From positions 9,671,701-9,735,700 of the forward strand of contig NC_092631.1 of assembly GCF_039555335.1 (NCBI RefSeq): DNA of 64,000 nt, given 5' to 3'. Below the pieces are notes generated by a model. It ran no database searches. It saw only the letters and a program-made list of their open reading frames with translations, and was not told where the DNA came from. Source of the stretch: Amphiura filiformis (lineage: Eukaryota > Echinodermata > Ophiuroidea > Amphilepidida > Amphiuridae). The translations under genes were made by a program, and so were the position numbers. This document shows, one piece after another, positions 1 through 64,000 of this stretch. Positions within the stretch are counted from its first letter, which is position 1. Each line of letters starts with the position of its first letter.

Positions 1-1
1 C

Positions 2-847
2 GCATGCGGGTGATTGTCCTGCGCATTTTGACACCTCAATCACTACTCTACGAAAAGATATGAATGGTTAAGTAATACGAGGTCGAAAAATGAAAATTGC
101 AAAAAGGCCTATTCCAGTTTTCCGCATAAAAGAACACAAAAAACAACAAACATGCAGATAACATTTTTTTGTTTAATTGCTGAGCACATTTCAGGCATCA
201 TACTGCCGCTACCAACTTCACTTGAGATTAATCTCTTTCTTTACCAGTCTTTCAATACTTTGTGTGTCCACCGTTGGCTTCCCTTGCAGCAGCCACGCCG
301 CGTCTCATGCTCCTAACGAGGCGTCGAATGTTACCTTGCTCAACCCAGTTCCACTCGTTGATAACGATGCGACGCAATCCCACCACTGTTGTATCTGCCT
401 TTATCTTCTTGTTGACTCGTCTCTTGTGCTGATCCCAAAGGTTCTCCAAGGGGTTAAGATCAGGGCTTCTGGAGGGCCACTCAAGTGTCTCAATTCCTTC
501 TGCTTCCAGGAATGCAGCTGGTAATCATGACCTGTTTTGAATCCCTTTTCCAAATCCATCTCTCAAAACGTAAATGTCTTAGTACCCACTCACCTTTGTC
601 TTTGATCATTCATCTGCACAATAGGATTATCCAACATGCATCAATTAAAATGCTTTAAATTAAAATTGAAAACGCGGGAATAATGAAACCGTCTTGGATC
701 AGTGAATCAGCTCTAAAACCATTGAATAGGCTTCTTTGCCATTTTCATTTTTCGACTTCGTGTTACTTAAACATTTATATCTTTCCTCAAGAGTGTCGTA
801 GGGTAGTGATTGAGGTTTCAAAATGCGCAGGACAATCTCCCGCGTGC
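2..847. mobile_element. Tc1/mariner-type element, internally deleted
   Basis: Imperfect terminal inverted repeats of about 50 bp are seen at 2-52 and 795-847; both contain GATTGTCCTGCGCATTTTG and CCTCAATCACTA. A TA dinucleotide follows the right end (848-849), as expected for a TA target duplication; the left flank is at the window edge and cannot be checked. Only the 3' end of a transposase lies inside (252-530, minus strand), so this is a deletion derivative that would depend on a full-length element. Confidence 0.8.
252..530 (-). pseudogene. Tc1-like transposase, C-terminal fragment
   Basis: Read on the minus strand, the frame gives a WPSRSPDLNPLENLW block, the signature around the last catalytic acidic residue of Tc1/mariner DDE transposases. 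It continues through RRLVRSMRRGVAAA to the usual GGHTKY end and a TGA stop at 252-254. Upstream of about 530 the frame is lost and the first two catalytic aspartates are absent, so only roughly the last 90 residues of a protein of about 340 remain. It lies between the inverted repeats of the element at 2-847. It cannot be active alone. Confidence 0.85.
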
Positions 848-970
848 TATTATTTAGCAAACGTACAAAATTGGTCGCTAGATTTTAATAGTGGGTAAAT
901 TTCCTAACCATAAAGAAACTTTTTTTGCGTAGTTTATATGGGAATAAGGTTGTCTGCAAAAATGGCGACC

Positions 971-1545
971 CTTTATTCAAAATGGCCGCCAAAATCTCAT
1001 ATAGTGGCATTTTAATAGCAATTTGAAGTTATTGTGCGATTTTTTATTTTCTTTGCAGATATGGTGCAATATTGACTCAAGCCTATTTTTGTAAATGAAA
1101 AATAATGATAGAGGACGCTTTTTCAAAATGGCCGCCAAAATCAGGCGGTGATGGAAGCGATATCGCCAATTTTGAGGTCGCCATTGGATTAACACATAAT
1201 CATGAAATCTTCACAAACAATTCTAAATTTGTTATGTGGTGTCAAAGCAAAATTATCTTACTCTAAAACCGTCGGGGTACGACAGTGTACCACATTGCAA
1301 GTATGGTAATTTTCCATTTGTAATTGCTAACCGTGTATTTTGAATGGGGCTGTCAGCCCTGTATCTTCGCCAGCCTCGTACGTCACGTGTTGCGCTTCCT
1401 ATGCCGCCTGGCCAAAATGCCTTAAAATCACATATAATGACATTTAAATAGCAAAAAATTGTATTCTATTTGAAAATATGGTGTAATATTGACTAAAACC
1501 CACTTCTGTAACTGAATTGCTGTAATAGAGGGCGCTTTTCAGTGG
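971..1545. repeat. Two diverged copies of an interspersed repeat
   Basis: 971-1140 and 1412-1545 share a block with a GCAATATTGACT-like core, followed by AGAGG-CGCTTTTC. The first copy is flanked by the same AAAATGGCCGCCAAAATC string at 977-995 and 1126-1143. The second ends at a CAGTGGCGTAACTAGGG string (1540-1556) that looks like a hAT-type terminus. No coding potential seen. Confidence 0.5.
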
Positions 1546-1556
1546 CGTAACTAGGG

Positions 1557-2186
1557 TTGGTGGCGATATCAAATATTTTCTGATTGGACATGTTGGATGA
1601 AGGAAACACTTGAGGTTTTGACAAAAACCAATCACACACTGCAAAAACTGTGTCTAAAGATTGAACACTTTTTTGTCATTCGTAAACACGTGTAAAATCC
1701 AAACACCAATGTCAAAATTCAAAACACCGAGTGTTTAACATGTATAGCATTTAAACATGACTGTTTACATATCGAGGACAAGATAATGTCTAAAATGGTG
1801 GTTAATCTCTAGACACAGCTCCAGCTCTTATGATGCTATGCACTCAACCGTGTAGTATAACACAGACTGCGTGGAGACTAGACTCGCTGTGCTGGAAATA
1901 TCTGTGTAGTATATCGAGGTGGAAACTGTGCGTTTATAAGAGAAACGTTTTTGTAGTCAAACCTAATCATATGAATATGGCCTAAAAAATCGTTTGATTG
2001 GCGTAACCCTACCGACCCTAAAAATAAGCCCGACCCTAGACTATTTTTCTTATTTTTTTGCAACAAATATTTACGATCCACGATTCACGATTTACAGCTT
2101 AAAATGTGTGTATTTTTTTTAAAATGCCGACAGACCTACCCTAAAGCTACTGACAAATTTCTAGAGGGTCCCCGTTTTTCAACTTT
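1557..2186. other. No recognisable gene
   Basis: AT-rich sequence with frequent stops in all frames. I see no splice-bounded exon, tandem array or clear inverted repeat. Confidence 0.5.
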
Positions 2187-2501
2187 GGGGTCTCCGTTTT
2201 CCAGATTGACCTAGGGTAATCTGGAAAACGGGGACCCCTATTTTTTCTCTGTATTTTAGGACTGACTTTTTAATTTCTGAAAGTAGTAAGGACTTCTTAT
2301 ATATTTGTCCAACATACAAAACTTTAGGGTCTCCGTTTTCCGGATTGACCCAGGGTAATCTGGAAAACGGGCACCCCAAAAACGGGGACCCCTTAAAATC
2401 TCTTCATAATGCTTCAAACGAATTTTGAGGGGGGTCCCCGTTTTTAGGGTCCCCGTTTTCCAGATTGACCTAGGGTATCAAATCTGGAAAACGGGGACCC
2501 C
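2187..2501. repeat. Three successive 50-bp hairpins
   Basis: The same inverted repeat occurs three times. Stems are at 2187-2207/2218-2238 (21 bp, one mismatch), about 2326-2346/2357-2377, and 2446-2466/2481-2501. Each arm contains CCGTTTTCCAGATT or its complement, and the loop contains GACC(T/C)AGGGT. Extra single arms (GGGGTCCCCGTTTTT) lie at 2165-2178 and 2431-2445. The spacers (CTATTTTTTCTCT...ATTTTAGG) are also shared, so whole units were duplicated. Confidence 0.8.
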
Positions 2502-2615
2502 TATTTTTTCTCTCTATTTTAGGTCTGATGAGACTCCAAATCTCGCCAATATATACACCATGGATATACTATTATAATTTTAATTTCTAGTAAGGACTTT
2601 TTATATATTTTTGCC

Positions 2616-3056
2616 CCCCTAGACTTCTCCGTAGTCCACTTGCCGATTGTGCATACTCTGGCTATTGCATTTAAGCTTAAAAAATTCAATTAATTTGTGC
2701 ACAATTGATAGATTTTCACATCTGATCCTTTCAGTCACCGTACTCCCTTTGTCTGTTAGCTTCCGATTTTTAACTCGGGCTTTCGCGATTAATAAACGGG
2801 CAGATTCTAAAATTAGAATTCTTCAGTATTGAAGTACCATTATAGTTATGACATTATGATATGTTGCATTCAATAATATAAGCCTACATATACTTTACTT
2901 TTACTGTCACAACTATAATTATATAAACTTTTTCATAACCATTTTATACTAGTATTTTGATGTAATAAATATCAGTATAATTTCGAGTTCAACTGAATGC
3001 GTTCATCATGATTAATATTTTTATTTATCAAAAATCGACTATGGCATAGTCTAGCT
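2616..3056. repeat. MITE-like repeat, same family as 35318-36120
   Basis: This block is recognisable, in inverted orientation, inside the longer element at 35096-36570. Shared strings include GCATACTCTGG, AGATTTTCACATCTGATC and the self-complementary GACTATGGCATAGTC-like end (3039-3053; GACTATGCCATAGTC at 35325-35339). A C10 homopolymer follows at 3057-3068. No coding potential. Confidence 0.6.
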
Positions 3057-3647
3057 CCCCCCCCCCCCGCGGTTACTTTTGAAATATACATGTCAGCAAG
3101 CGAATTACCTCTGATTACAGTAAATTACTGTTGAACTGCCTCTGACTATATGAACTATACTCGTACTTCTGATCAGTTGATGTTGAACTACCTCTGATCA
3201 CAGTTACTGTTGAACTAGTAGGCCTACTTCTGATCACAGTTACCGTTGAATTCCTTCTGATCAGTTTAGGGTTGTAAAGGGGGGGAATGTCCGGGGGATT
3301 TTGGAAAGTTTCCGGGAATTTTGAAGGGCCCGGGAATATTGGGAAATTTGGAAATTTTCAATTATTGCCTTTTAGTATGTTTTTAACTTGTATTTTAATA
3401 TGTAATCATTCAGAAAGCATATTTAAAGCAAATTTAATCTTTAACAACATATACCGTAAACGTTCGCCTAATGGCGCTATGGAGTTCATGGAAATGAGAG
3501 AGCGCCATCCCTGTAAAAGCCGACTATTATCACTGATCATTAAGGGTACGTGTAGTTAAAGGATGAAACCTATCGACACATACAATTATGAACAAGATCG
3601 AACAAACTTGTTCATGATAATGCGGTAATCATTCACCTGATACGTTG

Positions 3648-3727
3648 TGGCCCAGTGAGCAGAGCATTAGACTATAGTGCGAGGATAAAGAGAACTTGTG
3701 GAGAAGATTGATGGTTCGAATCTCATG
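3648..3727 (+). other. tRNA-like pol III promoter remnant
   Basis: An A-box-like TGGCCCAGTGAGCAG is followed about 55 bp later by the B-box-like GGTTCGAATCTC (3713-3724). The intervening sequence does not fold into a convincing cloverleaf, so this is more likely a SINE head or decayed tRNA copy than a functional tRNA. Confidence 0.45.
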
Positions 3728-5014
3728 CAGTAATTTCTGACAGATTATGATGTCTGTCAATGTTTTTTTCTGATTTGAGGAAATTTTATTCTCTATTTTC
3801 TTGATTTTATCTTTAACATTGTTTATATAATTTTATTATTTTATCTTGTATGTGTCTTTTTTCATGATTCTTTGTTTTTCGTTTCATTTTAGAGTAACTC
3901 AATCCATTCAATCAAATGTTGTAATGAACCTATTTGATTGTATAGGCATTTGTTATGTGTGTGAGACGAACTGTCGCGTGCGACAAGTCTTTCAATTCGC
4001 GCGAGTGTCCTTGCCTATGCATCAGTGGTCATAAGAGGTATATCATTTTATTCGAAAGGGAGGGGGGAGGGGTCCCAAATATACGGGGGTCATAAAATCT
4101 TGGAAAGAATAATAGGAGGGGGTCATAAAATGTTTTATGACCAAAATGTAGGAGTCACACGATGACCACAGAAAGTGTGTTATTTTATTCAAAAAGACTG
4201 ATTTCAATACAATTTTGGGGTTTGGGATCATAAAATTTTTGTTGCCGAAATAGGGGGTGCGTAATTTTATTGACGCAAACGTTTTGTAAATTTGGGACAC
4301 CCCTCCCGAAAAAAATGATAGCCCTCTAAGAGGATTCAAAAGATAACCTCTGCCCCAATAATCCCTAGCTATATTTGTTTGAAACTGTTCCACGGAGGAT
4401 GTATCATAATAGGCTCAGTCTTCAACTGATATAAATAAAATTTGAATGAGTGAACGAACAAAATCATACAACGACCAACTGAATAGAGGCTGTGCATGAC
4501 GTATCATCCCGTAAATATGGCGGACTACTCAAATGCATTCAACAAAAGCATGATTGCATCTACCGCGACAGTTCGTCTCACACACATAACAAAATGCACT
4601 ACGATCAAATAGGTTGATGACAACATTTGATTGAATGGACTGCACTGCGCCATGATTACGGGGAAGAAACCGGTTCAAATCCTTTGTTTGGAGCCAATCG
4701 ATAAACACAAGGCCTTTATAGCTATCATTGAATACTGGCTAGGATTCCACAACACAATGAGAACATGTTATAAGGCGCTTTGGAAGGCACACAATACCTC
4801 AATGGCTTTCCATATTATGAGCACTCAACAACTATTCAGTATCGAAGCCCGGTATCGAAGTTACGTAATGTTGCTATGTCAACGGGATCACGCGCTTAAG
4901 TATAAATGAACCACGATCGAAACAATCAGTACACAAAAAAGGCATACCAAAATAGCGTGATCGTAATGATCGCCATACAAACAGCGCTTGGTTCCGATAC
5001 CATCACGGAGTTAC

Positions 5015-5083
5015 GTAACTACTTCGTGGTCTGATAGTTATATGATCAATGGTCTGATCTGCTTGGGTTCGATCCTTTTAAGA
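5015..5083 (+). other. tRNA-like pol III promoter remnant
   Basis: CGTGGTCTGATAGT resembles an A box and GGGTTCGATCC (5067-5077) is a good B box. A further lone B-box-like CGGTTCAAATCC lies at 4671-4682. Both are inside the inverted-repeat element at 3452-5827. Confidence 0.4.
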
Positions 5084-5404
5084 AAAGAAAAAATAGCTGA
5101 TCATTTACAATGCATTAATGAATAAAGTAATGTAGTTACACAATTTGAAACATTGAGGCCGTTCTATTTTTCAAAGGTCATGTAACTGTTAAATGTAGTG
5201 GAATATATCACGCATTGATAGGTAGCAGGTGGAGCAAATTTTGTCAGCGGTTTTTGTTGCCGTTTGTTCGCAGTGCCTATTTATCTAAAAAAAATAAGAA
5301 AATTAAAATTAAATTAAAAAAAATTCACAATATTCATTCGTAAAATGGGGACAAAATCCAAAAACATTTCTTGACCCTTCTTCACATAAAAGTGGGGGCA
5401 GAAA

Positions 5405-5478
5405 TCAAGATTCGAACAAGTACCATTCACCATTCAAGGCGCACCCTCTACCGACTGAGCTAACGGGTCAGACAATAG
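5405..5478 (-). other. tRNA-like pol III promoter remnant, minus strand
   Basis: Minus-strand reading gives TTAGCTCAGTCGGTAGAG, a near-canonical tRNA A-box/D-arm, then TGTTCGAATCTTG as B box/T-arm with normal spacing. Acceptor-stem pairing is poor, so I call it a tRNA-derived repeat head rather than a gene. It opposes the copy at 3648-3727 inside the same inverted-repeat element. Confidence 0.5.
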
Positions 5479-6059
5479 AAGGGTGTCATTTTGAACTGAA
5501 GAATATTAAAAAATATGAAGAAATTTCAATGTTATAAAAAAAATTACCAAAATGAGTTAGGTATAACGTATGAATCGATTTACAAATTAAGTCCAATGGC
5601 ACTTTGAGAAAAAATACCTGAAGAAACCCCAAAACATTTGCTGCTCTAGCAACTAACCTAGTGACCCAAAGTATTGGGTCATGTCACGATATTTTTTTCT
5701 GAGGCATTATGTCCAGGTTGCTCAATTTAACACACACGTATCCTTAATGCTGTTGAGATTTTACAAGGATGGCGCTCTCACATTTCTAAGAATCCAAAAG
5801 CGCCATTAGGCGAACGTTTACGGTATATGATGTTTACAATAAGATAAGTGCTACCATTGAAGAATAGGCCTTGTTTATAAAAAATTATGTTCTTTTACCA
5901 CAGATTTTCAGTATTTCTGTTGAACTACCTCTGTTGAACTAAATAATAAACTACCTCTGATCAGTTGCTGTTGAATTACCTCTGATCACAGATACTGTTG
6001 AACTACCTCTGATCACCGTTACAGTTCAGCTGTCTCTGACCAGATACTGTTAAACTACC

Positions 6060-6357
6060 TCCATAGGCGTAGATCCCGGGGGATGGGGGTGGTAAATCCC
6101 CAATATTTTTCTAGAGGGTTAGTCCATACAATCACCCCCCCATGTTGACGCCAGATAATGGGTTTCTGACCAAATTAACCTCATATTTGCCCATTTTAGC
6201 CCAAAAGTGCTTCAAAATAGTAAAACTTTTCGCGCGCTTCGCCTTCGCGCGCAATTGTGCCACAAACTTATTCTGTCGCCAAAAGGTGCTGAATTGACTA
6301 TAGCCTACTTGAAGAATTTTTTCCAACTCCACCCCCCCCTAATGTCAAAGAGAAATC
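6060..6357. mobile_element. Short element, GGCGTAGAT family
   Basis: Starts CATAGGCGTAGATCCC and shares with 14261-14597 the strings GGTAAATCCCC, CAATATTTT, CCATACAATCA, ATGTTGACGCC and the final AATGTCAAA-AGAAATC. It splits the minisatellite. AAACTACC is found on both sides (6052-6059 and 6358-6365), but this string is also part of the satellite unit, so it is weak evidence for a target duplication. Confidence 0.65.
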
Positions 6358-7261
6358 AAACTACCTTTGATCATTGATCACAATTACTGTTGAACTACAC
6401 CTGATCACAGTTGCTGTTGACCTACCTCTGAACACTGTTACTGTTGACCTATCTCTAATCACTAATACTGTTTAACTACCTCTGGTCACAGTTACTGTTG
6501 AACTACCTCTGATCACAATTACTACTGAACTACCTCTGATCACAGTTGCTGTTGAACTACCTCTGATCACAATTATACTGCTGAAGTACCTCTGATCACA
6601 GTTACTGTTGACCTATCTCTGATCACTGTTACTGTTTAACTACCTCTGATCACAGTTACTGTTGAACTACCTCTGATCATAGTTAATATTGAACTACCTT
6701 TGATCACAATTACGGTTGAACTATCTCTGATCACAGTTACTGTTGAACTACATCTGATCACAGTTACTGTTGATCTTTCTCCGATCACTGTTACTGTTGA
6801 ACTACCTCTGATCACAGTTACTGTTGAACTACCTCTGATCACAGTTACTGTTTAACTACCTCTGATCACAGTTACTGTTGAACTACCTCTGATCATAGTT
6901 AATATTGAACTACCTTTGATCACAATTACGGTTGAACTACCTCTGATAGCAGTTAATGTTGAAATACCTCTGATCAGCTGCTGTTGAACTACCTCTGATC
7001 ACAGTTTCTGTTGAACTACCTCTGATAGCAGTAAATGTTGAACTAAATGTTAAACTGATCAGTTGCTGTTGAATTACCTCTGATCACAGATACTTTTGAA
7101 CTACCTCTGATCACCGTTACAGTTGACCAGTTACTGATAAACTACCTCTGATTCGATTCGATTCGATTCGATTTTATTCAGCATGTTAAAATGGATACAC
7201 ATAACATTACAAACATTATATTGCACTTACAGGTAAAACTACATTCACATCGAGTCTCCGG

Positions 7262-7491
7262 GACATTTTGTGGACTTGGATAAAGTCCGCATACTCGACA
7301 GAGACAGCAGATGGTTCCAACGTGGAGTCAGAGAAGCAGTTCATATCAAAGCCAACCAACCATCTCTCAACAAAGACGGGGCCGGTTCAAACTTTCAGGA
7401 ATCTACGAGCTTCTACGAGTCTGTTATCAGGTCAAAGGTCAAGAAAGTCACGACCTGCTCACTCGCTGATGAAAGATGGAGTACCATCTGA
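7262..7491 (+). pseudogene. Penelope-like element, GIY-YIG C-terminal fragment
   Basis: The frame from 7270 reads DKVRILDRDSRWFQRGVREA, then HIKANQPSLNKDG, and after further residues ends SLADERWSTI. This matches my memory of the tail of the GIY-YIG endonuclease domain of Penelope-like retroelements: a conserved W-x-R-G-V-x-E-A-x-x-I block followed by P-S-L-N-x-D-G. There is no reverse transcriptase and no N-terminal part of the nuclease, so it is a dead fragment of about 75 residues. Assignment rests on motif recall; another nuclease-bearing retroelement is possible. Confidence 0.5.
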
Positions 7492-7620
7492 AAATTCCGA
7501 GGTAGGAATTAATTCTTTGTGTTTGGATCAAAAGTTTAAATCAAAATCAGGTAAAATACTTATTATAAACATACAATTCTTTACATACATAATCCATAAC
7601 ACCATGCCAAGGATAACCCT

Positions 7621-8287
7621 TTAAGGGCTGGGGTATGAACGTTTGGACAGTATTTATTTTGGGACATTAGAGCACATCAGACATATCGAATTGCATTCTG
7701 AATACGAAGAATGTCATTCTGATATCAAATAATTTTGATTTTTGAAATTCGCAATTTGATACACATTTTATAGCAAATCATTAAAAATTGATATTTTTGA
7801 TATTTAACAGTACTTGAAGTAAACTTTATAAATCTGATGGTTTATACTTAAAGTGTATGTAGGTGGGATGAAAAGCCGACGATCAATTGAAAATTTTGAC
7901 CTTTCGTATTGAAGATATGGATTTTTTTCCCAAAACACCAAAAAAAAATTAGGTCTTTTGGAAAAAAAATCCATATCTTCAATATGAAAGGTCAAAATTT
8001 TCAATTGACCGTCGGCTTTTCCTCCCTGCTACATACACTTTAAGAATATATCATTAGATTTATATAATTTACTTCGAGGACTGTTATATATCAAAATTTG
8101 AAAAATATCAAATTTTTATAATTTGTCATAAAATTTGTATTATATTGTGATTTAAAAAAATGAAAATTATTTGATATCAGAAAGACATGCTTCGTATTCA
8201 GAATGCAATTCGATAGGTCTGAGGTGCTCTCATGTCCCACAAAAAATACTGTCGAAACGCAATAAACGCTCATTTTGGGTCCCTTAA
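7621..8287. mobile_element. Palindromic MITE with TTAA flanks
   Basis: A 667-bp near-perfect palindrome with arms of about 300 bp. TTAA lies at both ends (7621-7624 and 8284-8287), just outside GGG...CCC termini, which fits piggyBac/Kolobok-type TTAA targeting. The centre is the pair AAATCCATATCTTCAAT / ATTGAAGATATGGATTT. No coding potential. A 5'-truncated relative lies at 14755-15185. Confidence 0.85.
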
Positions 8288-8399
8288 GCTTAAAAAATTA
8301 TTTCCAAAGGGGTCCTTATATTACAGAAAAAAGATAGTAAAAGTTAAGACTGGTAAAAAACACCAAAATAGAAAAGAAAATCATTGGAGCAAAAACAAC

Positions 8400-8640
8400 A
8401 AACTAGACATTCATTTGATTGAAAAGGTGAGCTTTGACATCTTTTTTAAACTTGTATTTCAGTGAAACAGATTTAATATCTTCCGGCAAGCTATTCCAGT
8501 TTTTGATAGCATTAAATAAAAAGAACCAGAACTAAAAGAATTGATCATGGGAACTTTAAAATTAAAGTCCCTTCCCCTTGTGCTATAATGATGCACACTT
8601 GATAATCTAGTAAAATTCTCGTTCATGTAGTCAGGACAAA
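8400..8640 (-). pseudogene. LINE pol C-terminal fragment
   Basis: Minus-strand frames read CPDYMNENFTRLSSVHHYST, then RGRDFNFKVP. After a small frame break comes NWNSLPEDIKSVSLKYKFKK and DVKAHL. The N-W-N-S-L-P-x-x-I-K motif closes the pol ORF of many jockey/CR1/L2-like LINEs. It continues the RT fragment at 10675-11060, from which a roughly 2-kb insertion separates it. Confidence 0.7.
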
Positions 8641-8645
8641 GTACC

Positions 8646-9433
8646 GTAAAACCTCGTCTGCAAGCATATAAAGTGTTTTTGATGAAAGCTTAATTAAGGG
8701 TGGTCTTAACCCTGGAATTATGGAAACTTTCGGGCTTCATAACTGCTAAATTATTAGTCTAAAGAATATAAAAGTATACATTTTTAGACTGGAAATGACT
8801 TGCTGAATTCATCTGTGAGGTCCAATTTGGGCCAAAATGCTCATTTTGGAGAAAATCCCAAAAACAGGGTTTTTGGCCCAAATTTTTTCGTGCAACGTAA
8901 CAAAAAAATTGTTTGGCCAAAAAATTGTTTTATTAATTTTTAAAAACTAGATAAAAATATCTAGGGACCGTTTTTTTATTTTTTTGAATTTTGACCAACT
9001 TTGAGAAATTTGGACCCAAAAATGGTCAAAAAATGCAAAATTTTCAAAAAAATCATAAAAAAGCCTGATTTTCGCCCAAATTTCAAATCCCAAAACCTCG
9101 TCTACAAGCATATAAAGTGTTTTTGATGAAAGCTTAATTAAGGGTGGTCTTAACCCTGGAATTATGGAAACTTTCGGGCTTCATAACTGCTAAATTATTA
9201 GTCTAAAGAATATAAAAGTATACATTTTTAGACTGGAAATGACTTGCTGAATTCATCTGTGAGGTCCAATTTGGGCCAAAATGCTCATTTTTGGAGAAAA
9301 TCCCAAAAAACGGGTTTTTTGGCCCAAATTTTTTCGTGCAACGTAACAAAAAAATTGTTTGGCCAAAAAATTTTTTTATTAATTTTTAAAAACTAGATAA
9401 AAATATCTAGGGACCGTTTTTTTATTTTTTTGA
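8646..9433. repeat. 444-bp unit duplicated in tandem
   Basis: The unit starting AAAACCTCGTCT at 8648 recurs at 9092 with few differences and stops at 9433, where LINE sequence begins. It contains TCTGTGAGGTCCAATTTGGG and AAAACTAGATAAAAATATCT. An inverted, more complete palindromic relative is at 51668-52247. The second unit is truncated after about 342 bp. Confidence 0.85.
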
Positions 9434-10280
9434 ATTCGTTCTGTTTGCGGATGACACTACCATCCTATATTCTCACAAAATCTTCAAGACAAAATAGAAA
9501 TGATTAATATCGAACTAAGTAAAGTTACAAACTGGTTTAGAGCGAATAAGCTATCAATAAATGTTGAAAAAACAAACTTTATGATTATGGGTACACAAAA
9601 AAAACATTTCATTTCAAAAGCAATACAAACGTAATGTTCGATGGAAGTATTCTTCCAAGAGTAAACAGAACGAAATTCTTGGGTATCATAATGGATGAAA
9701 ATCTTTCTTTTAAATATCACATTGAAACAATATCTAACAATATCTCAAAAAATGTAGGTATTATGCATAAGTTAAAATATTTTATTCCTAAAAGTATAAT
9801 GTATTGTATATATTCTTCATTGATAATGCCATATTTGAGCTATGGTATTTTGATTTGGGGAAATACACATATGATTTATTTGGACAAATTACTCAAATTA
9901 CAGAAAAGAGTCGTAAGAAACATTACTAAGAGTGATTTTAGGGCTCATTCAGCTCCACTATTCAAAAGTCTAAAGATTCTCACTATCTCTGACATGTAGG
10001 CCTATAAATATTATCTTGGAATCTTTATGTATAAGCATTCTGTTAATTTATTACCAATTATATTTGAATGTTATTTTATGAAAAGAAAAAATGTCCATAC
10101 CATAAACACAAGATAAACGATTACCAGTTGGTTAGAAATAAAACGGCTTTCTCACCCAGAGGAATAAAATCATCAGGTCCCATTTTATGGAATAAAATAT
10201 CTCATGATACACAAAATTCAAATTCTACTAACATATTTAAATCCAAATTTAAATCAGACTTAATAAGTCTCTATGAGTAA
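9434..10280 (+). pseudogene. LINE reverse transcriptase fragment
   Basis: FADD motif at 9442-9453 with ILYSH behind it. Next come TNWFRANKLSINVEKTNFM (from about 9526) and NRTKFLGIIMDENLSFKYH (from 9664). Then SLIMPYLSYGILIWGN and QKRVVRNI follow, and after a stop at 9997-9999 the region ILWNKISHDTQN...FKSKFKSDL (to 10280). These are RT palm motif C, motifs D/E and thumb of a non-LTR retrotransposon. Stops and frame changes near 9485, 9634 and 9999 make it non-functional. Confidence 0.8.
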
Positions 10281-10672
10281 GGTACAAATTTTAAAATCAT
10301 TTAAAAATACTTCATATACTTCAAACACTTATCAATACACTATTATTATGCCATGTTTTAAGTTATGTGATGGTAACTTCAAATGTTTATCGGCATAATT
10401 ATATGTGTTATGTCCTTGTGTTCTCTCGTACTTTGGTTTCACATAGATCATAGATGTAATGTAATGTAATGTAAGATGGAAGGTGTTGTCCACCTCTGGC
10501 CTCCTTTGGCCTTTTGGACGGCTCCGCCATGCCTAATTAGTGACATGTTAATCAAATTATTCATTTTAAGAAATTTATTAATCTAAAAATAATCAATGAA
10601 ATGTATGTAATGTTATGTATGTATTACTTTGGCATGGAAATAAAATATCTATCTATCTATCTATATTGTAAA
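9434..10672 (+). mobile_element. 5'-truncated LINE (plus strand)
   Basis: The sequence begins inside the reverse transcriptase at the catalytic motif VLFADDTTILYSH (9436-9477). It runs through the thumb and C-terminal region, an AT-rich 3' untranslated part and ends in AATAAAATA(TCTA)n at 10640-10663. The short tetranucleotide tail instead of poly(A) fits CR1/L2/jockey-like elements. It abuts a copy of the 444-bp unit at its 5' end, and the pair interrupts the minus-strand LINE. Confidence 0.75.
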
Positions 10673-10674
10673 AA

Positions 10675-11060
10675 ATATTAAAAACATGATTTAAACGGAG
10701 CTGCTCAGCTCTGTTATTTATATTTAAAATGACAAGATTTTGAAAGTCAGAGTGACTGATGTGATACCGAAAATCCTTATTCAGGATGAAACGAATGATT
10801 TTGTTTTGAGCACATTGAAGTCTTTGCGTGTGATATTTGGAAATGCCTGCATACCATGAAGAGATTGAATAGTCAAAAAGGCAAAGAACAAGAGCTGAGC
10901 AGATAGTTTTTTTGATGCATGATTTAAAAAATTTGCTTGCCTATAAAGGAATTTTAGGCGAGAGTTTACTTTCTTAATCATATTAAAAACAATTTGTTCA
11001 CATCAAGATATTGATTTAGTTCGAGCCCAAGATAAACTATATACAGACTGTTTTGCGTTG
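10675..11060 (-). pseudogene. LINE reverse transcriptase thumb fragment
   Basis: On the minus strand, YLGLELNQYLD precedes MIKKVNSRLKFLYRQANFLN (from 10981). This is followed, after frame changes, by a YAGISKYH-like stretch and AEQLRLNHVFNIF near 10680. The K-x-L-G-x-x-x-x-x-L pattern and the K-V-x-x-R-L-x-x-L helix mark the thumb of a non-LTR RT. It is the upstream part of the split minus-strand LINE. Confidence 0.65.
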
Positions 11061-11097
11061 ATAATTTGACCGTCACATGATCTACCTCATATTTACT

Positions 11098-11871
11098 GTC
11101 TGTTCAATTAGCTTAGATTCTTATATTTTTAAGATATTTGAAAAAATAAAAATTTTGGTCAAATTCATCAAAGAAAAGTGTTAGTACAGCCTCAGACCCA
11201 ATGTGATTTTAACTTTTCAAATTCCAAAGTTCAATTTAAAACCCCGTTTCTTTTCAATTTTGCCTCATTTTAGGCAGTTACTTGGGTCCACCAAAAGGAT
11301 TAGCGACCTTTTCACAAATCGAGTGGGACGTTACATTCTCAACTTAGGGCATAGACCTTATCCAATTTAGCAAAACAATTTGTCCACCAATCTGTCCTGC
11401 CATGCATTTAAATTGTATTTATTCCGGTTATTGGATAGAATCTATAGGTGATGATGGTCCACCGATTTTTGTTGCATGAAATTATATGCGCGATTACGTT
11501 TTATGCATAACATTATGCTAAGCATTTTTTTCCTAAACAATGACATTAAAATTATGGATTTCGTTCTTATTGCAACTGGTTTACAATGTAAATTGAGTTT
11601 TGTTTAACATGTTTAATACCATCATTCTTTCCCAAGAATATCAGCATTCGCTTGAGATTTTCAGATGTACAGTGACTGACAAGAATTGTTTTCTGTAACC
11701 TCATTGTTTTAAATAATATCTTCTTGTACAAAAGTTCTTTTGTGTCCTTCACATAGTTTGTATTTAAAAAAAAACCCAAAAAAACCCGAAATAACAAATT
11801 GAAAATAATAGGCCTAGACCTACACCTTCACAGACCCATTCACACAATAAATGAATGAATAAATAAATGAA

Positions 11872-11958
<87 letters not shown>

Positions 11959-12417
11959 ACATATATATAATTATATAAATACGCAAGGAATGTATTTATA
12001 TAAGCTGGACCTATTCTGGAAAACCTTAGTTCATCTTCACATTTTTATATATTACGTATGAATGTTTCAACAGAGTGGTTTCAACACAAATTAGACCTAC
12101 TGGCAAATAACTATTTAGCTGGACAATACTTCCTGATGCGGATGGTCTAATAAATATTATCTTATATTGCGCAAAATGGAATGGTTCAAAAAAGTTTATG
12201 GTACCCGATGTTCTACAGCTTTTTATAAAAATATCGCGGGAAAAACCAAAATTGAAAAGAAATGGGTTTCAAATTGAACTTTGGAATTTGAAAAGTATAA
12301 ATCACGTTGGGTCTAAGGCTAAGCTAACACTTTTCTTTGATGACTTTGACCACCGTATGTTTTATTTTATCAAATATCTTAAAAAATACAAGAATCTAAG
12401 CTAATTGAACAGACTTT
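11098..12417. mobile_element. 1.3-kb inverted-repeat element
   Basis: Arms of about 165-190 bp at 11098-11265 and 12228-12417 share GTCTGTTCAATTAGCTTAGA, CATCAAAGAAAAGTGTTAG and TTTTCAAATTCCAAAGTTCA. The interior has a long (AAAT)n tract and no transposase. It begins where the minus-strand LINE ends. Confidence 0.75.
11846..11958. repeat. (AAAT)n microsatellite
   Basis: Near-perfect AAAT/AAATG tandem repeats of about 110 bp. Confidence 0.97.
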
Positions 12418-12895
12418 TAGTAATGGTCTACCCACCATTGCAAATTAATATATTGGGTGGTATTATACTCTGAATAGATTTTTATCACTTTCAACCATAT
12501 ATGCCTATTACTTTACCATAGGCGAATACAACACTACTTTATGCTATTTTTATAAATGTATTTTAAGTTAGACACGTTTCATAATCATTTTGTAACCGAG
12601 AGATAAACAAATCATCATGATTTTATAACACCATCATCTGCAGAGGTCTGTCTTTTTTATGAGGACAAGACCCGGGGTAAGGCTGTTGTGCGGCTTCGAA
12701 TATAAAACTATGAACCGGAGAAAGATATATTTCTACAATTCACAGCGTTGCCCGACTGTTAACAAGTATTGCCCGTTGACCAATGTAAGCAAAATTTAGA
12801 GAATTTATTTAACGAAGTTAATAAAATCATAATAGGTAAACTCCATTGAACTATTGTCATGATTTAATGTCTGTATAAATGGGTCTAAATAGGAG

Positions 12896-13448
12896 CAGTG
12901 GCGTAACCAGTGGGGGCCGGGGGTGCAAGCTGCCCCCCGGACACAAAAAACCTGGAAGAAGAGTCAAAAATTGGGAAGGGGAAAGAGAGAAAAAGAGGAA
13001 GAAAAAAGAGGGAAGAGAAAGGGAAAGAAGACAAAAAGGGAAGGGAGAAGAGAAAAAGGGAAAGAAAAAGGAAGAGAAAGGGAAAGAAGAAAAGAAAAAG
13101 AGGGAAGAAAAGGGGATGGGAGAAGAGAAAAGGGAAGGGACTCAAGGAGAAGAGAGAAAAGGAAAGAAAGAGAGAAGAAGATCTATAGGCCTACTACTTT
13201 CATTGTGAAATGTGTACTCTGAAACACTGATATTTTCTAATATGCCAAAAACCAGGAGCTTCATGGCGCTCAGCCCCCTTGACCCAGCCTGGGCTTTGCC
13301 CTGGACCCCACTGACTCCACCGTTTAACGCTTCGCGGCAAGCGAGCTTTCTCTCGAACATAAATACTAAAACTTTTGATCAGAAATTGGGAAATTTTTCA
13401 ATCTTGCCCCTCCCCCGGAAGGTCAGGTCTGGTTACGCCCCTGACCTG
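12896..13448. mobile_element. hAT-type MITE with 8-bp target duplication
   Basis: The left end is CAGTGGCGTAACCAG and the right end is its imperfect complement (GTTACGCCCCTGACCTG). The 8-bp string AATAGGAG flanks the element exactly (12888-12895 and 13449-13456), as for hAT transposition. Much of the interior (12974-13180) is a purine-rich GGGAAAGAAG-like simple repeat with no stops, so long open frames there are composition artefacts. Confidence 0.85.
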
Positions 13449-13569
13449 AATAGGAGTCAAAACGATTTGCTTTTCGGGGCATTTCCGACCGGCCTGTAAC
13501 CAGCGCGCGGAGGTTGACCCATACCTTCTTGAAGGTTTCAACTGCAAAGCAAATCAAGAAATGAATGAG

Positions 13570-13669
13570 TCAATAGATAAATAAATAAATAAATAAAAAA
13601 TAAATAAATAAATAAAAAATAAATAAATAAGTCAATAAATAAGTCAATAAATACATAAATAAATAAATA

Positions 13670-13704
<35 letters not shown>

Positions 13705-13707
13705 ATA

Positions 13708-13790
<83 letters not shown>

Positions 13791-13793
13791 ATA
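13570..13793. repeat. (AAAT)n microsatellite with variants
   Basis: About 220 bp of AAAT units with occasional AAATA and AAGTC variants. The complementary frame encodes only FIYL-type repeats. Confidence 0.97.
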
Positions 13794-13909
13794 TCATAAG
13801 ATATGATTGAAGCGACGGCAAATATGACAGCCCTCACAAATGTTATATATGAGACCACCCACGGTGACCCACCAAATATAGGCCTATATCTGTCGAGTTC
13901 AACAAAATT

Positions 13910-14265
13910 CAACTCCCACAAATATATTTCCGGTGAATACTTTTTTCATTGGCTGATATCCACTTGAGATCGGTATCATCAAAGTAGTATTGCTCTCATT
14001 TCATGATTCATTGAGCAATCAATTTTGGCATTCGACCGAAATACGCGTCAAAAGATAAAAAGTCTCGTTCCGAACTTGTGTAGGCCTACATTTCTAGGGC
14101 CTAAGTGTGTTTTAATGCCTGATTCACAAATTATAGAAATAAATAAGAATTTATTTTAAAAGAACACGCAATGATAGGGTACCAACGCTCGTGGTTTTGG
14201 TTGTTCTGCATAGTTTCAACTCCCACAAATATATTTCCGGTGAATACTTTTTTCATTGGCTGATA
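13910..14265. repeat. 49-bp exact direct repeat
   Basis: 13910-13958 and 14217-14265 are identical (CAACTCCCACAAATATATTT...GGCTGATA), spaced 307 bp apart. This is too long for a usual target duplication and suggests a local duplication. The second copy runs straight into the GGCGTAGAT-family element. Confidence 0.85.
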
Positions 14266-14597
14266 GGCGTAGATCCAGGGGGGGGGGGGGGGGGGGGGGT
14301 AAATCCCCCAATATTTTGCCAGGGGATGGTCCATACAATCATCCCCTCCCCCCAATGTTGACGCCTGTATGTGGTGTTTCTGACAAATTCATCTCTTATG
14401 TGGCCATCATGGCCATTTCAGTCCCAAAAGTGCAATTTTTTCCGCGCTTCGCGCGAATCTATTTCATTCTTGCACCACATTTCAACAGTTTAGCTTAAAA
14501 TGGGAATATTTTTCGCGCGCATAGCGCGCATTAGTAATTCAAGATGTATTTTTCCGTGGCAACCCCATCCCTCCAATGTCAAAAAGAAATCTACGCC
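14261..14597. mobile_element. GGCGTAGAT-family element, second copy
   Basis: It has short inverted ends, TAGGCGTAGATCC on the left and ATCTACGCCACTG on the right, and a G run of about 22 at 14279-14300. It shares internal strings with 6060-6357. I could not find a matching 8-bp target duplication; the left flank is duplicated sequence. Confidence 0.65.
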
Positions 14598-14754
14598 ACT
14601 GAGGAAAACGGTCGTGGGCAGTATACAAATAGGGCCTAGGTCAAAACTGAGGAGTTTTCAAGGGGGTAACCCTCTTAATACTTTTTTTGGTATGCTTTGG
14701 TGGGGCGACAGGGAGAGGCATTGCCTAGGGCGGCAAAATCCCTAGGAACGGCCC
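14598..14754. other. hAT-like terminal fragment
   Basis: Ends in GGCGGCAAAATCCCTAGG and AACGGCCCTG (to 14756), resembling the CAGGGCCGT terminus seen at 46972. No left partner found. Confidence 0.35.
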
Positions 14755-15185
14755 TGTATGTAGGTGGGATGAAAAGCCGACAATCAATTGAAAATTTTGA
14801 CCTTTCGTATTAAAGATATGGATTTTTTCCCAAAACACCAAAAAAAATTAGGTCTTTTTTGGAAAAAAAATCCATATCTTCAATAAAAGGCAAAATTTTC
14901 AATTGATCGTCGGCTTTTCCTCCCAGCTACATACACTTTAAGAAAATACCATTAGATTTATAATATTTACTTCGACGACTGTTATATATCAATATGTGAA
15001 AAATATCAAATTTTAATAATTTGTCATAAAATTTGTATTATATCGTGAATTTCAAAAAATGAAAATTATTTGATATCAGAAAGACATTCTTCGTATTCAT
15101 AATGTAATTCGATATGTCTGATGTGCTCTCATGTCCCACAAAAATACTGTCGAAACGCTCAAAACGCTCATTCCAGATCCCTTAA
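14755..15185. mobile_element. Truncated TTAA palindrome, same family as 7621-8287
   Basis: Begins at the TATGTAGGTGGGATGAAAAG point just before the palindrome centre and includes the whole right arm, ending AGATCCC followed by TTAA (15182-15185). The left arm is missing. Confidence 0.85.
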
Positions 15186-15500
15186 TTTTCATTGGGGATT
15201 TTTGAAATCATCGTTCGTCGAACGATATTCAGGTGACCTCGAGCCTTTCATATAAATCAACAGTATCTCGCTATCAGTTGCGCGATATTTAATCCGGTTC
15301 AACTCGGCATGTCATCATATTTTATTCGTTGCCGTATGATATTTTGACGTCACAAAAAGTATTCGAAGCCGAATATTCGCCTTCGAATATTCACTATGAA
15401 CCGACCCTTACTGTCCGTTTTCCTATACACAATACACAGTGCTCTTTCCCATTGACGCGTGACCTCTACAAATAGCCCTACGTTAAAAGTATGGGGATAT

Positions 15501-15805
15501 GCCTAGTTAACGTCGCTGTGTGAAAAATAACCGGCCAATATTAAAAGTACTCTTCTAAAGTTCTAGAAAATATAGTTTTGTAACATGTCCTAAATTTTTA
15601 GCTAATTTAGATGTTTGGAAATATGCGTACTTTGGTGTTTTAGTTAATGTTATAGGTAATAGCACATTGCCTAGTTAACGTCGCTGTGTGAAAAATAACC
15701 GGCCAATCATATTAAAAGTACTCTTCTAAAATTCTAGACAATATAGTTTTGTAACATGTCCTAAATTTTTAGCTAATTTAGGTGTTTGGAGAGGGTCGCA
15801 CTTTT
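15501..15805. repeat. 168-bp tandem duplication
   Basis: GCCTAGTTAACGTCGCTGTG starts at 15501 and again at 15669. The two copies stay aligned through TAACATGTCCTAAATTTTTA. No coding potential. Confidence 0.85.
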
Positions 15806-16224
15806 GTGTTTTAGGAAGGATATGTAAACGACAGATAACACCAAAATATGAAGAAATTATTTCCAAACCGTGTTAAGTCAACAATCATTATGTTGCTCAT
15901 TTTCAAGAATGCTGGTTTACAAAAAGCAGGCCATTGTCTCATTTCGTGAACAAAGGTACACATACCATCCGGGCATACCATTTCCTTTCGTTTCCTTTAT
16001 AATCGGTTACCCAACTGAAGCTATAATACCAGCTTTATTGCGATATCGCACATGAAAACAGACACATGTGCACAACCAGAGAAGATCCGATTTAATCAGT
16101 TGAGCTGTTTCAATGAGTGTTATCTTGGTTTAATAGCTTTTAATGGGGTTTAAGTCCTGCAAAGGTCGAGATGAATTCTACTGTAGACATGACTGCATCA
16201 TGCAAGCTCTATCTGCGGCACCCT
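15806..16224. other. No recognisable gene
   Basis: Unique-looking sequence; the short open frame at 15870-16055 has no recognisable motif. Confidence 0.4.
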
Positions 16225-16702
16225 GTAGTTAGGCGAAAAAGTTCAATTTGGTGACCACTCTCTGGCTAGTAAGGTTTGACGCAGGCCCGTACGCAGGGGG
16301 GGTGCGGGGGGTGCGACCGCACCTCCCCAAATTTGCAAAAGTGTACAAAAAGTCCCAAAATTTCAGAATTTGCGAGCGTAGCGAGCAAAAAATCAGGTTT
16401 TTTATGCTTTTTTGGTCAAAAAAGGTCCAAATTTTGGGAAGAAAGTCCACTTTTCACAAAATCGCACCCCCCTTGGGAAAAAAAGTCCACTTTTTCAAAA
16501 TCAGCACCCCCCCAAAAAAAATCCTGCGTACGGGCCTGGTTTGACGATTGATTCGACTTCTATGGACCATTTTAGAAAAAAATTAGCCACCATGTCCCTT
16601 TCGAAAATCCCGGCATTTTTCGCTAGAGGCCAAAATCCAATCAATCGTCAAACCTTACTAGCCAGAGAGTGGTCACCAAATTGAACTTTTTCGCCCAACT
16701 AC
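16225..16702. mobile_element. Inverted-repeat MITE carrying a nested hAT MITE
   Basis: Arms at 16225-16281 and 16646-16702 share GCGAAAAAGTTCAATTTGGT and CTCTCTGGCTAGTAAGGTTT. If the nested element 16282-16538 and one copy of its duplication are removed, the left arm continues through GACGATTGATT, matching the right arm further inward. So this element is the older of the two. Confidence 0.85.
16282..16538. mobile_element. hAT-type MITE with 8-bp target duplication
   Basis: The ends are the exact complements CAGGCCCGTACGCAGG and CCTGCGTACGGGCCTG. GTTTGACG flanks both sides (16274-16281 and 16539-16546). It is 257 bp long, with no coding content. Confidence 0.92.
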
Positions 16703-16796
16703 TGTAAAAAGGTCAGACCATCATTTTATGCTATTTACATAGTTATGCACATTATCAATTAAGTTCACTGTGACTAAATTGTCACATCCTGATTTC

Positions 16797-16807
16797 TATT
16801 TATATCC
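16797..16807 (+). promoter_or_regulatory. Possible TATA element of WDR12
   Basis: TATTTATATCC lies about 75 bp upstream of the WDR12 ATG. The segment 16703-16877 between the MITE and the start codon is the only candidate promoter/leader. No other element is evident. Confidence 0.25.
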
Positions 16808-16877
16808 TTGGCGCAGCGAGCATTATCAGTTCTCCATTAAAACAGGGATTTAAACAATCGTCAACACATCGATCGCA

Positions 16878-19800
16878 ATGGCGTCAGCTTCAGAAAGTCT
16901 ATCGCATTTGCAGGCAAGGTTTTTCACTAAACAAGAGCAGTAAGTATGACTTAAATCATTGTTTTCACTATTCACTTCATTGCGGAGTCTGATTCCTGTA
17001 GCTTGATGTAATTATTATATGACATATCATAGCCAATATTACCCAATGTGATGCGAAAATGCAATTCACGTGGATAGAACTGTTGAATTCGGCAGCCGCG
17101 CCGCTACATTATGATTCTACAACACAACCCCGAGCATATCCGCATCACCGCATGCAACAAGTTCTGGTTCTGGTTCTGGTTGAGTCGGCATTGCCAGACA
17201 TGCTGTACTTCACCAACTTCGCGGTCAAAGGTCTATGCGCATTTAATGGCGTCGCGTCGCGAAAAGAGCTAATTAAATGAAGATTATTTTGAACATTTCC
17301 CGCTCGTCGCTGTCACTGTCGTCTCGTCGAGGTCATTCCAGTCGGTCGTCGTTCTGTGGAAGTAGCTGAATTTGTGTACATCCTTCCTGATCAGCTCCCT
17401 TTTGAGTTTCCTGCTGTTTCCTTTCTGTTTTCTGATGCAGATTCCAGCTTTGACAGAGGATGGAAACCAGGGACTGTCTTTTGGAATCAGAGCTGTTTAG
17501 AACATTTACAATAAAATGTAATGAGAGAATGGTCATCTAAGGAAAGCTAAAAATCACTCTCCTATATCCGATTTAAGGAGAGCAATAGAGAGCGATTGCT
17601 CTCGCTCTCCTCAAAACTTAGGCAGTCCCTGGGAAACCACAGTGAGGGCCAACAGCAAATTATGTAGGTAACCCAGGCAAACCTTAGTTAACACATTTGC
17701 TAGTCAGCCAAATTAGCGCCGACAATGTCAATGCATTTTACATAGAAATTTAAAACAAGTGCCCGAAGAAAGAAACCTACATAAATATGTTTTCTATACT
17801 TCACTTGACCCAAATATGTGATTTTTATGCTGATAAGTCACCCGCACATGGAATTTTAGAGGATTTGGATAGCAGTTCCATTAAAAAAAGCTGCTATCAT
17901 AATGAGACTTAAGATCTAGAAACACCCCGAAATGCCGTTTTGGGGAATTTTGCTAGCTGAAACTTTTTGATGAAAGTCAATCTTTGACAAGATGTAACTT
18001 TGCTACGGAAAGTGCTATGAAAAAATGGTTTTCAGTTTTGGCTTTGTTTACTCAAGGGCTTTAATTTGATATATGAAATGATGCAGTTTGATGGCAAATT
18101 TGAATTCACCTAGCATACCTAAATTATGCAAAAATAAAGAAAAACTTATCAAAAAGATGAAATTTGTGTTGAAGTGTCTTATTTTTTATATTTTTTTTGT
18201 CATTGAAAAACTCACGGTTTTGATACTACCCACCCAGTACACCTTTTCACTGATACAAGAGGGGGGGTAATTTGTTTGAGGGGCACCCTTTAAAATGTTT
18301 AATTATTATAAGCACTAGCTGATGCATTCACCCCGGGCCCCCTCCCCAGGAAAATGTTTTTGAGCAGGCACCCTTTGGAGCACTGGCTGGCGATGCTCCC
18401 TATTCCGAAGATCATTATGAAACTCGAGGGCCAGTTCACTTGATCATCAGAATGGGGTCACTCCTGCTCAAGTATGATCCCCCCCCCTGCCCCCATCGCC
18501 CAGCTTAAGTTTTGTCTTTAAGCAGGCACCCTTTGGAGCACTGGCTGGCGCATGCTCCCTATTCCAAAGTTCATTTGCGGAAACTAGAGGGCCAGTTCAC
18601 TTGATCATCAGAATGGGGTCACTCCTGCTCAAGTTCCCCCCCATGACGTAGCATCATAGGAGTACGTCCCCCCCATCAATTTGAACATTTAAAAAATCAA
18701 ATAGGAAAATGGCCAAAAAACAGCATGTGTCCGCCCCCTCCCCCTCCCCCCGCCATCATACCCGATGTGCCCACAGTCATTCATGCATCTATCATAGCAA
18801 AAATCTGCTAGCGCTATGCATGATGGGATAGGAATAGGAAAGGTCCAAATTTGCTTCTTCCCCCGACTCATAGTCGGCACAGAATGAGAATCTATCCCAG
18901 CATGCACAGCATGAGCCCATTCAATATACGCAAACCATGCTGGGTTAAGCATGTTCACTCACTGGCAAAAGTCGCCGAATTCGTACTACACGAAGTCCCC
19001 AGTTCACTCACTTTTTGCGCAAGGCATCCATCCAAACTCATCAAACCAAACATTTTTATGTACAAAAACTACCTTTATTCACCGCGTGCTCCATTTAACT
19101 TACCGCTCAACTCCGTTATTTAGATATTTGGAGAGTAATTTCCGAATAAAATTAGATCGAAATCGTCACTTCCAAACCCACTACAAAGTCGCCAAAATTT
19201 GCCGCGACCACGTGCGAATCATCTGACCTCTTCCGGGTTATGATCAAGTTCAACCTTTTGACTTGACCTTGTAAGCTTTGGAACTGTTTTTAACTCGATC
19301 TAATTCCCCCAAAAATTTTTTTCAAAAACATCGCTGTAAAATTTACTACCGGTAATGAATTTTCAAAATGGCGCCGGGTGCGCGATTTCCCTATGCTGAG
19401 AGAGGCTGAATATTGCGCATGCTCAGGTAAGGAATGCTCACATACCTAGCCAAGGACGGCCAAGGACAAGGTTTCGCAAAAACAGTGTCTTTTTTGGTGC
19501 ACATCACATGTGCAGAGACTGAGAGTGGCGTAGCCTATAATTAAGGAAGTCGCTAAATCTTGTTCGCGAGCAGGCTCCGAGATGGTTTGACTTTCAGCTC
19601 TGATTTATTCGTACATTGATCGGGTACATATTGTAGGTATGCCAGGTGAATTTAAATTTGCCATCAAACTGCATCATTTTATATATCAAATTAAAGCCCT
19701 TGAGTAAAGAAAGCCAAAACTGAAAACCTTTTTGTCACAGCACTTTCCGTGGCAAAGTTACATCTTTTCAAAGATCGACTTTCATCAAAAAGATTCTGCT

Positions 19801-22800
19801 AGCAAAATTCCCCAAAACAGCATTACGGGGATGTTTCTAGATCTTAGTCTCATGATTGATAGCAGCTTTTTTTAATGGAACTGCTATCAAAATCCCTCTA
19901 AAATTCCATGTGTGAGTGTCTCATCACCATAAAAAATCATATATTTGGGTCAAGTGAAGTATAGAAAACATGTAGGTTTCCTTGACCGACCTGTTCTTGA
20001 AAAAATTGAAATTTCTATGTAAATATGTATGTATTGTGTTTGGTCCCCGGTCTAGGCGAATTTCGCTGACTAGCAAATGTGTTAACTAAGGTTTGCCTGG
20101 CATACCTACATATTGCCATTAATTTGATTAAACCATCTGACGTTCATTTTTGCAAAACTATTCAATCAATCACTATGTAGGTACCGTATGCCAGGCAACC
20201 CTTAATTAACACAAATGTTAGTCAGCCAACTTCGCCTAGAACACAATACATATATTTACATAGAAATATAAAAGAACTGGCCGGTCTAGGAAACCTACAA
20301 ATATGTTGTCTATACTTCACTTAACCCAAATATATGATTTTTTATGGTGATAAGTCACTCGCACATGGAATTTTAGAGGGATTATGATAGCAGTTCCATT
20401 AAAAACGCTGCTATCAACATGAGGTCTAAGATCTAGAAACACCACCGAAATGCTTTTTTGGGGAATTTTGCTAGCTGAATCTTTTTGATGAAAGTCAATC
20501 TTTGACAAGATGTAACTTTTACGGAAAGTGCTATGAAAAAAGGTTTTCAGTTTTGGCTTTTTTTACTCTGAAAAAGGCTTTAATTTGAAAAAATGATGCA
20601 GTTTGATGGCAAATTTGAATTCACCTGCCACCTGGCATACCTACACTATGCATGTAGGAACATTATTGCTCAAAACAGGAGCATTTAAATTTCAAACTTG
20701 CTAATCATGCCTCCATAGATTGATGTCAGACCTACTTCAAGATAGTAAAGAAAAAAATCTGATGAAGCACCTTGACAGTTTTTTTTCATTTATGTAAAAC
20801 GTTACGGATGTTACATTTGAGATAAAATGTAACGTCCGTAACACTAAATCAACAGTGTAGGACGATAGGCCTACAGGAGTATTAATTTCAAACTTGCTTT
20901 TCATGTTTAGAATGGAGTCAGGGCTTGCTCAGAACTGAATGGAGATTTAAGGATATGTACCATCTGTCAAAAGAGCAGGCACTTTCGCGTAACGTCCGTA
21001 ATGCTTGTTTCTAATTTTTGTAGCTAATTAACTAAGAAAGCCAAAACAAAATTGCTTAATTATATTGAACATTAGAGCATGATGTAGAGTGTGTACTATA
21101 ATCAAATTAAGTATTTCTTGGCCAAACTGGAACATGCGCGTTGCGTCCATGTAGTGTACTAAGCGTGTACGCAGTGTAAGGCGTGTATATACTTTCTTCT
21201 GTACCGCGCTATATTCATGTGTGTTTATCGCGGAGCAACTAGCGTTCACAGTGTTCCAGTTTGGCCAAGAAATACTTAATTTGATTACTAAATAAAGTGT
21301 TATCCTAACAGGCTCAAACATGTGTGCTATTCACTTAAAAGTTGCATGTATCCGTAATGCAGGGGTAGCGCTGGGTTTTCAAACAAGGGGTCAAAAATTT
21401 GAAATTTTGTGAAACTATGGATCCAAAACAATAGAAATAAAGGGTTCAAATGACCCTTTAACAACCTCTAAATGTTCATTTTCTGCCAAAAGCTAAAAGA
21501 ATGCACCTATGACCCCATGGCGCAGGTGAGCGCTACCCCTGCCGTAATGTCCGTAACAGTGGAATTGGCCATTTGCAAAAAAATCCACTTTTCAGAGGGA
21601 ATGTTTAAATGTAGCCAACAGGGACAGAACGGTCGTTCAACTGTTCAGTATAGTCCGAAAAGGTTAAATGTTAGGGGGTGGGTGAAAGTCTACATTTTGG
21701 AAATTCTGCGGCCCCCGCCCCGCAATTAAATCCTGGCTATAATATAGGCCTAGCTATTAACAACACGGAATCGCTTAAAATGTTTTGCAGCAACTTTTAA
21801 ACATGTTGTTTACATATATTTTATACTATTATAACCCGAAATTCAACGTTTTCTAGCAACCTTTTCTAACCTTAATGTTTTATGTTTGTTGGGATAAAGT
21901 TAAAATCAATCATTTTGTCGAGATAGACACCCATATATATATATGATAAAGGATGTGACGGTGGGATGTTTCTCACTAATTTGAAATTGAAAGAGCTCAA
22001 AACTTCATGACTTGATCGAGAAATCCATCTAGTATCCACTAGTAATTCTATGAGGGTGATTGAATTTTGTTGCTTATTTATTATCCAGCTTGAATTAGGA
22101 AACAATTGGACATTTGAAAAAAAAAATTCAATTGGCCTTAGCATATTTTTCTCAGAAAAGTATTTTGTCCTGTCACCACTAATGTGTTGTAAACGACGAA
22201 TTGAAGTGATGTTATATGTTTAATGCTATAGTCATTATGGTTGGCTCATTTTGTTACAGATATGCTGTGCCCGACACACCATTCTCAGTTCCAGCAACCG
22301 TCACTGTAACAGAACTTGGCGCTCTCATTAACAAACTTCTACAAGGTAAAGTGAAATTCAATGCAAATATTTTGTTGGACTACCGTATAAAATAGCACAA
22401 GGTTGTTAGTTGTTTAAGAATTGAAATTAATACCGGAAGTAGGTTTGCATAATACTTAGCTAAGTTCTAATAAATTAATGGTAAGACAGCAATGTTTAAA
22501 TTATCAATCAGACGACATCCATGGTGAAAAGCCGGTTCTACCTTTATGTAAGCATTATCACACATTTTAAGGTTTGGTTTTAGGGTTAGGGCTATTGATA
22601 ATACACATTTTGTAATGCTTGACATGAAGGTAAGACCAAAAAGCCAGACTTCATTTAGGTGGGCACGTCACACAAAAAATAAGTTTTGAGATACCGTACC
22701 GTAATTGTTGAAAATGGTTCATAGATTACTTTTTTTTATTATAAATTAGGCCTATTTTGAACAGATTCAAGGAATCTTTCAATTTGAATTCCACAGTCAA

Positions 22801-25800
22801 CACACCCCCTGTGGAAGATACAACCTGAATCTTTTACACAGGTGTAGACATCAAATGGAGTCATCCATTCAGGTAACTCAATTTAAAATACATACTCCCT
22901 GTGTGAAAAGGTAAAGTCTTTCATAGGGTTGTATAAATATCAAATGGACTAGCCAGCATTGCCGGGATTTTTTTTTCTTGTTTTTCATTGTTGTCTACTG
23001 CATGGAAATTGTGTATAATTAGGAACAATCTGGAAAAAAAGATGATTCCAAATTTAGTGGTTCAAAGTGAAACTTTGCCAATAAACTGACCTGTAGTAGT
23101 TACTAGAAATACAGTTACATATGTGACACGATCTGGTCCATGGGGGCCAAAGGAGGCATTTTTGAAAATTGAGTTACTGAAATTATTACATTAAATTAAC
23201 AATAGGCTATCATTTACTGAAAACAGCAAAGGTCTAGCATACTTGGTTCTAAAGTTATGGCGTTTTTTGATGTCTATTTTCTTAAGTATTTTATTGTTTT
23301 TTTACTCCACATTTTTGCCTTTATCTCAGTTTCAAATTTGCTGCCTTTGGCCCCATGGACCAGATTGTGTCACATATTATACATTGCATTATCACAAATT
23401 GGTATTTAAATTTAGTACCCCTACCAGTACCATACATTTGTTACATGTTTGGGTGTGATCTTTCATCATTTTTCATCTTTACTTATCATCAGGCCAAAGA
23501 GAGGAAGATGGCAGTAGTATTGACTTTGACTTTCTTATTGATGGAGAATTCCTCCGTAATGCTCTTGGCACCCATCTAGAGGAGAAGGGCATTTCATCGG
23601 AGACGGTTGTTGAGATCGAATATGTGGAGAAGCAACCTGCTCCAGAACCTATTGGAAGTGTGTTGCATGATGACTGGGTTAGCAGTGTACATGCTTCCAA
23701 TGACTGGTAAGCACTCTTCTATATTCAAACTAATTAGCACCTCCCTTAGTACAACTAAAGTCTGTCAATGTCTGCATAAAATTTCGAACCGGCTTAGGAT
23801 TGTGATGACTTTGACTAAAGAATAATACTAATTTCGATTTGCATTTCACCATTTTAATAAGCATTTTAATGGCTGACTTAAGTGCCAGGGTGCTTAGTAG
23901 GTCGAACAGTATAGGCCTACAAACGCATCAAACGCCCCCTATGTCAACCGATTTTCTTCTTATTTGATCAAAGTGTGCCATTTGCTAAAATATTAATCTA
24001 TACCAAATTTAAATTCAATCGAATTCGAATGTCGTCTTCTGGGTCCACCGGGAACTCAAAGTTTGGACGGATCTTTGTAGTAAATATCACAATTACACAT
24101 GAGGCAGCTTTTTATATTTCCCTTATTTGCACATAAAAATCATGGCTCCCACATGCATTTTGTATCTAATTACACTTTTTAAAAGAGTGGAAATGGAATG
24201 TTTTATGACCTCACATCATTTTTTAGTGCTTGACAAGTGTTGTACAATAACTATTTTTAAGAAATTAATAGCTGCCATATACCAACATGTTATTTTAATA
24301 CATTTACTGTAAATCCCATGCAATTTACCTGTTCAGTTTTACTAGTCTAGTACAAAGCTATACTGATGTTCATTAAAAAGCTTTTTTGGGAACATGAACA
24401 TGACTGTCCTCATAAATGAGACTATTCACCCTGTCATTGTGAAAATCCAGTCTTATGGCAGGTCCTACAAAATCAAGTCGCCAGTTCCGTTAAAGTTGCA
24501 CTTGGCGCTTTCGCATATTTGGCTTCTTTCTTCTGTCTTGTTCCACAACCTGTAAGATGTTTTGATAATATTCTTCAGATTGGGCTGCTGATAAGAAATC
24601 TGAGCTGAGCTTGACACCACGCTCTCCTGCATCATTTACCACATTGATGGCACGAACATTGACGGCACGAACATTGACTAGTACCGAGGTCTGGAAAGCT
24701 GGAGATTGAGGCCAAGTGTCAATGTTGTCTGTAAGAAATCCATGGTCAAGCTGCAGAATATGCATGGTGAACCACGAGTCCTTGCCTGCTAAGTCAGAGA
24801 GTGTTGTTGCTTCAATGATGTTATCTGGAAACATCTGGTTTGACTGCTTGGCACTTAGTTGTGTCATCTCACTGAAGAAATTATTCCACTTGCGCTCTTC
24901 AGTGAAAAAGTACCAGCAACATAGAAACAAGCTCTGGCTACTAAGCTCCTAGCAGTCAAACCAGATGTGGAAATGATCACAGCAAGTAATCGCTATGGCA
25001 TAGGTTTTTAAAAAAGCCATGTTTCCAGGTAACATCACTGAAGCAACAACACTAGCTGACTTAGCAAGCAAGGACTTGTGGTTCACCATGCATATTCTGC
25101 AGCTTGACCATGGATTTCTTGCAGACAACATTGACACTTGGACTCAATCCCCAGGTTTCCAGACCTTGGTAGTCAATGTTTGTGGCAGTGCCATCAATGT
25201 GGTAAATGATGCTGGTATTTTCAAATTGATGGCCTGTGGTGGGTACATGAAGCTCTTGCTGTTGGGCAAGTAAATTTTCAAGCACAATTTTAGATCTTTT
25301 TTTATTTTGATGTGTTCTTTTCAGGATATTAACTGGTTCCTATGATAATGCAGTTAGGATATGGAATGAGGATGGAGAGAATCTAGCAACCCTTCAATAC
25401 CACTCAGATCCTGTCAAGTGTGTCAAATGGATCAGCAAAGGTATTTAATTAGTTTATACTGAAGCTATTGTACACATGTTATACCCCCTGCCCATCTCAA
25501 TCATGGTTACTTTTTGTTAGTTTCCAATCACCGTGTGACCAAGGTAACTAAGATATGGAAACAGACAAAACTTAATCCAGGTAATGTTTACACTTTTCAG
25601 ATGGTCCAGTAAATCTGTTAGTAAGTGGTTCCCATGACAACACTCTCCTTATATGGGAATGGAACGAGAAAACCCAGAAACACAAGTGCTTGCACAGCTG
25701 CAGGGGACACGAAAGGAGTGTAGATTGTGTGGCCGTCGACTCAACAAGAACAAGAGTGAGTGTTCCATTTTCATTTTCTTTTAATTTGACTTGGTAGGGT

Positions 25801-28800
25801 TGTAGAGTATGATCACCTCTTGTGCTGTATAGTTGTTATTATGTTATTTCACACATTTTGCATATTAAAATGATGATTGAAAATATAGTTTATCTGAACT
25901 CATCATAATATATCCCAAGCCAGAAGTTGGATGTTAATTTGATGACATGTGTGCTCTATTGTCTCATGTAACACAGGCAAGAACCAGTGAAAATACAGCA
26001 AAAACAACAACTGTTTAATAATGGTAAATAAGTGATAGTATTATTTCATCAAAAGACAAATAAAAAATATGCAAACAGTCTTTAATTAGTGAAGTTGTGT
26101 TTAAAAGAAACAGCATGTAATTGTATGAAACAGCCATTGCAATGAATAATCAATGCATCAAGCTTCCAATATCCATATTCTATGTTATGGTAACATCTTT
26201 CTTGAATAAAATAATTGCTAAGGGGACAAATCAAAAGTTTGATGACATCGTATTACAGTCCTTTTGTTAGGGTGGAGGTGTCAAAAAGTCTGATTACGTT
26301 TGTTAAAAAGTAGTTGAAATATTGGTCAAAATTTATGTTTCAGGTTACACTTTTCAATATTTCACACAACATTTCAGGGAGGGAGGGGTCAGCTCAACTG
26401 CCTATAAGAAAAGCACTTTTGTTTATAGGACTTCATCAAACATTGGATTTGTTCCCTAAGTAGACAACAAGTGATGACATGCCAATAGATTGTGTATTCT
26501 GTAGCTTGTTTCAAAACTACAATGGTTATCAGCCTGCAAAATCATCAGTGAATACTCAGAAGACATATTTTATTAATTGTAAGAATTCTGATCAACAAAA
26601 GAAAAATCTATGATTGAGACATGGTTAATATCATATCTGCAAAGCATCAATATTATTAGAAAAATGCTGCACTTGACAACATATTTGTGCATGACCATAA
26701 GTGTGACTGCCAAGGTGCATGTGCCTGACCTCGCCATTGAGACAGGATCACACTTTGAATGTTCTAAAAATATGTAACAACATTAGATCTATGCGGTCAA
26801 AAGGCTATACTTTTTAAAGCTGCCTAGAATCGTGTGATACCCAGCTAGATTCAGAGGTCAAGTACATCGGCCACAAAATGAACACGTAATATCTCATTCG
26901 GCATCATTCTACATTGATAAAGCATCGTACATTAAATGTCAGCTTAGCTGCAATCTAAGTATTTGTGAATAGAATGTATTCATGAAATTGGTTCTCCCAA
27001 AAAGACTGTCGGCGTGAGTTTGAACAATGATACTCATTGACGTACATGTAAACAATAAAAATGCAGTTAAGACAATAACAATGTTCTCTCAGCTGTTAGC
27101 CTTCCAAAAGATCTGTTGTTAATATTCTCTAGATCAATGCAGTAAATCTCTTCAGAAATATGGAATTGAGAATCAATCAAATCTGATAAGTTTACAGGCA
27201 GTTAAACCTGAGTTGAGGATTTCATCATTTTCAGGCCATTTTGGGATGTTTTTGCTCAATTGTACACATTTTCAGATGTTTTTATGCAGTTTCAGGTTTT
27301 TCCATGAGAGTTACATTCTCATACCTAAATTTATGTATCCTTAGTTAATGTTTAAATTCGATCAATCAGGTATTCCTATTGCTTTGTTTTAACAAACTCA
27401 AAAGCTGCCAATTCTGAACCCGCCGTATCTTCATCTCGGTAATTTTAAGTGATTGGTTGCCCCTCCATCTCTGCCACACTATCCCTGTGTATTTATCCCC
27501 GGAAGAGCCCAGATATCGTCCATTCAGATTGGAACGTTGGCAAGATTTATACCACCAGGCTCCTTGGAACTTGACAGCACAGTTGCGTTTATGCATGGCA
27601 CATGAATTTTTGCATCGGTCGTTATCCCTGTCCTTGGTAGTAAAGGCGGAATTGCGATGGTAGGAGAGAGAATTTCCAGCATTTCCACTGTAATCTCCAA
27701 TAATAAGTTTATAGTTAGAGACTGCATCACCTATGCTAAATTTGATATACTGTGCATATGCGCTGGTACCATTGAAATCTTCCATGTCAATACGCAGGGT
27801 CCAATGTCCATTTCTGGTAAGTCGGCGAATTTGTCTCAAACCTAGCAAAACTCCCCTTCGGTGCTTCCAAAACCACGGACATAATCCACCCATCTTCGAA
27901 AAAAAGTGACGGATCCATCGAAGCGTCTTTGGAATACAGTCCAGCCGCCATCGTCAGTGTGCATATCACAGTACACAGTGAATGAACCCAAGTTGTCTTT
28001 CGGCGTGATGCTATATGGGCCGCTCACATCCGCTCCTCGTCTCAAGATATCTTGGCAATCCTGAGCTGGAGGCAGAGGCAGTCTTCTGTTGAGAACAGTC
28101 AGCTGGTTCTTCAGAAGCTTTGCAACAGTTCTGAAGTAAACACCCATTTTGAGAGACATTTTATCCAATTGTTTCTGCAAGTCATGAGACATCTTTTGGA
28201 AATAAGGAAATCTTTTCCTTCTATTGTCTTTATTTTGTGGAGGAGCTGACATGGTAGTCGCAGTTATCACATTTTCTGCCAGTGAGTCAGTAATCATTGT
28301 ATCGGTTGTCAAGTTCAAGGCATCTGCGACGCAATTCAAGCCATTACACTCACCAGTAGACTGTGGCTGTAGGGTTGATTTATTGATCGAAGTGCCATAA
28401 ACGTAGTTGATGCCACTTGCAAACATCATCATCAAAATGATTATGTACACAAAAGTCTTTTCCATGACTGCAGAAATATTCTTTGCCAGTGTGTATATAA
28501 AGCTGGTTTAATGTTGATATCTGTTGGATTTAGTTTCATCCAAGTATTTTGATATGAGCATATGTACAGCTGGTTGCAGTTTGTGTTGCCGCAAAGTATG
28601 ACCATGTGGGGGAGTGCCAAATTATGTGTAATACTAGACATGATTCAAATTTTCTTAGACACAAAAAGAATTAGACATACTCATGTGCAAAAAAACAACA
28701 ACAAACAAACAAAAAACACTCATACACAGTTAAAAATGCTGAAAAGATATCTAGATATACTTGAAGATAATACAGTCTGTAACAAGAAAATTACAATTTA

Positions 28801-31800
28801 AAAAAAGAACTATTAAAAATGTGTAATTTTGTCATATGTTGGTTTTCTAATTTTCACCTGTCATAGAGGTAAATTCTTTTTAAGAAAAGCTACTATATGT
28901 ATGTCAAAAGGAGACACTTTGGGGCAGGTTATCAATTTTGAGGTTTTTACATACCTTTTAAAATATAGAGATATTTTGCTCCACAACACCGTTTTCCCCA
29001 GTGAAATCAGACATTCCTAAGCGAAGATATTGATTTTGTAAGTTATGGTATTATAAAATTGGAAATTGAGATATCGGCCTTTAAAAATATTATTGACAAT
29101 GTTCTCCGTTTATGATCCTGCCCAAAAGTGTCTCCTTTTGACATGACATGTCACATATAAGCTTTGTTCCAATCAAATTGGTGGATTACCCTACAAACTC
29201 AACCTTGTAATTTATACCTGTTAAATAGAAATTTCTCTCATTTGATGGATGAATTTTCACTGCCTCCTGCTTTATTTAAAGAAATTAAGTCCTACATGTA
29301 TTACAGACGATGTGCAATTTACATTTTCAAAGCCCAGAAAGAATTTTAATTAAACATCTTATGGATTGGGTACTTTAAGTGTTGTTGTGTATAACATCTG
29401 GCACACTGTACTTGTTGATGTTACCTGTCCATACCTGCTAGAAAGTTAACATGTTCCTGCGCAGTATTCCAATGTTTACATTGTTATGCATCATGTACTC
29501 CATATGGTACGCATCATTCGTCAATAAAGTTCATGGAACTAGTTAGTGACAATAAACTTGATGGCTTTGACATTTTAATCAGTAGGCAACTATATATGCA
29601 AGGTTCACTAGGGGCACACACATTGAAAATAATATGTGATTATGTATTTGATTTAATGAGGATATATTTTTTTGCCAGCTTGCTTTATGTCAGGGGTGAC
29701 AAGCAAGTATTAGAATGTTTTTTTTTGTATCTTTACCACTTATTTTGAAGATCATCAACAACAAAATACAAAAAACATATCTTGAAGTTTTGACATATAT
29801 GCAGACCACCCTTGCTATATGTAAATGATACATGGGGTGCTTTCTTTCATATGCTTACAGTATACAAATGTAGTCAACATGATAAGTTGTTAGTTTATCA
29901 CATTTGTTTCTTGTGATGTTTGTAATGTTTTATTAACGTCATTCAAAATAAGTTGTGATAAATTGTTGTTTTCTCAACATGTAACAAAAAACTCAGAATC
30001 TTGAATTGGATCTTTTCAACATTATATTTGAAGAAAGAAAGCCTTTTATTTACAAACATTACACTTGTTTTCATCACTTCCATGCACTCATTATTTGTAC
30101 TGAGGTAGCTCTGTTTTGGACAATTAATAGATTAATATTTTTTTATTTTTTTACTGGGGGTGATTGTAATGTGAACAAATCTGCATCTAGTATATGGCTC
30201 AAAATATGCTAAGGTGTCATATTATAGCCATATATTTTGACATCTTTTTTAAAATAATAATTATAGAAATGGAATATTTGCTAGTTTAGTGGCAAGTTTA
30301 GGTAGTAAAGACATAGCATACACAATTTAAGTAAAATCCTTTCACTCTAAATAATAAAAATAATAAAAAATAGCTGTAAAAATGCCTATTTTTACACTTT
30401 TATTTGTAACATGCCAAGAGACGCCTTTTTTTTCAACAGCTTTTAATTTTTTTATGGATCCTTATAGAAATTCATGTGACCTATTTCCCAAAATGGTGCA
30501 GTAAACCAATCAAAAAAAAAACAGAAAGAGGCATTATGAATTATAAGTTAACAGATCAAAAAAAGGATTTAAAAGTTTGCCTTATGTATGTTACTATTGT
30601 CTGTCAAACTTTTGATTGATTTTGAAGTCCCTCAGTTTTTTATAAACAAAGACTTGAAGCATAAACTAAAGGGTAAATCTATTGTAAATAACTTCATTTC
30701 TCCATATTATAATCAATTTGTAAGTGGCTGCCATCTTTTTTGAACATATAACAATTTTAAAATTTTCTTGAAATGTCTGTCAAATAGTAACATACGCAAG
30801 ACGGTGCTGTAATTCCTGCTAAACTAGGGTGATACAGCTAATTAAGCTACATGACATAGCATTTAGCTCCACCTAGCTTTGTGGCACTATCACTTTGTGA
30901 GGAGAAGCTTTTTTGATGACACAATCCATTGTTAAGTGTTGTCTGTCAAACATTTGTACGCAAGTAACATAAGCTAGATTTGTATGTGTCTGTCAAAAGT
31001 AACATACGCAATACGTAAAAAAAAAAAAAAAATCACTTGATGTTCACATTATGATGATAGTTTAGAGTTTATAAAAGTGTTTTAAAACATGTGATTTATA
31101 AACTGCATGTGATCTTTATTCAATTTCCCATCTTGAACTACGGTTTTTGCCGATTTTTTATTCTGTATGTTACATTTGACAGACATCTTGTGTATGTTAT
31201 GGCTTGACAGACACACATATTTTATTTATAACAATCTACCCTCCTTATTCTAATATTTGGCCACTTTTTTTTCCACTATCAGTCGCTGTAAGACCTACAC
31301 CTAAATAACCACAAAATACCTTATGTAATACTTCATAAATTTTTATTTGATTGCAGAAAATCATCAAAATTGTGTCTGTCAAATATAACGTACGCAAGGG
31401 CTAGAAAATTAAATTTGTGAAGTAAATGGTCTATAACTTATCTTTCTTTTAGTGTATTATGAGCGATATATGTGCATACTATAATTTAAACCTGGTTGGA
31501 GACCAAAAGAAAAGAGCTGGAAAAATAATTGTGTGTTACACTTTTATGACACCTTAGCTTATTTTGAGCCATATACATGTACAATGTATGGATGGCATGG
31601 CGTGAGTGCCACTGGAAACACAAATGTTTATTTTCTTGGCCTTATTTGATGTTTTCTCCTCCACTTAAAGTGCTTTTTTTGTGTGTCTAGCTCACTGTAT
31701 TATGTTGATAGAACAAAAGCTCATGGAAACAAATGGTGAAAGTTAAAATCATTGGTGAAAGTTAAAATCATTGATAAAATTTCAGCCAATTATTTCAACA

Positions 31801-34800
31801 TTAAAGTGGATAAGACAATCTGGTTCATTGGGCCAAAGTGGCAAATTTGAAATGGCGATAAAGGCAAAATATGAAGTAAAAAACAATAAAATACGTAAGA
31901 AAATACAAAATCACAAAACTTAAGAACACAAGAACCAATTCATGCTAGACATTTGGTGTTTTCAGTAATATTATTTGTGGTAACTCAATTTAATAATATC
32001 TATGCTATGTTTCCTTTTTCAGATGTGCAGTGGGTCTTTTGATAAGATGATTAAAATCTGGTCTGCAGGTAGGTACTCCATATTCCAGAAAAATATAGAA
32101 CTAATTTTTTTGAATGAAAAAAATATTATCCTGTTATTCCAAATGAAACATGGCTAAATCCTAATCCTTTAGTTAGTCCTAACTAGCAATAAAAGTCAAA
32201 TTTTAATATTTGGGCAATTTTTGGAAATAAGGGCCAAAAACATGCGTTTTTAGGGTGTTTTTTGTATGCTTTGACAATCAAGCCCAAAGACTTGTACTAA
32301 GACTAATTTCAGTTTATTCTAAATTCTAAAAATTCTAAATTTTGGAAAAGATATGTTTCATTTTTATAACCAACCATTGATTTAAAGTAACACATAAAAG
32401 TGAAAATTAGAGCTAAATTTCAGCATATCGCTCATTCTACAAAATCGGGTGCCAATCCACTGTAAAAATTGAAAAAATAAAAGTTGTTCAAAAAGACCTG
32501 CTTTTTGTGTTTTTTAAGAGTAAATGTATCACTACTTTCAGATGTAAAAGATTGCCAACACCACTTGCATATTTTTCTTGCAGGAAGTCATGATGTTTTT
32601 TTTAACACTAAAACTCAATGTAATGTGAGCTACGTTACCGGCTCCAAAATGGGCTGGTTTTACTTAATCCAAGGTCATAAAAAGCAAACAAAAGATCACT
32701 TGAGTGAAATGTAAAACCGATTTCACCATTTCATAGAAGTTTTAAAGATGTGGGGGTGAGTGCGTGCGTAGCTCACAGTAACATAGTTCACAGTTTTTTT
32801 AATGTTTTTGATATGATTTGCGAACGTTAGAACGTTGACCTACATGTACCTTGACCTAAGGCGTCGGCACGGGTGGATCACTCTGCCTTGCCATCTGTGT
32901 CATGATGCTTTGCCAGGTTGTTCTTTGTGTTGCTAGCCTTCCAGCTTCCACCAGGGATGTCAAGTTAATGGTTGAGGAGTCTGTCTTGATGCAATCCGTC
33001 CATCTCTTTGCGGGTCTTCCTTTTGGTCGTTGTGGAAGTATGTTTGCTTCCAGGAGGATTTTTGGATACCTTGTGTTTGGCATTCTTTGGATGTGTCCAA
33101 AGAATCGCAGTAGTTTCTGAGTTACTCTGTTTAAGATGGTGTGGTTCATATCTAGTGATTGACGTTAGAACGTTATGTCCTTTAATTCTAATATAAATGG
33201 GGTTCGATCACTGGTACCTATCACATATTATTAGGAAGTACATGTTATACAAGTGCATACTATGGAATCCTGGTAACGTAGCTCACCAGTCTTAACAATG
33301 TTTACAACTTTGCTATGCCAAAAATGCTACAGCATCACGATTTTTACTGTGATTTTTAAAAACCTATGAGTGTTTCCTTTCAAAACCGCAAACTACATTG
33401 ATACCTCTGTTTTACTTCTTTCCAATAACGTGTGTTAAAAAGGGGTAACGTAGCTCACAGCGTTTTGGTGGAAAGTGCAATTTATTTTAGAATTACACAA
33501 AGACGTTTTAATCACTAAAAAATTATGTTGATAAACAATACGATGGTGCGTTATCTAATTAAAAAAGGAATTAAGGAAAGGAAACACATTTATTCAAAGA
33601 AAATATTAAGTGTCAGATTTGACACTTGAGCAGTAGAAACGCATTTTTAGCGATTTTTTAGAACTGGCTCAGTTCCTCGGACTATGAGGCCGCTTAGGGC
33701 GAGCGAAGCGCGCCCGGCGAGGCCGCGGAGCCTTTGCAAGGGTTAATCAGGCTGAAGAAAGCATTTAAAGTATGGAAAACTATATATGTCCGTGTAGATC
33801 TCGTTGAGTTCTACCAGAAAAACAACATATTTGATGCCCTAAATGCTCGACAAAGTTTTTGTGGACCAAAGAATGGGAAAAAGGCTATTGGCACCCGATT
33901 TTGTAGAATGAGCGATATACTCAAGATTCTGAATGCTTAGACTTGTTCCAAGTCTGGGTTTATCCTTAGTGTAAGAGAGCACAAAATACTAATAGGGTTA
34001 GGATTTAGGGTTAGGGTAGGATTAGGCCTACAGTTGGGATTTGTTTGGTATTCTCTTACACGAAGGATACACCCAAGTCTGTGATTTTTGTGACTCGATT
34101 GTCAGAAAACATGCCAAAAATGCATGTTTTGGGCTCTTTTTTTCAAGAAATTAGTAAAATATAGTTATATTGCATAAATAAAATATAGAGCTCTATTGAA
34201 TTACTTTTCTAATGATTACTCTTCCAATTTTATGGTACTATCATGACTAGAATATAGTTTAGCCAGTACTCAATTAGGGAGGCTGGGCAAGATCTGTACT
34301 GGTATCCGTAATGACACAGGGATTTCTCAGACATCCTGATAAAGGCTGCACCATCGGAAAGAAAAAATTTTGGTTTATTTATCAACAAGTTCGATTCATT
34401 TTTCCACTTCGAGTTTTGCTGCCTAAATATTTGAAGTTGCTTGTGATTTAGTTTATGGTATTAGGGAAAATGCAATTTATAGTATAAATGTACTTAATTC
34501 CTGTATTCCTCCATTGATTTTTCAGTTCCAGGTGAAGGAGAAGATGAACCATCAGAAATACAAGAACAACAAAGGAAGAAAGCAAGATCAGAAGGTCGCA
34601 GACCTTTGACTAGAGTAAGTTATTATGTGCTTTTGTAATTGAATATAGTCCAAGCTGCCTTGGGTGTAGCTTCCCAGCAAACACAAAACATTTGTAAAAG
34701 GTTTTAAATAGGTTATACTTAATTATATTTTGGATTTTGGTTTTGTAGTAAAAGCATTTTAATAACATTATATGTCATAAAAGTTGAGAAAACACACAAC

Positions 34801-37800
34801 AACAGTGTGTTAAAATGTTTTGAAAATGTTATGCAAAATATTTTTTTGCAAACATTTTTGCCAAATATTTTATTTTGTCATTTTGTAAGAAAATTTTTGC
34901 AGTAAGTTATCAAAAAAATGTTTTTGAATGTTATTATGGAAACGTTTTATACACTGTATATAACCCAACATTTAAATGTTTTCTGGCAACTTTTTTTAAC
35001 CTTTTGCGAATGATGTCGAAAACATTTTGTGTTTGTTAGTGCCTCTTGAGACCGTATCTTTGTGATCACTACATACATGCAATGACAAATTCCAGAGAAC
35101 TATACTGTGCCAAGAAAGTATCCTTACACTTGGAAAAATAATCACAATTTCAAAACTGAACCATATTGGGGTAAATTTGTTTTTAATTTTTTAATAGATG
35201 CAAGATGCACTATCTAATCCGGCACATTTTGACACCCCATTGAATCCAATGTGACTTCAAGAAGCAAAGTTACGAGCATTTGATTAGACGAAGGTCCAGT
35301 TTTAAAAGTGACACACTGGCTAGACTATGCCATAGTCGAATTTTATTAAAAATATGTTATTATTAGTCATGATGAACCCATTTCGTTGAACTCAAAATTA
35401 TACTGATATTTATTAAAATTAAAGTATTCAATAGTAAAATGGTCATAAAGAGTTAAAAATATCAGACGATTAGTGACAAAAGTAATTGAATGCAACATTA
35501 TCTTGCATAATTATAACGGCTCACTTTAATACTGAACAATTCTGATTTTGGAATCTACCAGTTTATTGATAGCGAACCCCGAAATTTCGACTATGAACTT
35601 TGAATTGTAAGCAGAACTTTACCCCCTAGACTTTGCTCTCTAAAAACACATTGTCAAGCATACTTGTTTATCAGTCCATTAACCACAAGTACGCGCTAGA
35701 TGTTTGATGAGAGATTAACTTTCGGCGTCAACACAAAAGCGCCACAAATACCACAGACAGTTGTTTACGGTGTAGTTAATGGTAATGGCGTGGGCCCAGA
35801 CGATTTAAACCATAGCGAGGTATGCATATGGGCGACCAATCACAAGGCAGATCCATTTAAAGATGCATTACATCATGGCCAATTTTAGTTAGGCCAGAAA
35901 TTGGCCTAACTCGCCATAGAGTCCCGTGTTAAAAATCTTAACCGCAAGGCAATGTCAGTAGACCACTTGGGAAGCTAACAAACAGAGGGAGTAGGGTGAC
36001 TGATCAGATGTGAAAATTTATCAATTGTGCACACATTAATTAAATCAGAGTTTTAAGCTTAAATACAATATCCAGAGTATGCACAATGGGCAAGAGGACT
36101 ACGGGGTAGTCTACACACTGGCCTATTCAAACTCCACGGACTAGACAGTTGGTTTGAGAGTGGTAAATGTCTAATTTGTGTGTGCCTTTAATTTAAAACA
36201 AAGGGAACAAAAGAATACTGAAACAAAAGAGCTGACAAATAAAATGCAAGTTATGAAAAGTACAGAGAAGTAAAAACTGAAATAAATACTGCTTTAAATA
36301 AAGTTTCATTGAAGAAACTGTGTTGGCGCTTGTTGGAATCTTTTTGCGCCTTGTATAGGCCAATTTGTCACTTTTAAAACTGGACCGTTGTCTATTCAAT
36401 TGCTTGTAACTTTACTTTTGGATGTCACATTGGATTCAATGTGGTGTCATAATGTGCAGGATTAGATAGTGCATCTATTACAAAAACAAAGTTACCCCAA
36501 TATTGTTCAGTTTTGAAATTGTGATTATTTTTCCAAGTGTAAGGATACTTTCTTGGCGCAGTATAGTTCTTTTCTTTTCCATCATAACGGTTTTGGAGCA
36601 ATTTGGTCAACTTTGTATGTAGCGCAAGGCTGTGTTTTGCCATTGTTGCTGCATGTGCTTGGTGAATCATGTAACATGCTTCACATATTATATGGGGAAG
36701 GTTTATTGTATTTGGTATTGGTAAAGTTAATTTTTATTACTTCCGTGGTCCGAGCTGTGCACCAAGCGTAGACGAGCGTACACACAGAAGTAATAAACAA
36801 TCACGCTGATTGGCTGATCAACGCACTTGACAACAAGCCGGTTGACCCATTGATCTTCGGCACAGCGTGTAGTAGGCGACCTTGTCACTTCTACGCGATC
36901 GCAATTCACCAGCGCGTACTCGGACCACAGAAGTAATAAAAATTAACTTTAGTACGCATTAATCGCAATTATATCTGTTTAATGTCCATTGTTGTCGCTA
37001 TTTTCAGACACCCATGATGACATTGGAGGGTCACAAAGAAGCGATATCATCCCTAGCATGGCTTACAACAGGAGAACTAGTCAGTGCCTCATGGGACCAT
37101 ACTATGATAATATGGGATATGGAGCATGCTACACAAAAATCAACATTGGTAAGTGTCATTTTGATGAGAGGTTTATCAGGTCTGTTGATTAATCAGCTAT
37201 TTTGAGTTTATTTGTCAAGACCAAATGATAAACTTCTGTTTGTCTGCGGACAGTTTCGCGAGGAACCTTCTGGCTTTCTCAAATGTGTGACATTATATGC
37301 TATATTCCATATATCTACCTCCAGTCACCGGCACTAGCTTTGAAGTTCAGCGTGTTCTACTTGGTGCATGTGCATACTTTTATGCGCGATCAAAGTGGTG
37401 TGTACATGTATGTACATGTGCACTCAAGAAGCAACGCTAAGCCAACGCAAATATGCTGAACTTCAAAGCTAGTGCCGGTGACTTTAATTTTCCACATCAT
37501 TCTAATTGCCCAATGAGGCAACATATTCTTACAGAAGTGCTATAATAGTGGCACAAATGATATTGCCAAGAAAATAAATCCTCAATGCATATGCTGCAAC
37601 ATCAGAATGAGCTAAAATGATATGGAAATCTTTGTCATCCATTGATTTGTGTTGCTTGTTTGCATCACATAGGCATACAGCAGTGAAAAATATATCCATT
37701 AATATGAATGTAAACTTGATTTCCTTTCAGACTGGTACTAAAGTGTTTCTAAGTGTGTCTCATTCAGAGCGTAATAACCTCTTAGCAACTGGCAGTGCTG

Positions 37801-40772
37801 ACAGACATGTCAGATTATGGGACCCAAGACAAAAAGGCAAGTGCTTTATTATTTTAGTACATTTGTAAGACACACAAATCAATAGTACATGAAGTTCAGG
37901 GAAACCTGTCGGAACATTTGTATTGAAATAGGCAGTAGAGGCCTCATCACAAGCTCCAACAAGTGTAACCTGAGTTTCATTTTCCCTTAGTTTCAAAAAG
38001 CCAAAAACCAATGAAACCGGTCTTTGATAAATGTTCAAAATCTCTCAATCAACGTGCAATTCTATGTTCCTACCAAATTTTTTACTCAAAATATGACCAT
38101 GACTGGTAGATTTAAATCAAAATGCCGTCTTTTAGACCATATTTTATCGTTTTAGTGCAATTGTTTCGGGGCGGGCTCCTGTCAACTTTTTTATGCAATA
38201 TTATTTCTAATTTATAATATTATTGATGTTTTCCTTTATAACCTACATTTATATGTTGTATTGTGCTGTTGTTTAATATGCCTACGGATGTTTGAGCCTG
38301 GTCGTGTACCTTCTCAACCCTCCTGTCTGGCATTAAATGTATTCCTTTTCAATATATCTGTTTTTATGTGTATTATGAATAAAATTGAAATGATGACACT
38401 AACTTTTAAAGAGTTTTTCTCCCATATAATCTTGTGTATATCCATATCAAAAAGGATGCACATATGCATGGCAACTGCTACATGTGTCTCTCTTTACATA
38501 ATAGCTAGGAATACATACCAGACTCATCTCAAGTGGAGGTCACTTCAAATCACCCCCATGTCACATAGTTCAGGAATACAGAGAACATTCCTAGACCATG
38601 TGACTTGGGAATGATTTGAAGTGACCTCCACTTGAGATGAGTCTGGTATTTATTCCTACTTATTATTTAAAAAGAGACATGAGACTTAATGAAATTGCAA
38701 AAATAAGGACCACAATCCACCATTTTGGTTTGTGGCTCATGGAGGACAAATAGGTACAGTATTTGCCTCCATGAGTGATACGCAAACATGGTGAAGTCAG
38801 TACTTTGTCGTTTTACTGCATTGGTTAACTCACTGTTTACCTCATTATTGACAACTTTTGAGAAAACGTAAAAAAATGTATCAAAGTGCTTTATATAATG
38901 ATGAGCTTCAATGTCGCTTGCTATTTCTAGATGGTACAGTTGTGAAGACATCTTTAACACACCACCAGGGCTGGGTGTCATCAGTTGCTTGGTCTCCTGT
39001 CAATGCAAACCAACTAATATCAGGGTCATATGACAACACACTCAAACTATGGGACATCAGGAGGTAAGGCCCCCCCAAAACAAAATTGTTTGTTTGTCCA
39101 CGTCCGACCGACCGTGTACCCTGGTCCCGACCGTGTCTTTTTTTTTTTTTTTTTTTTTTCTAATTTTTTTTGGCATCGATGGGACATCGTATAAAACAGT
39201 GGTTAGTACAAATTTAAAGAAAGAAAATGTAAAGAAAATGAACAGTATAACATGCAGAACCATCTCAAGAGTTAAACCAGTGAAGTGCTGTGTGTTTTGA
39301 CTTATTTACCAGTCTTCAAATTGTCAGTTTCAAGTGCAATATCTGGTAAAAAAAAAAATATTCAAAACCAAAGCTGCCTTGCGTACATTTTATATATTAC
39401 GGTAATATTTTTATTTTATGTACGTAGAGATACCTGTGTAATAAATAATAACGGGCTATTCCAGTTGAAATCCACATATCTATGGAAGACATGACATTAA
39501 TCTTCCACGCAGGGATTGTAAATATCAAATGGGGTTACTTGAAATGGTGACTCCATTTCAAATCTACACCCCCTGTGTCATGACAGATTAAAGGTCATGT
39601 CTTACATAAGGAGTATGGATTTCAACTGGAATAGCCCAATGGAGGGCATTAAATAGTGCTTACTGTATTAAAAACTGATGTCCATTCAACAGAAATGAAT
39701 ACACACATGAAAATATAAAGAACTACAATAAGGTTTGTCTCAGAAAGTCATGTTCATAACTTAAATATTTGCATTAGCACATTATCTGTTTGATTTTTTT
39801 AAAATAAAAATACTGCAAATTTTGCATTGTCTTTTTCATGTACATAAAATTTAAGTGTAAAATTCAAACTGAGTTTCTGGGATTTTCATCTATGATATGC
39901 CATTCATTTGTTATGGTGTATGTTTCAATATGTTAGATGCATATTGTGCAAATATTAATTCTCTATTTCTCTTCATTTCTAATGCTTGTCAATGCAGTCC
40001 TCTTGCACCTTTATACAATATGTCTGGGTTGGAAGATAAAGTTCTGTGCACTGATTGGTCAATCCCAGAGGTGAGTTGGCTCATTTGTATAATTCATGGC
40101 ATTAGGGAACAACCCAAAGTTTGATAACATCCTATAAATGAAAGTGCTTTTGTTTGTAGATTGACCCCTTCCTTCCCTGTTGCCTGAGTGTGGAATATTG
40201 TAAATCCAAACCACAAAAGATCAACTTTGACCGATATTTTTACACATGTACTTGGACTTTATGACCCCCTCCCCCCTAATGATTTTCGTTTATATAGGTC
40301 GCCATTGAACGTTTGATTTGTTCCCTTACTTTTACCAAATATAAAACAGCTATTCAGTATGAATTGATATGAGAAACACAAACACACATAACAACAAGGA
40401 AAACATCCTGAAAATGTGTGATGTGCATGTGTACTTTACTTTAAAATTACAAACAAATATTTAGCCAAAATGGCTATTTTTTGCAAATTTCAGGAGTTAG
40501 GTTTGCCCAGAAGTAAACTTCATTTCCCCTCAGAAAAAATAAATACTTGTTGCAATCACTGCGATTTTAGATTCATTTATGGAAATGTAAATCATATTTT
40601 GGTTCTTACAAACATAATTTCATTCAGTTGACACTTTATGATGTTTTTCTTATCTTTTCAGCTGTTAGTGTGTGGTGGTGCTGACAACTGTCTTCACATC
40701 TTCAAAGCACACAATATTGAACCTTTATCATCAACGGCAGGATCCTCAGAAATGGAACAAGATCAAAGATAA
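16878..40772 (+). CDS. WDR12: WDR12, ribosome biogenesis WD40 protein
   Basis: Exons: 16878-16939, 22260-22345, 23493-23706, 25325-25440, 25601-25755, 32023-32068, 34526-34614, 37008-37148, 37731-37836, 38931-39063, 39998-40070 and 40662-40772. Phases join cleanly to 443 aa (human is about 423). The N-terminal Ytm1/NLE ubiquitin-like domain spans about 11-95 ([23 protein letters not shown]). Seven WD40 blades follow, with VRIW, LLIW, IKIW, MIIW, VRLW and LKLW ends. A charged linker (EGEDEPSE...[10 protein letters not shown]) in exon 7 corresponds to the acidic/basic insert of the human protein and may hold a nuclear signal. In the known PeBoW complex (PES1-BOP1-WDR12), this nucleolar protein supports 28S/5.8S rRNA maturation and 60S assembly; the NLE domain contacts the AAA ATPase MDN1/Rea1. 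Intron 9 starts with GC, not GT. Intron 5 hosts an antisense gene. Confidence 0.95.
17662..18123 (+). mobile_element. 460-480 bp MITE, copy A (intron 1)
   Basis: Bounded by TATGTAGGTA...CCAGG and a complementary (G)CATACCTA end. Internal markers are ACACATTTGCTAGTCAGCC, TATACTTCACTTGACCCAAA and GATGCAGTTTGATGGCAAAT. Two more copies follow in the same intron. Confidence 0.8.
18124..18362. other. No recognisable feature
   Basis: Intron 1 sequence, AT-rich then C-rich; no motif seen. Confidence 0.4.
18363..18636. repeat. 158-bp tandem duplication
   Basis: AGCAGGCACCCTTTGGAGCA occurs at 18363 and 18521, and GTTCACTTGATCATCAGAAT follows in both. The copies differ by small indels and C-run length. 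Confidence 0.85.
18637..19630. other. Intron 1 sequence without recognised gene
   Basis: Contains C-rich tracts and the near-palindromic ATGCATGATGGGATAGG area at about 18817. Short open frames (for example 18851-19123) have no motif or splice support. Confidence 0.4.
19632..20110 (-). mobile_element. 460-480 bp MITE, copy B, inverted
   Basis: Same family as 17662-18123 in reverse orientation. Ends are TTGTAGGTATGCCAGG and CCTGGCATACCTACA, which are clean inverted complements and define the family's terminal repeats. Confidence 0.85.
20174..20644 (+). mobile_element. 460-480 bp MITE, copy C
   Basis: Same orientation as copy A. Starts ATGTAGGTACCGTATGCCAGG and ends CACCTGGCATACCTAC. It lies only 63 bp from copy B, so B and C form a large imperfect hairpin. 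Confidence 0.85.
21099..21287. mobile_element. Palindromic MITE
   Basis: 37-bp arms at 21099-21135 and 21250-21287 share AATCAAATTAAGTATTTCTT and GGCCAAACTGGAACA. It lies inside the TAACGTCCGTAA cluster in WDR12 intron 1. Confidence 0.85.
21360..21541. mobile_element. hAT-type MITE with 8-bp target duplication
   Basis: Ends are CAGGGGTAGCGCT and AGCGCTACCCCTG. CCGTAATG is duplicated exactly at 21352-21359 and 21542-21549. The insertion interrupts one of the TCCGTAA motifs. Confidence 0.9.
21563..22259. other. Intron 1 remainder
   Basis: No gene or repeat structure recognised before the exon 2 acceptor at 22258-22259. Confidence 0.5.
22346..23492. other. WDR12 intron 2
   Basis: Contains a decayed relative of the GGGCTATTCCAG palindrome at about 22790-22960 (TTTGAATTCCACAG, ATCAAATGGAGTCA) and the palindrome 23121-23376. 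Otherwise unremarkable. Confidence 0.45.
23121..23376. mobile_element. Palindromic MITE, TGTGACACGATCTGGTCC family
   Basis: The left end TGTGACACGATCTGGTCCAT matches the complement of the right end (ATGGACCAGATTGTGTCACA). The inner arms GGGGCCAAAG and GTTACTGAAA also pair in part. A partial copy in reverse orientation lies at 31810-31990. Confidence 0.8.
23707..24489. other. WDR12 intron 3, first part
   Basis: AT-rich; one TAGGCCTA octamer at about 23916. No gene evidence. Confidence 0.4.
24490..24930 (-). CDS. Unidentified 146-aa frame in WDR12 intron 3
   Basis: An open minus-strand frame of 146 codons, of a kind unlike random intron sequence. It runs from [17 protein letters not shown] through [20 protein letters not shown] and [18 protein letters not shown] to [12 protein letters not shown] and a stop. 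It reads like the C-terminal part of a larger soluble protein with helices, with a basic tail. I do not recognise the family; the N-D-x-x-E-R-x-V-K-L block gives an impression of multicopy invertebrate proteins, possibly transposon-borne. A second, shorter copy lies inverted at 25019-25273. It is probably a mobile or retro-copied fragment, not an expressed gene. Confidence 0.4.
   Translation of the reverse strand: MFLCCWYFFTEERKWNNFFSEMTQLSAKQSNQMFPDNIIEATTLSDLAGKDSWFTMHILQLDHGFLTDNIDTWPQSPAFQTSVLVNVRAVNVRAINVVNDAGERGVKLSSDFLSAAQSEEYYQNILQVVEQDRRKKPNMRKRQVQL
25019..25273 (+). pseudogene. Inverted partial copy of the 24490-24930 frame
   Basis: Plus-strand reading gives [34 protein letters not shown] and INVVNDAG, clearly homologous to the opposite-strand frame. 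The homology stops at INVVNDAG; the following residues ([12 protein letters not shown]...) are unrelated, so this is a truncated copy. The DNA arms are about 24635-24840 and 25018-25215. Confidence 0.7.
25756..26218. other. WDR12 intron 5, first part
   Basis: AT-rich with no recognisable gene. Confidence 0.4.
26219..26460. mobile_element. MITE, GGGAACAAATCAAA family, copy 1
   Basis: Left end TAAGGGGACAAATCAAAAGT and TTGATGACATC; right end GACTTCATCAAACATTGGA then TTTGTTCCCTAA. Further copies are at 40102-40329 and 42572-42762. Confidence 0.75.
26461..27365. other. WDR12 intron 5; downstream of the antisense gene
   Basis: No gene recognised. A TTTATT at about 26569 would read AATAAA on the minus strand and could be the polyadenylation signal of the fibrinogen-domain gene, about 800 bp past its stop. 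Confidence 0.3.
27366..28465 (-). pseudogene. Intronless secreted fibrinogen-domain protein, frameshifted
   Basis: Single exon on the minus strand inside WDR12 intron 5. Part one (28465 to the stop near 27842, 207 aa) has a signal peptide ([18 protein letters not shown]), a polar region with a basic RRKR at 82-85, and a helix-rich stretch at about 88-128. The fibrinogen C-terminal domain starts at C137 ([30 protein letters not shown]). At about 27844-27848 one base is missing after GEF. The next frame continues with [27 protein letters not shown], the calcium-site motif [13 protein letters not shown] and SNLNG, up to SLKITEMKI. Restored length would be about 366 aa, typical for ficolin/FREP-like lectins, which bind carbohydrate or acetyl groups outside the cell. 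The frameshift means pseudogene, allele or assembly error. It is not part of WDR12. Confidence 0.85.
28492..28501 (-). promoter_or_regulatory. TATA box upstream of the fibrinogen-domain gene
   Basis: Minus-strand reading gives CTTTATATACAC. It lies only about 30 bp above the first ATG (28465), so the transcript would have almost no leader, or translation starts at one of the in-frame methionines at residues 12-14. Confidence 0.4.
28502..30188. other. WDR12 intron 5, middle part
   Basis: Contains an inverted repeat of about 26 bp at 28902-28927 and 29118-29143 (GTCAAAAGGAGACACTTT), bounding a 240-bp MITE-like segment. The remainder is AT-rich, without gene signals. Confidence 0.5.
30189..31576. 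mobile_element. 1.39-kb inverted-repeat element with internal motif array
   Basis: Arms of about 34 bp at 30189-30222 and 31543-31576 share GTATATGGCTCAAAATA and GCTAAGGTGTCATA. Inside, TGTCTGTCAAA followed by AGTAACATACGCAAG or close variants recurs at about 30578-30608 (rearranged), 30774, 30941, 30985, 31165-31213 (two inverted) and 31369. No open frame longer than chance is evident. The structure suggests a non-autonomous DNA element with repeated protein-binding sites. Confidence 0.65.
31810..31990. repeat. Partial copy of the 23121-23376 palindrome
   Basis: Shares, in reverse orientation, GACAATCTGGTTCA, GGCCAAAGTGG, AAAAACAATAAAATAC and TTAAGAACACAAGAACCAA-like blocks. It lies just before exon 6. 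Confidence 0.6.
32424..33919. mobile_element. 1.5-kb inverted-repeat element with GTAACGTAGCTCAC sites
   Basis: Arms of about 33 bp at 32424-32456 and 33887-33919 share ATATCGCTCATTCTACAAAA and TCGGGTGCCAAT. GTAACGTAGCTCACAG-like motifs occur at 32620-32640 (inverted), 32765, 33274 and 33446. A LINE fragment (32837-33161) was inserted later. GC-rich patch at 33675-33745. No transposase seen. Confidence 0.65.
32837..33161 (-). mobile_element. 5'-truncated LINE insertion with 13-bp target duplication
   Basis: ACGTTAGAACGTT flanks exactly at 32824-32836 and 33162-33174. The minus strand encodes the end of a LINE pol: [19 protein letters not shown], then [15 protein letters not shown] and a final basic region (33149 to 32856). 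The G-H-x-x-R-M and G-R-P-x-x-R-W motifs are standard for the C-terminus of RTE/jockey-like pol. Truncated 5' ends and 7-20 bp duplications are normal for target-primed reverse transcription. Confidence 0.9.
33951..34080. mobile_element. Palindromic MITE with telomere-like centre
   Basis: Arms AGTCTGGGTTTATCCTTAGT and its complement (ACGAAGGATACACCCAAGTCT). The loop holds several GGTTAGG/TTAGGG-type units (33991-34027), resembling the animal telomere repeat. Confidence 0.75.
34081..34525. other. WDR12 intron 6 remainder
   Basis: No gene or clear repeat recognised. Confidence 0.4.
34615..35095. other. WDR12 intron 7, first part
   Basis: Several short AACATTTTG/AAATGTTTT-like words; no defined repeat or gene. 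Confidence 0.35.
35096..36570. mobile_element. 1.47-kb element with long terminal inverted repeats
   Basis: Arms of about 210 bp (35096-35313 and 36361-36570) share GAACTATACTG, CCAAGAAAGTATCCTTACAC, TTGGAAAAATAATCACAATT and GTGACA-near inner ends. The inner part (35318-36120) matches the repeat at 2616-3056. No transposase. Lies in WDR12 intron 7. Confidence 0.8.
36721..36953. mobile_element. Palindromic MITE
   Basis: Arms GTAAAGTTAATTTTTATTAC, then TTC-GTGGTCCGAG, match the complementary right end to 36953. It lies just upstream of WDR12 exon 8. Confidence 0.85.
37324..37482. mobile_element. MITE with 28-bp perfect inverted ends
   Basis: 37324-37351 (GTCACCGGCACTAGCTTTGA...CAGC) is the exact complement of 37455-37482. 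WDR12 intron 8. Confidence 0.85.
38507..38657. mobile_element. 150-bp hairpin MITE
   Basis: Arms of 46 bp (38507-38552 and 38611-38657) share CCAGACTCATCTCAAGTGGA and GGTCACTTCAAATCA with few mismatches. WDR12 intron 9. Confidence 0.85.
39131..39168. repeat. Poly(T) run
   Basis: A near-continuous T tract just after WDR12 exon 10; it may be a homopolymer of uncertain length. Confidence 0.8.
39453..39637. mobile_element. Palindromic MITE, GGGCTATTCCAG family
   Basis: Ends GGGCTATTCCAGTTGAAATC and its complement, with inner pairing CCACATATC/GACTCCATTTCAAAT. Another copy is at 56811-56992, and fragments lie near 22790-22960 and 61096-61165. Confidence 0.85.
40102..40329. mobile_element. MITE, GGGAACAAATCAAA family, copy 2
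   Basis: Starts TTAGGGAACAACCCAAAGTT and ends GAACGTTTGATTTGTTCCCTTA. WDR12 intron 11. Confidence 0.75.
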
Positions 40773-42571
40773 CAATATGATTATAGATATGGAAGGAGTA
40801 AGATGATGAAAATGATAAAGGACAAAGCTAGGTTTGTTTTGGCTGACATTTTTACACAGGTGCCATCACCTTGCAGCAGCTGATCACTTCAATGTGACAA
40901 CAGTAGGGCCAGTATAAAGTTATTACTATACTGTATTCAAGCAGAAGAGAAATGTCCAATAACATCATTTGATGATTCCGCCATCTCGAGAGGGTTTGGC
41001 ATAAACTGCATCATATAAGTCGTTAGCGATAACCATTTGCACTTTGACCAATAAAATGGACCGTTTTTGTTATATATTTCAGTTTATTACCCAAAACTTC
41101 AATGGCTCATTGCTGGCAAATATAATATGAACCCAACCAAATCAGAAAAGAATGATGTAGCTTTGATGATAGGAAAGAAAGAAACCACTCATGAAAATGA
41201 GGCAGGATATTTTTTCCACCAATTGGAAAATGTGTTTACCAGCACCCAGCACAACTATAGGCCTGTACAGTAATTTTACAATTAAATGATCCAGCAGCTG
41301 AACAGCACATAACCTGCAAGAAGTGCAAACTTTATGGACTGGACAAATTTTGGCATATCTCACATAATATTCACAAAAATCAAATTCAGTTTCTTAACTT
41401 TTGGAAATGTGGGGCACAGCTTTTGTTGTTGTCAATATGTGTTTATTTATGCCTTGTTTAAGGATCATTTAATGAGCAGCATGGGACACTGGTTTAAGTC
41501 TTTGAAAAAATGCAGCATTCCTGGGGCGTTATGGGAGAGGATATGGTATATACTTTCATGTACCTGTTTGTGAAGTAAATCTAATATGAAAGAAATGTTT
41601 TATAATTTTTCCTCCCAAACCTAAACCTTCCTAAATCCATAGGGACAACAAAAAGTACATGATTATATTGAGTTTTTAAAAATGAAATTTAGAATACTTT
41701 CAAAATTTATGCCAGATTTGGTTCATTTTAAAATAGCTGTGGGGAAAAAATTACGAGATTTTGAAAGATTAAGTAAAAGGAATTATGAACAATATCTGTG
41801 CAAACTGTATTCTGTAATAAAAACCCCACCAATAAATGCCCCATATGTTTTTCCATGAGAAAGTGACAGAAATATCTGTGCCATGAGAGAGTAAGCTTAA
41901 AATGGCATTTGGCAAGTTAGTGGGTGTCTCAATCAAAAAATTGCATGCACAAACCTGTCCTATAAATATCCTGCTAGTAGGCTAGCTAGTCTTAGCCCGT
42001 AGGCCTACAGTACATCACTAGGCCTATTTAATATTTCATGTTAAAACACATGTAAACTGCAACTTCCATCCAGTTTATTACCAACTTGTATTAGAATTGT
42101 AATTTTTGAATGAAAATACACTTATAAATGCAATATTGCAGTGATAATATTCTGTAGTTCTACCAATAATCGGTGTTTACATCGCATGCCATTTTGAAGC
42201 CGGAAGTACATGTAATTGCCGTATTTTGCCTGGATGAGCAAGCTTACATATTTTTTTTTTCATTCAAAATTTGCCTCTATAATTATTATATAATTAATGC
42301 CCTTTTTGATAAATTGCATGCCCTGGGGTGTTTATTACAGGCAAGACAATATGCACAAAGTTTGAAAAGTATCTCCATGTATCTGGGTTAACTGGTAAAT
42401 AGTATACCAGGACTTGAATTATAAATACTGGGCTAAATATCACCAAATTTATTTCATATTGAAATGTATAGATACATAAATACACATTAAACCAAAGAAG
42501 TCAAATGTTAAATCTTCAACTTTTCAATCCTCTGTGAGCTTCATGGACTGTATATCAATTCATGGTATTTC
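40773..42571. other. WDR12 3' untranslated/intergenic region
   Basis: No gene. Candidate polyadenylation signals AATAAA at 41050 and about 41817; I cannot tell which is used. One GTAGGCCTAC/CTAGGCCTA pair lies at 41997-42026. Confidence 0.4.
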
Positions 42572-42762
42572 CTAGGGAACAAACCAAAATGTTGATGTTC
42601 TATAAATGAAAGTCCTTTAGTTAGGAGACTTGCCCCTCCATCCTAATGTAAGTGTGAAATGTTAAAAATTCAAACCTGGACCCGAAAGAGCAACTTTTTC
42701 ATCCCCTCTTCCATAACGAAAGGACTTTTGTTTATAGGACATCGTTGAACTTTGTTCCCTTA
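42572..42762. mobile_element. MITE, GGGAACAAATCAAA family, copy 3
   Basis: Starts CTAGGGAACAAACCAAAATG and ends GAACTTTGTTCCCTTAG, with the same internal order as copies 1 and 2. Downstream of WDR12. Confidence 0.75.
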
Positions 42763-43747
42763 GTATTTTGTGGTGTATTCCACCTGACATGTAATCATGT
42801 ATAAAAAGCAGTTAATTGATTAAATCATGAAAACCAAGTCATGTTGTTCTGATGCATTTTTGGCTCTTTGGTTTTTTCACTTGGCAAATAATCCAATCCA
42901 CAATCCCATGGAAGTGATTTACTGAATGTAATTTGTAGTGACTTGAACATCTTGTCATATGATTGTTAAAACTGACAATTCAGTCAATAAAACATTTTGT
43001 TTTGTTTTTATACAAGGGGAAACCGGTCTCATTTGATTTGTCATTACACTGTACTAGTCTTCAAAGTGTAGATTCTCAGTCTTTTGGAGATGAGTAATAA
43101 ACAGGAGGATATTGAGAATAACTAGCTAGACATCAGTAGGAGCATCAATCAATTTTACACACCACTTCATAATAACACAAAATCACAAATGCAGCATTGA
43201 AAATTGTATATTGAAATATATTTCCACTTCATTTCTCATGGTGTTATAGCACCATTTGTCAGTGATTTTATCAAAATATTATTTTGCATATTTATATACA
43301 GGAATGTGTAATCAAGCAAACTGAGGTGGGTGTTGCTATTTTAAATTTCAACTTTTTAGCATTGCAGATTAAGTTATATTTTCTTCATTTTGCTTAATTG
43401 CAGCCAAATTGATGATAATACTAGTAGTTGTAGATATGACCGTTAATGTTAACGGGGTCATTTGATTGAGATTTTAAGTGTTGGCTGTATTTCAAAATCA
43501 ATATGACATCGGACTCAATTTGCTTTTTACATCACAATATAACACTAAACATTCAAAAATTATTATATACTGTAGTCCATATATCTTCCTGGAGACTGTA
43601 AGAGTCTATGTGTGATACACACACAATCAAAGGCGGTGTATATGCAAGGCGCAGTTCCTTGCACTCTACAAAATATGCACTGCTTTTAATCGCACATGTA
43701 TCACACACGGATGCTACTGTCTTGAGGAAACTTAAAGGATGACTCCG
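42763..43747. other. Intergenic, no recognised gene
   Basis: AT-rich sequence with AATAAAACA at about 42985. No repeats resolved by eye. Confidence 0.4.
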
Positions 43748-44120
43748 GCAATCACAACATTATGCCTTATATGTTAGAAAAATAATGATCAAGCACAAAT
43801 CATGTGGTTTCATTTAAAACAAACTCATAGTGACCATAAAAACGAATAAAAACATCTGTCTCTCAACACACGATATTCAAAATTCCCGGGCGCCAAAATT
43901 GTCGAGTGCAATGACGTCCCAGTAATACAATGAAGGCTGACGACAAATGAGCACAAATAACTATTACGTCATTGCACTTTTGAATTTTGAATATCGCGTG
44001 TTGAGAGCCGACTGTTTTTATTCGTTTTTATGGTCAATATGAGTTTGTTTTAAATAAAACCATGTGATTCGTGCTTGGTAATTATTTTTCTAACATATAA
44101 GGCATAATGTTTTGATTGCC
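43748..44120. mobile_element. 370-bp palindromic MITE
   Basis: Arms of about 150 bp share CAATCACAACATTATGCCTT, ATATGTTAGAAAAATAATGA and ACACGATATTCAAAATTC-type blocks. Between WDR12 and DCAKD. Confidence 0.85.
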
Positions 44121-45094
44121 ATTATATTACATGTTTCAAACATTGAATCAACTTTATGTAATGGCTGAGTCTTGAGGTACATGTAAATCATTCATATTCC
44201 ATATAATACTATACTTCGGTTCACCTCAAGTTTGGTAGTGAGGGCAATGCCTAGTGAGTGTACTTGCACTGCAAACGTTCTGACAAACCACCCTTGTACG
44301 GATATGTGTACAATCTGAGCGATTAACTTAACATGTCGATTCGATACTGCAGTAAAATGTGCACATATGATACTACTGACCATACAGTGCAAATAACCCA
44401 AAATAAATACATCTTATTTTTAACATCATTTCCCCTATCCATTATAAAAATATCAGTCTCCAGTTCATACTGTTTGGTTTATAAAAAAAATAGACAATGT
44501 CCACAGATAATGTATTACACAAAATGTTCACAGTAAGTGGGGAATCTGAATGCATCAATGAGGTAGAATCAAAGAGTACCAACTCCACCATGTTTATTTG
44601 TCGTTCATGGATGCCAGTAAATGTACTTCCAGATTACTTCGCTATGCGCCCGCCAAACTTCAATTCAAATTGTGTGGTTGTTTGCATTCTGTGTGTGTCA
44701 AAAACGTGTGCTAAGCGCTGCATGTGCAAATAACTGTCGAATTAATTTATTGTTTGATTTTGGGCTCTTGCAGATAAATACAGGAGGTACATTGTGGCTT
44801 CCATGAGCTATCAAACCAAGATAGCAGATTTACCATAGCATTGTGAGTTGGTAATCTCCGAATATAATATCGTTGGAAAGCCCAGGGGGTTCACTTGCAT
44901 ACTAAAGTGGTATCCATGCTTGTCACAGCATCTCAAAGTTGGACCCCAAATGGCGTATTCAGGGGTAGCAAATTTCACCCCTTATTGATTGGACATTTTA
45001 ACCCATAAATGGCGTAAGACACTAAAACGGACCCCTAAATGGCGCACTCCTTGATAAATTTTAACTATTTTCGCATTTTTCTCAAAAATAATAA
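44121..45094. other. Intergenic, no recognised gene
   Basis: Contains short repeated ACCCCTAAATGGCG-like words at about 44941-45050. Short open frames there lack motifs. Confidence 0.35.
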
Positions 45095-45352
45095 CACACT
45101 GGTAACAAAAGTTATGTATATTACCCGGGGTATATTATAGGGGCAAGTAATCTTGTTACTATATACACTGGAATTTCAGTGACTCAAGACACATGGTATG
45201 TTATTTATGATAAGAAAAGAGGTACCGCTAGAATGTACCTCATTTCCTATTATAGCATATATAATGAACCACTTGTCTTGAATCACTGAAATTTCAGTGA
45301 AGTAATTAGATTCCTTGCCCCTATAATATACATAACTTTTGTTACCAGTGTG
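45095..45352. mobile_element. Palindromic MITE
   Basis: Arms CACACTGGTAACAAAAGTTA, TGTATATTA, AGGGGCAAG and CACTG-AATTTCAGTGA pair with the complementary right half. Its inner TATATTATAGGGGCAAG string is shared with the element at 58439-58802. Confidence 0.8.
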
Positions 45353-45566
45353 CAAAATTAGTCACAAATATTAGTTGGACTAATAAAGAGAATACATTGG
45401 AACTGTACATACCCATTTTCTTTGTTTTGGTTTATAAATACATGTATCTGAGAAGGCCTACCATCTCCTGAACCATCTCTGCGAATATAAGTGACCCTTA
45501 ACGTCAAAGACCGGTTTAAATTACTTCCCTAAAACTTAGAATATTGCCCTTAAAAGTACCCTTTTC

Positions 45567-45897
45567 CAGGGGTGGAATTTCGTAAAGTGCCACAGGAGTC
45601 CAAGTGGATTCTCGCAAGAGAGTACAAACTAACAAATAAACTAACAAAGTTAAGTTTTTAATATATATGTGTCATCATACTCTCACTTCCATATTTGTCA
45701 TTGCATCTTTGGCGACTTTTCCTTTATATTTTGCAGGCTTTGAGTTTTAAGGCGTGTTGAACTTAAACGTAAGTTCGCTGAGCCGATCATTTCCAGATCC
45801 ATTTCCAGCGAGAGTCCACATGGACTCTCGCAATAGGACTTTTACGGGAGTCTCTGCGAGAGTCGACTCTCGGACTCCCGCCGAAATTCCACGCCTG
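45567..45897. mobile_element. hAT-like MITE rich in GAGAGTC palindromes
   Basis: Ends CAGGGGTGGAATTTCG and CGAAATTCCACGCCTG. CTTTTC occurs directly outside both ends (45561-45566 and 45898-45903), a possible decayed 8-bp duplication. The right part has repeated GACTCTCG/CGAGAGTC motifs. Confidence 0.65.
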
Positions 45898-46256
45898 CTT
45901 TTCCTAAAAGATGTCCTTAACGCCAGCAGGTCAAAATTCAACCCTTCTTCGACATTTTTGTGTACTAAATAATATCCCAAATGAACCCCCTGGTGGAAGC
46001 ATGCATTATTTAGATTTGGATAGTATACTATACACTTTCATGCCATCGGCTTCCTTGCATAACATGCTCAATCTGAGGCTATTAACAGACGTGTTGATAT
46101 TCAGACCTGAAACTGACCATTTGTGAAAAAAGAGGAAAATGCTTAAAGAGTTTCAGGATATCACAAGAACATTGCTGGCACACACTTAAAAAGGCAAAGT
46201 TGTGGAAGCCAAACAATTAAACTATCTATTGTCCTTTCACCCTAGATATTAGTCAG

Positions 46257-51667
<5,411 letters not shown>

Positions 51668-52247
51668 TCTGTGAGGTCAAATTTGGACCAAAATGCTCAT
51701 TTTTGGCCCAAAATCCCCAAAAATGTTTGTTTTTTTGCCCAAATTTTTTCGTTCAACGTAACAAAACAATTTTTGAGCCAAAATTCTTTTTCATTTTTAA
51801 AAACTAGATAAAAATATCTGGGAGCGTTTTTTTAATTTTTTGGAATGTTGATAAACTTCAGTTGAGAAATTTACACCAAAAATGGTCAAAAAATGCTTAA
51901 TTTTCAAAAAAATCATTAAAAAAAGCCTGATTTTCACCCAAATTTCAAATATTTTTTAAAAAATATAAATAAATAAAATACCTAGGTCCTAAATATTTTT
52001 ATCTAGTTTTTAAAAATTAATAAAAGAAAAGAATTTTTTATGTTGAATGAAAAAATTTTGGCAAAAAAAAAAATGTTTTGGGGGATTTTGAGCCAAAAAT
52101 GAGCTTTTTGGCCCAAATTTGACCTCACAGATGATTTTGCCATGTACTAAATAAATAAATATATACATACTTTAGACCAACAATTTAGCAGTTACTAAGG
52201 CCCAAACGTTTCCATAATTCCAGGGTTATGACCAGTCCACCCTTACA
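51668..52247. mobile_element. Palindromic element, TCTGTGAGGTC family
   Basis: TCTGTGAGGTCAAATTTGG (51669) pairs with CCAAATTTGACCTCACAGA (52112), and AAAACTAGATAAAAATATCT with its complement at about 51990. The right side extends further to the same TTAGACCAACAATTTAGCAG...CCAGGGTTATGA sequence found in the tandem units at 8646-9433. It shows the original foldback form of that family. Confidence 0.8.
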
Positions 52248-52934
52248 GTGCAAAGACTAATTCTGGTACCGGTACATTGTACATGTACATTCAAGTTTAC
52301 TCAATTGCAAACACAACTTCAAGTTCCTTTTATTGAAAGGGGTTGAAAGGTAGCAGTCCATTACATGGACACCAAATGACCTTGGTGTGCAGTGAACACT
52401 GTTCATGCATTTCTATTGTTTGTTTCAATTTTCTTTGTGCTTGGGAGTAAAGAGGAAATGCTCCCAGGAAATGCTGAAGGTTTTATTGACAGTACTATAC
52501 TTTACTGCACAACATGTGTACCATATATCCTATACACATCTACTGGATATCAAGAATTTAATTATCAACCAAAAAAGTAGTAAACTGGATCAAACGTTAA
52601 TTTTGGCTCTTTTGAAGGCAGCCAGATAATTTGGCCAAATAATAGCCTGAGAGCATCAAGGGAATCACATTCTAAAGAATGTGTCCAAAGCAGGTTTTTT
52701 TATTTTCATTTTGCTGAAGGGGTTTATTTGGTGCATTAAAAAGTAAAAGTTACACATTTTGGGGCATCAAGACAAAGGCTTGGATCTTCTATATAATTAC
52801 CTTATATTTTTCTCTAATAAAATTTCCAATATTCATGTATACATGTTTTTAAAATTTAGTTGTTTTTGTCTCTTGCAGGTAGTTATAGACCAGGAACTCA
52901 GGACAATTAATTAAGTGACGTGTGACGTGGCACC
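52248..52934. other. Region upstream of CYP20A1
   Basis: CTCTTGCAG at 52871-52879 could be a 3' splice site opening the exon that carries the CYP20A1 start codon, implying an untranslated exon further upstream. No other signal recognised. Confidence 0.3.
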
Positions 52935-55900
52935 ATGCTTGCCTTTGTCATATTTGCTGTCACGTTTGTGGTGGTGCTTATTGGTGCTGTTATTTATCTA
53001 TACCCTGTAAGTATTATACTATACCGATGGAATGTAATTTACTCTATACATGTAACTAATTAAATTTTCAAAAAGCTTTGTTTCACCCTGAACATGCAAG
53101 AAAAGACTGTAGAAACTGAATGTGACATTATGCAGGGATGTAATTCTTCAGGAAATTTCCTGATTTCAGGAAATTTTGCTTCGATCTTCCCTGCACAAAG
53201 TATAGGGAAATACACATTTTCAGGAAATGTTAAAACAGTTTCAGAAAATTATGTCAGTGCTTGTTTTCATCCCTGATTATATATACTCGTTTGAAATTTT
53301 TGACATTACACCTATAAATAAAGACCCAGCACAGCTCATTATTATGTTTTGATGAATCCAAGTGTGTGAAAATATTGAATCCAAAATATAATAACGATAA
53401 ACTTGGATGCTCTATGCCCAATATTTATTGGTCTCGCTATGAGTTGGACAAGATGTACTCGCTTAAGTCCAATATTTAAAAGCTCATAGCTCGACCAATA
53501 AATATGGGCTCATATCAATAGATCCCATTTATATCACACTGGGTATCAGGGAGCAGGCATGCTCATCAGAAATTCCGTGAAATCAGGGATTCTTTAGATG
53601 AAAAAACAAACACTTTTTGAACCACATGTTCGTGAAATTTTTGAAGTTTGGTTTAGTATTTTTCATTTTATTCTCTCTTGTCTTATTAAAGCCCCTGTAT
53701 TAGATCCCTTACCATTTTTTTCTACCAAATTGATACTGTTATAAATACCATGATTTTGCTTTTCTCTGTGTTTGTTTTCTTTCTAGGGTTCCAAACGAGT
53801 GACCACAATTCCTGGTTTGGATCCATCAGATCCCAAGTATGTATTCAATAATGTTAACCAGAATGTAAAAAAATCTTTTGAAAAAAAAAACTCTATAATT
53901 TGTGGACGGGTTTCCGATTTTCGACTTTAATGATTCAGATTACCTCTGATCGTAATCCCATCCCGTTTTTCAGATTTTTCTTAACTTACCAGTGGGGTGA
54001 TTCAATGAATGCTGTTGTAGTATAAATGTGTACAGTAACAAATCACATACTTACAACTCCTGTAGTCAGACAAGCAGGGTTCGATTTAAACTTGTATCGT
54101 GGAGCAAAATGCTCCCCATTTTGGACAACCTGCTACACAAATTTCAGCTTGGATAGCAATTTTTTACAATGTAAATATATGCTAATTATTATAGAACATC
54201 GCCTAAATAAGGTTTTCGCTAAATATTGCTACGCAAATTTTTCAAAGTACATCGAACCCTGCAGACAAGGGTTGAACACTAAGGCTAATTTCCAAAGGAA
54301 AGCAAATACTATATGGCATGACATTTTTGCAGCATTCAAATTCAGAGAGAACCTATTTTTCTGCAACGAAAAAGTTTTGTTTCCTTATAAAGATCTGTAC
54401 AAAGAAAAAGTATTTGTGTGCATAAATTTGTGAATCAATTACACTCATTTTTTTCATGCACGTGTACATATCATTATTAAGAGAGCACGGTGGCCGAGCG
54501 GAACAGGCCCCAACTCATAATCGGAAGGTTGCTGGTTTGAGCCCCGGCGACGCCATCGTGTTGTGCCCTGGAGTAAGGCACTTTATCTTGATTACTCCTC
54601 TCCACCCAGGTGTTTAAATGGGTACCGGCATTCTTAAATGCTGGGAAGGTAACAGACTCGCTGTGGAGAAGGTGTAGCGATCCCCTATAGCAATATTACA
54701 TGGAGGATTCTGGCCCAATCGCCAATGAAAGAGAGATGGGCACTCCGATCACTGTTTATACAGGGTCGTCTCCTTTACCTTTTTACCTTACATATCATGC
54801 TTTACAATAACTCTGTTTCTAGATGGAAACATATATTTGATACTTAATTTGGCACTGGCACAATACAACAATATTTTTAAAATTCATTAGTTATGTCCAT
54901 TTCAAGGATAAAGGTAAATTTTTATAATTTTGGTATAAACTAATTTTCCTTCAAACATGCCATCTGCACAGCTCACTGAGTGAGACATTGTCAAAATGGC
55001 CTGGAAAGCACTTTAAAGTTTAAAGCAATCATATGATACCTTCATGTAAATTGCCACATCATAGTCAACTCTAATAACATAGATGTAGTGATAATATTAA
55101 TTGAGGTATCAAAATACCTCCTATACCTGCTGTGGAACTCTTTGATTGTCTTTGATAATTTCTAATTGTCCCTTATTTAAGTGTACTGTTTATTTTTGTC
55201 CGCAGTATATGCATTACAAAATTCTTATTGCGGCCGCCTGCACAGTTCACCATTGCCAAGATACGTGGTGCCGCTACTGCATATGACCCACAAGCAGTGG
55301 TACTGCACTGGTACTCCCTAGGCCTGGTACTGCACAGAACACCAAAGGCAACAGGGCACCTACCTGTGCAGGTGGCCACAAAAGGATTCTGGTAGTGTAC
55401 ATGTAGAATGAATGATAGTAAGTTTTTTAAACTGATCTATCAATCTTTATTTGATGCCATGTTTAGGGATGGCAATATCCCAGATATTGGAAAGGCTGGT
55501 AGTATGCATGACTTCCTGTTGGATCTACATGAAGACTATGGGCCTATCGCATCTTTCTGGTGGGGAACAAAGTTAGCTGTTAGTATTGCATCACCAGAGC
55601 TCTTCAAAGAACACCAGTCTGTTTTTGATAGACCACGTAAGAAGTATAGATAACATAACACAAAGAATTACACATTTAGGAATTATTCCTGGGAATTAGA
55701 TCATCGCAATCAGTGAGAATAAGAGAGAAAAAAATCATGCCAATGCTGCATACAGTGTGTTATGACAAACAGTGAATTCTCACATGATTCTTACAATTGA
55801 GTTTGTGTGAATCAGTTGAAAAATTGTGGGAAATTGGGCCACTTTATAAGGATAAGGCCATGTTGTTTGTGGCAAGGCACCAGAGCCAAATATATTTGAT

Positions 55901-58900
55901 CTTTGGATGATGCTCCACTGCTTGGTTGTAATAAGTCAACTTGTGAATTGATTTAATCCACCCAGTCATAAAGTGTCACTTGAAATAGGACCAAAATTAA
56001 CAATAGTCATTGAAAGATTTTCTGTATATCTCTTGATTATTGTCGTGCAATTTTATGATTGATTTGGATTCAAATTATTTATAGACTGGTTATCTTTTTA
56101 TGTACATAAGGTCAGTGTGTTTTGTTGTATTAATTTGTAAAGGGGATTAATGGTTGATTTCTTTTGAACAAAACCAACTTTTATTCATCAGAATGATGGT
56201 TGTTGATCCTTACTCCCGGTTGAGTGTATCCCAACTGAAGAGGGTGTATTATCAGTCAGGAGAGGATATCATATACACATGACTTAGGAAGTGGGCCCCC
56301 TCATCTCTGCTCATGACATTTGGTCCTCATTAGGATGCATTAGTTCTCAGGCTTTTGCTTTAAATGCATCTCCTCTGGCATTTTGATCTGTTGTTTGATG
56401 TTATTGGTGGAAATAAGTTATTTTATCTTACCATCACAAAAGGGTATGTTTCTTTGCAACCCAGTGTGCTACATACTATTGTATTGAAAGAAATATGTGG
56501 CACTTGTTGTATTAATTATACTGTCAGAGATCCTTCACATTTTTTATCACCACATGTACTGTGTAAATATGGAAGTGGGGTCCTGATTGGCTAATTCAAT
56601 AACATCATGACACATGGGTGTCTCATTTTTGTTGAGCAAGCTGTGTAGCATTGCATTATCTTGTTATTTTCATGGGATAAACAGGGTGTACATGTCGGCA
56701 AGTGAGTGCTGAGTTGCGTATAGTCATACATTTGTAGTCGCAGCCATTAGTGCAAAGTCGTGACTTTCAATACCAATGGTGATAAAAATAAGACAATGCT
56801 TCACATATTTGGTCATTCCAGTTGAATTCCATACATCTCCTATGGTAGAAATGACCTTAATTATCCATGGGTGTTTGAATTTCAAATGGATTTACCTGAA
56901 TGAGTGACTCCATTTGAAATCTACACCCCCTATGTAGGAGATTATGGTCATGTCTTCCATAGGGGAGTATGGATTTCAACTGGAATAGCCCATTGCCTTT
57001 TGTGTGTGAACTTTTCATAGGATCACAGATTTTGAATTGGAGGATGTCGCAACAGATGTCACAACAGATTACTCCACAACAGATTATACCACAACAAAAA
57101 ATGTGATCAACCTTTCTCACAGTAACTGATTTCAAGCATTTATGTATGCACTTGCTTTTTTCAGCTGATTTATTTGCCCTATTTAAACCATTGATTGGAG
57201 CAGACAGTATTCAGTATGCTAATGGTGCTGATGGAAGGAAGAGGCGCAATCTCTACGACAAAGCCTTCAGCCATGATGCTGTGCGTTATTACATGGGCAT
57301 ATTTAATGAGGTATGTTGGCATAGATTTATACCCAGCTATGGATAGGCCTATCCATTGAGCAGTATCAATATGAAAGCTGTAATTTGAGCTGTCAAACTG
57401 CTTTTTACACCAGTTGTAAGCAAATTAATTATCGTATTAGTACAACCAAAAATCTATAATAAATTACTGTAACTGGCGAATTGGTAAGGCTAAAAACTTA
57501 TACGGTTTACATTATTTTGGAAAACAGACTTTTGCGATGCGAAGAACAAGGTTGTGCGCACCCCAATAAAACGTCGAATTTTGTTTTTGTTTACATTAAG
57601 GGGGTCAAATTAAGTTAATTAGTTCCAAAAGCACTGAAAAGGCCTTGGAGCCTAAAATAACAATGCCATATTTTTCACTCGCATACTCTTTTTTGTCTCA
57701 GCTCCGGTTACTGCATCAACTATTACATTGGCACAGTAGAAACTCATTAACATGACTGTATTGTTTATTCAACTAATTTGTCAACATTAGCATGTATTCA
57801 GTGTTCAAAGGATAACTGTTTCTCTATGGGGAACCTATTGTCAACAATAGAGTGTTTGTTTATTGAATTAGTTTTTAAGTGTTCTGATGCTTTTGTGTTG
57901 AAGGACAAATTAACCATATGGGTGATTTGAAGATTATCCCTGAGACTTTCGACAATTTCCTGTCCCATATGCACAGAAAAAATGGGTGACTTTTCAACAA
58001 TGCAGGTGCAAGTCTGGTAAGGCTAAGAAGCATTTGGATGTCTTGAAGGCCTATATTTATTCAACTAAGGGACTGTGCTTTTGAACGTAGGCCTAAGTGT
58101 CCTACAAAATTATAAATTTATTTTGGTTGTTATGAGACTGCACTTCAAATTGCACTGCATCAGGTGAAATTGCACCACAACTTTCAAAAGTTAAAAAAAA
58201 AAAATAACTCGAATATTGAAATTGCAGCTGACCTTCTCAATTGTAATTCTAAATGACAATATCCTCTCACCTCACTAATCACATTAAATAGAACATTAAA
58301 AAATATTATATAAAATATTAGTACCGCAAAAGACAGTGACCGCTAAATTACGGGTGACTGCTAGTACAAAATTAAATAGAAGAAAACTTAAGAGAAAAAC
58401 CTTATTGTGGTAAATCCTTCAATTATCCAGCTGCCTGTTTAAGGGGGTACTACAATACACCCCTGCAAAATTGTGTGCCTATTTTTGCATTTTTCTCAAA
58501 AATTATTGTGCATTGGTGACAAGTAAGATATGTATATTATAGGGGCAAGGACTGCAATTACTGCACTGCAAAGTTTATTTCAGCACAGACAACAGTTGTG
58601 GAGTTACAGTCAAAAATGAGGAAAAACCAATATTTGATCAATAAATCAATAACTACTTGCCTTGAGTTGCTGAATTTTCAATGCAGTAGTTGTAGTCCTT
58701 GCCCCTATAATATACATATCTTACTTGTCACTAATGCGCTATCATTTTTGAGAAAATGCAAAAATAGGCACACAATTGGCCAGGGGTGTAGTACCCCCTT
58801 AATGTACATGCACAGAGTCATCCCGGTACAAACAAGTGTCTCCATATGCACAATTATTGGTGCATGGCAAACATTGTCTAATGTTACAAGCCTATTATAT

Positions 58901-61085
58901 GTATCAAGAGATACGCATAATCAGCTTTATTACTTTATACTTTTTCAGCATGTTATAACCTCTAGCCCTACACATTTCAGAAACTAACTCCTACCAAGTA
59001 GAAGTTATATTTTATAAAAATCATTTCATGTTCTAACAGATGAAACAAGACTGAATATGGCACGTGACACATAAATGGCATTTTAAATTCTTTAGCGGAG
59101 AATGTGCATAGTAGTAGTACTGCTTTGGGTCCGAGTCCGTTTTACGCTAAAGAAAAATATTTGCTTTGGGTACTTTTTGAAAAAACTAGTGATATACAGG
59201 TTGTAACCCTTTAGCTCCCATGTATTTTGACTGATTATGAACATTTCATTGACATAAAATTGAAAACCCCATGTGATACTAACCATTTCTTTAAAAATGT
59301 ATTTGAAATTTATAAATAAAAATTTAAGGTTTATGTCAAACTTGTGTTCAATTGGCATTTTTTCCTGATTTTAAATAGTTGGTAGCTGAGCTAGTGACCA
59401 AGATGAAGACACTACCCAAGGATGAACATATTCCTTTACAGCAATATAGTACAGCATTGGTACTTAAAGGAATTGCAAGAACATCATTTGGGGATTACTT
59501 CAAGGATGATAAAGCTTGCTTGGCATTCAGAAAGAACTATGACATTGTAAGTAGCTTTTTGGTATTTATCTCAGTCTGTCCACTGCGCATATTTTGTGTA
59601 CAAAGTTATTTTTTCTTTAGGTGTCATTCGCAGTCATTCAATTTTTATCGGTAAAGTGCTAGAATCATGTGGGTGACAGTAAAAGCACAAGCCTCTGCAG
59701 CTCAGGGTCATTAATATGCTCTTGTGAAAAAATAACTGGTATCAAATTTACCTGGACAAGTACCTTTAATTGCTCAATTGTCCCAGTGTAACCTGTATGA
59801 AACTCAGTGAGCTGATCCTAGCTGGGGAGGTTTTAATTGTTGTAATTTAGGGTTTGTGCTTCTTTGCTTCAAAACCCCTAGTTGTTATATTGGCTCTCAC
59901 ATGTTCCATATGGGTCATTCTTACAAAAAGTGGCCTTTTAGTGTTTTTAGCTATCTTTGATCCATAATTTTTCTATGAAATGTTTTCACTGGAATAAGAT
60001 GTTGATAGTTCAATACAACTCAATGAAACTCAACTTGGATATAATTGGATATATGAATACAAAACCCACCCCAAGTCCATACCTTGGCCAAAGCATGGGA
60101 AATTGTTGCTATAAATAGGCCTGTCATATGTATGAAAGAACAACTCAAATTCATCCTCTGTGTCTATTGAGCATGTGAAAAATAGCATGTATGAAAGAAC
60201 CACCCAAGTCCATGATTTGAGTCTTGTAATAACACATTGATTGAAATCCAGTATGTATAAAAGTCCACTTGTAACACATTCATTGCTGGAGAGTGACTTT
60301 TGGAAGAAAAAAAGGGTTTAATCAAGGAAAGTGTGTGGTTTATATATTACATGGCAGAATGCTTATCAACATTATACATACCTGTGTGCTTTATTTTGTA
60401 TTATCTTACTAGTGGTAATCTCGTTCCAACATTATTGTTTTTATATATGATTCAAAAAACCACCCAAGTCCAGTATTAAAAATGAACCCCACGAAGTCCC
60501 TGAAATGCTAATCGTCATACCCATACAGTTTAACCCACTCATTTGCTTGTTAAACTTACCATATTGACCAGGTAAATCTAACTGAAGGAATTAAAATGAT
60601 GCAAAGGTTTTTTTTCTCAAAATCACTTCCCATGGACTTGGGTGGGTTTTGAATTCATTTATTCAATTGTACTTTCCATTGTGTTTTCTGCGAGATATTA
60701 GCCTTCAAAAATGCCTGTCCCATATTCCATTAAAATTTCATTTAAAATATAAAGAATCATGCTTTCAATACTTTCTTTGCAATGGTTATTAGTGGTGAAC
60801 TTGTGTTCTATTTTTATTATGAAAATATTTTCCCCTCATTTATAAAATATTTTGATTTGTTTGAGTACCAAATATGGTGTCCCAAAGGACTGTATTACGA
60901 TATCCTCATATCAATCATAAGTAGCATCTTTAAGATAACCGCAAAGATAAAAGGTTATAAACAACTTTTTGCTATTAATCATTAACCATTTTTTCTCATC
61001 ATTTAGTGTTGGCATGAGATGGAACATAGTCTTGCACATGGACTTCCCGAGGAAGGCACTGATAGGGACAAGGCATTCAAACAAG
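52935..61085 (+). CDS. CYP20A1: CYP20A1, cytochrome P450 family 20 (5' half)
   Basis: Exons 52935-53006, 53787-53836, 55467-55636, 57165-57310, 59379-59546 and 61007-61085 join in phase to 228 codons plus one base; human CYP20A1 is about 460 aa, so the second half, including the haem-cysteine region, lies past 64000. Residues 1-24 (MLAFVIFAVTFVVVLIGAVI...) form the membrane anchor for the endoplasmic reticulum. TTIPGLDPSD and GNIPDIGKAGSMHDFLLDLH, followed by EDYGPIASFWWGTKL, match the CYP20A1 proline-rich hinge and first strands; the I-P-D-I and G-S-x-H-E/D-F-L spacing is specific to this family. Exons 4-6 (ADGRKRRNLYDKAFS, LVLKGIARTSFGDYF, CWHEMEHSLAHGL) cover helices C to F. Family 20 P450s are orphans, with no agreed substrate. 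Intron 6 holds a LINE on the same strand. Confidence 0.92.
53007..53786. other. CYP20A1 intron 1
   Basis: Short words such as TCAGGAAATTT recur at 53149-53234; CAATATTTATTGG and CCAATAAATATGG (53421 and 53500) form a loose inverted pair. No gene. Confidence 0.4.
53837..54465. other. CYP20A1 intron 2, first part
   Basis: The 135-codon open frame at 54026-54433 has no recognisable domain or codon pattern and is treated as chance. Confidence 0.4.
54475..54789 (+). mobile_element. tRNA-derived SINE with Deu-like body
   Basis: The head carries A box TGGCCGAGCGG (54491-54501) and B box GGTTTGAGCCCC (54534-54545), resembling a Leu/Ser-type tRNA. The body GTTGTGCCCTGGAGTAAGGC, ACTTTA and CTCCTCTCCACCCAGGTG resembles the Deu domain shared by DeuSINEs of deuterostomes. 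ACATATCAT flanks both sides (54466-54474 and 54790-54798). The tail is T/A-rich (TTTACCTTTTTACCTT). It looks full length and fairly young. It lies in CYP20A1 intron 2. Confidence 0.85.
54799..55466. other. CYP20A1 intron 2 remainder
   Basis: A GC-richer patch at 55200-55380 with TGGTACTGCAC repeated three times (55297, 55307-55317, 55326) and an AGGCCTGG; no gene recognised. Confidence 0.4.
55637..56810. other. CYP20A1 intron 3, first part
   Basis: No gene, tandem array or palindrome recognised. Confidence 0.4.
56811..56992. mobile_element. Palindromic MITE, GGGCTATTCCAG family, copy 2
   Basis: Starts GGTCATTCCAGTTGAATTCC and ends GGATTTCAACTGGAATAGCC; shares GACTCCATTTGAAATCTACA and CCCCCT with 39453-39637. 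CYP20A1 intron 3. Confidence 0.85.
57311..58438. other. CYP20A1 intron 4, first part
   Basis: Two TAGGCCTA octamers (57344 and 58087). No gene recognised. Confidence 0.4.
58439..58802. mobile_element. Palindromic MITE with TTAA flanks
   Basis: TTAA at 58439-58442 and 58799-58802 bounds GGGGGTACTAC...CACCCCTG and CAGGGGTGTAGTACCCCC. Inner arms CACAATTGTGTGCCTATTTTT-type and TATATTATAGGGGCAAGGAC pair closely. CYP20A1 intron 4. Confidence 0.88.
58803..59378. other. CYP20A1 intron 4 remainder
   Basis: No gene or repeat recognised before the exon 5 acceptor. Confidence 0.4.
59547..60054. other. CYP20A1 intron 5, first part
   Basis: No gene or repeat recognised. Confidence 0.4.
60055..60656. mobile_element. 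Inverted-repeat MITE with internal CCACCCAAGTCCA words
   Basis: Ends GAATACAAAACCCACCCCAA and GACTTGGGTGGGTTTTGAATTC. The same CCACCCAAGTCCA word recurs inside at about 60201 and 60460. CYP20A1 intron 5. Confidence 0.75.
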
Positions 61086-61526
61086 GTAAGCATTGGGCTA
61101 TTCCAGATGTATTCCGCACCCCCCCCTATAGAAGACATATAAAAAAAATAAAATTCCAGCTGGAATGGACTGGCAACACCGACTGGCAACACCGACTGGC
61201 AACACCTACTGGTGTAAGGTGTCCTTATGGACACTCTCTCACATTTTCCTGCTAACTGATGGAATCATATATTTCTCACAATTTTGGTGATGACTGATGG
61301 ATTTTGCTAAGCACATGGATCATTTTGATACATTTTGTTGAATGTTCGTCACCCAAAACCCACATTTTGAAAGGATTTTGTTGGATATTTTCATCAACAT
61401 TTAGCTAGTACTATAGTGCTATACTATATGTGCTGATCAGATGGATCAAATAACCAAGGTCAGTTACAGCTAAATCCTGTGTTGATCAATATTTTCACTC
61501 TTCTGATCAATTGACCAAATCTCACC
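61086..61526. other. CYP20A1 intron 6 start and LINE 5' region
   Basis: A fragment of the GGGCTATTCCAG palindrome lies at 61096-61165. GACTGGCAACACC is repeated three times in tandem (61168-61206). The exact start of the LINE is not visible; the tandem words could belong to its 5' untranslated part. Confidence 0.4.
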
Positions 61527-63785
61527 ATGACTGTTATCAATCAACCTTACCCATCCAAGTGGGTAAAGCTGTTCTGTGTACGGACTATTATATTATATAC
61601 CAGCATCTATGTATGGGAACTAAATCACCACTCCAGGTCAGTCACCGTTCTGCCTGATGAACTTATTAGTGGGCCTACATATAGGCCTACCCACCATTGC
61701 ATGAATGCGCTGATTACCGATACCATACCAACTCATCGATACTTCTCACCCTATGGCCGTTTCACCAAATGCCGTTACTCGTACTATGCAAACTCAATGT
61801 CCACGTTTCAAGTTCTACTCATTAGTGGCGACATCGAACTAAATCCCGGGCCCTCGAATCAACAAGGGGGACCCAGATGCGCCAACTGCAGTAGACCAAT
61901 CCGACATGACCATCGTAGATCTTTATGTTCTACTTGCCTCGAGCCTCTACATCTTAAGTGTTCTTCTCTTCCTAACTCTGTTCTAAAACTGAAGGATCAT
62001 CCAGTTCAAGAGTATATGTTCACGTGTGCTACTCAACTCCTACCTTTTGCGGATGCCTCATTTTTGACAGGAAGTTCTGAAAACTCTACCATGGACTCCT
62101 CCTCTGAAGCAAACTCTTACTTTGACTGTAGTGTTAATTACAATGATCTATCCATGCTTCTGCTCAATGCAGGCAGCATTGGCAACAAATTGGAAGAGCT
62201 TGTCAATTTAGTGTATAGTTTCACTATTAGACCCGCCATTATTGGCATATCTGAATCATGGCTATCTTCCAACATATATGACTCAGAACTCTCCATAAAT
62301 GGTCAATACACTGTTTTCCGTTGCGATCGCCAAACAAGAGGCGGTGGTGTATGCTTACTAATTATGAACTCTCTTAAACCTCGCTTATGTAATGAACTCT
62401 TATCTAAGAACTGTGAAGTGGTATGGGCTGAATGCAATCTGCATAAATGCAACCTTAAGATCTGTTGTTATTACCGTCCTCCCTATCGCAGCAGTAACAC
62501 TCTTCCCGATTTAAGTCATTGCATTGCACTTGCTTCGCGCTCAAATTCCCTCGATTCTAAACTTCTGGTCATAGGTGATTTTAATGTTAATCTCCTCAAT
62601 CAAGGTCACTACCTTTTTGATGATTTGTCAGATTTTTCTGCCAACCACAATCTTCATCAATTTGTCTCGCAGCCCACTTTTCATAGCCCGGGTATTAACC
62701 CGTCCCTCATTGACCACATTTATAGTAATGACCCTGGTTTAATCACTGGAGTTGCTAACCTCTCTCCAATCGGCGCCTGTCACCATTCGGTTATCTATTG
62801 TGGTCTTAACATCCGGCCAAACAAACCTAAGACTGTTTCCCGCACCATCTGGCAATACAGTAAGGCCGATTGGGTTGATGCAAACAGGCAACTCAGTGAT
62901 TATCAAACTCAGGACGGTAATGACATCAACTATGCTTGGGATCACTTTCATACATTTTATATGGAAGTTATGAATCAATGTATCCCTCTCAAACTCTTCA
63001 AGTGTAAGGCAAAAGAGCCTCCCTGGCTCAATGAAGAGTTACGTAAACTCTGTAGAAAAAAGCATAGTCTTTTTCGGAAATGGAAAAAATCTCAAAAATC
63101 TAGTGATTACACTAAGTACAAAGCAATTAGAAATAAGTTAACCAACAGACTTAAGTATGCCAAGCACAACTTTTTTGCTAGCCTTCTCGAAAATGAATCC
63201 CCAAGTAAGCGTTTTTGGGGTTATTGTAAAACTCGTTCTGGTCAAGCAACCATTCCTGACTCCATCCACTACAATGGTGTTTGTGCTAGCTCTCCAACTG
63301 ACATAGCCAATACCTTTAGTCAGTTTTTCGCTGAGTGTTTCAACCGTGCTGACGCCTCCAATACTCCCATTCCTCAGTACAACTTCAGTTCCACTCTTTC
63401 CTGTTTTTCCTGCTCTAGTTCTGATGTTCTCTATCTCATCCAAAAGCTTAACAACAATTCTGCTGCTGGGATGGACGGTATCACTAGTCGTATGCTAAAA
63501 AACACAGCTCCTTCTATTTGCCCCATCCTCTGCAGACTTTTTAATCTGTCGCTCATCACCGGCAGAGTCCCTGATGCCTGGAAGGTCTCCCGTGTTATTC
63601 CCATCTTTAAGGCCGGTGACCCCATGCTGTCACCAACTACAGACCAATATCTCTCCAACCAATCTGTGCTAAACTGCTGGAAAAAATCATCCACCGTAAC
63701 ATCTTGGATCACCTTGCCAGCAATGACATCCTCACCAAACGCCAGTTCGGGTTCCTTCCCAAATCATCAACATCCGATGCCCTAA
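61527..63785 (+). pseudogene. LINE pol: 2A-like, finger, endonuclease, RT start
   Basis: 752 codons. Residues 101-109 (GDIELNPGP) are a 2A-like ribosome-skipping motif. C118, C121, C134, C137, H142, C145 and C167 look like a PHD-type finger, but the last expected Cys is absent (FTCATQ). The endonuclease spans about 208-428, with ISESWL (E243), GDFNVN (D351, N353) and IDHIY (D396, H397). The final S-D-H triad position reads C-H-H (418-420). RT begins at AAGMDGITSRMLKN and VSRVIPIFKAGDP. Near 63630 the frame shifts; the other frame continues NYRPISLQPI and ALFDLSKAFDRVP (RT motif A) to about 63880, where a second shift occurs before GLTGPILSWLKSYLSNRSQL. The enzyme would make element cDNA at nicked target DNA. 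Confidence 0.88.
61827..61853 (+). other. 2A-like translational recoding sequence
   Basis: Encodes G-D-I-E-L-N-P-G-P, agreeing with the 2A consensus D-(V/I)-E-x-N-P-G-P, preceded by the hydrophobic FQVLLIS. At such sites the ribosome fails to form the Gly-Pro bond and releases the upstream product. Skipping here would separate a 108-residue N-terminal peptide from the finger-endonuclease-RT protein. Confidence 0.88.
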
Positions 63786-64000
63786 TCACTGCCCTTCATG
63801 ATTGGTATGGTTCTATTGAAGACAGGAAGAGTATTGTTATGGCCCTTTTCGACCTATCAAAGGCCTTTGATCGTGTTCCCACCACCACCCACTCCTTCGG
63901 AAACTTGGTGCTGTTGGGTTAACAGGTCCTATTCTCTCCTGGCTCAAATCATATCTCTCTAATAGGTCCCAGCTGGTTGCTGTGCATGGCGTTGACTCTG

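Follow-up and report, generated by a model that had tools for sequence, protein, structure and literature searches.

A predicted 2A-like site behind a 108-residue leader in a degraded APE-type LINE

The stretch of DNA analysed here, 64 kb in length and referred to below as the window, contains a degraded LINE of the APE type that is truncated by the window end. Its open frame is preceded by a TGA at 61512, has its first ATG at 61527 and closes with a stop codon ending at 63785 (Table 1). In phmmer searches, the protein of this frame matched LINE-1 ORF2 over residues 209-698 (best E 6e-6) and an R2 protein over residues 629-700. The reading frame changes somewhere between 63620 and 63722, and the second frame, which carries the reverse transcriptase (RT) fragment, is itself ended by a stop codon at 63920-63922, before the RT profile is complete. 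The RT assignment is supported in part by the sub-cut-off PF00078 match, the phmmer matches to LINE-1 ORF2 and R2, and an alignment up to the RT edge with L015, a related locus described below. Because this copy is broken in its RT, the 2A-like site that it carries is informative on the family and not on the activity of the copy itself. Eight residues separate the skip-site proline from the first Cys of the PHD-like finger, the first half of which aligns with the start of the PHD of L015; by eye, the last Cys of the C4HC3 pattern is absent (FTCATQ).

With respect to the region upstream, into which the element may extend, no ORF1 domain was found by Pfam in the four + strand ORFs of at least 60 aa between 58598 and 61255. 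When HDV-like ribozymes and other RNAs were sought around the start of the LINE, window positions 60000-62200 gave three matches, all far below cut-off, and RNA families sought over the window and the related loci L003, L004, L006 and L007 yielded nothing except a 5S rRNA in L003. A tandem GACTGGCAACACC (3.5 copies, 61168-61212) lies about 300 nt before the LINE frame and might mark the 5′ end of the element or be a flanking minisatellite.

Table 1. Features of the LINE and of its predicted leader, in window positions
Feature	Position	Strand	Remarks
Open frame with leader, 2A, PHD-like finger and APE, up to the RT edge	61515..63785	+	Ends after the RT frame change
Predicted upstream product, 108-residue leader ending NPG	61527..61850	+	First ATG, with A at -3 (ctcaccATGA)
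Possible signal or anchor, a hydrophobic stretch of the leader (WVKLFCVRTIILYTSIYV, residues 12-29)	61560..61613	+	Shuffle test
Alternative start at Met91, giving an 18-residue product ending NPG	61797..61799	+	Weak context, T at -3 and T at +4
2A-like site	61800..61853	+	STFQVLLISGDIELNPG/P; core and shuffle scans, motif rules from PMC12846837
Core octapeptide DIELNPGP	61830-61853	+	Predicted release between 61850 and 61851
PHD-like zinc finger	61878..62027	+	PF00628 at E 0.0033; 17.8 bits where the cut-off is 24
APE endonuclease domain	62190..62747	+	PF03372 E 2.2e-6; sub-piece PF03372 1.6e-7, PF14529 3.3e-6
Reverse transcriptase fragment, frame differing from the 2A ORF	63722..63886	+	PF00078 at E 5.7e-5; 23.4 bits where the cut-off is 29.6

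The sequence GDIELNPGP occupies residues 101-109 of the ORF starting at 61527, at the end of the segment STFQVLLISGDIELNPGP (residues 92-109), and the G108-P109 bond falls at 61850/61851. Specifically, DIELNPGP has in frame the required form (D/G/C/N)(V/I)ExNPGP, and it is the sole match to [DGCN][VI]ExNPGP in the six frames of the 64 kb window, where NPGP of any kind likewise occurs only once, in this core. At the DNA level, a degenerate pattern for the core matched once in the window and in 0 of 100 dinucleotide shuffles (mean expected number 0.00). A sequence-only reading of this DNA had taken GDIELNPGP to satisfy the 2A consensus, with the site placed at 61770..61860, a span that includes the bond, and this is borne out by the unique core and the empty shuffles. 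The same reading had described the residues before the core as helix-forming. VLLISG, whose G stands at p11 directly before the D at p12, fits the LLLLSG-like class of upstream sequences when read against PMC12846837, and this class describes VLLIS better than helix propensity does. The feature shared with StopGo upstream motifs 2/6 of that survey is an L-rich run ending in SG before the D at p12, although the survey covers RNA virus sequences whereas the window holds a LINE.

A comparable placement of the core was observed in other LINEs. We scanned genome_contigs with a pattern of three codons with T at the second position, an S/T/C-like codon and then GD(V/I)ExNPGP, and obtained six stretches, five of them LINE-type (L005 by APE alone) and one Ty3-like (L002). 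Each of the six is a retroelement, the evidence being weakest for L005, and the hydrophobic context, being demanded by the pattern, is not independent evidence in those six. Among the LINE-type loci, L004 has an RT match and an APE region detected by BLAST, L006 has APE and RT matches, and the sole match in L005 is to APE, at the end of a contig and next to ORFs of prokaryotic look, so that L005 is possibly a chimera. In L003 and L007, the 2A-bearing ORF (ORF1 by position) is followed by an ORF with APE and RT. No convincing Pfam match was found for the ORF1 of either locus; a PHD in L007 was seen by eye only, and the PHD region of the window gave no significant match to the zinc-finger region of L007 (best E 0.21). 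These relatives come from assemblies labelled bacteria or archaea, one of them a Bathymodiolus gill symbiont, and we infer that the LINEs in these assemblies are misbinned eukaryotic DNA.

An independent search of the same six assemblies, for PF14529, gave nine matches, seven of which lie in G003, the assembly of L004. Of these seven, L015 from the mussel-symbiont assembly contains an NPGP close to the N-terminus, and NPGP is absent from all frames of the remaining six; these six are partial elements, since L018 has no N-terminus and L019-L023 start, by eye, within about 30 residues of the APE, so that the first ORF of L019-L023 may lie elsewhere. In L015, the order is leader-2A-PHD-APE-RT, as in the window, with a PHD of 28.5 bits (above cut-off) and the variant core NSSDTETNPGP. 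Its T at p13 is outside the variants flagged as functional in PMC12846837, and thus the L015 site may be inactive; in that RNA virus survey, V and I are common at p13 and G is rare, occurring only with G at p12. Between the APE and the RT edge, the alignment of the window with L015 spans 522 positions at 25.9%, and the pol alignments with L004 (26%), L007 (26%), L006 (23%) and L003 (22%, over a shorter stretch) are likewise those of diverged lineages. Only about 190 nt (L004), 210 nt (L006) and 25 nt (L015) of the locus were read before the open frame, and an ORF1 may lie farther upstream in these three.

The core occurs 84-102 open codons into the 2A-bearing ORF in five of the six other LINE-type loci and 30 codons into it in the sixth. 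Taken together with the agreement of core and upstream run with published rules, this recurrence in diverged LINEs supports the view, already put forward in the sequence-only reading, that an APE-type LINE carries such a site close to the N-terminus. The motif with its frame and neighbours, as well as the position of the core in the LINE-type loci, can be read directly from the DNA, and a 2A-like site is their best reading. As for the background rate of such cores, a search without the hydrophobic part in 420 genomes belonging to four groups gave matches in the four centres and in none of the other 416; these are prokaryote assemblies, for which the scan bounds the chance rate and says nothing of 2A frequency in LINEs. 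In viral_contigs, a pattern that lacked the hydrophobic requirement matched once, at TGDIESNPGP in the phage-like protein of L001 (3590-3618), which has no hydrophobic run. This match is likely due to chance, and a bare core alone is therefore no proof of 2A. No relatives of the element were confirmed in viral_contigs by protein, RT piece or alignment, and none were found in phages and plasmids by tblastn.

We also considered whether the frame upstream of the core is translated. In the 2A frame, the number of codons open before the core is 105 in the window, 102 in L003, 84 in L004, 30 in L005, 90 in L006, 102 in L007 (a count to the contig end) and 97 in L015, such that six of the seven LINE-type sites have 84-105, the exception being L005. 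The other two frames are open for 0-39 codons before the core (39 and 2 in the window), apart from one of 69 in L006. When each leader was subjected to 1000 dinucleotide shuffles, the stop-free fraction was 0.012 for the window, 0.001 for L003, 0.003 for L004, 0.255 for L005, 0.283 for L006, 0.010 for L007 and 0 for L015, and openness combined over all seven gave a Fisher P of 4e-8 (with 0.001 entered for L015). Neither L004 nor L015 has a Met within 57 residues of the core, and a long leader is thus required in these two loci if AUG is used. Codon usage in the window leader showed no likeness to its pol above the upstream null, the first half of the leader being negative; among the three forward frames, the 2A frame had the highest score in L004, L006 and L007 and not in the window or L003, which is uninformative. 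Overall, the frame-specific openness suggests that the window leader is probably translated, and codon usage gives no sign of it.

The leader product has no nameable domain, as had been claimed from the sequence alone, and no Pfam match appeared up to E 10. Leader-leader similarity was significant in none of 15 pairs (lowest P 0.13). A BLAST stretch between the window and L015 over leader, 2A and PHD (E 2e-4 without composition correction) was not counted as leader homology, and an AlphaFold2 model of residues 1-200 from a single sequence (mean pLDDT 30.5) is meaningless.

A feature that several leaders do have in common is a hydrophobic N-terminus. Outside the 2A run, the strongest hydrophobic 12-mer starts in the first 20 residues in five of six leaders (about two expected), and the strongest 15-mer does so in all six. 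For 12-mers, the P values of the N-terminal maximum against shuffles were 0.0002 in L003, 0.0038 in L006, 0.016 in L015, 0.14 in L007, 0.44 in L004 and 0.074 in the window, where 15-mers gave 0.025; the result is hence marginal in the window and non-significant in L004 and L007. The combined P of about 4e-6 (12-mers) or 7e-6 (15-mers) comes from a post hoc test, devised after inspection of the same leaders, and rests mainly on three of them. The test is a shuffle statistic and not a signal-peptide predictor, and the version just given omits L005, which has no Met, and adds L015. An earlier version, using 12-residue spans in the first 45 residues and 2000 shuffles, gave a weaker result, with P values of 0.15 (window), <0.0005 (L003), 0.76 (L004), 0.69 (L005), 0.016 (L006) and 0.23 (L007). 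The suggestion that the upstream product might be signal-like, also made in the earlier reading, thus finds weak support in the window copy and better support in three relatives. A membrane- or secretion-directed leader is possible, and we propose it with less confidence than the skipping discussed below.

In 2013, Odon et al. reportedly placed 2A-like sites in the Rex1, Crack, L2, L2A, CR1 and Ingi clades, with activity in several and a correlation with single-ORF elements. The principle of 2A-like sites in non-LTR elements, including those of the APE type as the sequence-only reading had stated, is already established in PMC4981915, PMC11512398 and PMC5972666, and the window site adds a member to this known class. 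It resembles the APE-type elements in having an in-frame StopGo core within an APE-RT LINE, and L003 and L007 differ from these in carrying the 2A in the N-terminal part of an ORF that precedes the APE-RT ORF. Single-ORF PHD LINEs are represented by type IIIA, that is, CR1 subgroup 6 and L2 subgroup 4 (PMC4120745); they have a PHD finger that is N-terminal to APE-RT in one ORF, and the window has a PHD-like finger in the corresponding place, although this scores below cut-off. The SpNLR2A sequences of S. purpuratus (PMC4981915) are similar to the window site in N-terminal placement, in the hydrophobic run before the core and in a possible signal function. They differ in that SpNLR2A comprises 26 residues at the extreme N-terminus of immune receptors, whereas the window 2A follows a LINE leader of about 100 residues. 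An SpNLR2A-type N-terminal signal of about 26 residues is accordingly not what the window has, since the bond lies at residue 108 and a short form would arise only via Met91. In the case of SpNLR2A6, the same paper shows that 2A can decide between export and the cytosol. No shared leader before LINE 2As was evident among the matches listed, which are mainly from non-subscription literature, and two reviews that were searched contained no retrotransposon terms.

Taken together, these observations favor a reading in which the 2A/StopGo site of an APE-type LINE frees a 108-residue leader from a PHD-APE-RT polyprotein, to which we assign a probability of roughly 0.8. Skipping itself we infer from published StopGo biochemistry. 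Specifically, ribosomes would start at 61527 and make the leader, after which the nascent chain, with VLLISGDIELNPG inside the exit tunnel, would block the Gly-Pro bond. The leader would then be released with an NPG end, and translation would resume at Pro109 to yield the PHD-APE-RT polyprotein, the zinc finger of which would have a nearly clean N-terminus. By comparison with SpNLR2A6, we hypothesize that skipping may keep the polymerase out of the secretory pathway, with the read-through product being diverted.

Several other explanations were weighed against this reading. It is quite unlikely, in our view, that translation starts at Met91, in which case the product would be the 18-residue 2A peptide MSTFQVLLISGDIELNPG, a miniature SpNLR2A-like signal, and the upstream frame would be a 5′ UTR. 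Such a start would be in keeping with the N-terminal position and 26-residue length of the SpNLR2A sequences (PMC4981915), with the presence of a Met 8-11 residues before the core in the window, L003 and L006 (in strong context in L003), and with the missing coding signal in the codon usage of the window leader. Nonetheless, Met91 stands in weak context, unlike Met1 with its A at -3, a comparable Met is missing from L004 and L015, and 84-105 open codons in six of seven sites would be unexpected of a UTR.

The site could also be a relic, a former 2A that is now inactive or unselected in the family and has simply escaped mutation so far. We consider this unlikely given the agreement of the core with the published octapeptide and of the upstream run with a published class (both from PMC12846837), although the broken RT of the window copy and the variant core of L015 are points in its favor. 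A chance NPGP in an ordinary LINE protein is very improbable: the L001 phage-like protein illustrates that a bare core can arise in very large collections, but the shuffles (0/100) and the similar position and open leader in diverged LINEs argue against it here.

We tentatively suggest, while leaning against it on balance, that several diverged LINE lineages share a 5′ module independent of what follows, namely a leader of some 85-105 residues that has an N-terminus resembling a signal or anchor and ends in a 2A. Depending on the LINE locus, the 2A is followed by PHD-APE-RT, by APE-RT or by an ORF1 that looks, by eye, coiled-coil-like or as if it held a PHD-like finger. In such a module, the leader might direct LINE mRNA under translation to membranes or have a role there itself, and StopGo would free the replication proteins. 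Since the 2A of L003 and L007 lies near the start of ORF1 and not at the ORF1/ORF2 boundary, replacement of that boundary is not its sole use. We know of no settled purpose for 2A in LINEs. If a LINE 2A regularly releases a translated N-terminal leader, with or without an ORF1, it would not simply stand in for the ORF1/ORF2 boundary, and one could then test the leader as a LINE protein. If the shared module were real, it would imply a membrane step in LINE replication that is encoded by a fast-evolving and so far unnamed peptide, and a membrane role of this type would join other membrane hints in LINE replication, such as the esterase ORF1p (PMC3905857). Cellular uses of 2A are described as rare in PMC12846837.

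Outside the LINEs, L002 is a Ty3-like LTR-type polyprotein in one open frame on the - strand (2-7387), with RT, RNase H and integrase zinc domains above cut-off and a Gag-type zinc knuckle and integrase core under it. It contains two 2A-like sites, LSLLLCGDVEPNPGPP and PSLLRCGDVEPNPGPP, whose cores lie near 4419-4441 and 1791-1813; one site separates the Gag-like part from RT, and the other separates RNase H from integrase. No 2A sites in an LTR element were evident among the matches listed, mainly from non-subscription literature, and 2A in an LTR-type element may be new. In L003 (5943-6061 and 4669-5748), a full-length match to 5S rRNA lies about 195 nt from the start of the LINE, which has its 2A in the N-terminal part of the ORF that precedes the APE-RT ORF, and L003 is possibly a 5S-associated LINE. 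Elsewhere in the window, a frame at 9568-9996 (+) resembles by eye the C-terminal part of another LINE pol, with no convincing Pfam match; a gene with a fibrinogen C-terminal domain (PF00147) lies at 27369-28507 (-), split over two overlapping frames, and is suggestive of an animal source; and a 27-bp direct repeat forms a long array at 5963-7159.
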